A stretch of DNA of 64,000 nucleotides from Myxococcus stipitatus (lineage in GTDB: Bacteria; Myxococcota; Myxococcia; Myxococcales; Myxococcaceae), in contig NZ_CP147913.1 in NCBI RefSeq assembly GCF_037414475.1, forward strand, positions 3,782,001-3,846,000, written 5' to 3'. Position 1 is the first letter of the stretch, and every line of letters begins with the position of its first letter. The position numbers were made by a program, and so were the translations under genes. The notes below the pieces were generated by a model, which did not search any database, was not told the DNA's origin, and was given only the letters and a program-made list of their open reading frames with translations. This document shows, one piece after another, positions 1 through 64,000 of this stretch.

Positions 1-2
1 GC

Positions 3-782
3 AGGCTCAAGGCCGTGCACTACGTCTCCACCATCGACGTGCTGCTGGCCACGCACATGCCGCGCCCCTTCCTGGAGGACGACTCACCGCTGCACAGCCC
101 GGTGGAGGTGCCCGGCGGCTACACCGGGAGCAAGTGGGTGGCGGAGAAGGTCGTCGACATCGCCCGCGCGCGCGGCATCCCCGTGGGCATCTACCGGCCC
201 GGCCTCATCCTGAGTCACGAGGAGACGGGAGCGACGCAGACCAACGACTACCTGCTGGTCGCGTTCCGGGGCTACGTCCCCATGGGCATCCTCCCCGAAT
301 ACCCGCGCATCTTCGACACCATCCCCGTCGACTACGCCGCGAAGTCCATCGTCCACATCTCCCTCAAGCGGGAGGCGCTCGGTCGCTTCTTCCACCTGTT
401 CAACCCGGCGCCCGTCTCCCTGCACCAGTTCTGCGAGTGGATTCGCACGTACGGATACGACTTCGACATCGTCCCCTTCGACGAGGCGCGACGACGGGCC
501 TTGGAAGTCGACGCGTCGCACCCGCTCTACCCCCTGGTGCCGCTCATCCGCGACGCGGAGGCAGAGCCCCAGCCCGCGCTCGACCCCTCCGTCATCGGCG
601 AGCTCCAGCCAGCGATGGAGTGCGCCAACGCGCTGGAGGTGCTGGCGGGCAGCGGCATCCGTTGCCCTCCCATGACCGAGGCCCTGGCGCACCGCTGCAT
701 CCAGTACCTGGTCGACGTCGGCTTCCTCCCGCATCCCGAAGCGCTGCGCGCCGCCCGCGCGAGACAGGTTGCTGGAACCTGA
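3..782 (+). CDS. Thioester reductase (NRPS/PKS release) domain protein, 3' part
   Basis: The frame is open from the left edge, so the 5' end lies outside the window. The visible 259 residues are the second half of an NAD(P)-dependent extended-SDR thioester reductase domain, the type that ends many NRPS/PKS chains by reductively releasing a carrier-protein-bound product. The sequence shows the SDR Y-x-x-x-K signature inside 'GYTGSKWVAE', followed by 'YRPGLILS' and the 'TIPVDYAAKSIVHIS' stretch typical of this group. The stop is at 780-782. An O-methyltransferase follows 44 bp downstream on the same strand, so this is probably the 3' edge of a secondary-metabolite cluster. Whether it is a stand-alone reductase or the end of a megasynthase cannot be decided here. 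Confidence 0.8.
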   Translation, partial: RLKAVHYVSTIDVLLATHMPRPFLEDDSPLHSPVEVPGGYTGSKWVAEKVVDIARARGIPVGIYRPGLILSHEETGATQTNDYLLVAFRGYVPMGILPEYPRIFDTIPVDYAAKSIVHISLKREALGRFFHLFNPAPVSLHQFCEWIRTYGYDFDIVPFDEARRRALEVDASHPLYPLVPLIRDAEAEPQPALDPSVIGELQPAMECANALEVLAGSGIRCPPMTEALAHRCIQYLVDVGFLPHPEALRAARARQVAGT

Positions 783-826
783 GCGGCCACGCCCGATTCC
801 TCCCACTGCAAGAGACGAGTCCCTGA

Positions 827-1486
827 ATGATCCACCACGTCGAGTTGACCCAACCTGTCCTCAAGTACGTCCGTGAGCAATCCCTGCGCGACAACGCCAT
901 CCTCCGCGACCTGCGCGAGGAGACGTCGCACCTGCCGCTGCGCACGATGCAGATTCCCCCGGAGCAGGGGCAGTTGCTCTACCTGCTGACGCGGCTGATG
1001 GGCGCGCGCAAGACGCTGGAGGTGGGCGTCTTCACCGGTTACAGCACCCTGTGCACCGCGCTCGCGCTGCCGCCGGACGGAAAGGTCGTCGCGTGCGACT
1101 TGAGCGAGGAGTGGGTCTCCATCGGCCGGCGCTACTGGAAGCTCGCGGGCGTGGACGACCGCATCGACGTGCGTCTCGGGGATGCGCACAACACCCTCGA
1201 GGCGCTGGTGTCCGGCCCCGACCGGGGGACGTTCGACCTGGCGTTCATCGACGCGGACAAGGAGAGCTACGAGCACTACTACGAATACACGCTCCGGCTG
1301 CTGCGCCCGGGCGGGTTGGTGGTGCTCGACAACACGCTCTGGTCCGGCAAGGTCGCGGACCCGGCCATCTCCGACCCGGAGACGAACTCACTGCGCCGCA
1401 TCAACGCGAAGCTCCTGCACGACGAGCGCGTGGACCTGAGCATGCTCCCCTTCGCGGACGGGCTGACCTTCGCGCGCAAGCGCTGA
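827..1486 (+). CDS. SAM-dependent class I O-methyltransferase (CCoAOMT-like)
   Basis: This 219-residue protein has the length and motifs of the caffeoyl-CoA O-methyltransferase-like family (small, metal-dependent, catechol-type substrates). Motif I is '[11 protein letters not shown]' (about residue 64), which binds S-adenosylmethionine. The acidic/metal motif is 'FIDADKESY', followed by the '[15 protein letters not shown]' strand-turn with the family's conserved D-N. The gene sits between a thioester reductase and an M28 peptidase on the same strand, with only 4 bp to the latter, so co-transcription is likely. The natural substrate is unknown. A tailoring step on the neighbouring NRPS/PKS product is an inference from proximity. 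Confidence 0.85.
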
Positions 1487-1490
1487 ACCC

Positions 1491-3929
1491 ATGCCGCCGA
1501 CCTCCCTCCCCACCGCGAGCCGTCCCCCGCCGCCCTCCGGCATCCCCGGTGGGCCGGGCGTCGTGCTCGCGTTGCTGTTGCTGGTCGGCGGCACCTGGGC
1601 GGCCCTGGCGCCCTACCAACCGCCCGCGCCTGTTCCCGCCTCCGCTCCCGTCGAGGACTTCTCCGCGGAGCGGGCCTTGGCCCACGTGTCGCAACTCGCG
1701 CGGGAACCCCATCCGGTGGGCTCGCCGGAGCATGCGCGCGTGCGGGAGTACCTCCTCGCGCGGTTGGAGGAGCTGGGCCTCTCACCCGAGATTCAACGGG
1801 CTCCGAGCGTGGCCGAGTTCCCGACGCCGTTCGGTGTGACCTACCGGTCCGCGGCCGTCGTCCAGAACGTGCTCGCCCGAATGCCAGGACGCTCCAGCGA
1901 GCGGGCCCTCTTGTTGATGGCGCACTACGACTCCGTGCCCGCGGGCCCGGGCGCCAACGACAACGCCGCCGCGGTGGCCACCCTCCTGGAGACGGCGCGT
2001 GCGCTGAGGGCCTCTCCCCAGAAGCCCGGCCACGATGTCTTCTTCCTCTTCACGGACGCGGAGGAGGTCGGACTCCTCGGAGCGCAGGCCTTCTTCACGC
2101 GGCATCACCGGCGCCATGTCGTGGCCACGGTGCTCAACTTCGAGGCCCGTGGCAGCCGAGGACCGGTCCTCATGTTCGAGACGGGACCGGACAGCGGCGG
2201 GCTCATCGACGAGCTCGGCGCGACGGTGCCCACCGCGCTCGCGAGCTCGCTGTTCGACACGGCCTACCAGTACCTGCCGAACATGACCGAGTTCACGCTC
2301 GCCAAGGCCGCCGGAATCCCCGGGCTGAACTTCGCGTACATCGACGGCCTCACGGACTACCACGGGGCGCTGGACGCTCCGCGCAACGTGGACGCGCGCA
2401 CCCTGCAACACCAGGGAGAGTACGCGCTGCGGCTCACCCGGAGGCTGTCGGAGGGCTCGCTGTCACCGCAGGGGACCTCCAGCCGGGTCTTCTTCAACGT
2501 CGCGGGCCTGGGACTCGTCACCTACCCGGAGCGGTGGAGTCCATTTCTCGCCCTGGGCGCGACGCTCCTCTGGGCGGCCGTCATCGCGCGCGGACTTCGG
2601 GAGAAGACGTTGTCGGTGGGGCCACTCGCGCGCGGACTGGGTGCCTTCCTCCTCGTCTGCGTGGGTGTCATCGCCATCGCGGCCGTCATCAGCGTCCTCG
2701 CGGGCGCGACCCATCCCGAGTCCCGCCGCGCCGGAGACACGTACGACAGTGGCCTGTACCTGGTGGGCCTGCTCGCGGTGACGGCCTCGGTGGCCGCGCT
2801 CTTCGTCGCGAAGCTGGGCTCACGCATCGGCGTGCGCACCCTCGCCCTCGCGGCCTGCGCACCCTGGGCGCTGCTCGCGGTGCTGACCGCGTTCCTCGCG
2901 CCCGGCCTCGGCTTCCTGTTCACCTGGCCCCTGGCGAGCACGGCGCTCGGGCTGGTGCTGCTCCCCTCCGCTCCCGGCGCGGCCCCTTGGCGTTGGCCAT
3001 CGGCGATGACGTTGTGCGCCATCCCTCCGCTGCTCATCGTGGCGCCCCTGCTCGTCCTCACCTTCGTGGGGCTCACGCCGAGGCTCGCCGTCGTGACGGC
3101 GCTGCTCGCGGCCCTCCTCTGCGGACTGCTCGTCCCGCTTCTCCACGCGCTGACGGCGCCCAGGCCCTGGCCAATGCCAGCGGCCACCCTCGCGCTGGGG
3201 CTCGGGCTCGTCGCCCTGGCGAGCATTCCTCGAGCGCCCACTCCCGAGCATCCCCGGCAGAACAACGTCGTCTATGCATGGGACGCGGACAGCGGGCAAG
3301 CCCTCTGGTTCAGCAGCGACGAAGAGCTGGATGACTGGACGCGGCAATTCTTCCGCCAGGAGGAGACACGACAAGGGCCGCTGCCAGACTTCATGCCGCG
3401 CTGGGGCCAGGACTTCTGGTTCGCGCCCGCCCCGGTGCTCGACGCGCCCGCGCCCCGCGTCGAGCTGCTCGACGACACCGTCACGGCGGACCGGAGGACC
3501 TTGCGGCTGAGAATCACCTCGCCCCGGGGAGCACGCAGCGCGGCCGTGTCACTCACGGGCGCGCCCGTGCTCGGCTACGCCGTGGATGGCGCTCGTGCCT
3601 CTTCCTCCGACCCGCCCGTCGCGGCGGACGCCGAGTGGACCCTGTGGCTCGAGACCCTGCTCCCGGAGGGGAACCTCCTGGAGGCCACCTTCCCGGCGGC
3701 CCGGCCCATCTCCGTTCGTGTCTTGGACCGCACCGAGGGCCTCCCCTCGCTGTCTGGCTTCACGGCCACGCGAAGACCTCCGGACATGATTCCCGCGCCA
3801 GCCTTGGACGTGGAGAACTGGGGCAATGCCACCTACGTCAGCCACGCTCTCCACATTTCCGCCCACCCGGCCCTCTCCGGCACACGGCAATCATTGCCGA
3901 TGGCCGCGGAGCACCCTGGAAATGATTGA
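1491..3929 (+). CDS. M28-family zinc peptidase with C-terminal membrane region
   Basis: This 812-residue protein starts with a signal anchor (hydrophobic stretch about residues 20-40). An M28 (aminopeptidase Y/ER-metallopeptidase-like) catalytic domain follows at about 60-320. The metal and catalytic residues are visible in 'MAHYDSVPAGPGANDNAAA' (first His/Asp ligands plus the bridging Asp) and 'FTDAEEVGLLGA' (catalytic Glu pair). From about residue 345 to 580 there are several hydrophobic helices, then a roughly 200-residue beta-rich, probably extracytoplasmic tail. This matches the architecture of Fxna/ER-metallopeptidase-1-type proteins rather than soluble secreted M28 enzymes. It is probably a membrane-bound peptidase acting outside the cytoplasm. 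It lies 4 bp after the methyltransferase. Substrate unknown. Confidence 0.8.
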   Translation: MPPTSLPTASRPPPPSGIPGGPGVVLALLLLVGGTWAALAPYQPPAPVPASAPVEDFSAERALAHVSQLAREPHPVGSPEHARVREYLLARLEELGLSPEIQRAPSVAEFPTPFGVTYRSAAVVQNVLARMPGRSSERALLLMAHYDSVPAGPGANDNAAAVATLLETARALRASPQKPGHDVFFLFTDAEEVGLLGAQAFFTRHHRRHVVATVLNFEARGSRGPVLMFETGPDSGGLIDELGATVPTALASSLFDTAYQYLPNMTEFTLAKAAGIPGLNFAYIDGLTDYHGALDAPRNVDARTLQHQGEYALRLTRRLSEGSLSPQGTSSRVFFNVAGLGLVTYPERWSPFLALGATLLWAAVIARGLREKTLSVGPLARGLGAFLLVCVGVIAIAAVISVLAGATHPESRRAGDTYDSGLYLVGLLAVTASVAALFVAKLGSRIGVRTLALAACAPWALLAVLTAFLAPGLGFLFTWPLASTALGLVLLPSAPGAAPWRWPSAMTLCAIPPLLIVAPLLVLTFVGLTPRLAVVTALLAALLCGLLVPLLHALTAPRPWPMPAATLALGLGLVALASIPRAPTPEHPRQNNVVYAWDADSGQALWFSSDEELDDWTRQFFRQEETRQGPLPDFMPRWGQDFWFAPAPVLDAPAPRVELLDDTVTADRRTLRLRITSPRGARSAAVSLTGAPVLGYAVDGARASSSDPPVAADAEWTLWLETLLPEGNLLEATFPAARPISVRVLDRTEGLPSLSGFTATRRPPDMIPAPALDVENWGNATYVSHALHISAHPALSGTRQSLPMAAEHPGND

Positions 3930-3976
3930 CATTGACGCCTGGATTTAAAGAAAAGGGCCGAGTAGGTTTTAGAACA

Positions 3977-5461
3977 ATGCCTGTCACTGCGCGCCTGAAC
4001 AGGATGTCCCTGGGAGCAGCCCTCCTGGCGCTGACGCTGACGTTCTCGTCCGCGCACGCGGCGGACACTCCCGCGCCCGCCCCCGTGGTGGAGCTGGCGC
4101 AGGTGCTCTCCTTGCGCCTCCGGATGAAGCGGCTCGAGCCGCAGGAGCGGCGCGAATTGGAGGAGCGGTTGGCGCGCGGAGAGAATCCCTCGCGCCTCTA
4201 TGCGGAGGTGATGGACCGCTGGTTGACGCGGGACTTCTACCGGAAGCTCTCGAGCGCGCTGGCCTTCACTCCCGCCGCGACGCATTTCTTCGTGGGGACG
4301 CTGTCACGCTTCCGTGAGGATGGGCAGTGGGTCTACTACCTGCCCCACACCGTGGACGCGTCGCGTCCGGCGGAGGCTCCGCCCTGCTCGCGCGCCCAAC
4401 GCCAGACGGCGCCGGCCTGGTGGGGCCGGGGACAACCCGTCTCCATCTGCCAGGACAGCTACCGGCCGGAGAACGCCTTCGACGCGGTCGGCTACTGCGG
4501 TGGACAACCCGAGCCCACCATCCCCACGCCGCCCCGGCCGGGCTGTGGCTGCGGCCCTCTTCTGTTGGGTTGCCTCCCCCCGGACGAAGAGGCGCCGCGC
4601 CTGGACCCGCGCTTCGTCGAGGCGATGATGAGCGAGGTGACGGAGACCGGCGCGGAGCTCATGTCGAAGGGGCGCCCCTTCGACGAGCTGATGACGACCT
4701 CCACCACGTGGCAGACGGGCCTGACGCGCTTTCTGTACCTGCGGCGGGAGATGCTGGCGAAGGTGTCCCAGCAGCCCTTCTCTCCGGCGTTGGAGAAGGA
4801 GCTGCTTCGGATGTTGGCCACGGTGGACCTGGAGGCCCCGGGCCAGTTCGTGGAGCGCCAGGGTGAGTACCAGGGCAGTGGCCTCTTCCTGAACACCCCC
4901 GTCATGGCCGCGTTCGTGGGGACCTCCCGCGCGACGATGCAGTTGATGTTGTCGCAGTTCCTCTGCGTGGACTTCCCGGCGAACACCGTGGACAGCCAGA
5001 CGCTGCTCACCGTCACCAGCGGGCAGCACCAGGGCGTGCGCTTCGAGGTGTACGAATCCCCCATGCGCAACCAGAGCGCGTGCAGCGGATGCCACGCCCC
5101 CATGGACGCGGGGTCGGGCTTCCTCGTGGGCCTGCGTCCGCCCATCTTCGGCTCCATCCCCACGGGCAGACAGGTGGAGGGCGCGCTGTATGTGCACGGC
5201 GCCGAGGACTTCCGAGGCAAGGGCAAGGGCTCCTCCACGCTGGCCCGGCTCCTCACCCAGCAGCCCGAGTTTCCGCGCTGCGCCACCGCGCGCCTGTTCA
5301 CCTTCCTCGTGGGACGGCCGCCCCGGAAGACGGCCGAGGAGCGGCGACTCCTGGAGGAGCTGACCCAGACGTTCGAGAAGAGCGGACGGCGGGTCGATGT
5401 CCTCATCCGCGCCATCCTGCGCAGCGAGCCGCAGACGGAGCCGCTGGTGCTCGCGCCATGA
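3977..5461 (+). CDS. Exported CxxCH protein (PSCyt/DUF1585-like)
   Basis: This is a 494-residue protein. The ATG at 3977 was chosen because it gives a clear signal peptide (basic start, then 'LLALTLTFSSAHA'). An earlier TTG at 3926 overlaps the previous stop and adds only a non-signal extension. One c-type haem motif is visible, 'ACSGCHAPMD' (Cys-Gly-Cys-His at about 369-373), followed by a C-terminal region ('RLFTFLVGRPP...LIRAILRSEP') that resembles the DUF1588/DUF1585 modules of planctomycete-type cytochrome proteins. A Cys-rich loop lies at about 175-205. The gene overlaps the next one by ATGA and forms an operon with another CxxCH protein and a DUF1501 protein. Likely role: periplasmic electron transfer or a surface redox complex. 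The function of this gene set is not established. Confidence 0.7.
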   Translation: MPVTARLNRMSLGAALLALTLTFSSAHAADTPAPAPVVELAQVLSLRLRMKRLEPQERRELEERLARGENPSRLYAEVMDRWLTRDFYRKLSSALAFTPAATHFFVGTLSRFREDGQWVYYLPHTVDASRPAEAPPCSRAQRQTAPAWWGRGQPVSICQDSYRPENAFDAVGYCGGQPEPTIPTPPRPGCGCGPLLLGCLPPDEEAPRLDPRFVEAMMSEVTETGAELMSKGRPFDELMTTSTTWQTGLTRFLYLRREMLAKVSQQPFSPALEKELLRMLATVDLEAPGQFVERQGEYQGSGLFLNTPVMAAFVGTSRATMQLMLSQFLCVDFPANTVDSQTLLTVTSGQHQGVRFEVYESPMRNQSACSGCHAPMDAGSGFLVGLRPPIFGSIPTGRQVEGALYVHGAEDFRGKGKGSSTLARLLTQQPEFPRCATARLFTFLVGRPPRKTAEERRLLEELTQTFEKSGRRVDVLIRAILRSEPQTEPLVLAP

Positions 5462-6258
5462 ACACCCTTGGACTGCTGTTCCTCGTCCTGGCGGCGGCGC
5501 CATCGCGTGAGGCCGCCGAAGTGCCCCCCAACGTCTCGGTCCTCATCCAACGTCACTGCTCCGGCTGTCACGACGAGGACAACTCGCTCGACCTGCGCCA
5601 GGTGCCTGGCCCGAGCGACCTCGAGACGTGGCGCGACATCCACAAGGCCGTGGAGACCGGCCGCATGCCGCTCACCGGGAAGGACGCGGAGGGGCTGTGG
5701 AAGGGACCTGGGACTCAGCCCGTGCCGCTGGGGCCTGGATATCGGCAGGAGCTCGCCAGCGCCATCGCCGCGCTGCTGGCGGCGCAGGAGCACCCCGCCA
5801 CGCCACGCACGGCCCTGCAATTGTCCCTGGACGACTGGCTGCTCATCGTCCGCGAGGTGGCGCTTCCGTACATGAGCGCGAGTGCGCTCGAGGCCCTCGT
5901 CGCGCCGAGGCTGGAGCTCGAACCCTCCGCCCGCCATCCGCTCATCGCCATGGACGTCTGCACCCGCGTCATCGACACGGACCTGGGGCGCCCTGTGGGA
6001 GCGCGGACCTTGGTGGACGTCGGCGAGGGGCCCCTCTCGGAGGCGGCGATGGGGACCCTCACCCAGCGCGTGTTCCGGCTCGTGTACCAGCAGGAGCCCA
6101 ACGCCTCGGACCTGAAGGATGGACTGGCGCGCTTCCGGCGCTTCCAACGAATCGCGCCGGCGACACGCGACGCGGCGGCGGCGCTGTGCACCAGCTATCT
6201 GGCCGGCCTCCGCGTGCTGCGGCTGGAGCTCGCCCCCGCCACCACGACAGCGAGATGA
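5458..6258 (+). CDS. Small exported CxxCH protein
   Basis: This 266-residue protein begins at the ATGA overlap with the upstream gene, which implies translational coupling. An N-terminal signal sequence (residues 1-20) precedes 'RHCSGCHDE' (Cys34, Cys37, His38), a single c-type haem site like those at the N-terminus of planctomycete cytochrome (PSCyt1) proteins. The following segment ('GRMPLTGKDAEGLWKGPG') fits the distal Met-containing loop of such mini-cytochromes. The remaining roughly 170 residues are helical and not recognised. It overlaps the DUF1501 gene downstream by another ATGA, so the three proteins are probably made in fixed proportion. Confidence 0.7.
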   Translation: MNTLGLLFLVLAAAPSREAAEVPPNVSVLIQRHCSGCHDEDNSLDLRQVPGPSDLETWRDIHKAVETGRMPLTGKDAEGLWKGPGTQPVPLGPGYRQELASAIAALLAAQEHPATPRTALQLSLDDWLLIVREVALPYMSASALEALVAPRLELEPSARHPLIAMDVCTRVIDTDLGRPVGARTLVDVGEGPLSEAAMGTLTQRVFRLVYQQEPNASDLKDGLARFRRFQRIAPATRDAAAALCTSYLAGLRVLRLELAPATTTAR

Positions 6259-7604
6259 CGACCATGGCCCGCCCTTCACGACGCGAAGTCCTCCAAGCCC
6301 TGGCTGGCGTCAGCGGACTGGCCCTGTTCCCGGGCTGTGGCCTCGAGCGCGCCGTCGCGCCCGACGCGAAGCTGACCTCCACGTCGCCGGACGCACTTGC
6401 ATCATCCGCCACCGCGCGGCCCCACTACTTCGTCCGCATCACCCTCGATGGCGGCTTCGACAGCGTGATGACCGTGGACGCGAAGGACCCCGCCACGGCC
6501 GGAGAGCTCGACACGGGCTATCTGGCGGATGAGCGCGTCCAGGGCACGCGCCGGCTGTTCGGGCCGCTCATCGGGGGCCTGCGGCGACATGACGATGCAC
6601 TGTGCCTGGTCCACGGCGTCCGCTACGACACCGTCGCGCACGAGACGGGCGAGGCCATCCTGCGCGCGGGCCACCAGCGGCATGGCGCCAGCACCCCGCC
6701 CTTCGGCGATGTCGTCGGAGGTCTGTTGCCGGGTGGAGCGCCCATCCCTCACCTCCACATCCAGACGGGCTTTCCCCGGCCTCCGCGGGCTTTGGACACG
6801 CTACCGCTGCCCGGCAATCCGGAGGGCCGGGCCATCCCGATGGCGGGAGGGCTGAGCATCGACCCCGCGACGGTGGCGCTGCTCGTCCGAGAGCCTCGAC
6901 AGGGATTGTTCGACACGCCCGCGTGGTTCGAGGAGATGCAGGCCCTGCGATACGAAGAGGCCCGCCAGTGGCTGAGCGGGAGTCCAGAGGAGCTCGCCGC
7001 GCACGAGCAGATGCTCCAACAGGGACAACACCTCCAGCGCCTGCTGTCCACCGCGGACCGGAAGACGTCGCTGAATGGCAGTCCGCTGGGGCCCGGTCTT
7101 CAGCTCGCGTTCCATGCCGTGCGTGGCAATCACGCCCGCTTCGTCACCGTGCGCTCGCCGCGCGTCTGGTTGGACACGCACACCAACAACGTGGCGCTCC
7201 AGTCCGCGCGCACGCGCCCCATCTTCGACGACATCGCCGGCTTCGTGGACATGCTCCAGCGCGAGCGCAACGCGTTCGGCCCGCTCCTGGAGCAGACCAC
7301 GATTTTCATCGCCTCCGAGCTGGGCCGCTTCCCCAAGCTGAACATGGTGCGAGGCAAGGACCACTGGCCCGAGAACAGCTGGGTGCTGCTGGGACGCGGC
7401 ATCCGAGCGGGCGCGACGGTCGGCCAGACGGACTCGAAGTTCCGCGGCGTCTCCATCGACTACCGAAGTGGGAGCACCACTGGGGAGAAGCGGCGTCCCG
7501 TCGAAATCGACGCGCTCTTCGCCACCTTGTTGCATCTGGCCGGAGGAGATCCGCTCCGCCATGACTACGGGCGGGACATGCTGCTGCACGGCATCCTCGC
7601 CTGA
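6255..7604 (+). CDS. DUF1501 family protein, twin-arginine-like leader
   Basis: This 449-residue protein starts at an ATGA overlap with the preceding CxxCH gene (a second in-frame ATG lies 9 bp in). The N-terminus 'RPSRREVLQALAGVSGLALF' carries a twin-arginine-type leader ending near 'PGCG', which could be a Tat signal or a lipobox. The body has DUF1501 hallmarks: 'DGGFDSV' near the start, the 'HxxxGEAILRAGHQRHG' region, the conserved 'THTNN' patch and the 'FIASELGRFP' stretch. DUF1501 proteins belong to the alkaline-phosphatase/sulfatase-like fold and are commonly encoded next to DUF1549/1588/1592 cytochrome proteins, as here. The enzymatic role is unknown. Confidence 0.8.
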   Translation: MTTMARPSRREVLQALAGVSGLALFPGCGLERAVAPDAKLTSTSPDALASSATARPHYFVRITLDGGFDSVMTVDAKDPATAGELDTGYLADERVQGTRRLFGPLIGGLRRHDDALCLVHGVRYDTVAHETGEAILRAGHQRHGASTPPFGDVVGGLLPGGAPIPHLHIQTGFPRPPRALDTLPLPGNPEGRAIPMAGGLSIDPATVALLVREPRQGLFDTPAWFEEMQALRYEEARQWLSGSPEELAAHEQMLQQGQHLQRLLSTADRKTSLNGSPLGPGLQLAFHAVRGNHARFVTVRSPRVWLDTHTNNVALQSARTRPIFDDIAGFVDMLQRERNAFGPLLEQTTIFIASELGRFPKLNMVRGKDHWPENSWVLLGRGIRAGATVGQTDSKFRGVSIDYRSGSTTGEKRRPVEIDALFATLLHLAGGDPLRHDYGRDMLLHGILA

Positions 7605-7724
7605 AGAAAGAAGACGACGGCTCCCCCAACTCGCCGCCCCTCGTGGGGCACGCCGTGTCTGGCCGTCGCCGAGCAGCGCCCGAAGTCCACCACCTGCTGT
7701 CCCCACGCTTCTCAGGAGAGGTCC

Positions 7725-8639
7725 ATGCAAGAAGCCAAGCAGCCCATCGCGAAACACCTGAAGACCCTGACCGGCCGCGTCGCCGTGGTGACGGGCGCCA
7801 GCCGTGGCGCGGGGCGAGCCATCGCCCTGGTGCTCGCCGAGGCGGGGGCCACTGTCTATGTCACCGGCCGCAGCTCCTCCGGGCAGAGCACCGAGAACCT
7901 TCCTGGCACGGTGGAGGACGCCGCGAAGGAGGTGACGCAGCGAGGTGGGAAGGGAATCGGCGTGCGGGTGGACCACACGTCGGAGCAGGACGTGGCCGCG
8001 TTCTTCGAGCGCGTCCGGCGCGAGTCCGGGCGATTGGACCTGCTCGTCAACAACGTCTGGGGAGGTTACGAGCAGTATGACGGCCCCGGCTTCGACCTGC
8101 CGTTCTGGGAGCAGCCGCCGGAGAAGCGCTGGCAGGGCATGTACGTCGCGGGCCTGCGTGCGCACTTCCTCTCGAGCCGGTCGGCGGCGCCATTGCTCAT
8201 CGAGCGCAAGGCGGACGCGCCTCCGGGTCTCATCATCAACACGGTGGGCTGGGCCTACGGCGAGTACCTGCGCAACCTGTACTACGACGTCTGCAAGTCG
8301 GCGATCATCCGGATGAGCTATGGCATGGGCTTGGAGTTGAAGAAGCATCGCGTCGCGGCGGTGGCGCTGGCCCCGGGCTTCATGCGCACGGAGCGCGTGA
8401 TGGCCGAGCACGCGAAGGGACCGTTTGACCTGAGCGGCACGGAGTCGCCCGAGTACGGAGGGAGGGCCGCGGCGGCGCTCGCCGGGGACCCGCGCATCAT
8501 GGAGCGCACCGGTAAGCTGTTCACGTCGGGCGACCTGGCGCGCGAGTACGGCTTCACGGACATAGACGGCAAGCAGCCCGAGGGCTTCCGCATCCCGCCC
8601 TACGAGGAGGAGCAGCAGCACCAGAGCACGGGGACCTGA
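7725..8639 (+). CDS. SDR family oxidoreductase
   Basis: This 304-residue classical short-chain dehydrogenase/reductase has the cofactor motif 'TGASRGAG' (residues 23-30) with 'TGRSSS' after strand 2, which suggests NADP preference. 'NNVWGG' replaces the usual NNAG, and the catalytic Tyr-x-x-x-Lys lies in 'YDVCKSA'. The start is supported by a good ribosome binding site (AGGAGAG, 6 bp before the ATG). The protein is longer than the 250-residue norm because of an extension around 'GEYLRNLYYDVC' and a C-terminal tail. It converges on the flavoprotein gene at 8697 with a shared terminator between them. Substrate unknown. Confidence 0.85.
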   Translation: MQEAKQPIAKHLKTLTGRVAVVTGASRGAGRAIALVLAEAGATVYVTGRSSSGQSTENLPGTVEDAAKEVTQRGGKGIGVRVDHTSEQDVAAFFERVRRESGRLDLLVNNVWGGYEQYDGPGFDLPFWEQPPEKRWQGMYVAGLRAHFLSSRSAAPLLIERKADAPPGLIINTVGWAYGEYLRNLYYDVCKSAIIRMSYGMGLELKKHRVAAVALAPGFMRTERVMAEHAKGPFDLSGTESPEYGGRAAAALAGDPRIMERTGKLFTSGDLAREYGFTDIDGKQPEGFRIPPYEEEQQHQSTGT

Positions 8640-8654
8640 GAGCCTCCGCGTCGA

Positions 8655-8684
8655 GGGCCCGCCCTGTCCAAACAGGACGGGCCC
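8655..8684. terminator. Bidirectional hairpin terminator
   Basis: A 13-bp stem with one mismatch (GGGCCCGCCCTGT pairing with ACAGGACGGGCCC) and a short loop lies exactly between the convergent SDR and flavoprotein genes. The flanks lack a long T-run on either side, so efficiency is uncertain. Confidence 0.6.
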
Positions 8685-8696
8685 CGCTGGTGCGGC

Positions 8697-9866
8697 TCAG
8701 GACTCCAGGGCGAAGTCGAACCCGAGCAAGGTGCTGCCCGACTGCGCGAACCAGCCATCCGTGGCGGAGGCGTGCTGGGTGAGCACATGGATGTCGCGGA
8801 AGCGCCGTTGGAGGGATGAGCCATCGCGGACGGGGCTGGTGCCGCTGGCGCGATAGCAGGCCGTCACCACCTCGGCGGAGGTGTCCACGAGCCACGCGGT
8901 GGTGCTGAGAATCTCCGCCGCGAAGTCCATGGCGGAGTCCGGCGCTTCGATGCAGCGGGTCCAGAAGCGCCCGGACAGTTCTTGAAGCATGGCGCGCGCG
9001 GCGCGCAGGTCGGATTGGGCGCGGCCCAACCTGTGCTGGAATTGAGGGGACTCGCGAAGGGTGTGGCGCGCATACAGGCGCCGCTTGCCTGACTTCGCCA
9101 GGGCGACCACGTCGTCGAGGGCCGCCTGCGCGATGCCGACAGCCACCGAGCCGATGTGCAGGCTGATTTGGAGTGGAGGGGCGACGAAGTGGGGGCTGGG
9201 CAGGCAGGGCTTGGCCGCGGCGACATCAAAAGCATACACGTCTGGGACGAAGACGTCCTCGACGGAGATGTCGTGACTGCCGCTGCCTCGCATTCCAAGC
9301 ACCTGCCAGTTGTCGAGGATGCGCGCGGAGGAGGAGGGCACCAGCACCGTGCGCAGCGCGGGCTTGCCGTCCGAGCCCGTGACAGGTTTGCCATTTTCGT
9401 CCTTGAGGGCGCAGCTTCCGTAGAACCAGTCGCTGTGATGGCACCCCGTGGCGAAGTTCCATCGTCCCGTGACGCGGTAGCCGCCCGCCACCGTTCGAGC
9501 TTCGCCCTGCGTCGCCATGGCGCCCGCGGCGATGACGTCCGGGCTGGCCGCGTGGATGGCATCGAACTCCGAGCGAGGCAACACGGCGAACAGATGGGGG
9601 CTGCCCACGCCAATCATGGTCGTCCAGCCGAGGGAGCCGTCGATACGCCCCAGCTCCTCCAGCACCTCCAACCCTTCCAGGAGCGGCAGGTCCAGGCCCC
9701 CATGGCTGCGCGGCACGAACATCCGGAACACGCCCGCTGATTTGAGTTGGGCAATCACATCTGCGGGAATTCTCCGTGCCTGTTCAATTTCCGCGCCCCG
9801 CGCGGAGAGAGATGGCGCGAGCTCACGTACCGCCTGGAGGACCGCGGACCGACTGTTCGTCTTCAC
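8697..9866 (-). CDS. Acyl-CoA dehydrogenase-fold flavin-dependent monooxygenase-like protein
   Basis: This 389-residue protein is read from the GTG at 9866, which has GGGAG six bases upstream. An upstream extension to 9935 is Arg/Pro-rich and unlikely to be translated. The fold is that of acyl-CoA dehydrogenase/HsaA-HpaB-type flavin enzymes: N-terminal helical domain, the 'FVPRSHGGLDLPLLEGLEVL' motif, a middle beta domain ('GGYRVTGRWNFATGCHHSDW') and a C-terminal helical domain ending in a 'YRASGTS...RFRDIHVLTQHAS' region. The missing acyl-CoA dehydrogenase catalytic Glu context and the 'GTS...R..RD.....H' pattern favour the two-component monooxygenase or sulfur-oxidising branch. The partner flavin reductase is not in the window. 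It is a single gene, transcribed away from the toxin island. Confidence 0.75.
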   Translation of the reverse strand: MKTNSRSAVLQAVRELAPSLSARGAEIEQARRIPADVIAQLKSAGVFRMFVPRSHGGLDLPLLEGLEVLEELGRIDGSLGWTTMIGVGSPHLFAVLPRSEFDAIHAASPDVIAAGAMATQGEARTVAGGYRVTGRWNFATGCHHSDWFYGSCALKDENGKPVTGSDGKPALRTVLVPSSSARILDNWQVLGMRGSGSHDISVEDVFVPDVYAFDVAAAKPCLPSPHFVAPPLQISLHIGSVAVGIAQAALDDVVALAKSGKRRLYARHTLRESPQFQHRLGRAQSDLRAARAMLQELSGRFWTRCIEAPDSAMDFAAEILSTTAWLVDTSAEVVTACYRASGTSPVRDGSSLQRRFRDIHVLTQHASATDGWFAQSGSTLLGFDFALES

Positions 9867-10262
9867 GTGCGACTCCCGGGAACGAGGGACACAATGCCTT
9901 CCACGCGGCACTCGCGGGGGACACCTCACACCCAACGCGGGCCCGTGACACGTGAATCCTTATCACAAACAGCACCAACACGTAATCCAGACACTCCCTG
10001 ATGGCAGAGCGCTACACGCCGAGGGACGCGTCCACCGGACGTACATCTCCCACATCCACACGGCCGGATTCGAATGTTCCCCACGCAGCGTTCGTCCTTC
10101 GTGCCAGGATTTCTTGAACCCCCTCTGCGGATGGATTCCCCTCGTGAGGTGGACGTGAAGAAGCAGCAGAAGCAGAAGCAGGACAGGGCGGAGCGCAGTC
10201 GGTTCTGGGCAAAGAGCTTGAACGGATTACCCGCCGCTCACACAACGAAACCCGCAGCTTCC
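9867..10262. other. Non-coding gap at the edge of the toxin island
   Basis: About 396 bp separate the flavoprotein start from the last DUF4240 gene. No reading frame with convincing coding character is seen. The composition becomes visibly more A/T-rich towards 10 kb. The stretch presumably holds the promoter of the flavoprotein gene and the 3' end of the island transcript. Confidence 0.4.
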
Positions 10263-10649
10263 TCAGAAGAAATCGAGGTCTTTTCCAAACTTCTCATCGA
10301 AGACCTCGATGGTCACATGGTGCATGAGTGCGGGATCGTCAACACTCACATGCCGCGGAATCCTTTCAGGTCGCATGAGAATGCTCTCGTAGAAATCTCG
10401 ACCTTGAGCAACCGACCAGTACGCAATGTCCATCAACCCATCCTCCGAAACCTCCGGTCCCACCATCACATCAAACGGCTCTCCTCGGAGCACAGAGGCC
10501 GTCCGAACAAACTCTTCGTGAAACCGAGCAACTTCCGCCTCACTCATCTCCCAGAGAATCCGCCTCAACTCATTCGCCTGACCATTGGCGCGCCGAATGA
10601 TCTCCCAGAACATCTCTGAGACTTCTTCACCGAGCACCACATCCGCCAT
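10263..10649 (-). CDS. DUF4240 protein, copy 1 (putative orphan immunity)
   Basis: This 128-residue protein starts at the ATG at 10649, which is preceded by a near-perfect Shine-Dalgarno (GGAGGTGA). It matches DUF4240 (PF14024-type, from memory): 'FWEIIRRANGQ' at the N-terminus, 'WEMSEAEVARFHEEF', 'SEDGLMDIAYWSVAQGRDF' and a terminal '-FGKDLDFF'. Four other intact copies and one broken copy lie in the next 6 kb, all on the minus strand with the same signatures. Here no toxin gene precedes it. Upstream lie a repeat shared with copy 2 and an IS701 fragment, so the partner toxin has been lost. Immunity function is inferred from copies 4 and 5, each directly downstream of an RHS tip. Confidence 0.75.
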   Translation of the reverse strand: MADVVLGEEVSEMFWEIIRRANGQANELRRILWEMSEAEVARFHEEFVRTASVLRGEPFDVMVGPEVSEDGLMDIAYWSVAQGRDFYESILMRPERIPRHVSVDDPALMHHVTIEVFDEKFGKDLDFF

Positions 10650-10814
10650 CTGCTCACCTCCTCCTTCTCGGCGCACGTCGCTCCAACCCAACAGCTCCCC
10701 ATCTTAGTTTCGTGACACGGCCGCACTTGGTGCCGTGCCCGTCGCAGCACCAAGGGATGCACGGCGAGCTGTCCCACACGCTTTCAACCTCCGTCGGAAA
10801 CCGTTGCAGCGAGG
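10650..10814. repeat. Duplicated block, copy A (pairs with 12664-12827)
   Basis: About 165 bp upstream of DUF4240 copy 1 is largely identical to the block upstream of DUF4240 copy 2. It includes a run of over 40 identical bases around 10777-10814. It contains the last codons and stop (10784-10786) of the EF-Tu-domain-like gene that is intact in the other copy. Homology stops abruptly at 10814/10815, where an IS701 fragment begins. This shows that the [EF-Tu-like gene + DUF4240] cassette was duplicated and then disrupted here. Confidence 0.7.
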
Positions 10815-10997
10815 GGATGGCTGCTCCACCAGTCGCCCCGCCATCGGCTCGATGCTCTTGCGCTCGCCTTCGAGCAGGAGTCCTTTGACGTACCAGTCCA
10901 TGGCTCGGCGCCGCTCCACACGGCCCAGGCCTGAGAACATCGACTCGAGGAAGCTCGCCAGATCTCCCTCCAGTCGCTTCAGCTGCATCGGAGTCAT
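10815..10997 (-). pseudogene. IS701-family transposase, N-terminal fragment
   Basis: About 60 codons from the ATG at 10997 encode 'MTPMQLKRLEGDLASFLESM' followed by '...ERKSIEPMAGRLVE', the recognisable N-terminus of IS701-family (DDE) transposases, which are normally about 400 residues. The frame then runs at 10814 into the tail of the duplicated EF-Tu-like gene. The catalytic DDE core and both IS ends are missing. It is a dead remnant that marks a rearrangement inside the toxin island. Confidence 0.65.
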
Positions 10998-11113
10998 ACC
11001 TGGGGAACAGTCCGCCCTCCCTCACGCATTCTTGAAGTGACCAAGTCGAACTAGGCGGGGCGAGCTGAGTTCCGCTTGGAACTTCGCCAATCGCAAGCCC
11101 AAGGACTTGGCAT

Positions 11114-11608
11114 CTACTTCTTCTCACCCAAACGTTCGAGAAAATCCTCACCGACCTCCCGAACATCTGGATCACCATGGGAGGAGGCCGCTCTTGCAAT
11201 CCGAAGTGTCAGGGCTTGGTCAAGCTCTACACACAGTTCAAGAATTCGCCGCCATTCATCATACCCACCGGAATCGAGAATCGGCGGAGCATCCTTCTGC
11301 AAGCGTTCGAGCACCCATTCTCTCGGGATCATAAGAATCGCCTTCCTGAATGCGCCCACTGCGCCATGACCGAAGCTCGCATAGTGCAGGAGGGTCGGGA
11401 ATAGCTCCTGAAGTTCGGGGACTGGAAGAGATTCGAGCATCCGAACAGCAGCCGGGTCCATGCCCTGGCGCAGTGCAAGTCGAATCAATCCCACTCGATT
11501 TACACCAGGAGACAAGAAAGCCTGACCTGCCTTGCCGAAGCTCGAATATGCCTCCACAAGTTGCTCCCATACCTTCCTGTCGGCCTCATCCAAATCATCG
11601 CTTATCAT
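11114..11608 (-). CDS. Helical repeat protein, putative immunity to the 11605-11880 toxin tip
   Basis: This 164-residue protein has no signal peptide and no family I can name. It looks all-helical (HEAT/ARM-like), with 'VGLIRLALRQGMDPAAVRML' and 'LLHYASFGHGAVGAFRKAIL' as repeated amphipathic units. The ATG at 11608 forms an ATGA overlap with the stop of the preceding toxin tip, and an alternative ATG lies at 11629. This overlap is typical of toxin-immunity pairs and is the main reason for the immunity call. Downstream is the IS701 fragment. It is unrelated in sequence to DUF4240. Confidence 0.55.
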   Translation of the reverse strand: MISDDLDEADRKVWEQLVEAYSSFGKAGQAFLSPGVNRVGLIRLALRQGMDPAAVRMLESLPVPELQELFPTLLHYASFGHGAVGAFRKAILMIPREWVLERLQKDAPPILDSGGYDEWRRILELCVELDQALTLRIARAASSHGDPDVREVGEDFLERLGEKK

Positions 11609-11880
11609 TTCTTTCCAGCCTTCTGCCATGGCAATTCCGAGAACAGCTTGGTGAAATCATCCAGGAGCATGTCTTCAGTTGGATAGAGCGTGTGATGAGT
11701 CGCAGGGTGGGAGCTATCTGGGCGAACATCAACGCCGTCTGCCTTTACTCCCAGTCCCTTGGAAAGGAAGGTTCCCTCTGGCAGGCAATGGTAGTTCCCC
11801 GTCAGGGGTGCCTGTGCCGGATCTGCAAATGTGGATGCCCCCTTAGGAAAGTCCTGGGCGTTCTGTGCGGGTATGACTGG
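11605..11880 (-). pseudogene. Displaced RHS toxin tip, C-terminal ~90 residues
   Basis: In one minus-strand frame this reads from 'VIPAQNAQDFPKGAS' through 'NYHCLPEGTFLSKGLGVKAD' and 'HHTLYPTEDMLLDDF' to a terminal 'LPWQKAGKK' and stop at 11607-11605. The sequence has the look of a compact toxin C-terminus of the kind found on other RHS proteins, but I do not assign a family. It is joined to an RHS fragment (11876-12033) in a different frame, so it cannot be made as a fusion. No independent start is evident. It overlaps its putative immunity gene by ATGA. Interpretation: a tip displaced by recombination and left as an out-of-frame orphan. Confidence 0.55.
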
Positions 11881-12033
11881 AGCCGCAGTCGACCCGCTTC
11901 GCGTTGATAGCTCAGCTGGAGCAGCCGCCCGCTCGACTCATCATGGACTCGAGTGAGCGCCCCATCCAATGAGGCATCCCCATAGCGGAGCGACATCTTG
12001 TGCCCGGTGGGAACAACGACAGACGTCAGCCGA
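11876..12033 (-). pseudogene. RHS fragment copied from the main RHS gene
   Basis: About 158 bp encodes 'PTGHKMSLRYGDASLDGAL' plus 'DESSGRLLQLSYQREAGRL', almost identical in DNA to 22676-22830 of the full-length RHS gene (residues near 990-1035, just after DUF6531). It is far from the usual tip junction at the RHS core end, so joining it to a toxin tip at 11876-11880 needed an illegitimate or homology-driven event. The fragment ends at about 12033, where homology stops. The remaining sequence to 12276 has no recognisable gene. Confidence 0.7.
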
Positions 12034-12276
12034 GGCGACATCTTCCCTGACACAGCGGGAGGACGTCGCCCATCTCGAGACCCTGATGAGCTGATTGGGG
12101 CACGTGGCCCGTCGCCCCTCATGCGCGTTGTTCCGGAGCAAAGGCAGGGTGGCGCGAACGGCGGAGCCGCCGAGCCCGGACCTCGCCGCAAAAGGCGGCT
12201 TTCACACATCCGCCCTCTTCATGAATCTCCCAAGTTACCACTGATGTAGCTCTGGAGTCTTGCTCGAGACTGGTCT

Positions 12277-12663
12277 TCAGAAAAAATCAAACATCTTTCC
12301 AAATTTCTCCCAAAACACCTCGCTTGTCACGTGATGCATAATCGAAGGGTCAGTCTCATTCACTTCTCGTGGAATCGTCTCCGGATGCCTGAGAATCTCT
12401 TCAAAGAAATCTCGGCCTTGAGCAACTACCCAGTACGCAATATCCCTCAAGCCAGCCTCGGAAACATCCTCACCCATCATCCTATCAAATGGCTCCCCCT
12501 GCAGCACCGACGTGATTCTCACAAACTCTTCATGAAACCGAGCAATCTCTGCTTCATCCATCTCCCAGAGAATCCGTTCCAACCCACTCGCCTGACCGTT
12601 CGCACGATGGATGATCTCCCAGAACAATTCTGAGACCTCTTCACCAAGCACCACGTCCGCCAT
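12277..12663 (-). CDS. DUF4240 protein, copy 2 (putative orphan immunity)
   Basis: This 128-residue DUF4240 protein has the signatures 'FWEIIHRANGQ', 'WEMDEAEIARFHEEF', 'IAYWVVAQGRDFFEEIL' and terminal 'FGKMFDFF'. It is closest to copy 3 in the central segment ('RITSVLQGEPFDRMMG'). The ATG at 12663 has GGAGGTGAG upstream. It lies 133 bp after the EF-Tu-domain-like gene on the same strand. No toxin gene is directly upstream, so its partner is lost or it provides protection against sibling strains' toxins. Confidence 0.75.
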   Translation of the reverse strand: MADVVLGEEVSELFWEIIHRANGQASGLERILWEMDEAEIARFHEEFVRITSVLQGEPFDRMMGEDVSEAGLRDIAYWVVAQGRDFFEEILRHPETIPREVNETDPSIMHHVTSEVFWEKFGKMFDFF

Positions 12664-12827
12664 CTACTCACCTCCTCCTTCCCGGATACATCGCTCCAGC
12701 CCAACAGCTCCCCATCTTCGTTTCGCGATGCAGCCTCACTTCGTGCTGTGCTCGTCACAGCCCCAAGAGATGCACGGCGAACTGTCCCACACGCTTTCAA
12801 CCTCCGTCGGAAACCGTTGCAGCGAGG
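12664..12827. repeat. Duplicated block, copy B (pairs with 10650-10814)
   Basis: This block spans from DUF4240 copy 2 into the 3' end of the intact EF-Tu-domain-like gene (stop at 12797-12799). The match to 10650-10814 includes a long identical run around the stop codon. Comparison with the other copy shows that this is the ancestral arrangement and the other one is interrupted. Confidence 0.7.
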
Positions 12828-13135
12828 ACATCCCCCTCCGCAAGGCTGCGCGCGTCCTCACCCGTCATCACCAACTCCGCGGTCATCCCTGCCTCCAGTT
12901 CATCGAAAGCGTGGCCATAGGCATGGATGGACTCCACACGAAACGACACGGCATGGTCGCCTGTTCGCATAGAGGGTCCATAGCCTTCGGCCCCCTTCGT
13001 TGGAACAAGGCGGAACGCAACCGAGAACCTGTCGCCAACTCGAAGGGGGCCGGAATGAATTCGCCCTCTGACGAGCGTTCTTCCCTCCGCACGAGAGGTC
13101 CCCGCCACACCGAATTCGATGGTCCTGCTGCTCAT
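12797..13135 (-). CDS. EF-Tu domain-2-like beta-barrel protein
   Basis: This 112-residue protein begins at ATG 13135 with AGGTGA upstream. A longer start at 13210 overlaps the stop of DUF4240 copy 3 as TGATG and would add 25 residues. The sequence follows the translation-factor domain-2 pattern: 'RTLVRGRIHSGPLRVGDRF' resembles 'GTVVTGRVESGxxxVGD', then 'FRVESIHAYGHAFDELEAGM' and 'ARSLAEGDVLA' resemble the second half of the barrel. There is no GTPase domain. It sits between two DUF4240 genes. A role as an EF-Tu mimic or decoy in immunity is speculative, as several contact-dependent toxins use or modify EF-Tu. A truncated duplicate of its 3' end is at 10784-10814. Confidence 0.6.
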   Translation of the reverse strand: MSSRTIEFGVAGTSRAEGRTLVRGRIHSGPLRVGDRFSVAFRLVPTKGAEGYGPSMRTGDHAVSFRVESIHAYGHAFDELEAGMTAELVMTGEDARSLAEGDVLAATVSDGG

Positions 13136-13209
13136 GGCATCTTCACCTGGGGCACGGCCTCTCTGATGAATCTCTGCCCGAAGCTCCGGCCCCAGGAGCA
13201 AACCACTCA

Positions 13210-13605
13210 TCAGTAAAAATCGAGCTCCTTACCAAACTTCTCTTCCATGACATCTCCGGCCACCCCGCCCATCCGCAGCACGGGGTCTCCATCTCTCACC
13301 TCCCGCGGAATCCTTTCTGGGTGGCGGAGAATATCTTCGTAGAATTCTCGTCCCTGGGCAACCACCCAGTACGCAATGTCCATCAATCCATCCTCAGAAA
13401 CGTCCCCACCCATCATTCTATCAAATGGCTCTCCCTGCAGCACCGACGTGATTCTCACAAACTCTTCATGAAACCGAGCAATCTCTGCTTCATCCATCTC
13501 CCAGAGAATCCGTTCCAACTCATTCGGCTGACCGCTCGCACGGTGGATGACCTCCCAGAACTGCGCTGAAACCACTTCGCCAAGCTCCACGTTCGCCATG
13601 GCCAT
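13210..13605 (-). CDS. DUF4240 protein, copy 3 (putative orphan immunity)
   Basis: This 131-residue DUF4240 protein has ATG 13605 preceded by GGGAGG at good spacing. It carries 'FWEVIHRASGQ', 'WEMDEAEIARFHEEF', 'IAYWVVAQGREFYEDIL' and terminal 'FGKELDFY'. It differs from the others by an insertion near the C-terminus ('DPVLRMGGVAGDVMEEKFG'). Its stop touches a possible start of the EF-Tu-like gene (TGATG at 13212-13208), which suggests translational coupling of the two. No toxin precedes it, and the next element upstream is a DUF4240 pseudogene. Confidence 0.75.
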   Translation of the reverse strand: MAMANVELGEVVSAQFWEVIHRASGQPNELERILWEMDEAEIARFHEEFVRITSVLQGEPFDRMMGGDVSEDGLMDIAYWVVAQGREFYEDILRHPERIPREVRDGDPVLRMGGVAGDVMEEKFGKELDFY

Positions 13606-13705
13606 ATCTTGCCTCCCGGGGCGAACACCAATCAGTCCCTCCCCAGAACTCCTCGCAGCCCCCGCCCACCTTCAGTCCCTCTCACCACGCCACTTGCCGG
13701 ACGGT

Positions 13706-13827
13706 TACGCAACGTCCGCTTCGGACACCTCCCAAAGCCCCCTCAGCACGCGTGCCTGTCCGTTTGCGCACTCAATCATCTCTCAGAGTTGCGCTGAAAC
13801 CTCTTCACCAAGAATCTTGGTCGCCAT
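13706..13827 (-). pseudogene. DUF4240 pseudogene (sixth copy), 5' fragment
   Basis: Reading from the ATG complement at 13827 gives 'MATKILGEEVSAQL', a stop where all other copies have the Trp of 'FWE', then 'EMIECANGQARVLRGLWEVS' and 'EADVA' before another stop. The match to the first 40 residues of the family is clear even though the frame is interrupted twice. Homology is lost after 13706. This decayed copy shows turnover of immunity genes. The next 280 bp to 14107 hold no recognisable gene. Confidence 0.65.
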
Positions 13828-14107
13828 GTTCTTGCGCAATCCCTTCTTGATTCGACTCCACTAGTGCGGACCTAAGCCCACCGGCAACAAGCATGCATCA
13901 AACATCCGTGGGTCGGGCGCGCGCACAGTCTGTGACCAACAAGTCATACTTCACCGCATCCGACCCCACCCCTTACCGCACAATCACCCTTCCGTATAAC
14001 AGGACACTCAGCCACCCATGAATCACCCTAGGGGCCATGAAACCCCCATCAAGCCTCCACTCGCACGACAAACCCAATAATCACTATCAATCCCAGCAGG
14101 CGCCACC

Positions 14108-14497
14108 TCAAAAGAAATCAAGCTCCTTGCCAAACCTCTCCCTGAAAACCTTGCCAATCACTTGATACATAATGAGCGCAGGATCTCCTGCCCTCACGTA
14201 TCGAAGAATTCTTTCTGGGCGCTCCAGAATACTCTCGTAGTACTCCCGACCTTGAGCAACTGACCAATTTGAAATATCCATCAACCCATCTTCAGAAACT
14301 TCGGCTCCCAGCATCACATCAAATGGTTCACCCCTGAGCACAGACGCAGTCCTGACGTATTCCTCATTAAATTGAGCGATTTCCGCTTCAGTCATCTCCC
14401 AGAGAATCCGCCTCAATTCGCTCGCTTGACCGTTTGCACGATGCACAATCTCCCAGAACTGCTCCGAAACATCCTCGCCCGAGACCACACGCGTCAT
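14108..14497 (-). CDS. DUF4240 protein, copy 4 (putative immunity to the 14507 tip)
   Basis: This 129-residue DUF4240 protein starts 9 bp after the stop of a displaced RHS/GIY-YIG tip, with AAGGTGA overlapping that gap as ribosome binding site. It has 'FWEIVHRANGQ', 'WEMTEAEIAQFNEEY', 'ISNWSVAQGREYYESIL' and terminal 'FGKELDFF'. Spacing and order match copy 5 and the full-length RHS toxin exactly, so it is the most likely antidote for this diverged tip. It may still protect although its toxin is now on a broken gene. Confidence 0.78.
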   Translation of the reverse strand: MTRVVSGEDVSEQFWEIVHRANGQASELRRILWEMTEAEIAQFNEEYVRTASVLRGEPFDVMLGAEVSEDGLMDISNWSVAQGREYYESILERPERILRYVRAGDPALIMYQVIGKVFRERFGKELDFF

Positions 14498-14506
14498 CTG
14501 TTCACC

Positions 14507-15516
14507 TTACTCTTTCTTGGTATACGAGTCTCCATTCCAATGGAACCCCTTCTTCGCCGTAGAAGACTGATAGACTCCCGGTACACCCGGTCCAGGTCGG
14601 CCTAGTCTGCTATTGGTATTGTCCCACGGTAGCAAGTGCCCTTGAGACTCGAGGTGCCGCCGCACATCGCCTTCGAGTGATTCAATTGTGCGCTCTGAAC
14701 TCATTGGGACGGCCCAAGCATCCAGTTCAAGTTCACGCCCCGTGCGGCGACCAGCACGAGCATAAGGTTGAAATCGCGAGTCGAATGCAGAAACTTCCGT
14801 CTTGCCAACCTTGAGAATCTCGCCGCTGCGGGCATCGCGGAGCACGTAGACAATCCCTTCCTGCCCAGAAAGCCATTCCGTTTCGTACCATTTCCCCGAA
14901 AGCGACAGAGTCTTCTGTTCCCCCGACAGAACAATGTCCTTCGTCGCTTCTCGACCCTTCCGGGCACTAACCTTCTCCCCGACCTCGTCGAGGTTCTTCA
15001 GTGCTCCCGTAGCGACCGCCGCAGCCTGCGCAGCCGCCTGATATCCCTCCCGAAGCGCAGGCCCTGCAATCTCCTGCGCACGCGCATCCGTCTCCGCACC
15101 GAGCCTCGCATAGAGCCCCTCTTCCGGATGAGCCCGTGCCCGCAGCGAGTATGGGGACATCGACGCCGCGACATCACCAGCAAAGCGGTCGTGCGCCGCC
15201 CTGACGTCCTCCCCGGCCTCGACGACGACCTCCTCCACCTCACGGACCCCAGGCACCTTGCGCACCACAGCCCCCACCCACTCAGAAGCAGAGGAGTAGG
15301 CCCGCCCCACTGTTGATGCCACGCGGTCGGCGAGGCCCGGCCCCGCTTGCACCCCGCATCCACGCCGTCCGCGCAGAACCCCGTCGCTTCAAAGAAACGC
15401 AGCGGGTTGACGTGCGCATACACATACCGATGCAGACTCGGAGCATCGTCAAGGTTCCCCTCGAAGCTGTCCCGGCTGATGAACCGCCCCAGCTCACTGT
15501 CGTAGTACCGCGCCCT
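14507..15516 (-). pseudogene. Orphan RHS C-terminus with diverged GIY-YIG-like tip
   Basis: The 5' part (about 15360-15516) encodes the end of the RHS core ('ARYYDSELGRFISRDSFEGN' to 'NPLRFFEATG'). The 3' part (14507-15352) encodes 281 residues of linker and tip. Between them the frame is broken: 160 bp present in the full-length gene (17262-17428) are missing, with the direct repeat GCTTGCA at the junction (15345-15351). Linker DNA is nearly identical to the main gene up to 'WLSGQ', after which the tips diverge (about two-thirds identical by eye). The tip keeps 'VYVLRDARSGEILKVGKT', 'IESLEGDVRRHLE' and 'PWDNTNSRLGRPGPG'. It has no signal peptide and no good start, so it is a silent tip cassette rather than an active toxin. 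Confidence 0.75.
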
Positions 15517-15521
15517 GAGGG

Positions 15522-15836
15522 CTACGCGGTCTTGCCTCCCATGGGGAAGTAGCGCGTCGCGCCCCGCGCGCCCGCGCTGCGCACCCGGCCCTCGTGCTTC
15601 AGCCGCATCATCGGCCGATGAAGCGCCCGTGGCTTTTCTCCAACGCGCGCGGCGATGACCGTCATCGTCTCGCCCGGACACACCAGCACCGCATCGAGCA
15701 GCCACTTCGCGAGGTTGGCGACGGCACCCGAAGAGCGTCGGATTCTCGTCCCCCGCTGCATCGCCACGGAGGGCGCGGGAGCCAACACTGAGAACGCGCG
15801 CTCCATCGCCGCCCTCACCAGCCTTTGCTGCTCCAC
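15522..15836 (-). pseudogene. Fragment of a small HTH protein
   Basis: The frame encodes 'VIAARVGEKPRALHRPMMRL' and 'GRVRSAGARGATRYFP', a winged-helix-like DNA-binding segment resembling short myxobacterial regulators of about 130 residues. The frame continues upstream of 15836 without a usable ATG until a stop, so the N-terminus is missing or recombined. Its stop lies at the exact edge of the orphan RHS segment. It is probably a bystander gene cut by the insertion of the RHS cassette. Confidence 0.4.
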
Positions 15837-16027
15837 CAGGTGCTCGTGGACCCGTCGTTCAATCTTTGATTCCAGCGTCGCAGGCGTTTACCTGTGCATC
15901 CGCCACGGGTTGCACACTGCGACGACAGCCTCAACTCCACCCCCGAACGATTACGTTGCGCCCATCATCATGACCCTCTCCGTTCTCCACCGGTGCGGTT
16001 CCCATGAGCCCTGCGCGAACCAGGCCC

Positions 16028-16414
16028 TCAGAAAAAGTCGAGCCTCTTCCCAAACTTCTCCCTAAACACCACACTCGTCACGTGATTCATAATCGCAGGA
16101 TCATTTTCATCCACTTCCTGCGGCATCTTCTCTGGATGCTTGAGAATGTCTTCATAGAAATCTCGACCCTGGGCAACCACCCAGTACGCAATATCCATCA
16201 ATCCATCCTCTGAAACATCCTCCCCCATCAACCCATCAAACGGCTCGCCCTGAAGTACCGAGGCAGTCCTGACGAACTCCTCATGAAATAAGGCAATCTC
16301 CGCTTCAGTCATCGCCCAGAGGATCCGCTTCAACTCGCCTGCTTCTCCGTTCGCACCTCGAATAATCTCCCAAAACCGATCCGAAACCACCTCACCGAGT
16401 TCCACACTCGCCAT
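16028..16414 (-). CDS. DUF4240 protein, copy 5 (putative cognate immunity of the RHS toxin)
   Basis: This 128-residue DUF4240 protein begins 9 bp after the stop of the 3121-residue RHS gene, with AGGATA before the ATG at 16414. Signatures are 'FWEIIRGANGEAGELKRIL', 'WAMTEAEIALFHEEF', 'IAYWVVAQGRDFYEDIL' and terminal 'FGKRLDFF'. It is cytoplasmic (no signal), rich in acidic residues, and in the standard position for an immunity gene of a polymorphic toxin. DUF4240 has no established biochemical function that I can cite, so the immunity call is inference from position, repeated by copy 4 behind the second tip. Confidence 0.8.
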   Translation of the reverse strand: MASVELGEVVSDRFWEIIRGANGEAGELKRILWAMTEAEIALFHEEFVRTASVLQGEPFDGLMGEDVSEDGLMDIAYWVVAQGRDFYEDILKHPEKMPQEVDENDPAIMNHVTSVVFREKFGKRLDFF

Positions 16415-16423
16415 AGCGATATC

Positions 16424-19400
16424 CTACTCTTTCTTGATGTAGGTTACTCCATCCCAACGATACCCCTTCTTCGCCGTCGTGGACTGATACACTCCGGGTA
16501 CACCCGGACCAGGGCGTCCTAGTCGCCCGTTAGTATTGTCCCATGGCATCGAGTGCCCCTGCGCCTCTAGGTGTTTTCGCACCTCACCCTCGACTGATTG
16601 AATGGTTCGATTCGGACCCGATGATACAGTCCAAGCATCGACCTCAAGTTCTCGCTTCGTAAGTGCGCCAGCCCGCGCATAGAAACCGAATCGTCCCTCG
16701 AAACGATCAGCCTGTGTCTTTCCGACCTTGAGGATCTCTCCACTACGGGAGTCACGTAGAACATAAACAATCTCTTTTTGCCCAGAAAGCCATTCCGTTT
16801 CGTACCATTTCCCCGAAAGCGACAGAGTCTTCTGTTCCCCCGACAGAACAATGTCCTTCGTCGCTTCTCGACCCTTCCGGGCACTAACCTTCTCCCCGAC
16901 CTCGTCGAGGTTCTTCAGTGCTCCCGTAGCGACCGCCGCAGCCTGCGCAGCCGCCTGATATCCCTCCCGAAGCGCAGGCCCTGCAATCTCCTGCGCACGC
17001 GCATCCGTCTCCGCACCGAGCCTCGCATAGAGCCCCTCTTCCGGATGGGCCCGTGCCCGCAGCGAGTATGGGGACATCGACGCCGCGACATCACCGGCAA
17101 AGCGGTCGTGCGCCGCCCTGACGTCCTCCCCGGCCTCGACGACGACCTCCTCCACCTCACGGACCCCGGGCACCTTGCGCACCGCGGCCCCCACCCACTC
17201 AGAAGCAGAGGAGTAGGCCCGCCCCACTGTCGATGCCACGCGTTCGGCGAGGCCCGGCCCCGCTTGCACACGTGCGTCATGCTCTCGTTGGTAGGCCTGG
17301 TAGTTCGCCTCAAGACGAGCAGCGCGCCACGAGGCATTCTCTGCCTCGACTTCCGACAAGGGACGGCCAATCGAATCCCAAACCGTCCGGCCGTAGAGCT
17401 GGGCCCCCTCCATGAACGAGAGCTTGCATCCCTCATCCACGCCTTCCGCGCAGTACCCCGTCGCGTCAAAGAAACGCAACGGGTTGACGTGCGCATACAC
17501 ATACCGATGCAGACTCGGAGCATCGTCAAGGTTCCCCTCGAAGCTGTCCCGGCTGATGAACCGCCCCAGCTCACTGTCGTAGTACCGCGCCCGGGCATAC
17601 GTGAGGCCCGTCTCCACGTCGTACTGGTGCCCCGTGAACCCCAACTTGAACTCACCAGGCACAGGTGCCGAGCCCGCCCTGTGGTTGCCCCATGCGTCGT
17701 ACTGGCGCGCGGCCTGGATGCCCCCACCCACGGTGGTGGACATCGCGTCCGACACACTCCCCAACCCGTCCAATGTCAGGAAGCTCGACGATGGCTGCGC
17801 GGTGACATCCGTGACCGCCAACGGCCCTGCCCCGTAATGATAGCGACGTCTCGAGGGATGGCTGGACTGGGCTCCATCCGCCTCCTGCAACACGAAGTCC
17901 TCATCCAGGATGTAGACGACATCCTCCGACGACGTCTTCCTGCGCGTCCGCTGGAGGCCCGTGTCGTAGTCGTAGCGACCCACCTCCAGCCCGTTGTCGA
18001 ACACCGCCGTCAGCGTCTGGCGGATGTCCCAGGACAGCGTCCGAGTACCGCCCGGCATCGTCCGCTGCACGAGGTTGCCAGCCAGGTCGTAATCCAGCGT
18101 GGCATTGCGTGACGGGTCCTTCGTATCGACAAGCTCCCGCAACCAATCCACCCGGTTGAACGTCGCAATCACGTCCCGAGTGAGCTGCGCTGGGGGCACC
18201 CCATGATAGGCATCCGGCCCCAAGCCGAGGCTGCCCGCGATGGAGCTCGGCGCCCGGCGTTCGCCCACGCGGTTGCCCACGGCATCCAGCCCATAGAGCG
18301 AAGTGACTCCGTCGGAAGAGGCCACTCCCGTGAGGCGATTCAGGACGTCATAGCCATACGTCGTCAGCTCGTCCGCGCCCAACACCTGCGTCTGCGGCGA
18401 GGTGCGCGCCTCGACCTGCGACAACCGGTTCCCATTCGTATCGTAGGTGTACCCATACCGGCTGAGCGTCACACCACTCGGCTGGCACGTCGCGGATACC
18501 GAGCCTCGGGCAACCACCAACTGTGACAGCCGCCCGGCATCGTCATAGCAACGCCCCTCCGACACACCGTTGGGCCATACCACCCCCTTCAGCAGAGAGT
18601 CCGGCCAATACGTGTACCGCACGAGCCCCGAGGGCAACGTCGCGTGGGTCAGTCTCCCCAGCGCGTCGTAGGCATAGGTCGTCGCGACGCCATCCGCGTC
18701 CTCAACCCTCGTCCGATGCCCCATCGCATCATAGGCATACGTGACGACCTTCCCGTCCTGTTCGCGAAGCCGCGTCTTGACCCGGTCGAGCGCGTCATGG
18801 GTATAGGACGTCGCCTCACTCAGGGGGCCACTCACCGTGGACTTGTTCTGGGCCTCACGAGTGACATTGCCGTTGCCATCGTAGGAGATGCTCTCTGAGT
18901 CCACCGAGGGCAGCGCCCGCGGCAACACATGCTGCGAGTACCCGCGAGTCTCCAGACGCTCCAAGAGGCCATGGACCAGGGTTGTCAGCTGCCCCTTGGG
19001 GTCCAACCGCGTCGCGAGGTTTCCGTTCACGTCATGGGTGGACCGCGACGTCAGCGTGCCCACCACGCCGGAGGGAGTCGCCCCAGGCTCGAACAACGGC
19101 ACGCTGGCCCGCTGGGCGGGCGTCAGCCGCGCATGGCCATCCAGATGCTGGTGCTCCGCCGTGCGCAGGTTGCGCGCGTTGTACTCATAGGTCGTCAGGT
19201 TCCCATTCGCATCCTGTTTCGCCACGAGGTTCCGCGTGGCGTCATAGACGTAGGAATAGAGCCCACCCGCCGCATCCGTGACGGTCAGCAGCTTCCCCAA
19301 CTCGTCATACGCATACTTCGTCACATACGTGCCAGTGCACGCCTGGGACTCCATCTGCGCCAACGTCAGTCCGGTCGCACCTCCGTGCCCCAACGTCGGC

Positions 19401-22400
19401 AGCCCCAGGGGCTGCTTCTCGCAGACCTTGTTGCCCGAGGCATCAAAAGCACGGACCGTCACCTGACCGAGCGCATTCTCCTCACGAACCCTTCGCCCCA
19501 GGTCGTCATAGGAGAACCGAGCATCGAATGAGGCGCCTGTCGCTCGCGGCCCCTTCTGTTGCGCCAACTGCCCACCCGCGTCGTACTGGAACGTGGTGGT
19601 GGCCGCATCCACGGTCCCCTCGCCCCGCGTCTCCTCGAGCATGCGCCCCGCACCATCAAACAGCCGCACCGTCGCATGGCCGTTCGCATCCACCGTGCGC
19701 ACCACCTGCCCCGCGGCATCGTGGCCCCAGGACTCCTGGGCCACCTCCGAGCCCTGGCCACGCACGGAGCGAACCTTCCGCCCCAGACCGTCGGACCACT
19801 CCACGGTGGGCACGCCGCGCCGGTCCACATGTGTCCGCGAACGGCTTGCGTCGTCGTATGCCCAGTTCTGGGTGTATACAGCGGAGCCCCCCGACGACAG
19901 GTGCTCCGTCTGACTCAGCGGACGCCCCACGGCATCAAGGAAGAACCGGGTGACATGGCCCTTCGGGTTCTTCTCCTGCCGCTTGTGGAGCGCGTCGAAC
20001 CGAACCTCCGAGACATGCCCCTGCGCGTCCACCCGGCGGACCTCACGTCGGAGCGCATCCCGGAAGACCACCGAGAGGTTCTCCCGCGCGTCCCTTTGCT
20101 CCTCGCGAACCAGTCCCTCCGCATCCGGCGAATCCACATAGACGCGCTGGCTGACCGTCAGGAGCTGCCCAGGGCGGGAGATGCTCTCCACCAGGACTTC
20201 GTCACGAGGCCTGCCCAGCGCATCAAACGTGAAGCGCCGCTCCACGCCTCGCCCATCCACGGATTGGATGACGCGCCCCTCGCCATCGTGAACCAGGCTC
20301 TCGCTCACCCCCATGGGGCGCTTCACCGTCTGCGGACGCCCCAAGGCGTCGTGCACGGTCTCCGTGCGGCGCCCCAGCGCATCCACATTGGCCGCTACCT
20401 GGCCGTACTTGTCGAACTCGACCGTGCTCGTCAGTCCGAGCGCGGGCCCCGCGCCCGCGACGTCTGGCTGACGTGCCAACGGCCCGGACGCCGCATCCAC
20501 CACCACCTTGAAGACACGGCCCAGGCCATCGAAGTGCCGTGCCTGCAGGAAACCGCGCGCATCCCGTGTCCATTCAATGTGGGCCACGTCGTCGTGCACG
20601 GTCTGTGTCGTGTAGAGGTGCTGCCCGGAATCCTTCTCCACCGTCTCCGTCGTGGAGAGCGCGCGACCCAATCCGTCATACGTCGCCGACTTCATCCGAT
20701 GCTGGGCACCCCCCACTTCCCAGCGCGTCTCCGTCACGTTGCCACGGCCGTCATGGCGACGTCGCTCCACCCCGCCATTCGCATCCGTCAGGACGACGGC
20801 ACGGCCGAGCAGGTCGTACTCCACGGCGCTGGGATGGCCGTTACCATCCACCTGGCGAACCCGCAGGCCTCGCAAGTCATACGCAAACGACTGCGAATAG
20901 CGCAGCGATGAGGATGTATCGGTGGCTCCGGGAACCTCGGGGCCTTGCTCCTCCACGACACGGTAGAGGGAATCCAGGCGATACGTCCGGTCGAACCCCG
21001 ACAGGTCCGACTCCCACACCTTGTTGCCAATGGCGTCGTAGCCAACGCGCGACACAGTCCGGACGCGGCTCACCTCATCCGTGCTCCCGCCCTGCGACGT
21101 GAAGCGCGGCCCATCCGCCACCGATGCAATGACCTCCACCGGCCTGTCCGCGAAGTCAAAGACGGTGGCAGTGCGCACACCACGGCGGTCCAGGACAGAC
21201 GTCTGGTTTCCCGACTCGTCGTAGGTGAAGTGGGTCTCCAGTGGCGCCGTGAGGCGCCCCCCAGACTCCACCGTACGCACCCGTCGCCCCGCCGCATCCA
21301 GCGTGTGCTCGCGGACGAAGTCCCCACCCACGATTTCTCTCTTGAGGTGGCCGCCCGCGTAGTACTCGAGCGTGCGAGTGATTCCGAGGCCCTGGGAGGT
21401 GTTGCGCACCTCCTTCTTCACGCGGTCCAGCGCGTCCCACTCCTGAACCCGTTGGCGGCCCAGACCATCCTGCTCGGTCAACAGCCGTCCTCGCGCGTCG
21501 TACGTGTACTGCGAAGCAACCGTGGCGGCCCCCTGAACCTGGAGCGTCTTCGACTGGAGCTGGCCATAGATGTCATAGCCCGTGGCCGTCTCCACATGGC
21601 CATCCGCCCCCACCGTCTCCACCCAGTCACCCGTCAGCGCACGCTGCGGACACAGGGTGTTCTCGACCCCGCAGTACTTCCACTGGAGCACGACGTCCTG
21701 GGGTGACGTCGCCAGAGAGGCCACTGCCTGCTCGCACGTCCCCGTCGACGTCAGGACCTGGCGCGGTACCCGGTTGGCGTAGTGACGTGTCTCCAACACG
21801 CGTCCCGTGCCGAATGGCAGGAGGGACTCGGGCGCATCCCCCGTGGAGTCCACCCGCGAAACGGTGGCATATCCTTCCGCATCGACGTGGCAGGTCTGCG
21901 TGTTGAAGCCCGCCTCGTACCCCCACTTCTCCACCACCTCCGCCACGGGCTGCCCTTGCGCATCCGTGACGGCCACCGTGGCGGCCACAGCATCTGCTGC
22001 CGGCAGCGCATCTCCTGAGATGCGGCGAGCCACCAGATTGCCCTTCGCGTCATGACTGAAACGCGTGACCCGCCCTCGCGCGTCCTCCTCCGCCACGCGG
22101 GTCCGATGGACCGCATCCCAGAGCGCCGCCGTGCGCGCCACCACGCCCGCGGACAACGGCCGCTCCACCTCCGCCACTGCTCCCGTGGGGAGCATGCGGT
22201 AGCGCGTGGCCGGAACCTCGGGGCGAGGTCCCTTCACTTCCGTGGCGAAGGTCGTGAACGACTGTCCAAGCACCGTGCGCGACTCTGGCGCGATGCTGTA
22301 CGTGAACGTGGTGGTGGCCTCCTGCAAGGGTTGGAGCGAAAGCGTCTCCACCACGCTCTTCACCCGCGCGTCCTTGTCCACCAGGAGCAGGTAGGCGTCC

Positions 22401-25400
22401 TCGCCAGGAATTGTCTCCGAGGCACTGTGGTAGGTGTAGCGAATCACCTGGCCATCGGGCCCGATGTGCTGAGACATCCGCGTCCGGCCCAGCTCAGGGG
22501 CGCCGCTTTCATAGGCGTACGCCTCCGTCCTGACAGGAGCACCACTCCCGCAAGCCCCATCGTAGCGAGCAGCGGAGGACAACCGGCGCTGGCTGTCATA
22601 GCCATACTGGATGCAGACGCCCAGCGGGGTCAGGGTGGTTGCGTCCACACTCGTCGCGTGGTGCAGCTCCACGCGCTGGAGCCGCAGTCGACCCGCTTCG
22701 CGTTGATAGCTCAGCTGGAGCAGCCGCCCGCTCGACTCATCATGGACTCGGGTGAGCGCCCCATCCAATGAGGCATCCCCATAGCGGAGCGACACCTTGT
22801 GCCCCGTTGGCGCCACGATGGAAGTGAGCCGATATCTGGCCGGATACACCCCGGTGTCCAGGTGCCCATGCCGGTACTCCACACCACTCTTCGCACGGAA
22901 GATGAACTCGCGGCCGGCTCCTGTCCCCTCGACACGCAGCGTCCCGTGGAAGCCGCGCTGGGGTACGCATCCAACGCCCTCCTCCGTGCATTGGAAGGTG
23001 TGGCCACTTCCTTCGCCTCCCGTGACCACGTAGCGGAACCCTCCGCCCGCGGGCAGCACAGCCCCTTCGTAGCCATGCGTCCAACCCGCCCCCAGCAACC
23101 CCTCTTCACTGACTCCCGAGGCGTACGTGCGCGTCCAAGCAAGTCCGAGCCCTCGACTTGGCAGCTCGACATCCGTCGCCTGCTTCACCAGGTGCCCGTC
23201 CACCACGCTGACGCCCTTGACGAAGGTATGCGCGACCGGGAGCTTGCCCACGCTCCCCACGCGAGTCATGAGCGGCACGTCTTCATGGAAGGTCTGCTGG
23301 ACCGGATTCTCAGGCACCAGGGAGACTCGGATGTCTTCCGTGCCGACCACTCCAGGAGGAACGTCCACCATCGCGAAGCCGTCCAGCCCCAGGAGAACCG
23401 CGCCACTGAGTGGAACAACCCCCGTGATGCCCGTCGCGCCTGTCTGAACCGTGGCCGAGGCCAGCTCCGTTCCGCCCCGACTGACCACCAGGCGCCCTGG
23501 AGTGAAGACCTTCACCCCCAAACGCGCGGGATAGGCCAAGGGCGATTGTGCGTCATCGGGCGGGGGCTGCCCGGGCTCCTGCTTCCGCGCGGAGACAAAG
23601 TCCCACGCCGGCAGCATCCACTGCGCTCCGAGCGGGAGACCTGACAGCACGATGTCCTCACTCGGATGCAGTATCTCGACGTCCTCCGCCGCTTGAAGCA
23701 CCTTGGTGGGCGGAGAGGTTGAATAGTCCTTCGCATAGAGTTCGAAGCGCACTCGCCCGCCCTCTGTCCCCACCAGCAGAGGCAGGATGCGCTCGGCGTT
23801 CAAACTCGCGGGCAGGATGAGGTCATTGTCGGCGTCGCGCTCGTGCCCTGAAAGGTCGAGGACCGCATCTCCCGGAACCTGGGGCTGGACAGCCACGCGG
23901 GCATAGAGCTGATCCGAGGTCTGGTTCTTCGCCGAGAACGACATCGCGACGTCCGTCGTCAGCGCCATTCCTCGAGGAGGAAGATTCCCGCCCCCGGTGA
24001 GCCGGCGTTGGAGCGTCAGCGTTGGAGTCGTAGAGGTGTTCCAACTATACAAGTCACGAGCACAGCACACCTGGACCAGTTGGCCATTGGCTCTGCGCTC
24101 AAAGGCGATGGCCCGCAAATACACTCGCTGCCACCCATTCTGCACCAGGAAACGCTGCCGGAAGAGCACCGTTTTGTCGTCGTCTCCGGGTTCAGTGCCT
24201 ATCGTGGCAGGTGCCGCCTCAACGAAGTCCAGCACCGCATTGGCGGTCGACGAGGTCCAGATGCCGACCGCGACATTCGCCAGGTCATCTTCCTTCCCCG
24301 TCACAGGGACCCAACCCGGGGCACTCTGTGGCCACCTCAGGATTTGAACTGCCTTGAGCTTGGGGCTGGACGTTAGATAGGTCCCATTGAAGTCATCGTT
24401 GCTTGTTGTCCGGAAGGTATAGCGCTGCGTCGAATTGACGTCGATCCAGACGGTCCGGCTCAGCGAGCCCACCGTCATCGTCACGTAGTAATAGCCGGTG
24501 CTGGGGCCAGGAATGTAGCCGGGCCCTATCCACCCATCCGTGTCCGACCACTCCTCCATGGTCATGAACTGCATCGGGTTGGTGGGGTCCAACACTTGCG
24601 GAGTCGTCACGTCCTGAAAGCGGAAGAACCGACCCGTTGTATCGGCTTGGGTCCAGGCCACCTTCTTGTTCACACAAGCATTTCCGTACTGGTCCAGGAC
24701 CTGTCCGAACAGAGGTGAAACGAGCTGAATCCCTGGCTCCTGGGCTGCCGTCACGTTGCCAAGGCCCGAGATCTGCGCGGGCGCGTCCGGCAGGCCCACC
24801 TGGACGAAGGACGATGGCAGATTGAAGGTCTGGGTACCGTTGGACGTCTCCGCCGTCACCTCGTTGTACCCGAGTCGCAACACATACGGCGTTGCCTGCC
24901 GCACGAAGTAGGACCGCAGAATGTTGGTATCCGGCAGGACCCGAACCGAAGCCAACCCATTCGCATCCGTGAGCACCGCCAACTGCGCCTGGGGTGTCGT
25001 GCTCCCCATCACAGGGAGGAACCGAGGCTGTGAGGGCGCTTGCCCCTTGAAGGTGACCGTCGCCCCCAGCACGGGCTCCCCATTCACTGTCGTCACACGA
25101 ACCGTCACGGGCTGGGGGAGTGGCTGCCCTACGACGCCCTCCTGCAGGTCCGTCGCGACGATCTTCTCGATGCGTGCCACCTGCCCCACATCCTCAACCG
25201 CCAGCCCACTCTCCCAGAGCAAGGCTTTCGCTCTCAGGCCTTGGATGGCTTCAGACGAGTTGTCGCCCCAAACCATACGCCAGGCACGGGCATAGCCGCC
25301 TCGCAGCTCCGTCGTGAGCCCCTCCACCAGGTTCGCGAGTTCCACCTGGGCTCGCTCACGACGCGCCTTCTCACCCTCTCGCTCGACTCGGAGGGTCTTC

Positions 25401-25789
25401 AGTAGCGCCTCGGCGCTCCGCAGCGCATCGCGCGACTGCTCAAGAGCCGCTCGCTCGGCATCGGTGGGCCAAGGCAGATGCCAGAACCGCTCCCACCATG
25501 AGGGTTGCTGGGGCAAGGACAACTCGGCCTTCGCCAGCGCCTCCAAGAACTGGATTTGCGCGGCGTCGCGGTTGGCCTCCCATTGCGCCCGCGCCTCCTC
25601 GTAGGCCCTGGTCTGCTCATTCCGTTCGACGCCACTGTCTCGACGTGATGCCAACCGGCCACCATCGACGGGCGAGACCCGCTCCTTTTGAGCGGACAAA
25701 TCCAGCCAACGCGAAACCCCATCATCCGCGAGTGCCGACATGCTCCCCAGCAGCATCAGCCACAAAAGCGCACACTTGCTCGACATCAT
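16424..25789 (-). CDS. Secreted RHS polymorphic toxin with GIY-YIG-like nuclease tip
   Basis: This 3121-residue protein starts at ATG 25789 (GAGGGGGAC upstream). A Sec signal peptide ends near 'SMSALA'. A charged coiled-coil lies at about 55-165, Ig-like (Big_1-type) repeats at about 210-420, and beta-rich modules to 840. DUF6531 covers about 845-920 and tens of YD/RHS repeats about 920-2650. The RHS core is at about 2660-2775 and ends 'NPLRFFDATGYC' (Asp-Ala-Thr-Gly where many RHS proteins have DPxG). A helical linker follows to 3005, then the tip at 3005-3121. The tip shows 'VYVL' (3008-3011), 'LKVGKT' (3020-3025), Arg3033, Glu3067 and Asn3085, in the order of GIY-YIG nuclease residues. There is no PAAR or VgrG link, so delivery is probably by Sec export to the surface. 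DUF4240 copy 5 follows. Confidence 0.88.
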   Translation of the reverse strand: MMSSKCALLWLMLLGSMSALADDGVSRWLDLSAQKERVSPVDGGRLASRRDSGVERNEQTRAYEEARAQWEANRDAAQIQFLEALAKAELSLPQQPSWWERFWHLPWPTDAERAALEQSRDALRSAEALLKTLRVEREGEKARRERAQVELANLVEGLTTELRGGYARAWRMVWGDNSSEAIQGLRAKALLWESGLAVEDVGQVARIEKIVATDLQEGVVGQPLPQPVTVRVTTVNGEPVLGATVTFKGQAPSQPRFLPVMGSTTPQAQLAVLTDANGLASVRVLPDTNILRSYFVRQATPYVLRLGYNEVTAETSNGTQTFNLPSSFVQVGLPDAPAQISGLGNVTAAQEPGIQLVSPLFGQVLDQYGNACVNKKVAWTQADTTGRFFRFQDVTTPQVLDPTNPMQFMTMEEWSDTDGWIGPGYIPGPSTGYYYVTMTVGSLSRTVWIDVNSTQRYTFRTTSNDDFNGTYLTSSPKLKAVQILRWPQSAPGWVPVTGKEDDLANVAVGIWTSSTANAVLDFVEAAPATIGTEPGDDDKTVLFRQRFLVQNGWQRVYLRAIAFERRANGQLVQVCCARDLYSWNTSTTPTLTLQRRLTGGGNLPPRGMALTTDVAMSFSAKNQTSDQLYARVAVQPQVPGDAVLDLSGHERDADNDLILPASLNAERILPLLVGTEGGRVRFELYAKDYSTSPPTKVLQAAEDVEILHPSEDIVLSGLPLGAQWMLPAWDFVSARKQEPGQPPPDDAQSPLAYPARLGVKVFTPGRLVVSRGGTELASATVQTGATGITGVVPLSGAVLLGLDGFAMVDVPPGVVGTEDIRVSLVPENPVQQTFHEDVPLMTRVGSVGKLPVAHTFVKGVSVVDGHLVKQATDVELPSRGLGLAWTRTYASGVSEEGLLGAGWTHGYEGAVLPAGGGFRYVVTGGEGSGHTFQCTEEGVGCVPQRGFHGTLRVEGTGAGREFIFRAKSGVEYRHGHLDTGVYPARYRLTSIVAPTGHKVSLRYGDASLDGALTRVHDESSGRLLQLSYQREAGRLRLQRVELHHATSVDATTLTPLGVCIQYGYDSQRRLSSAARYDGACGSGAPVRTEAYAYESGAPELGRTRMSQHIGPDGQVIRYTYHSASETIPGEDAYLLLVDKDARVKSVVETLSLQPLQEATTTFTYSIAPESRTVLGQSFTTFATEVKGPRPEVPATRYRMLPTGAVAEVERPLSAGVVARTAALWDAVHRTRVAEEDARGRVTRFSHDAKGNLVARRISGDALPAADAVAATVAVTDAQGQPVAEVVEKWGYEAGFNTQTCHVDAEGYATVSRVDSTGDAPESLLPFGTGRVLETRHYANRVPRQVLTSTGTCEQAVASLATSPQDVVLQWKYCGVENTLCPQRALTGDWVETVGADGHVETATGYDIYGQLQSKTLQVQGAATVASQYTYDARGRLLTEQDGLGRQRVQEWDALDRVKKEVRNTSQGLGITRTLEYYAGGHLKREIVGGDFVREHTLDAAGRRVRTVESGGRLTAPLETHFTYDESGNQTSVLDRRGVRTATVFDFADRPVEVIASVADGPRFTSQGGSTDEVSRVRTVSRVGYDAIGNKVWESDLSGFDRTYRLDSLYRVVEEQGPEVPGATDTSSSLRYSQSFAYDLRGLRVRQVDGNGHPSAVEYDLLGRAVVLTDANGGVERRRHDGRGNVTETRWEVGGAQHRMKSATYDGLGRALSTTETVEKDSGQHLYTTQTVHDDVAHIEWTRDARGFLQARHFDGLGRVFKVVVDAASGPLARQPDVAGAGPALGLTSTVEFDKYGQVAANVDALGRRTETVHDALGRPQTVKRPMGVSESLVHDGEGRVIQSVDGRGVERRFTFDALGRPRDEVLVESISRPGQLLTVSQRVYVDSPDAEGLVREEQRDARENLSVVFRDALRREVRRVDAQGHVSEVRFDALHKRQEKNPKGHVTRFFLDAVGRPLSQTEHLSSGGSAVYTQNWAYDDASRSRTHVDRRGVPTVEWSDGLGRKVRSVRGQGSEVAQESWGHDAAGQVVRTVDANGHATVRLFDGAGRMLEETRGEGTVDAATTTFQYDAGGQLAQQKGPRATGASFDARFSYDDLGRRVREENALGQVTVRAFDASGNKVCEKQPLGLPTLGHGGATGLTLAQMESQACTGTYVTKYAYDELGKLLTVTDAAGGLYSYVYDATRNLVAKQDANGNLTTYEYNARNLRTAEHQHLDGHARLTPAQRASVPLFEPGATPSGVVGTLTSRSTHDVNGNLATRLDPKGQLTTLVHGLLERLETRGYSQHVLPRALPSVDSESISYDGNGNVTREAQNKSTVSGPLSEATSYTHDALDRVKTRLREQDGKVVTYAYDAMGHRTRVEDADGVATTYAYDALGRLTHATLPSGLVRYTYWPDSLLKGVVWPNGVSEGRCYDDAGRLSQLVVARGSVSATCQPSGVTLSRYGYTYDTNGNRLSQVEARTSPQTQVLGADELTTYGYDVLNRLTGVASSDGVTSLYGLDAVGNRVGERRAPSSIAGSLGLGPDAYHGVPPAQLTRDVIATFNRVDWLRELVDTKDPSRNATLDYDLAGNLVQRTMPGGTRTLSWDIRQTLTAVFDNGLEVGRYDYDTGLQRTRRKTSSEDVVYILDEDFVLQEADGAQSSHPSRRRYHYGAGPLAVTDVTAQPSSSFLTLDGLGSVSDAMSTTVGGGIQAARQYDAWGNHRAGSAPVPGEFKLGFTGHQYDVETGLTYARARYYDSELGRFISRDSFEGNLDDAPSLHRYVYAHVNPLRFFDATGYCAEGVDEGCKLSFMEGAQLYGRTVWDSIGRPLSEVEAENASWRAARLEANYQAYQREHDARVQAGPGLAERVASTVGRAYSSASEWVGAAVRKVPGVREVEEVVVEAGEDVRAAHDRFAGDVAASMSPYSLRARAHPEEGLYARLGAETDARAQEIAGPALREGYQAAAQAAAVATGALKNLDEVGEKVSARKGREATKDIVLSGEQKTLSLSGKWYETEWLSGQKEIVYVLRDSRSGEILKVGKTQADRFEGRFGFYARAGALTKRELEVDAWTVSSGPNRTIQSVEGEVRKHLEAQGHSMPWDNTNGRLGRPGPGVPGVYQSTTAKKGYRWDGVTYIKKE

Positions 25790-25830
25790 CGAGTCCCCCT
25801 CTTCAACACGCCTCAATGCCTATCCAGACC

Positions 25831-25858
25831 ACTACACCGCGCAATCGACAAGAGTCAA
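25831..25858 (-). promoter_or_regulatory. Candidate sigma-70-type promoter of the RHS gene
   Basis: On the minus strand TTGACT (25858-25853) and TGTAGT (25836-25831) are separated by 16 bp and lie about 42 bp upstream of the RHS start codon. The surrounding sequence is A/T-richer than the gene. This is a prediction from two hexamers only. Confidence 0.35.
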
Positions 25859-26377
25859 TTCCAGACTCAAATCCGTGCAACCACCGAAAATCGCGATGCC
25901 CCACCTGAATGCAAAACCAGACCACCGCACCATCTATTGAAAGAGCACCGGGTCTGACCATCTCATTTCCAGGACGAGGGTCCGGCGGATTGGAGCCCTC
26001 ATGGTCGGCCGCATCGCATCGACACGACGGCCCGAACCGCACCAACCCTTGCGTGTCTGTGGAAATCTTTGCGCCGGCGCAAGCACGAGCCGAACTCAGA
26101 CTTCGGCTGGCCCACGAGCCCCTGAGCGGACGGCTCCACGGGCCAGACCCGGCCCCCGGACCAGGCACCCAGATGCCTCAGTGCGCGGCACATCCACCCG
26201 GCCCGACACGTCACACCCTGGCGGGGCACGCGCCACACAGGCTCTGTGCGCTAGCCATCACTCTCCACTCGCAATCACAGTGACGCACCGCGAGACACCG
26301 TCACACGGGCTCCCGCACGCTCTACACTCGCGGGCGAGCCTTCCGCCCCCGCGGAGAGGTCCTCGCTCGAGGTGACC
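25859..26377. other. Intergenic region between RHS and PilZ-like genes, with palindrome
   Basis: About 520 bp with no convincing gene lie between the divergent RHS and PilZ-like genes. It contains a perfect 14-bp palindrome, TTGCGCCGGCGCAA, at 26069-26082, which could be an operator. No other structure was recognised. Confidence 0.4.
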
Positions 26378-26785
26378 ATGCACTGCGAGCTCTGCCTCCT
26401 GGAACACGCCACGAACGCGCGATGCCCTCACCGGCCTCGCAAGCCGCGCCCCTCTTCCCACCATCACGGCACAGCCCAGCCCCACCCCTGCCCGGCCACC
26501 ATCCGCGTCCAGGGCCTCCAGGCCCAAGGTGTTGAAATCGACCGGGGCGGACTCTTCCTCAGCTGCGAGGAGCCCTTCCCGCCCCTCTTCACCCGCCTGG
26601 AGCTCACCCTCCGCCTGGCGGGCGAGGACTTCACCTGCACCGGCGAAGTCGTCCGCCACGTCGACGCCGCACACGCCCGCACCTGGGGCAGCTCCGCGGG
26701 CATCGGCGTCCAGCTCCTCCCCGCACCTCCCCGCCTCCGCGAGCTCCTCTCCCGAGCCCGCGCCTCCCACCTCACTTCACGGTGA
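26378..26785 (+). CDS. PilZ-like domain protein with Cys-rich N-terminus
   Basis: This 135-residue protein starts at ATG 26378 (GAGG at 5 bp). Residues 1-20 hold a Cys/His cluster ('CELCLLEHATNARCPH') that could bind zinc. From about 45 to 125 the sequence follows the PilZ/TIGR02266-like pattern common in myxobacteria: 'VEIDRGGLFLSCEEPFPPLF', 'LELTLRLAGEDFTCTGEVVR' and 'GIGVQLL'. The classic c-di-GMP-binding RxxxR is not clearly present before the domain, so nucleotide binding is doubtful. Its 3' end overlaps the convergent ceramidase gene by 14 bp. Confidence 0.6.
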   Translation: MHCELCLLEHATNARCPHRPRKPRPSSHHHGTAQPHPCPATIRVQGLQAQGVEIDRGGLFLSCEEPFPPLFTRLELTLRLAGEDFTCTGEVVRHVDAAHARTWGSSAGIGVQLLPAPPRLRELLSRARASHLTSR

Positions 26786-28811
26786 AGGCCCGCGACGCCC
26801 CGTAGTACGGGCGCACCCGCCCATCCCAACCGGACTTCCACTCCCCCTCATGCAGGATGCGATACGTCCCCGGCGCCGCATCCCGGGGGATGTCCCACTC
26901 CACCGTCACGTGTGAGCACCCCAACGTGGGCACACAGTTCTCCCGCTCCCACCGGTAGCGCGTCTCCCAATCACTGTCATCCGCCACGTCCACCCACGCC
27001 CCAATGGCTCCCTTGCGCTGGACCCGCAGATACGTCCCCTCCAACCGCAAGTCATTCTTCGGATGCGCCCCCCAGAACGTCACGCTCGCCGTGTCCCCGC
27101 GCCCATAGGACGCCTTCGCATCCGTGAGCACATCCCCGAACTCCACCCAGAGCAGCTTGTCGTCGAACACCACCCCCGGCTGAAGACTCGCCTGGATGTA
27201 GCGCAGGTCCGGCGGCGTGGGCCCCGGTGACACCGGCTTGCCCTCCCGCATTGACGCCGCCATCGAATCGAAGCCCTGCTGAATCGCCGCCAGCGTCCAC
27301 GGACCGAAGTGCGTCGAAGCCCCCTCGTAGTCCTGCCGCGCATACTCCTCGCGCGTCGCCACATATCCCGCGTAGTCGTTCGACAGGCCCGCGATGATGA
27401 CGTCCGTGATTCCCTTCGGCGCGAGCTGCTCCAGCACCGTCTGCCGCAAGCGGCGCCCCGACATCGTCGTCATCTCGAACGGCACCCCCACCAGCGCGAG
27501 CGGCCCCACCGTCACCAACTGGAACGGCAATACATTGGGCGTCCACGGGTGCGGCTTCATGCTGCCCATCTCCAACACAATCGGCTTCTCCCCCTGACAC
27601 GGCGTCGTGGTGAGCGAACACGTGAACTGGCCCCACAGGTCATGCACCGCCGAGCACGACGCCCCCTCCACCCCATACCCCGGGCCATCCTCCGCGCCCG
27701 CAATCATCGACAGGCCGATGGCCGCCGGGCACGTGCGGTGCTGCTGCCCATCCGTGAACGCGGGCGCCACGTCCACCGCGTCCATCTTCACGAACGTGTG
27801 CCGGTAGTCCACGCCCCCCGTGAGCGGCGCCCCCGTCTGTCCCCACAACTGCGTGGCGAAGTCGAACTGGCGCCGGGCCGAGATCTCCGTGTCCTCGAAG
27901 TCGTCCGCCCCACCGCCGTTCGTCCCGCCCAGCACGTTGGGCGTCACATCCCCCTCGTTGGACTGGGCAAAGGCAGCCACGAACGTATCCCCCGCGTCGT
28001 GGGCCTTCTCGAACAGGGACGAAGCCAATCCCTTGTTGTCACCGCTGATGTAGTGATTGGTGTTGCCCATGGACGTGGCGTGGACCGCGAACCAGTTGAT
28101 GAGCCCCACGTCTCGCCCGTCCGTCCCCGTCATGCGCAGGAGCGTCATCCGGGTATCCACGTCCTGCGCATACCGCGCCCGCTCCGCCGCGGGGTTGAGA
28201 CGGTACGCCTCCGGTGAGCGATTCCGGCTGGCCCCGAGCAGCTCGCCCGACGCCATGCGCAGCGTCCCCTCCCCCAGCCGCGAGTGCGCCCGAGAGATGG
28301 ACGTGACGATGCCCGAGACAATCGCGTCGAAGTTCTGCGGCACGAAACCAAACGTGCTCAGGTTGTAGAACGTGTGATGTGAATAGCCCCCCGGCCCCGA
28401 ATGCGTGTGCGTGGCGCTGATGAGCACGTTCTCATCGCTGTAGACATCCCCGAAGCGCGCGCGCAGCTTCTCCACCACCTGCGTCTTCACGCCCTGGAAG
28501 ATCATCCCCAGGTCCGCGCTCACGAACGCCACGCGGCGGCCGTTGCACGGGGACGCGATGACGAAGGCGCGCGAGCGCAGCCGCTGGTGGATGCCATCCG
28601 TCTGCTGGGAGAGCTGGCCGTAGCCCATCATCCCCACCTCCGCCGCGGGCCCGGTGATGTCCCCCATTCCCGCTCCCACCAGGAAGCGCGGGTTGCCCGC
28701 ACAGCTGTCCTGCGGGCCAGCGCTCACCGGCGCGGCCGCACTCGCCCTCGGGGCGACCACCCCCACGACGAGCCCCAGCACCAGGGCGAACCGGACGAGC
28801 TGTGCACACAT
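26772..28811 (-). CDS. Neutral/alkaline ceramidase, secreted
   Basis: This 679-residue protein is read from ATG 28811 (GGAGGAAGC upstream). A signal peptide covers about residues 1-27. The protein matches the neutral ceramidase family, which cleaves the N-acyl bond of ceramide: 'GAGMGDITGPAAEVGMMGY' at the N-terminus, 'ATHTHSGPGGYSHH' (zinc His135/137) and 'INWFAVHATSMG' (His244). The nucleophile loop reads 'SNEGDVTPN', so the family's catalytic Ser in 'GDVSPN' is Thr290 here. The C-terminal beta domain ends in 'YYGASRAFTVK'. Myxobacteria contain sphingolipids and prey on other cells, so lipid turnover or predation are plausible roles. The gene is divergent from the Hint protein at 29193. Confidence 0.85.
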   Translation of the reverse strand: MCAQLVRFALVLGLVVGVVAPRASAAAPVSAGPQDSCAGNPRFLVGAGMGDITGPAAEVGMMGYGQLSQQTDGIHQRLRSRAFVIASPCNGRRVAFVSADLGMIFQGVKTQVVEKLRARFGDVYSDENVLISATHTHSGPGGYSHHTFYNLSTFGFVPQNFDAIVSGIVTSISRAHSRLGEGTLRMASGELLGASRNRSPEAYRLNPAAERARYAQDVDTRMTLLRMTGTDGRDVGLINWFAVHATSMGNTNHYISGDNKGLASSLFEKAHDAGDTFVAAFAQSNEGDVTPNVLGGTNGGGADDFEDTEISARRQFDFATQLWGQTGAPLTGGVDYRHTFVKMDAVDVAPAFTDGQQHRTCPAAIGLSMIAGAEDGPGYGVEGASCSAVHDLWGQFTCSLTTTPCQGEKPIVLEMGSMKPHPWTPNVLPFQLVTVGPLALVGVPFEMTTMSGRRLRQTVLEQLAPKGITDVIIAGLSNDYAGYVATREEYARQDYEGASTHFGPWTLAAIQQGFDSMAASMREGKPVSPGPTPPDLRYIQASLQPGVVFDDKLLWVEFGDVLTDAKASYGRGDTASVTFWGAHPKNDLRLEGTYLRVQRKGAIGAWVDVADDSDWETRYRWERENCVPTLGCSHVTVEWDIPRDAAPGTYRILHEGEWKSGWDGRVRPYYGASRAFTVK

Positions 28812-29192
28812 GCTTCCTCCACGGCGAGTCTGAGCGGCCTCTCCAACGAGCACGAGCCCCTCAATAAGGACTCTCCCGCCTCCCCGCACCCGTCCAGAGA
28901 CACCCCGTCCACCGTCCCACATTCCCCCCAGCCCCACCCTCCGCGAGGCAGCGGGAACCCACACCCGAAGTGCCTCCGGCCAGCCATCTGCCTGCCCGTC
29001 AGGGCCCCTGGCGGAAAGTCCACTTCAGCGCCACTTCTTCAGAATTGTTTTCACTCGCCGCAATTCAATGACACTCAACACTCATGGCGTGGTTTCCGAC
29101 AAAGGCCTGACTCCCTCTGTATCCTGGACGAAGGCAACCCACCCCCGCCATTCCAGACACAACACTCCGCCCCAAGTCTCGAGGAGCTGGCC
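28812..29192. other. Divergent intergenic region
   Basis: About 380 bp lie between the ceramidase and Hint-protein starts. A short A/T-rich patch (about 29038-29085) is the likeliest promoter area for the Hint gene. No gene or clear motif was found. Confidence 0.35.
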
Positions 29193-30029
29193 ATGAAGCG
29201 ACTGTCGGTTGTGCTTGTCCTTGCGTGCACGATGCTCTCCACGACGGCATCCGCTCAGCTCTCCACCCGGTGTTTCACGGACGACCAACTCACCACGCCG
29301 GTGCTGGCCCAGGGCCGCAACAACTGGGCCCACAAGTGCGGTTACATCAACCAGGCCAAGCGGGACTTCCTCAACAGCGAGGGTGAGTACCAGGTGTTCT
29401 CCGGCGGCTGCTTCTCCTTCGCCTCCACCGGCCCCACGCCGACCTGCTCCTTCTTCATCCCCGCCGACGCCAACGCGCCGTGCCTCGCGGACCTGGTGAA
29501 GCTGGGGACGTGCGTGACGGGGTGCTACACCGCGCGGGAGAAGGTGGCCTTCCAGAGCGGGTACTGGCCCATCGAGGACGCATACCTCGCCGGGGTCCGC
29601 ACCGTGACGGCGCTCGACAAGGACGCGACGCTCGTCTCCCCCTCCACGGGTGAGCAGCCCATCCGCGCCTTCGTCGCCGGCGACACGCGTGAGGATGTGT
29701 TCGCGCTGGAGACCACGGATGGCCGCCGCGTCGAGGTGACCGCCGAGCACCCCATGGTCACCGCCTCGGGAGAGATGGTGAAGGCCAAGACGCTCCAGAA
29801 GGGAGACCTGCTGCTCGGCGTCCGCGGCGAGAAGGTGGAGCTGCGAGACATCTCCGTGTTCCGCTACGAGGGGAAGACCTGGAACGTGCAGCCCACCAGC
29901 CACGAGAAGATCGAGAACGTGCTGGATGTGGAGGGGCTCCTGACGGGCTCGGTGCGCTTCCAGAACGAGTGGGCGGAGGACCACTACCGCCTGTCGCTGC
30001 GGGACGAGGCGCGCGTCGACGACCTCTGA
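29193..30029 (+). CDS. Exported protein: conserved N-domain plus Hint (hedgehog/intein) domain, paralogue 1
   Basis: This 278-residue protein starts at ATG 29193 (GAGGAG upstream) with signal peptide 'LVLACTMLSTTASA'. Residues 23-110 form a domain with six conserved Cys ('LSTRCFTDDQLTT', 'GRNNWAHKCGYI', 'EYQVFSGGCFSF', 'CSFFIP', 'APC', 'LGTC'). At 'GCYTAREKVAFQSGYWPIED' a Hint domain begins: catalytic Cys, then 'GDTREDVFALETTDGRRVEV', the block-B 'TAEHP' (T-x-x-H), 'AKTLQKGDLLLG' and a C-terminal strand region. There is no C-terminal His-Asn and no C-extein, so hedgehog-like self-cleavage rather than splicing is expected. Paralogues are at 34437 and 38889. Function unknown. Confidence 0.75.
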   Translation: MKRLSVVLVLACTMLSTTASAQLSTRCFTDDQLTTPVLAQGRNNWAHKCGYINQAKRDFLNSEGEYQVFSGGCFSFASTGPTPTCSFFIPADANAPCLADLVKLGTCVTGCYTAREKVAFQSGYWPIEDAYLAGVRTVTALDKDATLVSPSTGEQPIRAFVAGDTREDVFALETTDGRRVEVTAEHPMVTASGEMVKAKTLQKGDLLLGVRGEKVELRDISVFRYEGKTWNVQPTSHEKIENVLDVEGLLTGSVRFQNEWAEDHYRLSLRDEARVDDL

Positions 30030-30057
30030 GTGAGCCGTCTCCCGGAGCCTCCCCGCC

Positions 30058-31794
30058 ATGCGAAGCCTCCCACGTGGGTCCACGACAGCGGTGACACAGG
30101 GGCTCGCGCTGGCGTGGAGCGCCCTGACGCTCGCGATGGGGGCGTGTGGCCCGATGGAGGCGCCGCTCCTGGACGAGGACGAGGAGGGCACCCTCTCCCA
30201 CCGCTACGGGCCGCTGATGCCACAAGGTGACTTCGCGGCCACCGTGACGCGCTACGAATACGAGTTCGCGACACAGACGGGCGCGGCGCGCTCCGTGTTG
30301 ATGCTGGATGTCGCCCCCCCCGGAGGCGACTGCTTCGTGGTGAACGCCCCCGAGGGGCTCACCGACTTGCGCTGGAATGGCGCGCTGCCCGTGCGCGCGG
30401 AGTCGACGCCCGACGGCATCCGCGTCTGCGGTCCGGGCCTCTTCGCGGGACAGGTGAAGCTGGAGGCCCGGTTCATCGTGCCCCTCCAGACGTATGACTT
30501 CACCCAGGTGGGCTTCTCCCGCCGCTTCGACCGGGTGGGCAGCACCTTCAGCTATCTTTTGAGCTGGATTGGCGCCTGCGACCTGCTGGGCCCCTGCGAC
30601 GACCGGACAGACCAGCTCACGCAGTATGTCTTCACGGTCAAACACGCCTCCAACGAGCGGGTGTTATGCCCGGGCAAGAGGACCCGCCCCAATTCGACCA
30701 CCACCCGGTGTGAGCTGACGGGGCTCACCAAGGCGCCCACGTATTCGTCCTTCGCGGTGGCCTCCAATCCCGCGTGGCGCTCCAGCACGTTCACGGAGGT
30801 GCCCGGCAAGTTCAAGCTGGAGCTCCACGAGGTGCCCGGCGGCAAGCTGGCCTCGGCGCTCGACGCGTCGGAGGTCCGCGAGTACCTGAGCTGGGTCATC
30901 GGTGAGCTGGGCCCCCTGCCCTACGGCACGGAGCTGCGCGTCGCGAGCGCGCCCACGGAGTGGCTGGGCGCGGAGCACCCCGCGAACCTCATCCTCCGCG
31001 AGGACCTGCCGGACCTACGGCGCGACTACGCGAACATGACGATGCACACGCTCATGCACGAGGTCGTGCATCAGTGGGCGGGCAATCGCACCACGCTGTC
31101 GAGGCCCCTCGACTTCGTGTGGAAGGAAGCCATCGCCGAGTACCTCACGTACCGCTACGAGCTGCTGGCGCGCCCTCCCGGCGAGGCCCAGCAGACGCGC
31201 GCGCACTGGGACCGGCTGGCGCGCACCGCCTCGTACTACCCGCAGCCGCAGGACGACCCGCAGCCGGTCTTCCTCTCGTACTCGGCGGATGTCTACGGCA
31301 CCGGGCCCATGATTCTCTTCCTCCAGTTGGAGCCGCTGCTCGGCGAGGACACCGTCCTCCAGGCCATCAAGGACTTCCTGCACCAGCCTGGCGACCGGAG
31401 CGTCGCGGACCTGCGCACCGCGCTGGAGCTCGCCTCGGGTAAGGACCTGGGCCCCTACTTCAATGCCTGGGTCCACGGCAGCGGAGACCCGGACTGGCCC
31501 TTCTTCGACGTGAGCACCGAATCACACGACGGCAAGGTCACCCTCACCGCCGTCCAACGCTCCCTCTCCGGCAAGTCGTACCCCGTCTCCGTGGACGTCC
31601 TCATCGAGGGCGCCACCCGTCAGCGTGTCGTCACGCTCGACTACGGACTGGCTCCCGAGTCGGACACCTTGCGCGTGACGGTGCCCTTCCCCGAGCCCGT
31701 GAAGCACGTGACGGTGGACCCGGAGAACCGGGTGGTCAATCGCAGGTTCCTCGGGCTCGACACAGAGCCGCCTCCCGAGCGGTGGCGGTTCTAG
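30058..31794 (+). CDS. M1-like gluzincin metallopeptidase, lipoprotein
   Basis: This 578-residue protein begins 28 bp after the Hint gene. The N-terminus ends in a lipobox ('LTLAMGAC'), which implies lipid anchoring. The catalytic domain has the zinc motif 'HEVVHQW' (334-338) followed 18 residues later by 'KEAIAEY', whose Glu is the third ligand. This is the M1 aminopeptidase arrangement. The usual GAMEN exopeptidase motif is not obvious, so substrate range may differ. The tail 'VEGATRQRVVTLDYG...' is a beta-sandwich. Residues 1-220 are beta-rich as in M1 N-domains. Probably a cell-surface peptidase. Co-transcription with the Hint protein is likely. Confidence 0.75.
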   Translation: MRSLPRGSTTAVTQGLALAWSALTLAMGACGPMEAPLLDEDEEGTLSHRYGPLMPQGDFAATVTRYEYEFATQTGAARSVLMLDVAPPGGDCFVVNAPEGLTDLRWNGALPVRAESTPDGIRVCGPGLFAGQVKLEARFIVPLQTYDFTQVGFSRRFDRVGSTFSYLLSWIGACDLLGPCDDRTDQLTQYVFTVKHASNERVLCPGKRTRPNSTTTRCELTGLTKAPTYSSFAVASNPAWRSSTFTEVPGKFKLELHEVPGGKLASALDASEVREYLSWVIGELGPLPYGTELRVASAPTEWLGAEHPANLILREDLPDLRRDYANMTMHTLMHEVVHQWAGNRTTLSRPLDFVWKEAIAEYLTYRYELLARPPGEAQQTRAHWDRLARTASYYPQPQDDPQPVFLSYSADVYGTGPMILFLQLEPLLGEDTVLQAIKDFLHQPGDRSVADLRTALELASGKDLGPYFNAWVHGSGDPDWPFFDVSTESHDGKVTLTAVQRSLSGKSYPVSVDVLIEGATRQRVVTLDYGLAPESDTLRVTVPFPEPVKHVTVDPENRVVNRRFLGLDTEPPPERWRF

Positions 31795-31866
31795 GTCCTC
31801 CTGGCTTCATCGCGCCGTCGTCATCCCTCATCCGCCATCCGCCATCCAAGCCAAGGAGTCGAGCCC

Positions 31867-32667
31867 ATGAACGGACCACCCTCCAAGACGCCACGGCACG
31901 GGCGCATGTTGGGGCCGGGACTCGCGATGCTCGCCCTCGGGGTCGCGGGGCTCGCGGTGTTCGCCACGCGGACATCTCCCGAAGCACCCGCGCCTTCCCA
32001 GCCGGCCGCGTCGCCGGAGACCACGGCCCGCGCGCCCGCGATGGCGGCCATCGTCCCCGCGCCTCATCCACGGCCGGCGCCCTCCGCGCCCGCGCCTTCC
32101 GAGCCAGCGGTCTCCGAGGACGATGAGGAGGACCCGGTGGTGATGGAGCGGCGCGAGGCCGCGCGGGAGTCCGCGCGCCAGTACCGGGCTGGACGCTTCA
32201 ATGCGTTCTTCCGCAAGGCGGCCTTCATCGAGGAGTTCACGCGGCAGGGGCTCGCGCGCATCCATGGCCTGAGGGACGAGCTCGCGGATGTCTCGGCCCT
32301 GCGGCAGTTGCCCGAGGATGCGCGGTTCCTGGAGGACAAGCCCGAGCCCGTGCTCGAGCGCATGGCGATGATTGACCTGCTCTTCGAGCTGGCGCCCTCG
32401 GAGCGCGCGGCTCGCGAGGCGATGACCTCGCTGGCGCTCTCGCCCATCGACAGTGGATTGCCGGACTCGGTGAAGAAGGGGTTGGTGGGAGAGAAATACG
32501 ACTTGTTGTTTCGCCTCGCGCAGGTGGACCGTCAGCTGGCGGTCGACACCTTCGCGAAGCTGGAGAATCCCAAGCTCAAGAACCTGCTGCGAGAGGCGCT
32601 CATCGCCGGCCTGGCGGAGTCGGGGGCCAGCCCCGATGAAGTCCAGCGGATGACCGCGCACCTGTAG
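31867..32667 (+). CDS. Membrane-anchored helical protein, unknown
   Basis: This 266-residue protein has a single N-terminal membrane segment ('GPGLAMLALGVAGLAVFA'), a Pro/Ala-rich linker to about residue 85 and a helical C-terminal domain ('ARQYRAGRFNAFFRKAAFIE', 'DLLFELAPSERAAREAM', 'NLLREALIAGLAESG'). No family is recognised. It lies between an M1-like and an M4 peptidase on the same strand, so it may help their maturation or surface display, but nothing in the sequence proves this. Confidence 0.55.
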   Translation: MNGPPSKTPRHGRMLGPGLAMLALGVAGLAVFATRTSPEAPAPSQPAASPETTARAPAMAAIVPAPHPRPAPSAPAPSEPAVSEDDEEDPVVMERREAARESARQYRAGRFNAFFRKAAFIEEFTRQGLARIHGLRDELADVSALRQLPEDARFLEDKPEPVLERMAMIDLLFELAPSERAAREAMTSLALSPIDSGLPDSVKKGLVGEKYDLLFRLAQVDRQLAVDTFAKLENPKLKNLLREALIAGLAESGASPDEVQRMTAHL

Positions 32668-32864
32668 TCGCAGCCGTCATGACCCAGGAGGACCGTGTCT
32701 GCCCGAGGCGGACAGGGCCTCGTGTGTCCCGCAGTACCAGCCCAGCCGGTGTCCGACGACGACCCGACCGACTCACCGCTGTCCCCCACCCGTCGGCAAC
32801 ACAAGGCCACCCCACCTGCGCTGGAGCCATGAAGCAACACCCACCTGTAGACAAGGAGCGCGTC

Positions 32865-34391
32865 GTGACTCGGACTTGGAACAAGGGATGGATGGGAGCG
32901 TGCGTGGCCCTGTTGGGCGCCGCCTGTGGCGACGCTCCCATGGCCTCGGACAGCACGGCGCAAGCGCTGTCCTCCCCAGGAGACATCGAGGTCGTCAACA
33001 CAGACAAGGATGGCACCCCCACCTTCATCCGGGGACGGTTGGGACAGCTCACCCCGCACCTCGCCGCGCGAGGGACCCCGGACGCGCTGCGCACCGTGGC
33101 CTCCGTGTTCGGCCTGAGCGCGGAGGAGCTGACGGTTCGCTCCAGCCGCGCGGATGACCAGGGCGCGACACACGTGCGCTATGACCAGACACACCACGGC
33201 GTCCGCGTCATCGGCGGGGAGCTGGTGGTTCATGTCGACAGCACGGGTCAGGTGTACGCGGCCAACGGCTCGGCGCGAGGTGCGCGTGAGCCCTCCACCC
33301 TGATGCGCCTTCCGCTGTCCGCCGTGAAGCACGCGGCGTTGGAGGGGATGGAGCAGCTCGTGGTCCGCGGCGAGCCACGCTTCGTCTACTTCCTCGAAGC
33401 GGGGGGCACGCTGGCCTCCGCCTACGAAGTCACGCGTGTGGGCGTGCGCGACGGGGACCCCGCCCGGGACCTGGTCTACGTGGACGCGGCGTCCGGCCGG
33501 GTGCTCGACGTGCGGCCTCAAATCCACGCGGGGATGAACCGCCGGGTCCACTCTGCCAACGGGAGCTGGATGACGCCGGGCACCTTGCGGCGCACCGAGG
33601 GCGCGGGCCCCACGTGGGACGGGCACATCGACCAGAACTACGACCACATCGGCACGACCTATCAGTGCTTCGAGACCGTCTTCGGCCGCGACTCGTTCGA
33701 CGACCGGGGCGCCGCCATCACCAGCACCGTCCACTACGGCGACGGCTACGTGAACGCATACTGGGACGGGACTCAAATCGTCTTCGGGGATGGCGACGGG
33801 TTCAGCTCGGGGGAGCTCGGGTTGGATTTGGACGTGGTGTCGCACGAAATCGCCCATGCCGTGACGCAGTACGAGTCGGGGCTCGTGTATCGCAGCGAGT
33901 CGGGCGCGCTGAACGAGAGCCTGTCGGACATGGTCGCCGCCATCTGCGAGAGCTGGTCTCGCGGCGGGGCGCTGGACGCGGATGTCTGGAAGATTGGCGA
34001 GGACATCTGGACGCCTCACGTGAATGGGGACGCGCTGCGCTACATGGACAGCCCCACGCGGGATGGTTCGTCGCGGGACTACTACCCGGAGCGGTACACG
34101 GGCTCGTCCGACAACGGTGGCGTGCACTGGAACTCGGGCATCCCGAACCTGGTCTTCAAGCTGCTCGTGACGGGCGGCCCGCATCCGCGCGGCAAGACGG
34201 CCACGTGGGTGAATGGCATTGGCATGAACCGCGCGGCGCAGACCTTCTACTTCGCCGCGACGAACTACTTCACCGCGACGACCACCATGTCCCAAGCCAA
34301 GGCCTACACCATCCAGGCCGCGCAGGACCGGTACGACGCCTCGGTCGTGAGCGCGGTGCGCGACGCCTGGAACGCCGCGGGTGTGCCGTAG
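32865..34391 (+). CDS. M4 (thermolysin-like) metallopeptidase, lipoprotein precursor
   Basis: This 508-residue protein is read from GTG 32865, which has AAGGAG at good distance. Upstream ATG codons at 32679 and 32829 lack such a site. The leader ends in 'LLGAAC', a lipobox. The propeptide (FTP plus PepSY-like) covers about 45-200. The mature M4 domain holds 'VVSHEIAHAVTQYESG' (HExxH at 327-331), 'GALNESLSDM' (third zinc ligand Glu) and 'NGGVHWNSGIPN' (catalytic His). It ends 'VRDAWNAAGVP' as is usual for the family. It is expected to be an exported broad-specificity protease, fitting a predatory lifestyle. A Hint-domain protein follows 45 bp downstream. Confidence 0.88.
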   Translation: MTRTWNKGWMGACVALLGAACGDAPMASDSTAQALSSPGDIEVVNTDKDGTPTFIRGRLGQLTPHLAARGTPDALRTVASVFGLSAEELTVRSSRADDQGATHVRYDQTHHGVRVIGGELVVHVDSTGQVYAANGSARGAREPSTLMRLPLSAVKHAALEGMEQLVVRGEPRFVYFLEAGGTLASAYEVTRVGVRDGDPARDLVYVDAASGRVLDVRPQIHAGMNRRVHSANGSWMTPGTLRRTEGAGPTWDGHIDQNYDHIGTTYQCFETVFGRDSFDDRGAAITSTVHYGDGYVNAYWDGTQIVFGDGDGFSSGELGLDLDVVSHEIAHAVTQYESGLVYRSESGALNESLSDMVAAICESWSRGGALDADVWKIGEDIWTPHVNGDALRYMDSPTRDGSSRDYYPERYTGSSDNGGVHWNSGIPNLVFKLLVTGGPHPRGKTATWVNGIGMNRAAQTFYFAATNYFTATTTMSQAKAYTIQAAQDRYDASVVSAVRDAWNAAGVP

Positions 34392-34436
34392 GCGGAAAGC
34401 CATCCCTGAGTCATCCCCATACCCCAAGGAGCCATC

Positions 34437-35267
34437 ATGAAACCTGTCGTCCTCACTGTCTTCCTCTTCTGTCTTTCGAGCACCGCGCACGCGCAGCTCT
34501 CCACCCGCTGTTTCCAGGATGACCAGCTCACCACGGTGGAGCTGGCCCGGGGCCGCAACGCGTGGGCGCGCAAGTGTGGCCTCATCACCGTCGCGCGCGA
34601 GGCCTACCTGAACTCGGAGAACGAGTATCAGGTGTTCACCAATGGCTGTCATTCGTACCCGGCCGTACCCGAGGGCTCCACCTGCACCTTCTTCGTCCCC
34701 TCCGTCGAGTCGGCCCCCTGTGTGGGCAACTTGAACAAGCTGGGCACCTGCGTCGCGGGCTGCGTGACTCCGACACAGAAGGTCGCCTTCGGCGGCAGGA
34801 TGGTGCCGGTGCCGGAGGCGTATACGTCCGGGCTCACCACGGTGTCGGCGTTGAGCGCGGACTCGGAGGCGGGGCTGCTGCGCTTTGGCGAGCAGAGCAT
34901 CCGCAGCTTCGTCGTGGGTGACACGCAGGAGGACATCTTCACGTTGGAGACCCAGGAGGGCCGCCGCCTGGAGGTGACGGCGGAGCACCCCATGGTCCTC
35001 GGTGATGGGACGATGGTGAAGGCGCGCACGCTGAAGGTGGGCGACACGCTGCTGGGCGCCGACGGCGTGAAGCTGCACCTCAACCGCGTCACGGTCTTCC
35101 GCTTCAAGGGTCAGGTCTGGAACGTCCGGCCGGAGAGCCACGTGAAGCTCGAGAACGTGATGAACGCGGAGGGTTTCCTCACCGGCTCCGTGCGCTTCCA
35201 GAACGAGTGGGCCCAGGACGACTACCGCCTGTCCTTGCGCGACGACGTGGACGTGGGCGGGCTCTAG
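34437..35267 (+). CDS. Exported protein: conserved N-domain plus Hint domain, paralogue 2
   Basis: This 276-residue paralogue of the 29193 protein has ATG 34437 with AAGGAG upstream and a signal peptide ending 'STAHA'. The N-domain repeats the same Cys framework ('LSTRCFQDDQLTT', 'GRNAWARKCGLI', 'NEYQVFTNGCHSY', 'CTFFVP', 'APC', 'LGTC'). The Hint domain starts at 'GCVTPTQKVAFGG' and has 'TAEHPMVLGDGTMVKARTL', 'VGDTLLGADGVK' and the same 'RFQNEWAxDxYRLSLRD' tail as paralogue 1. Catalytic Cys and the T-x-x-H of block B are kept. A strong hairpin terminator follows. The two Hint proteins flank the M1 and M4 peptidases, so duplication of a unit is possible. Confidence 0.75.
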   Translation: MKPVVLTVFLFCLSSTAHAQLSTRCFQDDQLTTVELARGRNAWARKCGLITVAREAYLNSENEYQVFTNGCHSYPAVPEGSTCTFFVPSVESAPCVGNLNKLGTCVAGCVTPTQKVAFGGRMVPVPEAYTSGLTTVSALSADSEAGLLRFGEQSIRSFVVGDTQEDIFTLETQEGRRLEVTAEHPMVLGDGTMVKARTLKVGDTLLGADGVKLHLNRVTVFRFKGQVWNVRPESHVKLENVMNAEGFLTGSVRFQNEWAQDDYRLSLRDDVDVGGL

Positions 35268-35279
35268 GAGGCTGTTGAA

Positions 35280-35312
35280 GAGGCCCGGTTGGATGGCATG
35301 AGGCCGGGCCTC
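35280..35312 (+). terminator. Hairpin terminator after Hint paralogue 2
   Basis: A perfect 9-bp stem (GAGGCCCGG / CCGGGCCTC) with a 15-base loop lies 13 bp after the stop codon. There is no T-run longer than two. Confidence 0.55.
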
Positions 35313-35372
35313 TCGTGGACTCCAGGGGGGCTTCCCGACAGCCTGCTAGACTGCCTCCGTCCTGGAGGCTGC

Positions 35373-36503
<1,131 letters not shown>

Positions 36504-36620
36504 CGCCCTCCGTCCTCGGTCCAGCCGGCGCAGCGCCTGCCTGCCTCCATTTCGCCAGGGGTTCGTTCCAGGAACCGGCCATGCCGTGTTACTGGGACTG
36601 CCATCGAGGGGAGAGTCGCG

Positions 36621-37991
36621 ATGGCAGAGACACAGCAACCGACGATTCACGAAGCCGCGGCCTTGGGGGATTTGCAGGGCCTTGCCCAAGCCCTCGAGCG
36701 CGGAGAGAGCATCGACGCGCCGCAGGAGGGGGGCGTCACCCCGCTGATGGCCGCCGCGTTCAACGGGCAGACCGCCGCGGTCCAACGCCTCATCTCCCTC
36801 AAGGCCTCGCTGGACGCGCAGAGCGCCGCGGGCTGGACGGCGCTGCTCTACGCCGCGAAGCTCGGCCACACGGAGACCCTCCGGGAGCTGCTGAAGGCCG
36901 GGGCCAATCCCAACCTCACCGCGACGGGCGGCGAGACCGCCATCATCGAAGCGGCCTTCAATCACCACGAAGGCGCGGTCATGGCGCTGCTCCAGGCAGG
37001 CGTCGCGCCTGGCAAGCCCACGTCCATCGGCCTCACCGACCTCATCGTCTGCGCCGACGGCGGCTACCTGCCAGCGGTCAAGCTCCTGCTGGAGCGCCAC
37101 GCGCCCGTGAATGACGCCAACGTCTATGGCGAGACGGCGCTCATCCGCGCCAGCCTGCGCGGACACACCCAGGTGGTGGCCTTCCTGCTGCGGCACGGCG
37201 CGGACAGGTCCATCGCCGACAAGTCCCAGAAGACGGCCAGGGACTGGGCGCTCGAGAAGGGCTTCCCCCAGGTCGCCGCGCTGTTCGACAGCAACGACGC
37301 CACGCTGGATGAAGTGCTCACCCAGAGCGCGCCCGCCCCCTCCCCGAGCAGGAAGTCCTCGACCGGCGACGTCGACTACACGGACTTCGCCGCGTGGACG
37401 CAGGGCTACATCTACGGCTTCGCCGGGTACGCCCCGATGAAGCACTCCACCGATGCCGCCGCGTTCGTGGGCCTCATCCAGCGAATCACCCAACGCACCG
37501 TCATCACCATCGGCGCGTCGTTCCATCCCTACCAGCTCATCCGGCCCGAGGGACTCTCCGTCTGGAGCTACACCCTGCTGCGCCTCCACTCGCAGCAGAA
37601 GGCGGGGCTCACGGAGGTCGGCCACGGAAGGAGCTCGGTGCACACCGTGCCGCCCGCGGACGCGTTCCCCATGCGCCAGTGGTCGGACACGCGCCTGTTC
37701 ACGGACGTCAACCCCGTCTTCGGCCAGTACGTCCCCTTCGTCATCCCCTACCTCGTCCCCAAGGATGACCAGTCCCCCTACTGGGAGAAGCGGCTGGCCG
37801 CCGAGGTCGCCGCCCACGGCCACGCCACGCCGTACCTCGAGTCCATCAACGAGGCCATGCGCTTCCTGCTGCCCACCCCCGCCTTCGTGGTGGGCTTCGA
37901 CGCCTTCGACGAGACGAACCCCCACGGCGTCGTCCAGAACTTCGTCAACGTCGCCGAGAAGCTCCTGAACGCCACCCTCCGTCAGGGCTGA
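36621..37991 (+). CDS. Ankyrin repeat protein with unknown C-terminal domain
   Basis: This 456-residue protein has no signal peptide. Residues about 10-225 form six or seven ankyrin repeats ('GVTPLMAAAFNGQTAAVQRL', 'GWTALLYAAKLGHTETLREL', 'GETAIIEAAFNHHEGAVMAL', 'GETALIRASLRGHTQVVAFL'). A Ser/Pro linker leads to a 200-residue C-terminal domain ('YTDFAAWTQGYIYGFAGYAP', 'LLRLHSQQKAGLTEVGHG', 'FPMRQWSDTRLFTDVNPVFG') that I do not recognise. It is probably a cytoplasmic protein-binding module. It ends in a hairpin before the arsR-like gene. Confidence 0.7.
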   Translation: MAETQQPTIHEAAALGDLQGLAQALERGESIDAPQEGGVTPLMAAAFNGQTAAVQRLISLKASLDAQSAAGWTALLYAAKLGHTETLRELLKAGANPNLTATGGETAIIEAAFNHHEGAVMALLQAGVAPGKPTSIGLTDLIVCADGGYLPAVKLLLERHAPVNDANVYGETALIRASLRGHTQVVAFLLRHGADRSIADKSQKTARDWALEKGFPQVAALFDSNDATLDEVLTQSAPAPSPSRKSSTGDVDYTDFAAWTQGYIYGFAGYAPMKHSTDAAAFVGLIQRITQRTVITIGASFHPYQLIRPEGLSVWSYTLLRLHSQQKAGLTEVGHGRSSVHTVPPADAFPMRQWSDTRLFTDVNPVFGQYVPFVIPYLVPKDDQSPYWEKRLAAEVAAHGHATPYLESINEAMRFLLPTPAFVVGFDAFDETNPHGVVQNFVNVAEKLLNATLRQG

Positions 37992-38013
37992 CCCCGCCAG
38001 CACCAGGCGTCCC

Positions 38014-38045
38014 AAGGGCCGGTGGCCAGTCAGGTCGCCGGCCTT
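38014..38045 (+). terminator. Hairpin terminator after the ankyrin gene
   Basis: The inverted repeat AAGGGCCGG / CCGGCCTTT (8 of 9 paired) ends in a short T-run, 22 bp after the ankyrin stop codon. Confidence 0.5.
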
Positions 38046-38049
38046 TGCC

Positions 38050-38079
38050 TTGACCAACATATGCACCGATGTGTATATG
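38050..38079 (+). promoter_or_regulatory. Promoter with overlapping ArsR-type operator
   Basis: TTGACC (38050-38055) and TATATG (38074-38079) form a sigma-70-like pair with an 18-bp spacer. An imperfect palindrome, TATGCAC-CGAT-GTGTATA (38060-38077), overlaps the spacer and -10 box. This is the usual position for autorepression by the ArsR-like protein encoded just downstream. Confidence 0.5.
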
Positions 38080-38086
38080 CACGTTC

Positions 38087-38416
38087 ATGCAATTGGACGT
38101 CTTCCAGGTGCTCGCCGACCCGACGCGCCGCCGCATCGTCGAGGCCCTGCTGAATGGCGAGCAGCAGGTCAGCGACGTCGTCGAGAAGGCCGGAGTCCAT
38201 CAGTCCGGTGTCTCGCGGCATCTGCGCATCCTCTCGGAGTCGGGCTTCGTCTCGATGCGGCCGGAGGGGCAGAGGCGGCTCTACGCGTTGAAGTCGGAGC
38301 CGTTCCAGGAGTTGGAAGGGTGGCTCGGCCCCTACCGGCAGTTGTGGGAGGCGCGGCTGGACCGCTTCGGCGCCGCGCTGAAGAAGAAACAAGAGAAGAA
38401 AGGACCACGGACATGA
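38087..38416 (+). CDS. ArsR-family winged-helix repressor
   Basis: This 109-residue protein starts at ATG 38087 ('MQLDVFQVLADPTRRRIVEA'). The in-frame ATG at 38069 lies inside the predicted operator and is less likely. The ArsR fold is clear: 'VSDVVEKAGVHQSGVSRHL' is the recognition helix-turn-helix and 'EGQRRLYAL' the wing. It lacks the Cys metal-binding motif of metal sensors and belongs to the group that pairs with SRPBCC/AHSA1 proteins. It overlaps that gene by ATGA (38413-38416). It probably represses its own operon. The inducer is unknown. Confidence 0.85.
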   Translation: MQLDVFQVLADPTRRRIVEALLNGEQQVSDVVEKAGVHQSGVSRHLRILSESGFVSMRPEGQRRLYALKSEPFQELEGWLGPYRQLWEARLDRFGAALKKKQEKKGPRT

Positions 38417-38895
38417 GCAACGAGAACGCGAAGGTCGTCGTCGAGCGCACCTACCGGGCCGGAATCGAAGACATCTGGTCGCTCTGGACCACGAAGGAAG
38501 GCTTTGAGTCGTGGTGGGGTCCGCAGGGCTTTCGCGCGGAGGTGCAGGAAATCGACGCGCGCACCGGCGGGGCGCTCCAGTACGAGATGATCGCCGACAC
38601 CCCGGAGATGGTTGCCGCGCTGAAGCAGATGGGACGGCCGCCTTCCCATGCGACCCACTCCCGCTTCACCGAGGTCACCCCCCGCTCGCGGCTCATCCTC
38701 ACCAACCTCATCGACTTCCTGCCCGGCGTCGCGACCTACAAGAGCAACATCGTCGTGGACTTCATCCCGATGGGTGACCGCGTGCGCATGGTCGTCACGA
38801 TGGACGCGATGCACAACGCGGAGTTCACCCGCATGCAGGAGGAAGGCTTCACCAGCCAGCTCACCAAGCTGGACTCACGCTTCAACCCTCACTGA
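38413..38895 (+). CDS. SRPBCC/AHSA1-like (START-fold) protein
   Basis: This 160-residue protein is translationally coupled to the ArsR-like gene. The pattern 'VVVERTYRAGIEDIWSLWTT' followed by 'FESWWGPQGFRAEVQEIDAR' and 'GGALQYEM' is typical of the AHSA1/CalC-like branch, whose hydrophobic cavity binds small ligands. The C-terminal helix is 'FTRMQEEGFTSQLTKLDSRF'. Such ArsR-SRPBCC pairs are common and are thought to act in small-molecule response, but the ligand is not predictable. The 3' end overlaps the convergent Cys-rich gene by 7 bp. Confidence 0.85.
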   Translation: MSNENAKVVVERTYRAGIEDIWSLWTTKEGFESWWGPQGFRAEVQEIDARTGGALQYEMIADTPEMVAALKQMGRPPSHATHSRFTEVTPRSRLILTNLIDFLPGVATYKSNIVVDFIPMGDRVRMVVTMDAMHNAEFTRMQEEGFTSQLTKLDSRFNPH

Positions 38896-39623
38896 GACGT
38901 GCAACCACAGTCGACTCGGCACGTGGACACCGATTCGGCGTTGCACAGGCCGTCTCCGCAGTAGCAGTCGGACGGGCACACGGCCTCATCCTCTCCCGTG
39001 TCGCAGACACCATCGCCACACTGGGACGCTGGCACACAGTCCGGAGGACAGGTGAACGCGTCCTCCATGAGCCCGCATCGGCCATCGCCGCAGGCATCGC
39101 AGTACCCCACGGGACACGGCGCGAGCGACGACTCCCGCCGCGCGCCTCCCTGGAGATACGACACGGGGCATGAGCAGTAGAGCCGTGGCGGGGACTCCTC
39201 GTCGGTCTCACCCGCCGTCACCTGCCCGAGCCATCCGGGCCCGTCCGCCCACGAGCCCTCCAGATACGCCTGCAACGAGCCAGGCGGGGGCGGCGCGGCG
39301 CGGGCCACGCATGAGCCCAGCATGACGAGCCCGGTGATACACGGCGCGCTCGGTGAGACGGGCACGAAGAACTGACAGTTGTTCGAGGAGCACGGGTACT
39401 GGAAGCACCCGTTGGCGAAGACTTGATACTCGTTGTCGGCGTTGAGGATGGCCTCCTTCGTCGCCGAGATGTAGTGGCACTTGCGCGCCCACGCGTTGCG
39501 CCCGGTCACCTGCTGAGGCGTGAGGCTGTCATCACCTCCGCAGCGTCCACTGAGCTGGGCCCAGGCCGGACTCGCGAAGCCCACGACCCCAAGCCAGACG
39601 ACACCCCAGAGCAGCTCCTTCAT
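38889..39623 (-). CDS. Exported protein: conserved N-domain plus Cys-rich repeats, paralogue 3
   Basis: This 244-residue protein starts at ATG 39623 with AGGAGG upstream. After a signal peptide ending 'FASPAWA' the first 90 residues match the N-domain of the Hint proteins at 29193 and 34437 ('LSGRCGGDDSLTP', 'GRNAWARKCHYI', 'NEYQVFANGCFQY', 'CQFFVP', 'APC', 'LGSC'). In place of the Hint domain it has a short linker and three Cys-rich, dockerin-like or EGF-like units ('CGDGRCGLMEDAFTCPPDC', 'CGDGVCDTGEDEAVCPSDC', 'CGDGLCNAESVSTCRVDC'). The shared N-domain is therefore a mobile exported module. Function unknown. Confidence 0.7.
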   Translation of the reverse strand: MKELLWGVVWLGVVGFASPAWAQLSGRCGGDDSLTPQQVTGRNAWARKCHYISATKEAILNADNEYQVFANGCFQYPCSSNNCQFFVPVSPSAPCITGLVMLGSCVARAAPPPPGSLQAYLEGSWADGPGWLGQVTAGETDEESPPRLYCSCPVSYLQGGARRESSLAPCPVGYCDACGDGRCGLMEDAFTCPPDCVPASQCGDGVCDTGEDEAVCPSDCYCGDGLCNAESVSTCRVDCGCTSQ

Positions 39624-39704
39624 GCCAACCTCCTGGTGGATGCAGCTTGAGGCGCGAGCGCTCCGGCTCACCTGTCCCGCGGGCCCCTGGCCCGCCCACC
39701 CCCA

Positions 39705-40865
39705 CTACGGAGCACCGCGAACGGTGGAGCCCAACAGCACCTCCACCGTGTCCTGGGTCGTCCACGCCAGGTCCGGGAAACCGTCGTCGTCCAGGTCCTC
39801 GGCCACCAAGGACGTGGGCGTCGGAGTGGCGGCCACACGCACCGCGGGCCCCAGCTCGCCCCCCTCCTGCCCCAAGAGCAGGTACACGCCGCCCGACAGC
39901 CCCGCGTGCGCCACGTCCACCCGCCCGTCCTGGTTGAAGTCCGCGACCACCACCTCGCCCGGCTCCTCCGCCGGGACGGCCTTGCTCGGAAGGAAGCCGC
40001 CCGTCCCATCCCCCAGGTGCACGGACAGGTAGCCCGCGCCGGACAGGCCGTGGGAGATGACCAGGTCCAACAGCCCATCCCCGTTCACATCCACGGGGGC
40101 CAGCCGGAAGGGCTCGTCATCCACGGAGCCCGTGAGCCGCAGCGGCGGAATGGAGGCCAGCGAGCCGTCCTTCCTCGCGAGCAGGATGTCCACGGTGAAG
40201 CTGTTGGTGTTGAGCACGAGCACATCCGGGAGCCCGTCCGCGCTCACATCCGCGAGCATCAAGTCCCTGGGCAGGCCCGTGACGGGATGAGGAACCGCCG
40301 CGCTGAATGTTCCATCTCCCCGGCCCTTGAGCGTGGTGATGTTGAAGAAGCCCCCGGAGCCCGCGTTCTTCGTTATCGCGTCCAGGTGCCCATCCCCGTC
40401 CAGGTCCGCCACCCGCACCTGTTGCGAGTGATTGCCGAGTGAGTAGGGAGTCCCCTCCCGGAACCCACCGCGCCCATCCCCCAGGCGCACCGTCATCGCG
40501 TTGGAGAAGTGTCCCACGATGAGCAGGTCCTGATGGCCATCGCCATTCACATCGCTGACCGCCACGTCCATGGGCGTGGTGCCCGCTGGCAGACACCGGG
40601 GTGGAGCGAAGGCGCCATCACCCAGGCCGTGGTGGATGCAGACGCGCTCCTCGCGCGCGGCGACCGCGACCAGGTCTCGAACGCCATCGCCATCCACGTC
40701 CGCGACGTGCAGCCCTCGAGCCTGCCCTCCTCCCGCCGCCAGGGACACCCGCTCCGAGGCGAAGCCTTGCCATCGGGCGACCCCGAAGGTCCGGGGTGAA
40801 ATCGTGTACGAGGTACACGCGAGCCCGACGCAGCAGCTCAGCAAGAGGGCTTGAAACCGGGGCAT
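39705..40865 (-). CDS. FG-GAP/VCBS repeat lipoprotein
   Basis: This 386-residue protein starts at ATG 40865. The leader ends 'CCVGLAC' (lipobox). The remainder is a seven-bladed beta-propeller of FG-GAP/VCBS repeats with calcium-binding loops: 'VADVDGDGVRDLVAV', 'VSDVNGDGHQDLLIV', 'VADLDGDGHLDAIT', 'PVDVNGDGLLDLVIS', 'VADFNQDGRVDVAHA' and 'AEDLDDDGFPDLAW'. Such proteins bind ligands or mediate adhesion at the cell surface, and no enzymatic site is seen. It is a single gene. Confidence 0.85.
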   Translation of the reverse strand: MPRFQALLLSCCVGLACTSYTISPRTFGVARWQGFASERVSLAAGGGQARGLHVADVDGDGVRDLVAVAAREERVCIHHGLGDGAFAPPRCLPAGTTPMDVAVSDVNGDGHQDLLIVGHFSNAMTVRLGDGRGGFREGTPYSLGNHSQQVRVADLDGDGHLDAITKNAGSGGFFNITTLKGRGDGTFSAAVPHPVTGLPRDLMLADVSADGLPDVLVLNTNSFTVDILLARKDGSLASIPPLRLTGSVDDEPFRLAPVDVNGDGLLDLVISHGLSGAGYLSVHLGDGTGGFLPSKAVPAEEPGEVVVADFNQDGRVDVAHAGLSGGVYLLLGQEGGELGPAVRVAATPTPTSLVAEDLDDDGFPDLAWTTQDTVEVLLGSTVRGAP

Positions 40866-41157
40866 GCAGCCTGCCTTGAAAGAAGGGTGGGAGATGACAT
40901 GCGTCCCCACAAGTGGCCAGTGACCCCGCGGTCTGGGACATGACAACAAAACGCACTCCACTCATGCATGGGCACAAGGCCCGTCGGCCTTCATCGCCCT
41001 CGGGGATGAGACGCCCTGGGTTCAGTGAACTCGCCATGCCGGCCCCCGCCGAGGGGTTTGCTATATCCTCCAAAGCCCCGGCCTTTCCTACCCACCACAA
41101 TGGCAAGCGTGGGTTGGGCCACACATCCAAGTCAAGAATCCATCCCCGGAGGACCGC

Positions 41158-43125
41158 ATGCGCCGCCAGCGGCCGTACGTCATCGCGATGGCAGCCACCC
41201 TCGTCCTGCTCGCCCTGGGTGGAGTGTGGTGGAAAAAGAACGCGGGGACACCGTCTTCGATTTCAGACACACCACCCGATTCCCATTCACAGACATCTCG
41301 CGCCCCGCCGGCGCCTGTCGCTGCGGGCTCGACACAGGCTGAATCCCGGGGCCACCCCACGCCCGGGACACTCCACCGGCATGCGTTGAGCCTGATGACG
41401 GCAGTGTCCTTCGAACAACAGAACTCGGGGATGCGCTTCGCCCTCCAGGGGGAATGGGACGTGGGCATCGTCTCCGCGAAGGACGACGCCGTCCTGGTCC
41501 GCGTCCAGCTCAAGCCCACCACCTTCACGGTGGACGTGGAGGGACAAGGGCCGCTCGCGCCCGAGGCACGTGAAGCCATGATGGCGGCGCTGTCCCTGCC
41601 CTTCTTCGAGACACGCGACGCCCGGGGCGCGGTGTTGCTCACGCACTTCGAGCAAGGCGTGGATGAGCTGGCGCGAGGACTCTTGCGCTCGGTGGTGGCG
41701 TCCTCGCAGTTCGTGGTGGACGGCGCTCCGCCCGAGCAGTGGCGCACCGAAGAGCAGGACACCTCCGGCCAGTACGTGGCCCGGTATGAGCGCGTGGAGG
41801 CCCGCCGCTACCAGAAGCACAAGGAGGTCTACACGGCCGCGGCGACACCCGAGGGACTCCAGCCGCTGACGGGCGCTCCCCGCATGAGCGTCACGGGCGG
41901 CGCCACCTTCGAGCTGACGGAGGACGCGTGGCTCCAGTCGCTCCAGGTGCGCGAGCGGTTGACGGTGGACCCGGGGGAGGGATTGCCCCGGATAACGAAC
42001 ACCACGGAGCTGACGTTGAAGCTGCTCGAGCGCCGGCTCGAGCCGGGGCTGGTGGATGCGTTCACCGCGCGCGCCGCCTTCCTGAACACCTCCGCGCTGG
42101 CCAGCTTCCAAGGACAGGCGGCGGACCCGCTGGCGCATCACCGGCAGGTGCTGGGCTCGCGGCGGCTCGAGGACATCCTCGCGGACCTGCGCGCGCTGCC
42201 CGGCGACGAGAAGGCGCGGGATGAGGCCAGGACCCGAGCGCTGGAGCAGCTGCGGGCCCTGCTCATGCTGCGGCCCGGGGAGGCGGCGCGCATCCCTGCG
42301 CTGCTGCGCGCCAAGGACCTGTCTGCGCTGGCCGCCAGCTCCATGCTCGGCGCGCTCTCCGCCGCGAGCACTCCGGAGTCCCTGCGTGCGCTCGCCTCGG
42401 CCACGGGAGACACGGCGCTGACGGCGGACGTGCGCATGGACGCGGTCTCCGCGCTGGGCATGGCGCAGAGCCCCATCCGCGAGGGCGTGGAGACGCTGCG
42501 GCAGCTCGTGCGAAGCGAGGACCCTCGGCTGCGAGGCACCGCGACGCTGGCGCTGGGCAACGCGGCCCTGCACCTGAGCGGCACCGACGCACGCGGCTCC
42601 GAGGCGCTGGTCCAGGAGCTGGCGAATGACTATCGCGGCGCGAGGGACGCGGAGGCGAGGGCCCTGCTCCTGCGCTCGCTGGGCAATACCCGGGCACCCA
42701 CGGCGCTCGGCACCATCACGGACGCGCTGCGCTCGGACTCGGTGCGAGTGCGCGAGGCCGCCATGGTGGCGCTGCGAGGCATCCCCGGCCCGGACGCGGA
42801 TCGGCTCCTCGCGGAGCGCTTGATGAACGACCCGGTCTCCGAGGTGCGCCGAGGCGCGGTCTTCGCCTGCGGCTTCCGCCCGCTGGAGCCGTTGCTGCTT
42901 CCGATGCTGGGACAAGCCCTGCGCGAGGATGCCTCCGACGGCGTGCGCTCCGACATCATCCAACTGCTGGGCCAGCACAGAGGCACCACGCCCGGAGCGT
43001 TGGCGCTCTTGCGGTGGGCGAGCCAGAACGAGCGCCATCCTGAAATCCGTCGCATGGCCATCACCTACGTGGAAGCCCCCACCACGCCCGCGCCCTCACC
43101 GTCGACTCCTCGACCCATCCGCTGA
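41158..43125 (+). CDS. HEAT-repeat protein with N-terminal anchor
   Basis: This 655-residue protein has a signal anchor at 8-23 ('VIAMAATLVLLALGGVWW'), a Pro/Ser/Thr-rich linker, a beta-rich domain (about 75-290) and a long helical solenoid of HEAT repeats (about 310-640), for example 'DVRMDAVSALGMAQSPIREG', 'DPRLRGTATLALGNAAL', 'SVRVREAAMVALRGIPG' and 'VSEVRRGAVFACGF'. The combination of a beta sheet domain followed by a helical solenoid recalls large lipid-transfer (vitellogenin N) proteins, but this is a weak analogy. It is followed by a secreted protein of unknown function on the same strand. Similar pairs are frequent in myxobacteria. Confidence 0.65.
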   Translation: MRRQRPYVIAMAATLVLLALGGVWWKKNAGTPSSISDTPPDSHSQTSRAPPAPVAAGSTQAESRGHPTPGTLHRHALSLMTAVSFEQQNSGMRFALQGEWDVGIVSAKDDAVLVRVQLKPTTFTVDVEGQGPLAPEAREAMMAALSLPFFETRDARGAVLLTHFEQGVDELARGLLRSVVASSQFVVDGAPPEQWRTEEQDTSGQYVARYERVEARRYQKHKEVYTAAATPEGLQPLTGAPRMSVTGGATFELTEDAWLQSLQVRERLTVDPGEGLPRITNTTELTLKLLERRLEPGLVDAFTARAAFLNTSALASFQGQAADPLAHHRQVLGSRRLEDILADLRALPGDEKARDEARTRALEQLRALLMLRPGEAARIPALLRAKDLSALAASSMLGALSAASTPESLRALASATGDTALTADVRMDAVSALGMAQSPIREGVETLRQLVRSEDPRLRGTATLALGNAALHLSGTDARGSEALVQELANDYRGARDAEARALLLRSLGNTRAPTALGTITDALRSDSVRVREAAMVALRGIPGPDADRLLAERLMNDPVSEVRRGAVFACGFRPLEPLLLPMLGQALREDASDGVRSDIIQLLGQHRGTTPGALALLRWASQNERHPEIRRMAITYVEAPTTPAPSPSTPRPIR

Positions 43126-43233
43126 GGCCCCCGCGAAGGGAGCGTGCAACGCCAGACACCGCGCGCACCGCTCCAGCGCGAGACGCCTGGACGCTCCCGT
43201 ATAGACGGGCCTTCTCATCACCGGAGGTCCCTC

Positions 43234-44388
43234 ATGAACAGGGCGGTATCGCGCGCTGTCGCGCTGATGCTGGTCGTGGTTCCCGGATTCGTCGCGGCGC
43301 AGAGCTACGTCGACTCTCAACCCTACGTCGTCGACCCCGCGAAGTATCCCTTCGCCATCCATGCCCCGGGAACGGTGCTGGACAACGCGGTGCCCTGGGA
43401 GACACGCGTCGCTCCCTTCGTCCCCGGCGCCAGCTACTCACCCACCGAGGAGCACGCCGTCCTCCAGGACGAGACGAACCGCACGGGAGGACAACTCCGG
43501 TACGACCTGGCGGACCACACCCACAACCTGGACATCGAGCAGGCCACGATTCCAGAGGCCTTCACGCACCAGGTCCCTCCGCCGGTGGAAATCAGGCCGT
43601 GGACCAATCCGGTGCAGACGTTCAACAAGTCATACGTGCGCACGGAGCGGTTCGGCAACGGGCTGTTCGGCGCGGGATATCATCTCAACACCCTGCTCAC
43701 CGCCGAGACGGCGACGGCCACCTCGGACAAGAAGGTGGTGGCGGTGGCCGAGGGCAAGGTGTTCGCCACGGTGTTCTCGTCCGAGCATGACCTGGTGCGC
43801 GGGCGCGCCCAAATCGTCGGACAGAACGGAGGCGACAACAGCGGCCTGGCCGCGCTCTACGTGCTGGGACAGGAGGTGTGGTCCACCAGCCTGCAAGCGA
43901 CGTATGCGCCGCCACCGGTCAACTGGAGCCGGACGTTCTTCTCCGCGTCGAAGACCTTCATGGTGGGCCCGGTGCCCGTCACGGTGAAGGCCTCGCTGTC
44001 CGGCGGCGTGAAGCTGGCGGTGAGCGGCGAGGTGAATCCCCTGGTGGCCCGGCTCGCCGCGACGCCCGGCGGCTGGTCCCACGTCACCGCGTCCGCCGCC
44101 GTGGACGTCGTCATCGTGGGCTTCGGCGTGGAGGGCAGCCTGGCCCTCATCAACGCCACCCTGCCCGCCTCCGGCGAAGTGCTCTGGCCCGTGTGCAACC
44201 TCGACTGGAAGCTCAAGACGGAGCTGGACCTGAACACCCTCTCCGGAACCCTGAAGGCCTTCGCGAGGGTGCGGGTCCTCTTCTTCAAGAAGACCTGGTG
44301 GGTGACCATCGCCCAGTGGGCTGGCATCAGCCACCAGCTGACCTTGTTCGGCGTGGAGGGCTCACAGCCGCTCGGCGTCTGTAGCTAA
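43234..44388 (+). CDS. Secreted beta-rich protein of unknown function
   Basis: This 384-residue protein starts at ATG 43234 (GGAGG upstream) with signal peptide 'AVALMLVVVPGFVAA'. The mature part is rich in beta strands and Thr/Val, with a few hydrophobic strand pairs ('GGVKLAVSGEVNPLVARLAA', 'VDVVIVGFGVEGSLALINA') and two late Cys. No family is recognised. It follows the HEAT protein by 108 bp and may be its partner. Confidence 0.5.
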   Translation: MNRAVSRAVALMLVVVPGFVAAQSYVDSQPYVVDPAKYPFAIHAPGTVLDNAVPWETRVAPFVPGASYSPTEEHAVLQDETNRTGGQLRYDLADHTHNLDIEQATIPEAFTHQVPPPVEIRPWTNPVQTFNKSYVRTERFGNGLFGAGYHLNTLLTAETATATSDKKVVAVAEGKVFATVFSSEHDLVRGRAQIVGQNGGDNSGLAALYVLGQEVWSTSLQATYAPPPVNWSRTFFSASKTFMVGPVPVTVKASLSGGVKLAVSGEVNPLVARLAATPGGWSHVTASAAVDVVIVGFGVEGSLALINATLPASGEVLWPVCNLDWKLKTELDLNTLSGTLKAFARVRVLFFKKTWWVTIAQWAGISHQLTLFGVEGSQPLGVCS

Positions 44389-44649
44389 ACTGGCCGCGCG
44401 CTGGCCGCTGCTTGCTCTTCAGCCACCGCCGGAGCCCCATGCTTGACGGCCAAACGGGGCCCGTGCTCAATGAGTTCGACACCGGGTTCAACAACGAGCC
44501 CGGGGTTTGAGCGGTAGATTGCCAGCGCGGACAAACCCGGCCAGCGCGCGGACGGTTCCAGTCAGAGCACCTGCATCCTCTGCGCGAGCGTCTCGAGGCG
44601 CGGTGGGCGCCGCCCCGACACGAGAGGCAGGAACCCGACGAGGGGTGAC

Positions 44650-45075
44650 ATGACAGATATCAAGAGGGGGGACGACTCGCCGCGGTACTTCATCGTCGGC
44701 AACCGCACCGTGAAGTGGGTGCCGCTCGAGAACGGGAACCTCCAGATTCTCAAGCTGGACTGGGTCACGGGGCTGTTCATCCCCGGGCTGGACTACATGC
44801 CCAAGTGCCTGTTCGCAGACGACTCCGAGCAAGTGAGCGAGGACGAGTTCATCCAGCAGACCGAGGCCATGCGCCGGGAGAGCTTCACCGGCGACAACGC
44901 GGTCTTCGCGCTCTACGGGCTCCTGGACACCATCGAGGCGACGGCCAAGGCCGAGCGCCGGCTCTTGACGGAGCAGGAGTTGGCCATCATCGCCCTCACC
45001 CAGCGCAAGACACACGCGATGTTCGAGAGCGTCTGCCGCCTGGGCGAGAACTACACCCGGAAGAAGCCCTACTGA
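44650..45075 (+). CDS. Small acidic protein, unknown
   Basis: This 141-residue protein has ATG 44650 with GAGGGG upstream. There is no signal peptide or membrane segment. The first half is beta-like ('RYFIVGNRTVKWVPLENG'), the second helical ('DTIEATAKAERRLLTEQELA'). I do not recognise it. It lies alone between two unrelated genes, with 261 bp of sequence upstream in which nothing clear was seen. Confidence 0.5.
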   Translation: MTDIKRGDDSPRYFIVGNRTVKWVPLENGNLQILKLDWVTGLFIPGLDYMPKCLFADDSEQVSEDEFIQQTEAMRRESFTGDNAVFALYGLLDTIEATAKAERRLLTEQELAIIALTQRKTHAMFESVCRLGENYTRKKPY

Positions 45076-45176
45076 GCCTTCGACCAGGGCCCGTGCGTGA
45101 ACGACTGCGCGGGCGCCGCTGTCTCCCTCCTTGAGACAGGCCAGGCTTCACGACTCGCCGTCGAGCCGCCGCGCGC

Positions 45177-47402
45177 CTAATGCCCTGAACGGACGCCTTC
45201 GCCGTGCGAGAACGCGGCGTTCAGGGCCACGCGGAACGTGGTGCCCACGCCCACCGACGACTCGACGGAGATGTGCCCACCGAGCGCGGTGACGATGGTG
45301 TCGCAGATGGACAAACCCAGGCCCGTTCCCAGCCCCGCGGACTTGGTGGTGAAGAACGGGTCGAAGATGCGGCGCAGGTGCTCCGGGGGGATGCCACCTC
45401 CAGTGTCCCGCACCTCCACCAACACCCGCGAGCCCTCATCCGGCCGCGTGGTGATGCGAATCTCGTTCGACTCGGACTGCCCCTCCTCGATGGCGTGCGC
45501 GGCGTTGATGACCAGGTTGAGGAACACCTGGAACAGCTTGCCCTCGTTGCCACGCACCGGCGGCACGGTGCCGTAGGTCTTCACCAGCCGCGCCCGGGGA
45601 CGCACCTCGCTGGCCGCCATCTGAATCACCGAGTCCAACACGCGGTGCACGTCCACCGGCTCCTCGCGGGTCTCCTCCACGCGCGAGAAGACGCGCAGCT
45701 GGCGGACAATCTGCCGCATGCGCTCGGCGCCCTCGCGCGCGTCGTCCAACACCTGGCGGCACTCCACCATGTCGTCGGGAGACAACGGGCGCGCACGCGG
45801 CCCCAGCGTGGAGTGGAGGTAGTCCAGATTGGACAATACATAGGCAAGCGGGTTGTTCAGCTCGTGAGCGATGCCCGCGGCGAGCAGGCCCATGGAGGCC
45901 ATGCGGTCAGCGAGCATCATCTGCGCCTGGGTGCGCTTTCGCTCCGTGAGGTCGCGCGCGATGGTCACCCACGCGGGGGCTCCGTCGAACACGACGGCCA
46001 GCGTCACCAGGTCCGCGACGACCGTCTCACCGTCGCGCCGCACCAGCGGCACCTCCATGGCACGCGCCGGCCGCTTCCCCTCCAGCGCCTGCCCCAGGTA
46101 GAGCTGGGCCGCGCCCCGGTCCTCCTCACGCACCAACTCCAGCACGTGACGGCCCAACATCTCCGAGGCGTCGCGGTAGCCCAGGTACTGCACCAGCGAC
46201 GGGTTCACCGACAACAACACCCCGTCCCCCACGTGCACCATCACCGGGTCCGGGAAGGCCTCGATGAGCAGGTGGACACCCGCCTCGGTGCGCCGGAGCG
46301 TCGTCTCCGTGCGCACGCGCAGCGCCTGGTCCGTGCGCTGCTCCAACGCGAGCGACAGCGTGCCCGCCGCGCCCGACAACAGGTTCACCTCGATGGGGCC
46401 CCAGGGCCGCGCCTCGCGGCAGTTGTCGAAGCCGATGACACCGAAGAGCTGGCCATGCACATGCACCGGCAGGAGCAGCACGGAGCACACGCCCTGGGCC
46501 TCCAACATGGGCGCCAGGATGGGCGTGAAGCCCCGGGGCAGCGCCTGCACGGGCTCGCCGCGCAGCAGCGCCTCGGACTGCTCCGGCCGCAGGACCTCCA
46601 TGAACGGCAGGCCGTGCATGTTCGGGTCCTCCAGGTTGGGAGCAATCCCCGGCTCGCACCACTCCGCGCGCTGCGAGGCCAGCAGCACCCCATCCTGTCC
46701 GTGGTGCATCTCGAACACGTAGACGCGGCTGGCCGCGGAGACCCGGCCCAGCGGCTCCACCACGGAGGCATACAAGTCGCTGGGGAGCTGGTGCGGCATC
46801 ATCCGCCGCTGGACCTCCACCATCGTCTCCAGATAGCGCTCGCGCGTGGCGACGGCCTCCTCCGCGCGGCGGCGCGAGTCGATGTCCAGCAGCGAGCCCA
46901 CCACCTCGCCGGGCTCCCCTGGCACACCGCGCGCGGCGAGCACCACCCAGCGCGCATCCTCTCCCACGGCCAGGCGAATCTCCCGGCGGGCCTCTGGTAT
47001 CTGCTGCCCGGCCACCGCCTCCAGCAGCACTCGCGCCGCGGCGCGGTCCACCGGGTGCACGGCCTCCACCAAGAGGCGCCCTTGAAACACCGCGCCGAGC
47101 GTCCCCGTCAGCCGCTCCCAACCCGGGCCCAGGTAGGTGATTCGACCTTGAGGGTCCAGCTGGAACACCACCTCGCTGAGCAGCCCCTCCAACACCTGGA
47201 GCCGCCGCGCCATCGCCGCCGCACTGTCTGGAGATGATGACGACGAAACCCGGGAGGACAGGCCACCCGCGCTCGTCTCGGGAACCGGTACCGGGGACTC
47301 GACATGCCCCACGTCCCGCCGCTCGTCTGCCACTTCGACCTCCTGCGCCCACGGTGGGGGGCCGGTCGTCCCGACAGCGCACACGGCTGCCAGAAGCCTC
47401 AC
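45177..47402 (-). CDS. PAS-GAF-PAS sensor histidine kinase
   Basis: This 741-residue protein is read from GTG 47402. A later ATG (47213, '[11 protein letters not shown]') is possible because the first 60 residues are low-complexity. Domain order: PAS about 65-185; GAF about 215-365 ('[20 protein letters not shown]'); PAS about 375-495; HisKA with '[17 protein letters not shown]' (phospho-His513); HATPase about 610-735 with '[10 protein letters not shown]', 'DTGGGIPPE', 'FDPFFTTK' and 'GTGLGLSI'. It has no membrane segment, so it probably senses a cytoplasmic signal. No response regulator is adjacent, so it is an orphan kinase as is frequent in myxobacteria. Confidence 0.85.
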
Positions 47403-47488
47403 CAACGACCCCGTGCCCCTCCCGTGGCGACGTCGGATTCCAGCATAGAACCGGCGAATGTCGGGAAGTCAATGAAGGCGGAGAAACT

Positions 47489-48148
47489 TCACCCTTGGTC
47501 GTCGGGTTCCCACCCGCCAGGAAAACCCGAGCGCGGGCGGTTGCGGCGGTCACCGAGCACACGGGCGGGCACTCCGCCGACGATGGCCCACGGCGGCACG
47601 TCCCGGGTGACGACCGCGCCCATGGCCACCACGGCGTGGTCTCCCACGGTGACGCCATCCGTCACGCCCGCGTTGGCACCTATCCACACATCCGCGCCCA
47701 CGGTGATGCCGCGAGATGTCACGGGTTGTTCACGCACGGGGCGGTCCGGCGCGAGGCCGTGGTCGAAGGCGTAGAGGGTGGCGCCCGTGGCGATACGAGA
47801 GCCCTCGCCGATGCGGATGCCGCCCGCACCGCCATCCAGGCTCACGCGGGCATTGAGGCTCACGCGAGGGCCCAGGACGACGGGGCCATGGACGAAGGCA
47901 TCCGCGGCGATGCTACAGCCGGGCCCGATGACCACGGAGCGGCCGGGCTCGGCGAAGACGCGGGCCTCCGGGGCGATGAAACATCCCTCCGCGATTTCGA
48001 CGGTCTCCAGGTCGCGCAGGCGTTGTTGCACCTCGCGCTGCCAGGCCTCGGCCCACTCGCGGTGGCGGGGCTTGAGGGAGAAGTAGAGCCACGGCATCCA
48101 GGAGAGCCGCAGCTTGTGTTGCTCACGACGAAGTGCGTCCAGGTCCAC
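47489..48148 (-). CDS. Hexapeptide-repeat acyltransferase (maltose/galactoside O-acetyltransferase-like)
   Basis: This 219-residue protein has an N-terminal helical part ('REQHKLRLSWMPWLYFSLKP') and a left-handed beta-helix of hexapeptide repeats: 'VVIGPGCSIAADAFVHGPVV', 'ITVGADVWIGANAGVTDGVT' and 'VGDHAVVAMGAVVTRDVP'. The active-site His region of O-acetyltransferases is suggested by 'LYAFDHGLAPDRPV'. It probably O-acetylates a sugar or small molecule using acetyl-CoA. It lies 36 bp downstream of the HDAC-like gene on the same strand, so the two may be co-transcribed (acyl transfer and acyl removal). Confidence 0.8.
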   Translation of the reverse strand: MDLDALRREQHKLRLSWMPWLYFSLKPRHREWAEAWQREVQQRLRDLETVEIAEGCFIAPEARVFAEPGRSVVIGPGCSIAADAFVHGPVVLGPRVSLNARVSLDGGAGGIRIGEGSRIATGATLYAFDHGLAPDRPVREQPVTSRGITVGADVWIGANAGVTDGVTVGDHAVVAMGAVVTRDVPPWAIVGGVPARVLGDRRNRPRSGFPGGWEPDDQG

Positions 48149-48184
48149 GGTGTCTGCCTACCATGCCCGTGCGCGGGACACGTG

Positions 48185-49933
48185 TCAGTGGCGCGGTTCC
48201 ACGGTGAAGTGGCAGCGCTCGCGTTCGGCGGTGATGGCGTCGGTGTCGAGGGGCACGGGCTCCAGGCGGAGGACCATGTCCGCGGGTTCCCAGCGGTAGG
48301 GCTCGCCATCGAGTCGGACCCGGCCGTCGGCGACGGCGCGCGTGGCCTCCAGCAGGGGGATTTGAGACAGGTCTCGGAGCATGGCCTCGAAGCGGCCTTG
48401 TCGGGTGGGGTCCACGAAGCGGAAGCGGGCCCGGGCGACCACGGCGAGGTGGTACCACATGGGGCGGAACGCGACGCCGGCGAGTCCCAGTCGCCTGGCC
48501 ATCAGCACGAACATCTCGGTGGCCTCGCGCGCCAGGCCCAGGCCGGGGACATCCTGGCCAGGGAGTTGGGGGCGGCGCTCGCTGAAGCGGGCGCGCGGGT
48601 GGCGGAGGCTGAGCCAGTTGACGAAGAAATAGGGCTCCTCGGCGATGGTGCGGCGCTCGACGACGACGTCGACCAGGAGGTGCTCCTGTCCACCGGCGCG
48701 GCCGAGCACCTTGATGCGGTCTCCGGCGCCCGTGGAGTTCACCTCGACGCGAGGGCGGCTGTAGCCCAGGCGTTCCACCTGCCACAGCAGGCCGTAGCGG
48801 AAGAGTGCGTACTCCAGTGACTGCGCGGTGTAGTAGCCGAGGACGCGGGGCTGCGGGTCTCCGCCCAGGCCGAGGGAGCCTTCGAGGTCCTCGAGGGTGA
48901 TGGTGATTTCGTCGAGCGGCGTGCCTTCGCGCATGAGCAGGCGGGAGATGCGGCGGTAGCGGGCGCTCAGCGGGTCATAGCGTTCCTTGATGCGGCGGCC
49001 GCCCATGCCGGAGAGGACGAGCACGGTGCCGGCGAAGAGCTTCCAGGAGTCGGCGTGGTAGCCGCCGCCGGGGAGCCAGACGCTGGGGACTCCGCGGAGC
49101 GCGTCGGCGATGAGCTGGTCCCTGCGACGTGCGCCTTGCAGGGAGAGGCCCACGCGGCCGAAGCGGTCTCCGGCGAGGACGTCTCCGCCCGCGATGATGA
49201 AGGCGAGGTCCGGCGTGGGCATGCGCGCCAGGAGGGACGAGAGGCGCGCGAGGTAGTCGTCGTCGGAGATGCCGTCGGGGACGCGGGTCTCATCGACGCC
49301 TTCGGGGAGCGAGCCCCAGTCGCTGCCGGAGAGAGAGCCAATCCAGACCTTGGGGTGGCCGGCGAGACACTCGGCGGTTCCGTCGGGCGGGTGGGCGTCG
49401 AGGTCGAGGACGACGGTTTGTCCTTCGAAGCCATCGGCCTGGAGGGAGGCGAGGGCCACGGCGATGTCGTTGACGGCGCAGAAGCCTCCGCCGCGGCCGG
49501 GGGCGGCGTGGTGGAAACCGCCGGCCATGTTGACGACGGGGCCTCGGCGGCCGAAGGCGAGGCGCGCGGCGCCGAGGGTGCCTCCACAGACGAGGCGCAC
49601 GTTGGACAGGAGTGTGTCCACGGGGACTTCGGACGGGTCCACGGCGTAGATGCGCGCGAGGGTCTCCGGGCGGCCGAGTGATTCGAGGTAGGCGGCGTCG
49701 TGGACGCGGGAGAGCTCGGCGTAGCTCACGGGGCGGGGGCGGTAGACGTCGGAGGGGCGGACGACGTGCTTCTCGAGCAGGTACCAGGTGGTGAAGTCGA
49801 CGCCGCGCGGTTCGACGCCGACGGTGTTCTCGATGCCGGTGAGCGGGAGGCGGTAGGCCTCATCGTAGAAGATGGGGACGAACTCGGTTCGCAGCGCGGG
49901 GAACCATCTGCGCAGCCAGCTCCACACGCTCAT
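48185..49933 (-). CDS. HDAC-like deacetylase with extra C-terminal domain
   Basis: This 582-residue protein has an arginase/HDAC-fold domain over residues about 20-320: tandem His141-His142 in 'AGGFHHAAPG', zinc ligands in 'LDLDAHPPDG' (Asp179, His181), the third metal Asp in 'GGDVLAGDRFG' and the catalytic Tyr in 'GGGYH'. After HDAC-like Asp179-x-His181 the usual second His-Gly is Pro-Pro here. The remaining roughly 260 residues are a separate domain of unknown fold ('NSTGAGDRIKVLGRAGGQEH', 'RHPRARFSERRPQLPGQD') and make it much longer than the 300-400 typical for bacterial acetylpolyamine amidohydrolases. Substrate unknown (acetyl-lysine, polyamine or other). Confidence 0.8.
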   Translation of the reverse strand: MSVWSWLRRWFPALRTEFVPIFYDEAYRLPLTGIENTVGVEPRGVDFTTWYLLEKHVVRPSDVYRPRPVSYAELSRVHDAAYLESLGRPETLARIYAVDPSEVPVDTLLSNVRLVCGGTLGAARLAFGRRGPVVNMAGGFHHAAPGRGGGFCAVNDIAVALASLQADGFEGQTVVLDLDAHPPDGTAECLAGHPKVWIGSLSGSDWGSLPEGVDETRVPDGISDDDYLARLSSLLARMPTPDLAFIIAGGDVLAGDRFGRVGLSLQGARRRDQLIADALRGVPSVWLPGGGYHADSWKLFAGTVLVLSGMGGRRIKERYDPLSARYRRISRLLMREGTPLDEITITLEDLEGSLGLGGDPQPRVLGYYTAQSLEYALFRYGLLWQVERLGYSRPRVEVNSTGAGDRIKVLGRAGGQEHLLVDVVVERRTIAEEPYFFVNWLSLRHPRARFSERRPQLPGQDVPGLGLAREATEMFVLMARRLGLAGVAFRPMWYHLAVVARARFRFVDPTRQGRFEAMLRDLSQIPLLEATRAVADGRVRLDGEPYRWEPADMVLRLEPVPLDTDAITAERERCHFTVEPRH

Positions 49934-50107
49934 GCCCTGGACCTCGCGAGAGGAGCAGGGAGACGCAGTGAGGAGCGGAGGGTGGGACGGCGCACGGGGT
50001 CGCGACTTTCGCCCAGCAAGCGGCCCCTGGGGGCTTTTTCGTCACGACCAGGTGGCGCGAAGGTCGCCTCCTCGGCGGTCCGGCCACTGGGGCGCCCGGC
50101 GGGACGA

Positions 50108-50542
50108 CTACTTCTGGACGGAGAGGATGCGGCTTCGGCCGACATCCACGGCGTAGACGATGGGCGTGTCGGAGCGGCTGGGGCCTTGGAGGTCGCGACA
50201 GGCGCTCTCGCGAGGCGAGAAGCTGACGAAGACGACTCCGTCGTCGGAGCCTGGGACCGCCGTCACGTCGTAGGACTCCCGGCGCAAGGCACAGAGCTCC
50301 ATGGGGCTCGCGTCACGTGGGGGCGTGTGCCCGAGCGGGAGGAAGTCCTCCATGGCCAGGGACACGGCCGCGGCGATGGGGCCGGAGAGGATCTGTTGTC
50401 CTTCCGTCGGCAGGGCGATGGGGAACTTGTACCGCGCGGCTTCCTCGGGCGGAGCCATCTCCGGCCGGGGATGCGGCCGGAACAGTGAGCATCCCGGAAG
50501 CAGCAGGAGCAAGCCCAGCGACACCGTCCAACGGCGATTCAT
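50108..50542 (-). CDS. Small lipoprotein, unknown
   Basis: This 144-residue protein starts at ATG 50542 (GGAGG upstream). 'LGLLLLLPGC' is a lipobox at residues 9-18. The mature part has one long amphipathic helix and a pair of Cys ('MELCALRRES', 'ESACRDL') but no recognised family. It lies downstream of the JAMM-type lipoprotein on the same strand with 62 bp between them. Confidence 0.6.
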   Translation of the reverse strand: MNRRWTVSLGLLLLLPGCSLFRPHPRPEMAPPEEAARYKFPIALPTEGQQILSGPIAAAVSLAMEDFLPLGHTPPRDASPMELCALRRESYDVTAVPGSDDGVVFVSFSPRESACRDLQGPSRSDTPIVYAVDVGRSRILSVQK

Positions 50543-50604
50543 GCGGCCTCCGTGCAAAAGACACAACCCAATCCACACCCCATGCAGACGACTATGTCCT
50601 TCTC

Positions 50605-51240
50605 TCAGGGACCATCAGCAACCGCAGTGATGCGCCCCGTTTCCTTGTCCTCGACCTTGATATAGCCCACAAGAATCCAGCGTCCATCCATTCGCTCGTA
50701 CACCTCACCAGGCCGGTCCTCTCCTGAATAGGGAATCAGCTTCTGGAGATGGCAGGCGGTGTCGAACTGGATGCGAACCAACCATTGCTGACTCGCCTTC
50801 TGGCGATCCCTTGGAGACATGGGCGAGGGTGCCCAAGGATGGCTGTGAAAATCCGCAAGCGGAACGGTCCTCCCTCTCCCATCGACTACGCGGCGAGGAG
50901 AGAAACAGGACTTGCGCTTTGAGGCTCCTACCAACTGCGTTTCGCCAAGAGGCGATGCCTCGCTGGCATAGTAGGTTCCATCTCCAAGTGAGTAGATGAG
51001 TCCACAGTACTCCTGTCCGTAGTCCCGCTCGCTGGCCCGAGGGAGCTCCATCACGGCAGGACAGAGTTGGTCAATCACTCCATCAACGTCTCTCGATGGT
51101 TGAACCTTCTGCCACGGCCCTCGAACCCATACCTTCTTGGTTCCTGGTTCGTAGCCATAGTGGGCATCCTCCGTCGGTTGCCGTGGGCTTCCCGCGCATC
51201 CGAGCAGCCCAAGGACTGCGCTCACGGCAACAACTCGCAT
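50605..51240 (-). CDS. Lipoprotein with complete JAMM (MPN/JAB) metallo-isopeptidase motif
   Basis: This 211-residue protein starts at ATG 51240. The lipobox is 'VLGLLGC' with Cys15. Residues about 50-190 contain the JAMM signature in order: Glu77 in 'GQEYCGLIY' and 'DFHSHPWAPSPMSPRD', which gives His132-x-His134-x7-Ser142-x2-Asp145, the zinc-binding set of JAB/MPN peptidases. It has DUF4329-like character, a group often seen around polymorphic toxins. An exported, membrane-anchored JAMM protein is unusual. It could cut an isopeptide or cross-link in the envelope. An IS3 element lies just upstream. Confidence 0.7.
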   Translation of the reverse strand: MRVVAVSAVLGLLGCAGSPRQPTEDAHYGYEPGTKKVWVRGPWQKVQPSRDVDGVIDQLCPAVMELPRASERDYGQEYCGLIYSLGDGTYYASEASPLGETQLVGASKRKSCFSPRRVVDGRGRTVPLADFHSHPWAPSPMSPRDRQKASQQWLVRIQFDTACHLQKLIPYSGEDRPGEVYERMDGRWILVGYIKVEDKETGRITAVADGP

Positions 51241-51347
51241 GAACTTCCCCCACTCCAGTTGATGCACTCATCGCGAAGAGTACCGATTCATGCGCATTCA
51301 CTCCACCACGCGGTGACTTTCTTCGCGAAGGGCGGGGCTGCCCTCTC

Positions 51348-51368
51348 TGCCAACGTGAGTGAGACAGT
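51348..51368 (+). repeat. IS3 left inverted repeat
   Basis: A 21-bp terminal repeat, 19 of 21 identical to the right end in reverse complement. Confidence 0.7.
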
Positions 51369-51412
51369 TCGTACCCAGCAGTTTAGTGTGCAGGGCGACC
51401 CAGGCAGGGACG

Positions 51413-51820
51413 ATGAATCCGGTGGTGAAAGAGGCTCGGGTTGGGGAGACCGAGGTGGTGGAGAAGGCAAAGCGTCGTCGCTTCAGCGCGGAGGACAAGC
51501 GGCGCATCCTCGAGGAAGCGGACCGGTGCACGAAGCCCGGAGAGGTGGGCGCACTTCTGCGCCGTGAGGGGCTGTACTCCTCACTGTTGAGCGTGTGGCG
51601 ACGTCAACGCGAGGCCGGAGGACAGGCCGCCCTGGAGCCAGTCAAGCGAGGCCCCCCGGCGAAGGTGCCCGCGCCCGGGGTCCGGAGAATCGCCGAGTTG
51701 GAGAAGGAGTTGGCGCGTGCCCAGGCGAAACTCAAACGCGCCGAGGCCCTGTTGGACCTCCAAAAAAAAGTATCGGAAATCCTGGGAGTGGAACTGCCCA
51801 AGCCAGACGAGGAGCCCTGA
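51413..51820 (+). CDS. IS3-family OrfA (HTH, leucine-zipper)
   Basis: This 135-residue protein starts at ATG 51413. The N-terminal HTH (HTH_Tnp_1-type) is 'KRRRFSAEDKRRILEEADRC' plus 'VGALLRREGLYSSLLSVWRR'. The C-terminal heptad-like helix is 'RIAELEKELARAQAKLKRAE'. It acts as regulator and end-binding subunit. An A8 run at 51762-51769 (codons CAA AAA AAA GTA) is a slippery site. A -1 shift there enters the orfB frame, which stays open upstream of orfB's own ATG, so an OrfAB transposase can be made. The stop overlaps the orfB ATG as TGATG. Confidence 0.8.
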   Translation: MNPVVKEARVGETEVVEKAKRRRFSAEDKRRILEEADRCTKPGEVGALLRREGLYSSLLSVWRRQREAGGQAALEPVKRGPPAKVPAPGVRRIAELEKELARAQAKLKRAEALLDLQKKVSEILGVELPKPDEEP

Positions 51821-52824
51821 TGGCGGCGGCACGAGAGGCCGTGGGAGAGCTGGGAGTCTTTCCGGTGTGCCAGGTGATGGGCCTGTCGCGAGCCACCTTC
51901 TACCGGAGCCTGCGGCCGACGCAGGGGGCGGCCCGTGGACGTCGCCAGCCAAGGGCCTTGTCCGCCGAGCAGCGGGCCGAGGTGCTCCGCGTACTGCACG
52001 AGCCGAGATTCGCGGATGCGGCGCCCGCGGAAGTCTACGCGCAACTGCTCGATGAAGGGCGCTACCTGTGCTCGGAGCGGACGCTGTACCGGGTGCTGGC
52101 CGAGAACCAGGAGGTACGAGAGCGCCGCAACCAACTGCGCCACCCCAACCATCCGGTGCCCCAGGTGCACGCGACGAAGCCGAACGAACTCTGGAGCTGG
52201 GATATCTCCAAGCTGCACGGCCCAGGAAAGTGGACGTACTTCTACCTCTACGTCGTCCTCGACGTGTACAGCCGCGCTGTCGTCGGTTGGATGGTGGCGC
52301 ACCGCGAGTCGGCCGCGCTCGCCCAGAAGCTCCTGGCGCAAACCTGCGAGCGCCAGGGCATCCAACCTGGCCAGCTGACGATTCATGCGGACCGTGGCTC
52401 CTCCATGACGTCCAAGCCCGTGGCTCTGCTGATGGCGGACCTCGGCGTGACGAAGACGCACTCCCGGCCCCACGTCTCCAACGACAACCCCTTCAGCGAG
52501 GCCCACTTCAAGACGCTGAAGTATCGGCCCGACTTCCCCCGCGTCTTCGGCTGCCTCCAGGATGCACGCGGCTTCTGTGCCGACTTCTTCCGTTGGTACA
52601 ACGAGGAGCACCACCACTCGGGACTGGGTCTGCTCACCCCTCACGACGTCCACCACGGCCTGGCCCACGCGCGCCTCTCGGCCCGCGCCGTCGTCCTCGA
52701 GGCAGCCTTCGCCGCTCATCCCGAGCGATTCCCCCACGGACTCCCGAAGCCCCAGGCCCTTCCGAACGCTGTCTGGATTAACAACCCCGCGCACCTCCCC
52801 AACTCAAAGGCGGCTGCGCACTAA
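51820..52824 (+). CDS. IS3-family OrfB transposase (DDE)
   Basis: This 334-residue protein starts at ATG 51820, coupled to orfA. The DDE catalytic residues are in 'WSWDISKLHGPG' (Asp), 'IHADRGSSMTS' (Asp) and 'DNPFSEAHFKTLKY' (Glu), with the spacing expected for rve domains. The N-terminus has an HTH_21-like segment ('VMGLSRATFYRSLRP'). No internal stop or frameshift is visible, so the element may still be active. Confidence 0.85.
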   Translation: MAAAREAVGELGVFPVCQVMGLSRATFYRSLRPTQGAARGRRQPRALSAEQRAEVLRVLHEPRFADAAPAEVYAQLLDEGRYLCSERTLYRVLAENQEVRERRNQLRHPNHPVPQVHATKPNELWSWDISKLHGPGKWTYFYLYVVLDVYSRAVVGWMVAHRESAALAQKLLAQTCERQGIQPGQLTIHADRGSSMTSKPVALLMADLGVTKTHSRPHVSNDNPFSEAHFKTLKYRPDFPRVFGCLQDARGFCADFFRWYNEEHHHSGLGLLTPHDVHHGLAHARLSARAVVLEAAFAAHPERFPHGLPKPQALPNAVWINNPAHLPNSKAAAH

Positions 52825-52836
52825 TCTCTCAGTTTC

Positions 52837-52857
52837 ACTGTCTCATTCACGTTGACA
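52837..52857 (-). repeat. IS3 right inverted repeat
   Basis: Reverse complement match (19 of 21) to the left end. It lies inside the 3' end of the PAP2 frame. Confidence 0.7.
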
Positions 52858-53529
52858 GGTTCCGCTGCGCCGTCGCAAGGCGCGTGCGGCCAGCGCGGTG
52901 AGCAGCGCCCATGCGAGTCCCGCCACCCAGCCACCCAGCACATCCGTGGGGTAGTGCACGCCCAGGTACACTCGCGTCAGTCCCACCAGGAGCGGGAGCA
53001 TCAACGCCACCGTGAGGATGTATGCCTTCAACCGTCTGGGCTCCGCGAGCTGCGCCAACAGCCCTCCCAGCGTGAGGTACACGATGGCCGACAACATCGC
53101 GTGTCCGCTCGGGAAGCTCGTCGACACCACCTGTTGGAGATGAGGCACCACCGATGGCCTTGGCCGCGCGAAGAGATGCTTCAGCCCCCCGTTCAACAGC
53201 GTCCCGCCCACCGTCGCCAGCAGCACCAGCACCACCGTCCGATAGCGCCTCGCCAGCAACAGGAACCCCATCACCGCCAGCGTCACCAGCACCAACACCG
53301 GCGCGCCCCCCAGTGACGTCACGTCCTCCGCCATGGGACGCAGCCACCACGGTCCTCGCGGCACCGACAGGTCTTCAGGGCTGCGCATCGCACGCAACAC
53401 CCGCTCGTCGAAGTCCTGCGTCTCCCCCTCCGTCACTTCATCCGACAGCGCGATGAACCCCAGGCAGCACACCAACAGCAACAGCAGCATCCCGTAGAGC
53501 CGCGTCACCGCCACGTGCCGCTCGGACAT
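52843..53529 (-). CDS. PAP2-family membrane phosphatase, 3' end altered by IS3
   Basis: This 228-residue protein is read from ATG 53529. An ATG at 53550 is also possible, and neither has a good ribosome site. Six hydrophobic segments and the three PAP2 motifs are present: 'KHLFARPRP', 'FPSGHA' and 'TRVYLGVHYPTDVLGG'. It should dephosphorylate a lipid phosphate such as phosphatidate or undecaprenyl-PP. The last four codons (Cys-Gln-Arg-Glu) and stop are encoded by the IS3 right end, so the original C-terminus has been replaced. This is after all catalytic motifs, so activity may be kept. It lies downstream of the ExbD gene on the same strand. Confidence 0.8.
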   Translation of the reverse strand: MSERHVAVTRLYGMLLLLLVCCLGFIALSDEVTEGETQDFDERVLRAMRSPEDLSVPRGPWWLRPMAEDVTSLGGAPVLVLVTLAVMGFLLLARRYRTVVLVLLATVGGTLLNGGLKHLFARPRPSVVPHLQQVVSTSFPSGHAMLSAIVYLTLGGLLAQLAEPRRLKAYILTVALMLPLLVGLTRVYLGVHYPTDVLGGWVAGLAWALLTALAARALRRRSGTCQRE

Positions 53530-53610
53530 CCGCGCCCAGTGTCCCCGCATATGCGCGACACTATGCCCTGGCGCTCGCACCAAGGCTCGCCTGTCCCACG
53601 GATTCGCTCG

Positions 53611-54030
53611 CTACTCGTCTTTCTTCAGCTCCACCACCGCGAGGGAGATCTGCTGCGCACCCGAGCCATGCGCCAGCTTCATCACCTTCATCACGTCGCT
53701 GTAGGTCAACGACTGGTCCGCCTTCAGCAACAACCGCCGCCGAGGGTCCGCCCGCATCGCATCCCGCAACTTCGCCTGGAAGTCCGCGTCGTCCGAGGAC
53801 ACCACCGACTCCACGAACAGCTTCCGGTCCGGTGTCACGGAGAGGACCAACGGGTCGGGTCCATCCTCCTTCTCGGTCTGCCGCGCCTGGGGAAGCTCGA
53901 CGTCCTTCCCCCGCTTCATCATCGGTGTCACCACCATGAAGATGATGAGGAGCACCAACACCACGTCGACCAAGGGCGTGACGTTGATCTCACTCTTCAT
54001 CCCACCGCGACCACCCATCGACATACCCAC
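53611..54030 (-). CDS. ExbD/TolR-family protein
   Basis: This 139-residue protein is read from GTG 54030, which has AAGGAG at 7 bp. An ATG six bases later is too far from that site. It has the short cytoplasmic start 'MKSEINVTPLVDVVLVLLII' with the conserved Asp in the single membrane helix, and a periplasmic domain ('LFVESVVSSDDADFQAKL', 'ADQSLTYSDVMKVMKLA'). It forms proton-driven motors with ExbB/TolQ-type proteins. No ExbB is next to it, so it must use one encoded elsewhere. It is in line with the TM2-like, TPR-like and kinase genes. Confidence 0.85.
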   Translation of the reverse strand: MGMSMGGRGGMKSEINVTPLVDVVLVLLIIFMVVTPMMKRGKDVELPQARQTEKEDGPDPLVLSVTPDRKLFVESVVSSDDADFQAKLRDAMRADPRRRLLLKADQSLTYSDVMKVMKLAHGSGAQQISLAVVELKKDE

Positions 54031-54143
54031 GCGGCTGCTCCTTGTGAGAAGAGACAGCCCCTTGAGTACACGGCCCTTCACCTCTGTTGGCCGACACTCC
54101 GCCCACGCAGGGTCATCGTTTCGTCATGCCGCGAGGCCCTCGG

Positions 54144-54386
54144 CTACCGGGCGAACCGGAACCGCTCCTTCCCCGCACTGCCGAACGTGGCGCCCAGCAC
54201 GCAGAAGATGTGCAGCACGACTCCCGGGATGATGAACAGCCAGTAGCCCGCGCCGACGAAGCAGAACCACAGGATGGCCCGGATGAGCTGCCCCTTGTAG
54301 AGCTGCCCCAACCCCGGGAAGAAGAGCGACAGCAACCCCGAGATGATGGGGTTGAACGAACGCTCTTGGACGATTTCGCGCGCCAT
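54144..54386 (-). CDS. TM2-like small membrane protein
   Basis: This 80-residue protein starts at ATG 54386 (GGAGG upstream). It has two closely spaced hydrophobic segments with the TM2-type 'FFPGLGQLYKGQLIRAILWF' motif, then 'WLFIIPGVVLHIFCVLGA'. Role unknown. TM2 proteins are often found beside transport or signalling genes. It lies between the ExbD and TPR-like genes. Confidence 0.7.
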   Translation of the reverse strand: MAREIVQERSFNPIISGLLSLFFPGLGQLYKGQLIRAILWFCFVGAGYWLFIIPGVVLHIFCVLGATFGSAGKERFRFAR

Positions 54387-54448
54387 ACTGACCTCCATTT
54401 CCCCGCATCTAAATGCAGGCAGGGGACTCCGAAAATCCCGCCTGTCCC

Positions 54449-55168
54449 TCAGGGCCCCGGCCGGGCAGGCGACTCCGGCGCCAACACCACCCCATCCAAC
54501 ACGCCATACGTATAGGCCGCCGCGAACAGATACGCCCCCACCAGGTACGTCACGTTGAGCGTCCGCGCCTTCTCCGCGTCACTCGCGCTGTAACGCCCGT
54601 CCGCGCCCCGCATCGACAACGACATCCCCAACGAAGCCCCCGCCATCGCGAGCCCCACCCCCTGCGTCACCGCCATCACCGTCCCCATCCTCGAACGCCC
54701 ATGCTTGAAGTGCCCGATTCCCAGCGGCGCCAGATACCAGGCACGCGTCAGCGTCGGCACCACGGCGTCCTTGGGCACGAGTTCGACCAGCGGCGTGGGA
54801 GAAGGCACCAGGCGCGGACGCCGCTCCGCACGCAACTCCGCGATGCGCGATTGATGCTGCGCGCGGGCTCGCCCCACGAAGGCGAGAAAGTCTGGCGGGT
54901 ACAACAGCGGGTCCACCGACAGGTCCTCGCGCACGGCGAACGCACGCACCACCTCGTCCTCGGCGCGCGCGTTCTCCTCCTGCGCGTGATACGTCGCCGC
55001 GAGCAACAGGTGCCCCTCCGCCTCCAGCGACTCTCCCTCCAACTTCAGCGGATAGAGCAGCGACTCCAGCTCCGAGCGGGCCTGCGTCAGCTCGCCAGAC
55101 TGATAGGCGCTCCGAGCCCCATCGAGCGGTGACGCCGCGAGCACCACCAACAACCACGCCGCCCCCAT
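54449..55168 (-). CDS. TPR-like exported protein
   Basis: This 239-residue protein's ATG at 55168 overlaps the kinase stop (TGATG), so the two are translationally coupled. The signal sequence is 'WLLVVLAASPLDG', followed by a TPR-like helical domain to about 110 ('AYQSGELTQARSELESLL', 'AEDEVVRAFAVREDLSVD'), a linker and two or three membrane segments towards the C-terminus. It probably forms an envelope complex with the kinase or with the ExbD/TM2 proteins. Confidence 0.65.
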   Translation of the reverse strand: MGAAWLLVVLAASPLDGARSAYQSGELTQARSELESLLYPLKLEGESLEAEGHLLLAATYHAQEENARAEDEVVRAFAVREDLSVDPLLYPPDFLAFVGRARAQHQSRIAELRAERRPRLVPSPTPLVELVPKDAVVPTLTRAWYLAPLGIGHFKHGRSRMGTVMAVTQGVGLAMAGASLGMSLSMRGADGRYSASDAEKARTLNVTYLVGAYLFAAAYTYGVLDGVVLAPESPARPGP

Positions 55169-57183
55169 CACGGTGTCACCTCCAGCGACACCTCGAGACG
55201 GCGTCCTGCCACCACTTCCACCTCTCGCTGCACGGGAGTGGCTCCGGGCAGATGCGCACTCACACGGTGCTTCCCGTGCTCGAGCGACACCGGGCCCGGC
55301 AACGGCGCGGTGCCCACCTCACGTCCATCCACGAAGAGCCTCGCGCCCACGGGCGCATGGATGGCGACCTCCGCCTTGCGCAGCGTCAGCACCACGTCGC
55401 GCGCCACCGTCTCCCCGGCTGCGAGCGTCACCGCGATGTCGACTTCGTCGCACAGCGGATTCACGAAACGCAGTTGGTGGGTGCCCGCGGGGAGGGAGAG
55501 CTCTCGCACGCGAGGCGTGTAGCCCCGGCTCTCTCCATTCACGAACACCTCCGCCCACGGACGCGACGTCACCTTCAACACGGCGGGCTGTGGCTGCACG
55601 CCCTCCGAACGCGTCGCCGATGCGGGGCCCGCTGACGGAGCACTCTCCGGGGAAGAAGTCCGTGGGAGCTTCGCCGGTTCAGGCTTTCGCTCCGCGACCT
55701 TTGCCCGTTCGCGAGGTTCGCTTGCCACACCGCCCGTCGAAGCGGACGCAGGTGCCTTGCCGCTCCCGGAAGATTCTCCGCTCCGCGCGGAGTGCCGCGG
55801 GCCGACAGGAGTCCCCTGAGCCTCCGCACCCTCAAACGCAGAAGAGCGACCTGCCTCGGATATCTCCACGCCGCTCGCCGCTTCGCGCGGAGGCGACACA
55901 GATGCCTGTGTTCCCAACTCCCGCCCAGTCCCCGCGGGCACCCTCACCGCGTCCTGCTGACGCGTCGGGACTTCGGCTCGACGAGGGCTCCCCGCCTCTT
56001 CCACTCCTACCGGCTTCTGCATGGCGGCGGGACTGACGGGCCCCACGCCCAAACCTTCACTCGAACGCAACAGCGTCCATCCGCCCCACCCCACCACCGC
56101 GCACCCGACAAGCCCCGCCGCGATGGCCCCACCCTTCCAGCTCCCCTTACGCGCCGGCCCCTCGCGCAGCAGCATCATCACCTCCGCCGAGCCGGGCTCC
56201 ACCACCAACGCGGCGTTGAGCACCTTCGCCGCCCGCGCCCCTTCCCCTCGCGCCAGCAGCCCGCGCCCCTCCTCCAACAACCGCTCGAAGCGGCCTCTCC
56301 GCCACTTCGCTGCAACAGCCACTGGATTTCCAAAGAACTCCCGCACCACCTCGGCCGGCGGCCCCACCTGCTTCAGGAGCAGCTCCTCCAGCGCCGCAGC
56401 GAGCACCGCGCCGTCTCGCGGTCTGTCCCGCGCATCCCGCGCCAGACACCTCGCCACCAGCGAAGCCAGCGCCTCGGGCGTGCCCGGCACCAACTCCGTC
56501 AACGACGGCGCATCCTTCGTCATCACCGACGCGGCCAGGTGCGCGGCACCCTTGCCCGCATGCGGCGTGGTCCCCGAGCACAGCTCGAACAGGATGACCC
56601 CCACCGCATACACATCCGACGCGGACGAATACGCCCCCGTGTCAATTCGCTCGGGCGCCATGTACGGCAGCGAGCCCGTCACCGCCCCCGTGCTCGTCAG
56701 CCGCTCCTGGTCCTCCAACGCCGCGAGCCCGAAGTCCGCGAGCTTCAGCGGCCCACCCTCGGCCACCAGCACGTTCTCCGGCTTCACGTCCCGATGGACG
56801 ATGCCCACCGCATGCGCCGCCGACAACGCACGCGCCAGCTCCCAGGCCAGCACCATCGCGGCCTCGGGCGGCACCGGCCCGAGCCTCCCCGCCAACACCC
56901 GCAGGTCCTCACCCCGCACCCACTCGCATACGAGGAACGGGCCATGAGCCCCGTCCTCGCCGTAGTCGTGCACCTCCAGGACGTTGGGATGGTGAAGCGA
57001 CGCGGCCAGCTCGGCCTCGCGGCGGAAGCGCTCCGCGCGCCCCGCGTCTCCCCCCGGATGCATGCGCTTCAACGCCACCGGGCGAGCCAGCCGCAAGTCC
57101 GTCGCCAGGAAGACCGTGGCCATTCCTCCACGCCCCAGCTCCCGCTCGAGCCGGTAACGGCCCGAAAGCACCTCACCCGTCAT
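55168..57183 (-). CDS. Hanks-type Ser/Thr protein kinase with PEGA domains
   Basis: This 671-residue protein starts at ATG 57183 (a GTG just before is possible). The kinase domain covers about 8-270: Gly-rich loop 'LGRGGMATVF', Lys39 in 'VALKRM', 'HRDVKPEN' (130-137) and 'ADFGLA' (149-154), with 'GSLPYMAPERI' in the activation segment. A membrane helix lies at about 350-370. A Pro/Ser/Arg-rich extracytoplasmic stretch leads to two PEGA domains (about 530-670, 'VFVNGESRGYTPRVRELSLP', 'LFVDGREVGTAPLPGPVSLE'). It is expected to be a transmembrane receptor kinase binding a cell-wall or protein ligand. It is the first gene of the kinase-TPR-TM2-ExbD-PAP2 line. Confidence 0.88.
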   Translation of the reverse strand: MTGEVLSGRYRLERELGRGGMATVFLATDLRLARPVALKRMHPGGDAGRAERFRREAELAASLHHPNVLEVHDYGEDGAHGPFLVCEWVRGEDLRVLAGRLGPVPPEAAMVLAWELARALSAAHAVGIVHRDVKPENVLVAEGGPLKLADFGLAALEDQERLTSTGAVTGSLPYMAPERIDTGAYSSASDVYAVGVILFELCSGTTPHAGKGAAHLAASVMTKDAPSLTELVPGTPEALASLVARCLARDARDRPRDGAVLAAALEELLLKQVGPPAEVVREFFGNPVAVAAKWRRGRFERLLEEGRGLLARGEGARAAKVLNAALVVEPGSAEVMMLLREGPARKGSWKGGAIAAGLVGCAVVGWGGWTLLRSSEGLGVGPVSPAAMQKPVGVEEAGSPRRAEVPTRQQDAVRVPAGTGRELGTQASVSPPREAASGVEISEAGRSSAFEGAEAQGTPVGPRHSARSGESSGSGKAPASASTGGVASEPRERAKVAERKPEPAKLPRTSSPESAPSAGPASATRSEGVQPQPAVLKVTSRPWAEVFVNGESRGYTPRVRELSLPAGTHQLRFVNPLCDEVDIAVTLAAGETVARDVVLTLRKAEVAIHAPVGARLFVDGREVGTAPLPGPVSLEHGKHRVSAHLPGATPVQREVEVVAGRRLEVSLEVTP

Positions 57184-57242
57184 CACCCGGGCATTCTCCG
57201 GGAGCAGCCCCCCGCGAGCAACCCAGCCGCTTCAGCCCCCTC

Positions 57243-58214
57243 CTACAACCGGCAGACCTTCGTCTGCCCCACCTGCTCACAGGCCCCCGCCGCGCCCCCA
57301 GGACAGTCCCGGTCCAACCGGCACGGCTGCCGGCAGCGCAACCCCGGCGCGGACGCCACGCACACGCTGCACGCAGCGCAGTCCATCGAGTTCTCGCACT
57401 CTTCCCCCACGGAGACGGGCGTCCCCGTACACTCCCGCACGCACAGTCCGTCCGGCGCGCATTGATATCCGGCCGAGCAGAGCCCGCCCACCTGCGGGTT
57501 GCAGGTCTCCTCGCACCGCAGCCGCTCCTTGGGGCAGCTGGCGTAGACCGCGCACTCGAAGGAGTCCCGGCACGGCTCCCCCAACCGAGGCCCCACGACA
57601 CACACGTCATGTCTGCAACGCCACCCGGCGCTGCACTGGAAGTCCGTCTCACACGTCCGCGCGCACGTCCCGTTGTCGCAGACCGCCGAGGCACCCGCGC
57701 ACTCACAGGGTCGAGTACACGTCCCGCCCTCCGGCACCGTGCCCGAACAACCCGCGTCCGGGACACACCCCGCCCCCGTGCAACCGCCGTCGCTCCCGCC
57801 GTCCGCCGGTGTCGCCACCGGCACGCAGGCGTCGAGAGGACCCGAGGACTCCGGCACGGGACCACAGCCATACCCCGGCCGGGCACAGTGCTCGCCACAG
57901 GTCCGCAGGCACCGGCCCAGGTCCGTCGCGCAGACACTCCCCTCCGGACAGGGCCTCTCCCTCGAACACGCCAGGAGACAGTACCCGCCCGGGAATCCCT
58001 CGCCGCAGGTGAAGCCCGGACCACATTCCGCGTCCGACTCGCAATCATCCCCCACCCGCTCCCCGAGCAGGTCCTCGCAACCCCCGCGCACGCAGACCTG
58101 CCCGGACGAACACTCCCGGGAGTCTTCACAGCGGATGCGAATGTCCAGCGGGCAGCCCGATGCGAAGAGCAGCACCGACACCGGCAACAAGAACGAGAGG
58201 ACGCGAGGAATCAT
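57243..58214 (-). CDS. Cys-rich lipoprotein, EB/dickkopf-like repeats
   Basis: This 323-residue protein starts at ATG 58214. The lipobox is 'VLLFASGC'. The mature part has around 45 Cys in short repeats such as 'CEDSRECSSGQVCVRGGCED', 'CESDAECGPGFTCGEGFPGG' and 'CRDSFECAVYASCPKERLRC', the pattern common in myxobacterial surface proteins. It is related in style, not closely, to the neighbour at 58319. Disulfide-rich adhesin or stalk protein is a guess; no enzyme motif is present. Confidence 0.65.
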   Translation of the reverse strand: MIPRVLSFLLPVSVLLFASGCPLDIRIRCEDSRECSSGQVCVRGGCEDLLGERVGDDCESDAECGPGFTCGEGFPGGYCLLACSRERPCPEGSVCATDLGRCLRTCGEHCARPGYGCGPVPESSGPLDACVPVATPADGGSDGGCTGAGCVPDAGCSGTVPEGGTCTRPCECAGASAVCDNGTCARTCETDFQCSAGWRCRHDVCVVGPRLGEPCRDSFECAVYASCPKERLRCEETCNPQVGGLCSAGYQCAPDGLCVRECTGTPVSVGEECENSMDCAACSVCVASAPGLRCRQPCRLDRDCPGGAAGACEQVGQTKVCRL

Positions 58215-58318
58215 CACCAAGGCGCTGGCCACTCTACGCGGAGCCTCCCGCGGAGAGCAGCCCCCGGAGCAGGACCTCGCGTCCCCCGACTCGGGGACAC
58301 GAGGCCCATGCCCACCGA

Positions 58319-59047
58319 CTACATGCAGGCGCCCATCATGCCGGGCGCGGAGAAGCACTGGCCGCTCTTGCACTGGGCGTTCTCGGTGCACGGCATGCCC
58401 AGGGTGCCGGGGCTGCAGAAGCCCAGCACGGCGCCCGTGAAGGGCTTCACGCAGTTCCACGACGAGGGGCAGTTGGAGTTCTCACGGCAGAGGCCCTGCA
58501 TGCAGAAGCGGCCCTTGTTCGCCAGATATCCGTCGTTGCACACCGAGCCGCCCAGGCCCGTGGGGCACACGCCGTCCTCGGGGCACGGCGCGAAGCTGGC
58601 GCAGTACGGCTTCTGGCTGCCCTGGTCATCCGGGTCCAGGCACACCGAATACGTGTCACAGCCGTCCTTGAAGTCCGACGTGTTGGGGTTGCACGAAGGC
58701 GGGTTCTCGGGCGGCTTCAGGCTGCACAGGCCCTCGATGCAAATCTGGTTGCTCAAGCACTGGCTGTTGGAGCTGCACGTCCCGGCCTTCTTGTTCTTGC
58801 AGAAGGCGGCGGGCATGCCCGTGTCCTCGAGGTCGCAGTACTGGTCCGCCGCGCAGTTGGCGTTGGACTGACAGCCGATGGCGCACAGGCCGTTGAAACA
58901 GAACTGGCCCGAGGGGCAGGCCTTGGACGCGCTGCACAGGCCCTCCGTCTTGGTACCGGGGTCATCAACCCCGCCGTCGTCGTCCTTCGTGCCGCCACAA
59001 CCCACCACCGCCAGCGCCAGGAACAATCCCATCACCACATGCTTCAT
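58319..59047 (-). CDS. Cys-rich lipoprotein
   Basis: This 242-residue protein starts at ATG 59047 (GGAGAC upstream). The lipobox is 'LALAVVGC', followed by Gly/Asp-rich 'GGTKDDDGGVDDPG'. Cys-rich units ('CSASKACPSGQFCFNGLCAI', 'CQSNANCAADQYCDL', 'CSSNSQCLSNQICIEGLC') continue to the end. It lies 104 bp upstream of the other Cys-rich gene on the same strand, so they may form one transcript. Confidence 0.65.
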   Translation of the reverse strand: MKHVVMGLFLALAVVGCGGTKDDDGGVDDPGTKTEGLCSASKACPSGQFCFNGLCAIGCQSNANCAADQYCDLEDTGMPAAFCKNKKAGTCSSNSQCLSNQICIEGLCSLKPPENPPSCNPNTSDFKDGCDTYSVCLDPDDQGSQKPYCASFAPCPEDGVCPTGLGGSVCNDGYLANKGRFCMQGLCRENSNCPSSWNCVKPFTGAVLGFCSPGTLGMPCTENAQCKSGQCFSAPGMMGACM

Positions 59048-59213
59048 GTCCGTCTCCGTGAGGTTCAGTGGCGCGCCAGCACTCCCCCACCAGCGCGCGA
59101 TGCATCCCCCCATCGCAACGGCCGTGCCGAGACCTCATCCGGCACGTGAGTGCCCCGATTCCACGGGGTTGCGAGAGGGCCCAGGGCCTTCCGGGGGTTC
59201 GGCGCGGCCAGAA

Positions 59214-59231
59214 CGTGCCAGGATTGGCACG
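59214..59231. promoter_or_regulatory. Perfect palindrome CGTGCCA-GGAT-TGGCACG
   Basis: Seven-base arms with a four-base spacer lie between the sigma-54 activator gene and the Cys-rich lipoprotein gene. It could be an operator or activator site for the latter. The TGGCAC does not have a TTGC at sigma-54 spacing, so it is not a -24 box. Confidence 0.35.
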
Positions 59232-59260
59232 CCCGCGAGGCCTCCCGAGGAGGCGGCGTG

Positions 59261-61003
59261 TCAGTCCCCTTCGCCCAGGTAGCGGAACAGGGAGCGCAGG
59301 CCGATGCCCAGCGCCGCCGCCGCGTCCTTCTTGCTGCCCCCGCTGCGAGTAATCGCCTCGCGCACGTAGCGCTGCACGAAGGCCTCGCGCGCTTCCTCCA
59401 AGGGCACCATCGGTGCGCCATCACCACCGAGCTCCAGGTCCTCCGGCCGCAGCAGCTCATCCGAGGCCAGCACCGCCGCGCGGCGCACGCGCGACGCCAG
59501 CTCCCGCACGTTGCCGGGGAAGGGGTGGCCGCGCAGCGCCTCCGCCGCCTTCTGCGTGAAGCCTCGCGCCTTGCGCGCTTCCTGTGACAGGACATGGTGC
59601 GCGATGAGCAGCACGTCGTCGCCGCGCTCCCGGAGCGGAGGAACCTCCACGCGCACCTCCTCCAAGCGGAAGCGCAGGTCCGCGCGGAAGGTGCCTCGGC
59701 GCACGGCCTCCTCCAGCTCGACGTGGGTCGCGGACACCACGCGCACGTCCACCTTGCGTGGCTGGTGCTCACCCAACCGCGTCACCTCGCGCTCCTGCAC
59801 CACCCGCAACAGCCGCGTTTGAAGCGACAGGGGCATGTCGCCAATCTCATCCAGGAACAGCGTGCCTCCATCGGCGGCCTCCACCAATCCGGCTCGCTCC
59901 GGGCCCGCGCCCGTGAAGGCTCCGCGCGCATGGCCGAAGAGCTCGCGCTCGATGAGGTTCTCCGGCAGCGCCGCGCAGTTGATGGCCACCAGCCGTCCCC
60001 GGCGGCCACTGCGCCGGTGCAACGCCTTGGCCACCAGCTCCTTGCCCGTGCCCGTCTCCCCTTGGATGAGCACGTTGAGCGGCGTGGGCCCCAGCCGCTC
60101 CACCTGCCGGTACATCGCGCGCATCGGGGGAGACTCGCCGATGAGTCCCTCGAAGGTCGCCGCCTCGATGCGGCGGGTGAGTCCATCCACCTGCGCGCGC
60201 AGCTCCGTCAGCTCGCGCCGGGTGGAGAGCAGCAGCGCCGCGAGTCCGGAGAGCGCCATCGCCTCTTCCAGCTCCCCCGAGGAGAACGCCGGCGCGCCCA
60301 GCCTCCGCCCCAGGTACACCACCGACAACGGCACCGACTCCACCCGCAGCGGCACCACCAGCGCCGAGCCCAACCGCAGCGCCAGGAGACTCGGTGCTCC
60401 CGAGAGCGCCGCGTCGGAGGCCACGTCCGCCACACGCACGGGCGCACCCGACGTCATCACCCGGTCCACCAGGCTGTCCACCACCGCCACATCCGGCCGC
60501 GTGCCCGTGGCGCACAACACGCGGCGCGGGCCGTCGAGCGAATCCGCCGTGACGAGGAAGCCCACGTCCGCGCCCACCACCTCGGCGAGCCCCCGCATCG
60601 CCACCTCCAGCACCTCCTGCGGCGGACGCTGCACCAACAGCCTGGAAGCCAGCTCCGACAGCACCGCCACCACGCGGCCCTCGTTGCGACGAGGGGCGTG
60701 TTCCTCTCGAGTGGACGGCGACTCCACCGAGTCGATGAGCTCCAGCTCCACCGTGCCCACCCGCACGCGGTCCCCTGGCTCCAGGGGCGCCAGGTCCACG
60801 CGCTTGCCCCGCACCCGCACGTCACAGCCGCGTCCCGCGGGGGACACGCTCCAGCCGCGCGCGTCGCGGAATAGCAACGCGTGGCTCGGCTTCACGCCGG
60901 GCGCCTGCACCACGGCGTCGCACGTCGCGTCGGAGCCGATGGAGACCACCGGCTTGTCCAGGGGAAGACGGCGGCCGTCGGGGAGGACCAGGAGCTGGGG
61001 CAT
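59261..61003 (-). CDS. FHA-GAF sigma-54-dependent activator
   Basis: This 580-residue protein has an FHA domain at about 18-85 (phosphothreonine binding), GAF about 120-255, an AAA+ sigma-54 interaction domain about 285-515 and a Fis-type HTH about 545-578. Key motifs are Walker A 'GETGTGKE' (315-322), 'GAFTGA' (361-366), Walker B 'TLFLDEIGD' (381-389) and HTH 'KKDAAAALGIGLRSLFRYL'. The intact GAFTGA indicates a true sigma-54 activator. The FHA domain implies control by a Ser/Thr kinase, a common myxobacterial circuit. The kinase 2 kb away is a candidate only. It is divergent from the aldehyde dehydrogenase. Confidence 0.9.
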   Translation of the reverse strand: MPQLLVLPDGRRLPLDKPVVSIGSDATCDAVVQAPGVKPSHALLFRDARGWSVSPAGRGCDVRVRGKRVDLAPLEPGDRVRVGTVELELIDSVESPSTREEHAPRRNEGRVVAVLSELASRLLVQRPPQEVLEVAMRGLAEVVGADVGFLVTADSLDGPRRVLCATGTRPDVAVVDSLVDRVMTSGAPVRVADVASDAALSGAPSLLALRLGSALVVPLRVESVPLSVVYLGRRLGAPAFSSGELEEAMALSGLAALLLSTRRELTELRAQVDGLTRRIEAATFEGLIGESPPMRAMYRQVERLGPTPLNVLIQGETGTGKELVAKALHRRSGRRGRLVAINCAALPENLIERELFGHARGAFTGAGPERAGLVEAADGGTLFLDEIGDMPLSLQTRLLRVVQEREVTRLGEHQPRKVDVRVVSATHVELEEAVRRGTFRADLRFRLEEVRVEVPPLRERGDDVLLIAHHVLSQEARKARGFTQKAAEALRGHPFPGNVRELASRVRRAAVLASDELLRPEDLELGGDGAPMVPLEEAREAFVQRYVREAITRSGGSKKDAAAALGIGLRSLFRYLGEGD

Positions 61004-61135
61004 GGCGGGAGCCGGGCATTCTGTCGCATTTCAGGAACGCACGGGGCCGGGCACGTGTGCCCCCGGACGCTCCACTCCGTCAGCCATTGTCCGAGCGTGT
61101 CCGGCTGCTATCACCCGCCGTGGGAGGAGACCCTC

Positions 61136-62548
61136 ATGGCCATCGCGACCCAGAACCCGGCGACGGGAAAGACGCTGCGCACGTTCGATGCCCTCACCCC
61201 GGCGGAGCTGGAGTCGAAGCTCCAGCGCGCGGCGGACACGTTCCTCGAATACCGCCGCACGTCCTTCGCCGAGCGCGCCCGGTGGATGCGCCGCGCCGCG
61301 GAGCTGCTCGACGCGGAGGCGGAGCGGTACGGGCGCATCATGACGGAGGAGATGGGCAAGCCCCTGGAGGCCGCGAAGGCCGAGGCTCGCAAGTGCGCCA
61401 CCGCGTGCCGCTACTACGTCGCCAAGGCGGAGGGCCTGCTCAAGGACCGCCCCGTCGAGGTGGGCGGTGACACGGCCTTCGTGCGCTACCAACCCCTGGG
61501 GCCCGTGCTCGCCGTCATGCCGTGGAACTTCCCCTTCTGGCAGGTGGTGCGCTTCGCCGCGCCCGCGCTGATGGCGGGCAACGTGGGCCTGCTCAAACAC
61601 GCGCACAACGTGCCCCAGTGCGCGCTCGCGCTGGAGGAGTTGTTCCTGCAATCGGGTTTCCCCATCGGCGCCTTCCAGACGCTGCTCATCGAGACGTCGG
61701 AGGTGAATCGCGTCATCGAGGACCCGCGCGTGCGCGCCGTGACACTCACCGGGAGCGAGGGCGCGGGCCGGGCCGTGGGCGCCTCCGCGGGCAAGGCGCT
61801 CAAGAAGGTGGTGTTGGAGCTGGGCGGCAGCGACCCGTTCATCGTCCTGCCGAGCGCGGACCTGGAGAAGGCCGTGGAGACCGCCGTGTCCGCGCGCCTG
61901 GTCAACAATGGCCAGTCCTGCATCGCCGCGAAGCGCTTCATCCTCGCAGCCCCCATCGCCGACGAGTTCGAGCGCCGCTTCATCGAGCGGCTCAAACGCA
62001 TCACCGTGGGCGACCCCATGGACCCCAAGACAGACATCGGCCCCCTGGCCACCAGCGGCATCCTCCAAGGGTTGCATGCGCAGGTGGAGGCCAGCGTGAA
62101 GGCCGGGGCGCGACTGCTCCTCGGCGGCAAACCCTTGCAGGGCCCCGGTCACTTCTATCCGCCCACCGTGCTCGCGGACCCGCCGCCCCAGTCACCCGCG
62201 TTCCAAGAAGAGCTGTTCGGCCCGGTGGCCACGCTGCTGCGCGCACGGGACGCGGCGCATGCGCTCGAGCTCGCCAACGCGACACCGTTCGGCTTGGGCG
62301 CGAGCGTGTGGACCCGCGACACCGAGGAGCAGCGTCAGTTCATCGACGGGCTCGAGGCCGGCATGGTGTTCGTCAACGAGATGGTGGTCTCCGACGCGCG
62401 GCTGCCCTTTGGGGGTGTGAAGCACTCGGGCCACGGGCGCGAGCTCGCGGACCTGGGCCTGCACGAGTTCCTCAACGCCAAGACGGTGCGCGTCGCCAGT
62501 TCCTCCAGCGCCGAACCCGCGCCTCGCGCAGGCGCCGTCAGCGAGTGA
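61136..62548 (+). CDS. Succinate-semialdehyde dehydrogenase-type aldehyde dehydrogenase
   Basis: This 470-residue protein starts at ATG 61136 (GGGAGGAG upstream). The ALDH fold has catalytic Cys262 in 'NNGQSCIAAKRF' and Glu228 in 'LELGGSDPF', cofactor contacts 'MPWNFPFWQ' and 'TGSEGAGRAVG', and 'EELFGPVA' near the end. This sequence type matches NAD(P)-dependent succinate-semialdehyde dehydrogenases (GabD/Sad-like), which oxidise succinate semialdehyde to succinate, though related aldehydes are possible. No GABA aminotransferase gene is nearby. The 132-bp divergent gap holds its promoter. Confidence 0.85.
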   Translation: MAIATQNPATGKTLRTFDALTPAELESKLQRAADTFLEYRRTSFAERARWMRRAAELLDAEAERYGRIMTEEMGKPLEAAKAEARKCATACRYYVAKAEGLLKDRPVEVGGDTAFVRYQPLGPVLAVMPWNFPFWQVVRFAAPALMAGNVGLLKHAHNVPQCALALEELFLQSGFPIGAFQTLLIETSEVNRVIEDPRVRAVTLTGSEGAGRAVGASAGKALKKVVLELGGSDPFIVLPSADLEKAVETAVSARLVNNGQSCIAAKRFILAAPIADEFERRFIERLKRITVGDPMDPKTDIGPLATSGILQGLHAQVEASVKAGARLLLGGKPLQGPGHFYPPTVLADPPPQSPAFQEELFGPVATLLRARDAAHALELANATPFGLGASVWTRDTEEQRQFIDGLEAGMVFVNEMVVSDARLPFGGVKHSGHGRELADLGLHEFLNAKTVRVASSSSAEPAPRAGAVSE

Positions 62549-62551
62549 CGC

Positions 62552-63652
62552 TCAGCGCGTGCGCACCCGGCCATCGTGCGGACGGTGGGCCTCCTCCAGC
62601 GCCTCCGTCACCGCCTCCACCTCCGCGCCCAGCTTCTCCACGCTCTGGCGCAAGCCCAATCCGGCGATGTCCTCGCCGGCCGCGTCCGCCGAGCGCACGC
62701 GCAGCACCTGCGCGTACAAACCCTCGAGCGTGTAATAGAGCCGCACGTGCTCGGCCTCGAGACGGTCCGCCGCCGTGGCCAGCTCCGCGCGCTGCTGCCG
62801 CTGTGAATCCAACGCGGCCAGCGCGCCCTTCAATCGCTCACGCACCACCGCGTCCTTCTCCGCCTCCACCCGCGCCGAGAGCGTCTCCCGCTCCGACTCC
62901 AACCGCCGCGCCTCCTCCGGCGTCACCAGCGCCCTCAACTCCCGCTCCCGCCGCACCAGCGCGTGACACCCCTTGCGCAGCGCCTCCACCGTGCGCTCCG
63001 GCGCATGCACCACCTCGCGCAACACGGACGGGCCCTCGCGCAGCTCCGCCAACAGCCGCGTGCACAGCGCATCCACCTTCGCCGTGCGGGGGTCCTCCGG
63101 CTCCTTCGCCTGGGACGGAGGCGGCGTCTGGAGCCGCGGCTGGGACTCGGGCTGAGGTGTCGCCTCGCGCACGTCCTTCTCGCCCTCGCTCTCCGGCAGC
63201 GCCTTCTTCTCCACCGAGGGGCCCTTCATGTGTTTCGCCGCCGACAGGAAGAAGCCCAGCGCGACGAAGACGAGCCAGAAGTAGCGCCGGTCGCCCACGG
63301 CCATCAGTGCACAGATGAGGCCCACCACCGTGTAGGCCGCCGCCTTCGCGGGGTTCTGCTCGTATCTACCCTCGTCGCGCTTCGCCTTCTCCGCCGCGCG
63401 GACCGAGCGCTGGGCCTCCTTGCGCCACTGCTTCTCCCACTGGCGCCTCACCTTGCGAGGAGGCAGCCGCCCCGTCTTCCGGACCCAGGCCTCCACCGCC
63501 GCGTCCTCGCGCGCACGGCCCTCGGTGAGGGCTGTCTCCAGCCGGCGCAGACGTTCATCCTGAAGTTCGGAAGGGACGGGTGATTCGGGAACGCGTTCGG
63601 GCACGCTGTACGATAACGGCTCGGCCGTCCCAGGGAAGGCATCCCGATGCAT
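62552..63652 (-). CDS. Coiled-coil membrane protein
   Basis: This 366-residue protein is read from ATG 63652. The frame is open upstream but Arg/Pro-rich there. A basic N-terminal part ('RKVRRQWEKQWRKEAQRSVR') is followed by two close membrane helices (about 110-150, 'AAAYTVVGLICALMAVG' and 'WLVFVALGFFLSAA'), an acidic/Gln-rich linker and a long C-terminal coiled coil ('EEARRLESERETLSARVEAE', 'RQQRAELATAADRLEAEHVR'). It resembles 2TM-plus-coil proteins in overall layout only. Its 3' end is 3 bp from the aldehyde dehydrogenase stop on the other strand. Confidence 0.55.
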   Translation of the reverse strand: MHRDAFPGTAEPLSYSVPERVPESPVPSELQDERLRRLETALTEGRAREDAAVEAWVRKTGRLPPRKVRRQWEKQWRKEAQRSVRAAEKAKRDEGRYEQNPAKAAAYTVVGLICALMAVGDRRYFWLVFVALGFFLSAAKHMKGPSVEKKALPESEGEKDVREATPQPESQPRLQTPPPSQAKEPEDPRTAKVDALCTRLLAELREGPSVLREVVHAPERTVEALRKGCHALVRRERELRALVTPEEARRLESERETLSARVEAEKDAVVRERLKGALAALDSQRQQRAELATAADRLEAEHVRLYYTLEGLYAQVLRVRSADAAGEDIAGLGLRQSVEKLGAEVEAVTEALEEAHRPHDGRVRTR

Positions 63653-63787
63653 GTGTCCGGGTCTGTGCCTACCCCACTGCACCCGGGGGCCCCTGTCCGT
63701 CATCCATGGAAATATCCAACCGATTGCATTCTCCCTGGAAAAGGCCGATGAGGCTGTCTCGGCGGGGGGCACAAGGGGTGCGGTGTC

Positions 63788-64000
63788 GTGGAGAACCTGG
63801 AGGAGAAGGGAACGCGCACGGACCTGAGTCCCGATGCCATCCGCGCCCTGCGTGGAGGGCATAGCCGTGCCGCCTTCGCCCGGATGCTGGGCGTCACCCC
63901 TCTGACGGTGTACCGCTGGGAGCTGCCCGAGTCGGCGCCCCAGGCCCGCAAGCCCCGGGGGAAGGTGGCCCAGTCGCTGCGCCAGCTGCTGGAGGGCGGT
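63788..64000 (+). CDS. HTH-domain protein, 5' part
   Basis: The frame starts at GTG 63788 and runs off the right edge. The first 71 residues contain an XRE-like helix-turn-helix ('LSPDAIRALRGGHSRAAFAR', 'MLGVTPLTVYRWELPE') followed by 'RKPRGKVAQSLRQLLEG'. Similar N-termini occur on larger myxobacterial regulators with TPR repeats. The rest of the gene is outside the window. Confidence 0.6.
   Translation, partial: MENLEEKGTRTDLSPDAIRALRGGHSRAAFARMLGVTPLTVYRWELPESAPQARKPRGKVAQSLRQLLEGG

What the first reader, a model, noticed from the sequence alone, without database searches (positions are those of the whole stretch)
29193..39623. Undescribed exported Cys domain combined with Hint domains in two paralogues and Cys-rich repeats in a third
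Three proteins within 10.5 kb share a ~90-residue N-domain with six conserved Cys (GRNxWAxKC, EYQVFxxGC, xFFxP, APC, LGxC). Two continue into a Hint domain with the catalytic Cys and T-x-x-H, without an intein C-terminus. This is the layout of hedgehog-type autoprocessed secreted proteins: an exported ligand domain plus a self-cleaving Hint. The third swaps Hint for dockerin/EGF-like units.
Basis: partly seen in the sequence, partly recalled or inferred. Interest (0 to 1): 0.78.

Follow-up and report, generated by a model that had tools for sequence, protein, structure and literature searches.

The report
Self-cleaving exported proteins of predatory bacteria
Two exported proteins of a Myxococcus-like bacterium end in a domain that probably cuts itself off, as in a protein already studied in the predator Bdellovibrio; what looks new is a membrane-anchored partner gene that usually travels with them.

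Summary
Two paralogues (29193-30029, 34437-35267) join a six-Cys exported domain to a C-terminal Hint domain; a third (38889-39623, minus) has the six-Cys domain without Hint. The model aligns residue 109 with the catalytic Cys of fly Hedgehog. That Cys is kept in 73 of 76 Hint-bearing relatives examined, the block-B His in 76 of 76. No His-Asn end, sterol-recognition region or downstream toxin follows.

'Undescribed' fails. Published bd2400 primers match (one and no mismatch) inside the Hint of a homologous 913-aa Bdellovibrio lipoprotein. As I recall, Bd2400 is the protein in which C-type bacterial intein-like (BIL) domains were characterised (Dori-Bachash 2009; only its citation and one sentence on PPS-1 seen). 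The window proteins are best read as myxobacterial members of that family.

Probably new: a predicted membrane-anchored helical protein ('HEL', 31867-32667). In 195 Myxococcota genomes, 42 have Hint and HEL, 2 Hint only, 1 HEL only (weak). In the Bdellovibrio order a whole-genome search found HEL in 23 of 42 Hint genomes; reading 21 loci closely found it next door in 20. Its role is unknown; I infer a dedicated partner. New member of a known kind with one unexplained, testable partner.

The parts
29193..30029 (+). HintA (P0001): signal peptide, six-Cys PPS-1-like domain (29256-29522), C-type-BIL-like Hint (29523-30026, first residue the catalytic Cys)
30058..31794 (+). M1-type zinc peptidase with HExxH-18-E, encoded between HintA and HEL
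   Evidence: Pfam Peptidase_M1 9.5e-9; motif; order kept in L038-L042, 5 of 5
31867..32667 (+). HEL (P0007): predicted N-terminal membrane helix, poorly ordered linker, helical domain; usual partner of the Hint proteins
32679..34391 (+). M4 (thermolysin) peptidase with propeptide motif, HEIAH; true start possibly 32829 or later
   Evidence: Pfam Peptidase_M4_C 2.6e-46; order kept in L038-L042, 5 of 5
34437..35267 (+). HintB (P0002): signal peptide, six-Cys PPS-1-like domain (34494-34760), C-type-BIL-like Hint (34761-35264, first residue the catalytic Cys)
38889..39623 (-). P0003: signal peptide, PPS-1-like domain (about 39303-39557) without Hint, then three CGDGxC units (about 38901-39116)
41158..43125 (+). 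HEAT-repeat protein with a Vitellogenin_N match; associated gene, less constant than HEL
   Evidence: Pfam HEAT_2 4.4e-21, Vitellogenin_N 4e-9
43144..44388 (+). Protein of unknown family beside the HEAT protein; the two are also neighbours in L038-L040, L046 and L054; in L048 it lies beside a Hint gene without a HEAT hit between

Best explanation
HintA and HintB are myxobacterial members of the C-type bacterial intein-like (BIL) family: an exported PPS-1 domain, closed by disulphides, is followed at once by a Hint domain. After export the Hint most likely makes an N-to-S acyl shift at Gly-Cys111 (HintA) or Gly-Cys109 (HintB), and the thioester is broken, by water or another nucleophile, so that the N-terminal part (and, in relatives, a larger surface lipoprotein) separates from the Hint. 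HEL, anchored in the inner membrane with a helical periplasmic domain, most likely binds the precursor or the Hint and times or supports folding, export or cleavage. Shown here: homology, modelled fold, conserved catalytic residues, gene pairing with HEL. Inferred: export, disulphides, cleavage in these two proteins, the acceptor, HEL's topology and role.
For: Fold: model pLDDT 80.9; the 50 Foldseek rows shown are inteins, BIL and Hedgehog Hint; alignment to fly Hog 1at0 begins at model 109 = chain 258, Z 16.8, 132 residues. Residues: of 79 distinct sequences 76 bear Hint; Cys109 73/76, Thr181 74/76, His184 76/76; the residue before the Cys is G, S or A in all 73 that have it (worked out by hand). 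Selection: dN/dS 0.157-0.273 for the five closest orthologue pairs, 0.258-0.735 for three more distant. Family: the myxobacterial profile A1 scores 159 bits on the Hint of the Bdellovibrio protein and 11 bits on its N-domain; the N-domain profile scores E 2.2e-11 on the plasmid homologue; bd2400 primers lie in that Hint with 1 and 0 mismatches; PPS-1 is reported in C-type BILs. Partner: in 195 Myxococcota genomes 42 have both, 2 Hint only, 1 HEL only, 150 neither; 55 of 56 HEL rows lie within 3 kb of a full-length Hint. HEL follows directly in 20 of 21 Bdellovibrio-order loci read, and a model without Bdellovibrionota rows ranks those 20 ORFs first, E 3e-17 to 0.009, next hit 0.56.
Against: No cleavage was measured here, and the paper that, as I recall, reports it for Bd2400 is not held. 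Three P. luteoviolacea paralogues lost the Cys but keep Thr and His, and P0003 has no Hint, so the PPS-1 domain also exists without cleavage. HEL is not universal: 2 of 44 Myxococcota genomes with full-length Hint have no HEL hit; 5 of 27 named loci have none (L052, L055, L057, L058, L064); in the Bdellovibrio order the whole-genome HEL search hit only 23 of 140 genomes against 42 with Hint, and 6 of its 26 rows are not near a Hint. HEL has no convincing fold match, so its role is a guess. Pfam scores for HintA and HintB stay below the curated cut-offs.
Confidence: 0.77

Rival explanations
1. Hedgehog-like: the Hint transfers the N-domain to a lipid or other small alcohol, giving a membrane-tethered ligand.
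For: Same fold and Cys/Thr/His; fly Hog among the PDB matches; Asp162, kept in 61 of 79 rows, lies near where Hog has an active-site Asp, by my own hand alignment only; a ceramidase gene lies nearby.
Against: About 20 residues follow the Hint, against a sterol-recognition region of V366-S462 in human SHH; profile comparison with Hog weak; 12 of 20 long Bdellovibrio-order relatives show an N-terminal lipobox by a simple pattern, so they probably carry a lipid already.
Confidence: 0.12
2. The Hint no longer cleaves; it is a structural C-terminal cap or binding domain.
For: Three Cys-less copies persist in one genome.
Against: Cys, Thr and His kept in nearly all members examined, under purifying selection among close orthologues; N-terminal autocleavage is reported, by my recollection only, for Bd2400.
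Confidence: 0.12
3. Pretoxin HINT of a polymorphic toxin that releases a C-terminal toxin.
For: PT-HINT is the best Pfam family for HintA, 3.6e-5, below its cut-off.
Against: Only about 20 residues follow the Hint; in polymorphic toxins HINT sits just before the toxin domain (passage); no PADLOC match for 7 window proteins.
Confidence: 0.02

Closest known systems
C-type BIL with PPS-1 domain, Bdellovibrio bacteriovorus Bd2400 (Dori-Bachash et al. 2009, Funct Integr Genomics 9:153; citation seen, abstract recalled)
   Same: PPS-1-like Cys domain directly before a C-terminal Hint; Cys and TxxH; predatory bacteria
   Different: The Bd2400 locus encodes 913 aa with a lipobox, PKD and thrombospondin-1 domains; the window proteins are 278 and 276 aa without such cargo, in a gene run with M1 and M4 peptidases
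Hedgehog (Hedge plus Hog)
   Same: Exported N-part plus Hint with the same fold; first aligned residue is the catalytic Cys
   Different: No sterol-recognition region; no clear sequence-level tie; the N-parts were not compared
Unnamed bacterial Hint group of Burglin 2008 (MXAN_6253, STIAU_1829, plu1731; PMC2362128, passages seen)
   Same: Bacterial proteins with C-terminal Hint, some with signal peptides, two conserved upstream Cys; includes myxobacteria
   Different: Whether it is this family or the longer type (L005-L008) could not be settled: its alignments are in supplements that I could not open

Membership tests
C-type BIL with PPS-1 | Hint fold beginning with Cys, block-B T-x-x-H | tested here: met
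C-type BIL with PPS-1 | Homology of the Hint to that of Bd2400 | tested here: met
   A1 profile, 159 bits over the Hint; locus identified by bd2400 primers; that genome, G504, has one match to the A2 profile
C-type BIL with PPS-1 | The domain directly upstream is shared with the Bd2400 locus | tested here: met
   First Cys segment of the N-domain aligned, 11 bits alone; N-domain profile on the similar plasmid homologue 2.2e-11
C-type BIL with PPS-1 | That upstream domain is PPS-1 as published | tested here: inconclusive
   One sentence says PPS-1 was discovered in C-type BILs; the 2009 alignment was not seen
C-type BIL with PPS-1 | N-terminal autocatalytic cleavage | not testable with these tools
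   Needs protein; reported for Bd2400 from recollection of the abstract only
Hedgehog Hog domain | Sterol-recognition region after the Hint | tested here: not met
   About 20 residues after the Hint in P0002 against V366-S462 in human SHH
Intein / A-type BIL | C-terminal His-Asn (and a following nucleophile in inteins) | tested here: not met
   P0001 and P0002 continue as GSVRFQNEWA... and have no His-Asn end
B-type BIL | B-type sequence motifs | not tested
   no B-type reference alignment was compared
Polymorphic toxin PT-HINT | Toxin domain directly after HINT | tested here: not met
Lipase-specific foldase (Lif), considered for HEL | Lif fold or sequence family | tested here: inconclusive
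   No lipase-chaperone family among the Pfam matches of 22 HEL proteins; no Lif among the fold rows shown

The most novel reading that the evidence does not exclude
PPS-1, C-type BIL and HEL together form a regulated self-processing surface-display system: cargo (none, PKD/TSP1 lipoprotein, or others) is held by inner-membrane HEL, and on a cue the BIL thioester passes the cargo's C-terminus to a specific envelope acceptor rather than to water, a sortase-like reaction done in cis.
Probability: 0.13. Interest if true: 0.8.

Novelty: new member of a known kind. Interest (0 to 1): 0.45.

Why it matters
[quoted passage not shown] It also supplies a frequent partner, HEL, which I did not see mentioned in the papers I opened (none of my paper searches could be aimed at HEL, which has no name). 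What regulates or accepts the C-type BIL cleavage becomes testable by a single gene deletion.

Tried and rejected
Hedgehog and toxin readings were tested and set aside (see rivals). The idea that the HEAT protein is the core partner was weakened: of the 53 rows with 344 bits or more, 32 lie within 8 kb of a Hint row copied (not all rows of that call) and 21 do not; some contigs are short. A Lif-like foldase reading of HEL found no support. A Hint-HEL fusion in L055 (Oligoflexia) is only weakly hinted, E 0.16 among all segments. The tail shared by proteins beside the Hint outside myxobacteria is not demonstrably related to PPS-1; the likeness of three such bodies to the PDB chain Aeg-L is marginal, E 0.021. 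No phage record matched P0002. PADLOC gave nothing for 7 window proteins. Only 2 of 295 genomes sampled from the P. luteoviolacea family group had full-length Hint hits; HEL was not searched in that set, apart from the genomes.

Full report
What is there. The three ORFs exist as described. HintA and HintB are 57% identical over their whole length; the third protein shares only the exported Cys domain, 52 of 95 columns. Each Hint protein has six Cys in the N-domain, then the Hint Cys; the only other Cys is in the signal peptide. The genes HintA, M1 peptidase, HEL, M4 peptidase and HintB run in one direction, and this order is kept in all 5 loci of the Myxococcus/Pyxidicoccus HintB type fetched (L038-L042 of the 27 loci). 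The window's genome is a single 10.3-Mb contig without a name; the closest named HintB relatives are Myxococcus, 86%, so I take it for a Myxococcus-like species.

Fold and active site. A 38-row alignment gave a model of HintB with mean pLDDT 80.9 and pTM 0.63; the N-terminal 20 residues and the C-terminal end (262-266 below 50) are poor. Foldseek and VIA-align return inteins, a Tetrahymena BIL, the Clostridium BIL 2lwy and the Hedgehog Hint. The alignment to 1at0 starts at model residue 109 and chain residue 258. The rest of the model was barely tested, so I claim nothing on the fold of the N-domain. Pfam finds PT-HINT and Intein_splicing below their cut-offs in HintA and HintB, and the profile finds intein and BIL chains in the PDB by sequence.

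Conservation. From the loci held, 99 hits became 79 distinct sequences of 240 residues or more; three of them (the window's third protein and two relatives) have no Hint. Of the 76 others, Cys109 is kept in 73, Thr181 in 74, His184 in 76. The three without Cys109 are neighbouring paralogues in Pseudoalteromonas luteoviolacea. Cys105, four residues before, is kept in 78 of 79, also where the Hint Cys is gone, so it belongs to the N-domain (its disulphide is inference). Four N-domain Cys are general, two are not (25, 47, 95, 105 against 71, 83). dN/dS over 16 domain comparisons ran from 0.157 to 0.735, lowest for the closest orthologues.

Identity with a known family. In the Bdellovibrio order 42 of 140 genomes match the Hint profile, 37 of them over both N-domain and Hint (counted by hand). 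I fetched 20 of the 48 places (chosen by me) and one plasmid locus: in 20 of these 21 the module is the C-terminal part of a frame of 833-1045 residues, starts taken mechanically; 12 of the 20 show a lipobox by a simple pattern. The one at L066 carries two PKD stretches and a thrombospondin-1 match. A 2024 paper (PMC11271337, passages seen) prints qPCR primers for bd2400; they match L066 at 2552-2572 with one mismatch and at 2451-2471 with none, inside the Hint; the first encodes ATPEQQI, right after the Hint Cys. The contig length, 3,782,950, is that of strain HD100 as I recall it; that genome has one match to the profile. Dori-Bachash et al. [quoted passage not shown] bacteriovorus; I saw it only as a citation, plus one sentence in PMC9185962 (passages) that PPS-1 was discovered in C-type BILs. 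From memory, its abstract names Bd2400, reports N-terminal autocleavage in vitro and puts PPS-1 directly upstream of C-type BILs. [quoted passage not shown] A 2008 survey (PMC2362128, passages) also noted bacterial Hint proteins, some with signal peptides, in myxobacteria; which group it saw is open.

The partner. HEL has one N-terminal helix that looks like a membrane anchor, a poorly ordered linker and a helical domain (topology inferred). With a HEL profile, 43 of 195 genomes of the phylum have a hit, one of them weak. Against the 111 Hint rows above 200 bits, 42 genomes have both, 2 Hint only, 1 HEL only (the weak one), 150 neither; 55 of 56 HEL rows lie within 3 kb of such a Hint, 28 of 56 within 200 bases. 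Related genomes are counted apart, so the printed Fisher value is not a fair probability. HEL lies in 22 of 27 named-collection loci. In the Bdellovibrio order the same profile is weaker: 23 of 140 genomes hit, all 23 among the 42 with Hint, but 19 Hint genomes without a hit; 20 of 26 HEL rows lie within 3 kb of a Hint and six do not, among them the only row of G504. Reading 21 loci closely, HEL is the next gene in 20, overlapping by 4 bases in 15, G504 included; a model without Bdellovibrionota rows ranks those 20 ORFs first, E 3e-17 to 0.009, next 0.56. No Pfam family covers it, and its fold matches are at the level of unrelated helical proteins. My ten paper searches were about Hint, BIL and Bdellovibrio; I saw no mention of such a partner in listings or passages, but none could be aimed at it and the 2009 paper is not held.

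Mechanism. Most likely the Hint makes the thioester at its first Cys after export and releases the N-terminal part; the cargo in front varies from nothing (window) to a PKD lipoprotein (Bdellovibrio). HEL is the most constant companion that I found; I infer that it binds the precursor and controls folding, export or timing. The nucleophile that ends the reaction is unknown.

Verdict. The sequence observation is right, the mechanistic guess is reasonable, the claim of novelty is not: these are new members of a known kind. What deserves attention is HEL, the stand-alone PPS-1 proteins such as P0003, and the Cys-less copies.

Noticed in passing
L044:9654-10169, L051:9639-10142 and genes beside the Hint gene in L044, L045, L051, L053, L055, L056, L063, L064: Outside myxobacteria a gene beside the Hint gene encodes a protein ending in a shared tail of about 50 residues with two Cys; a profile from gammaproteobacteria finds it in L055 (2e-9), L064 (5.7e-7), L063 (2.6e-5) and weakly in L045 (0.0018), best reversed-sequence hit 8.3.
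   Followed up: partly
L044:11255-14203: Three tandem paralogues in Pseudoalteromonas luteoviolacea have lost the Hint Cys but keep T-x-x-H.
   Followed up: partly
window 41158-43125 and L004:71-943: HEAT-repeat protein matching Pfam Vitellogenin_N above its cut-off, often near Hint genes: 32 of 53 strong hits within 8 kb.
   Followed up: partly
L005-L008 (same genome): A second Hint type of about 620-655 residues as read, with a Hint near the C-terminus; L005 is related to this Hint by profile, 97% probability, and by eye lacks a His-Asn end; hits in long frames also occur in the Pseudoalteromonas group.
   Followed up: partly
L065 (AP029178.1, Bdellovibrio sp. HAGR004 plasmid pBdHAGR2): A 48-kb plasmid carries the PPS-1/Hint lipoprotein with HEL directly downstream.
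   Followed up: yes
window 26772-28964 (-): Neutral ceramidase gene beside HintA, also present in L038-L040.
   Followed up: no
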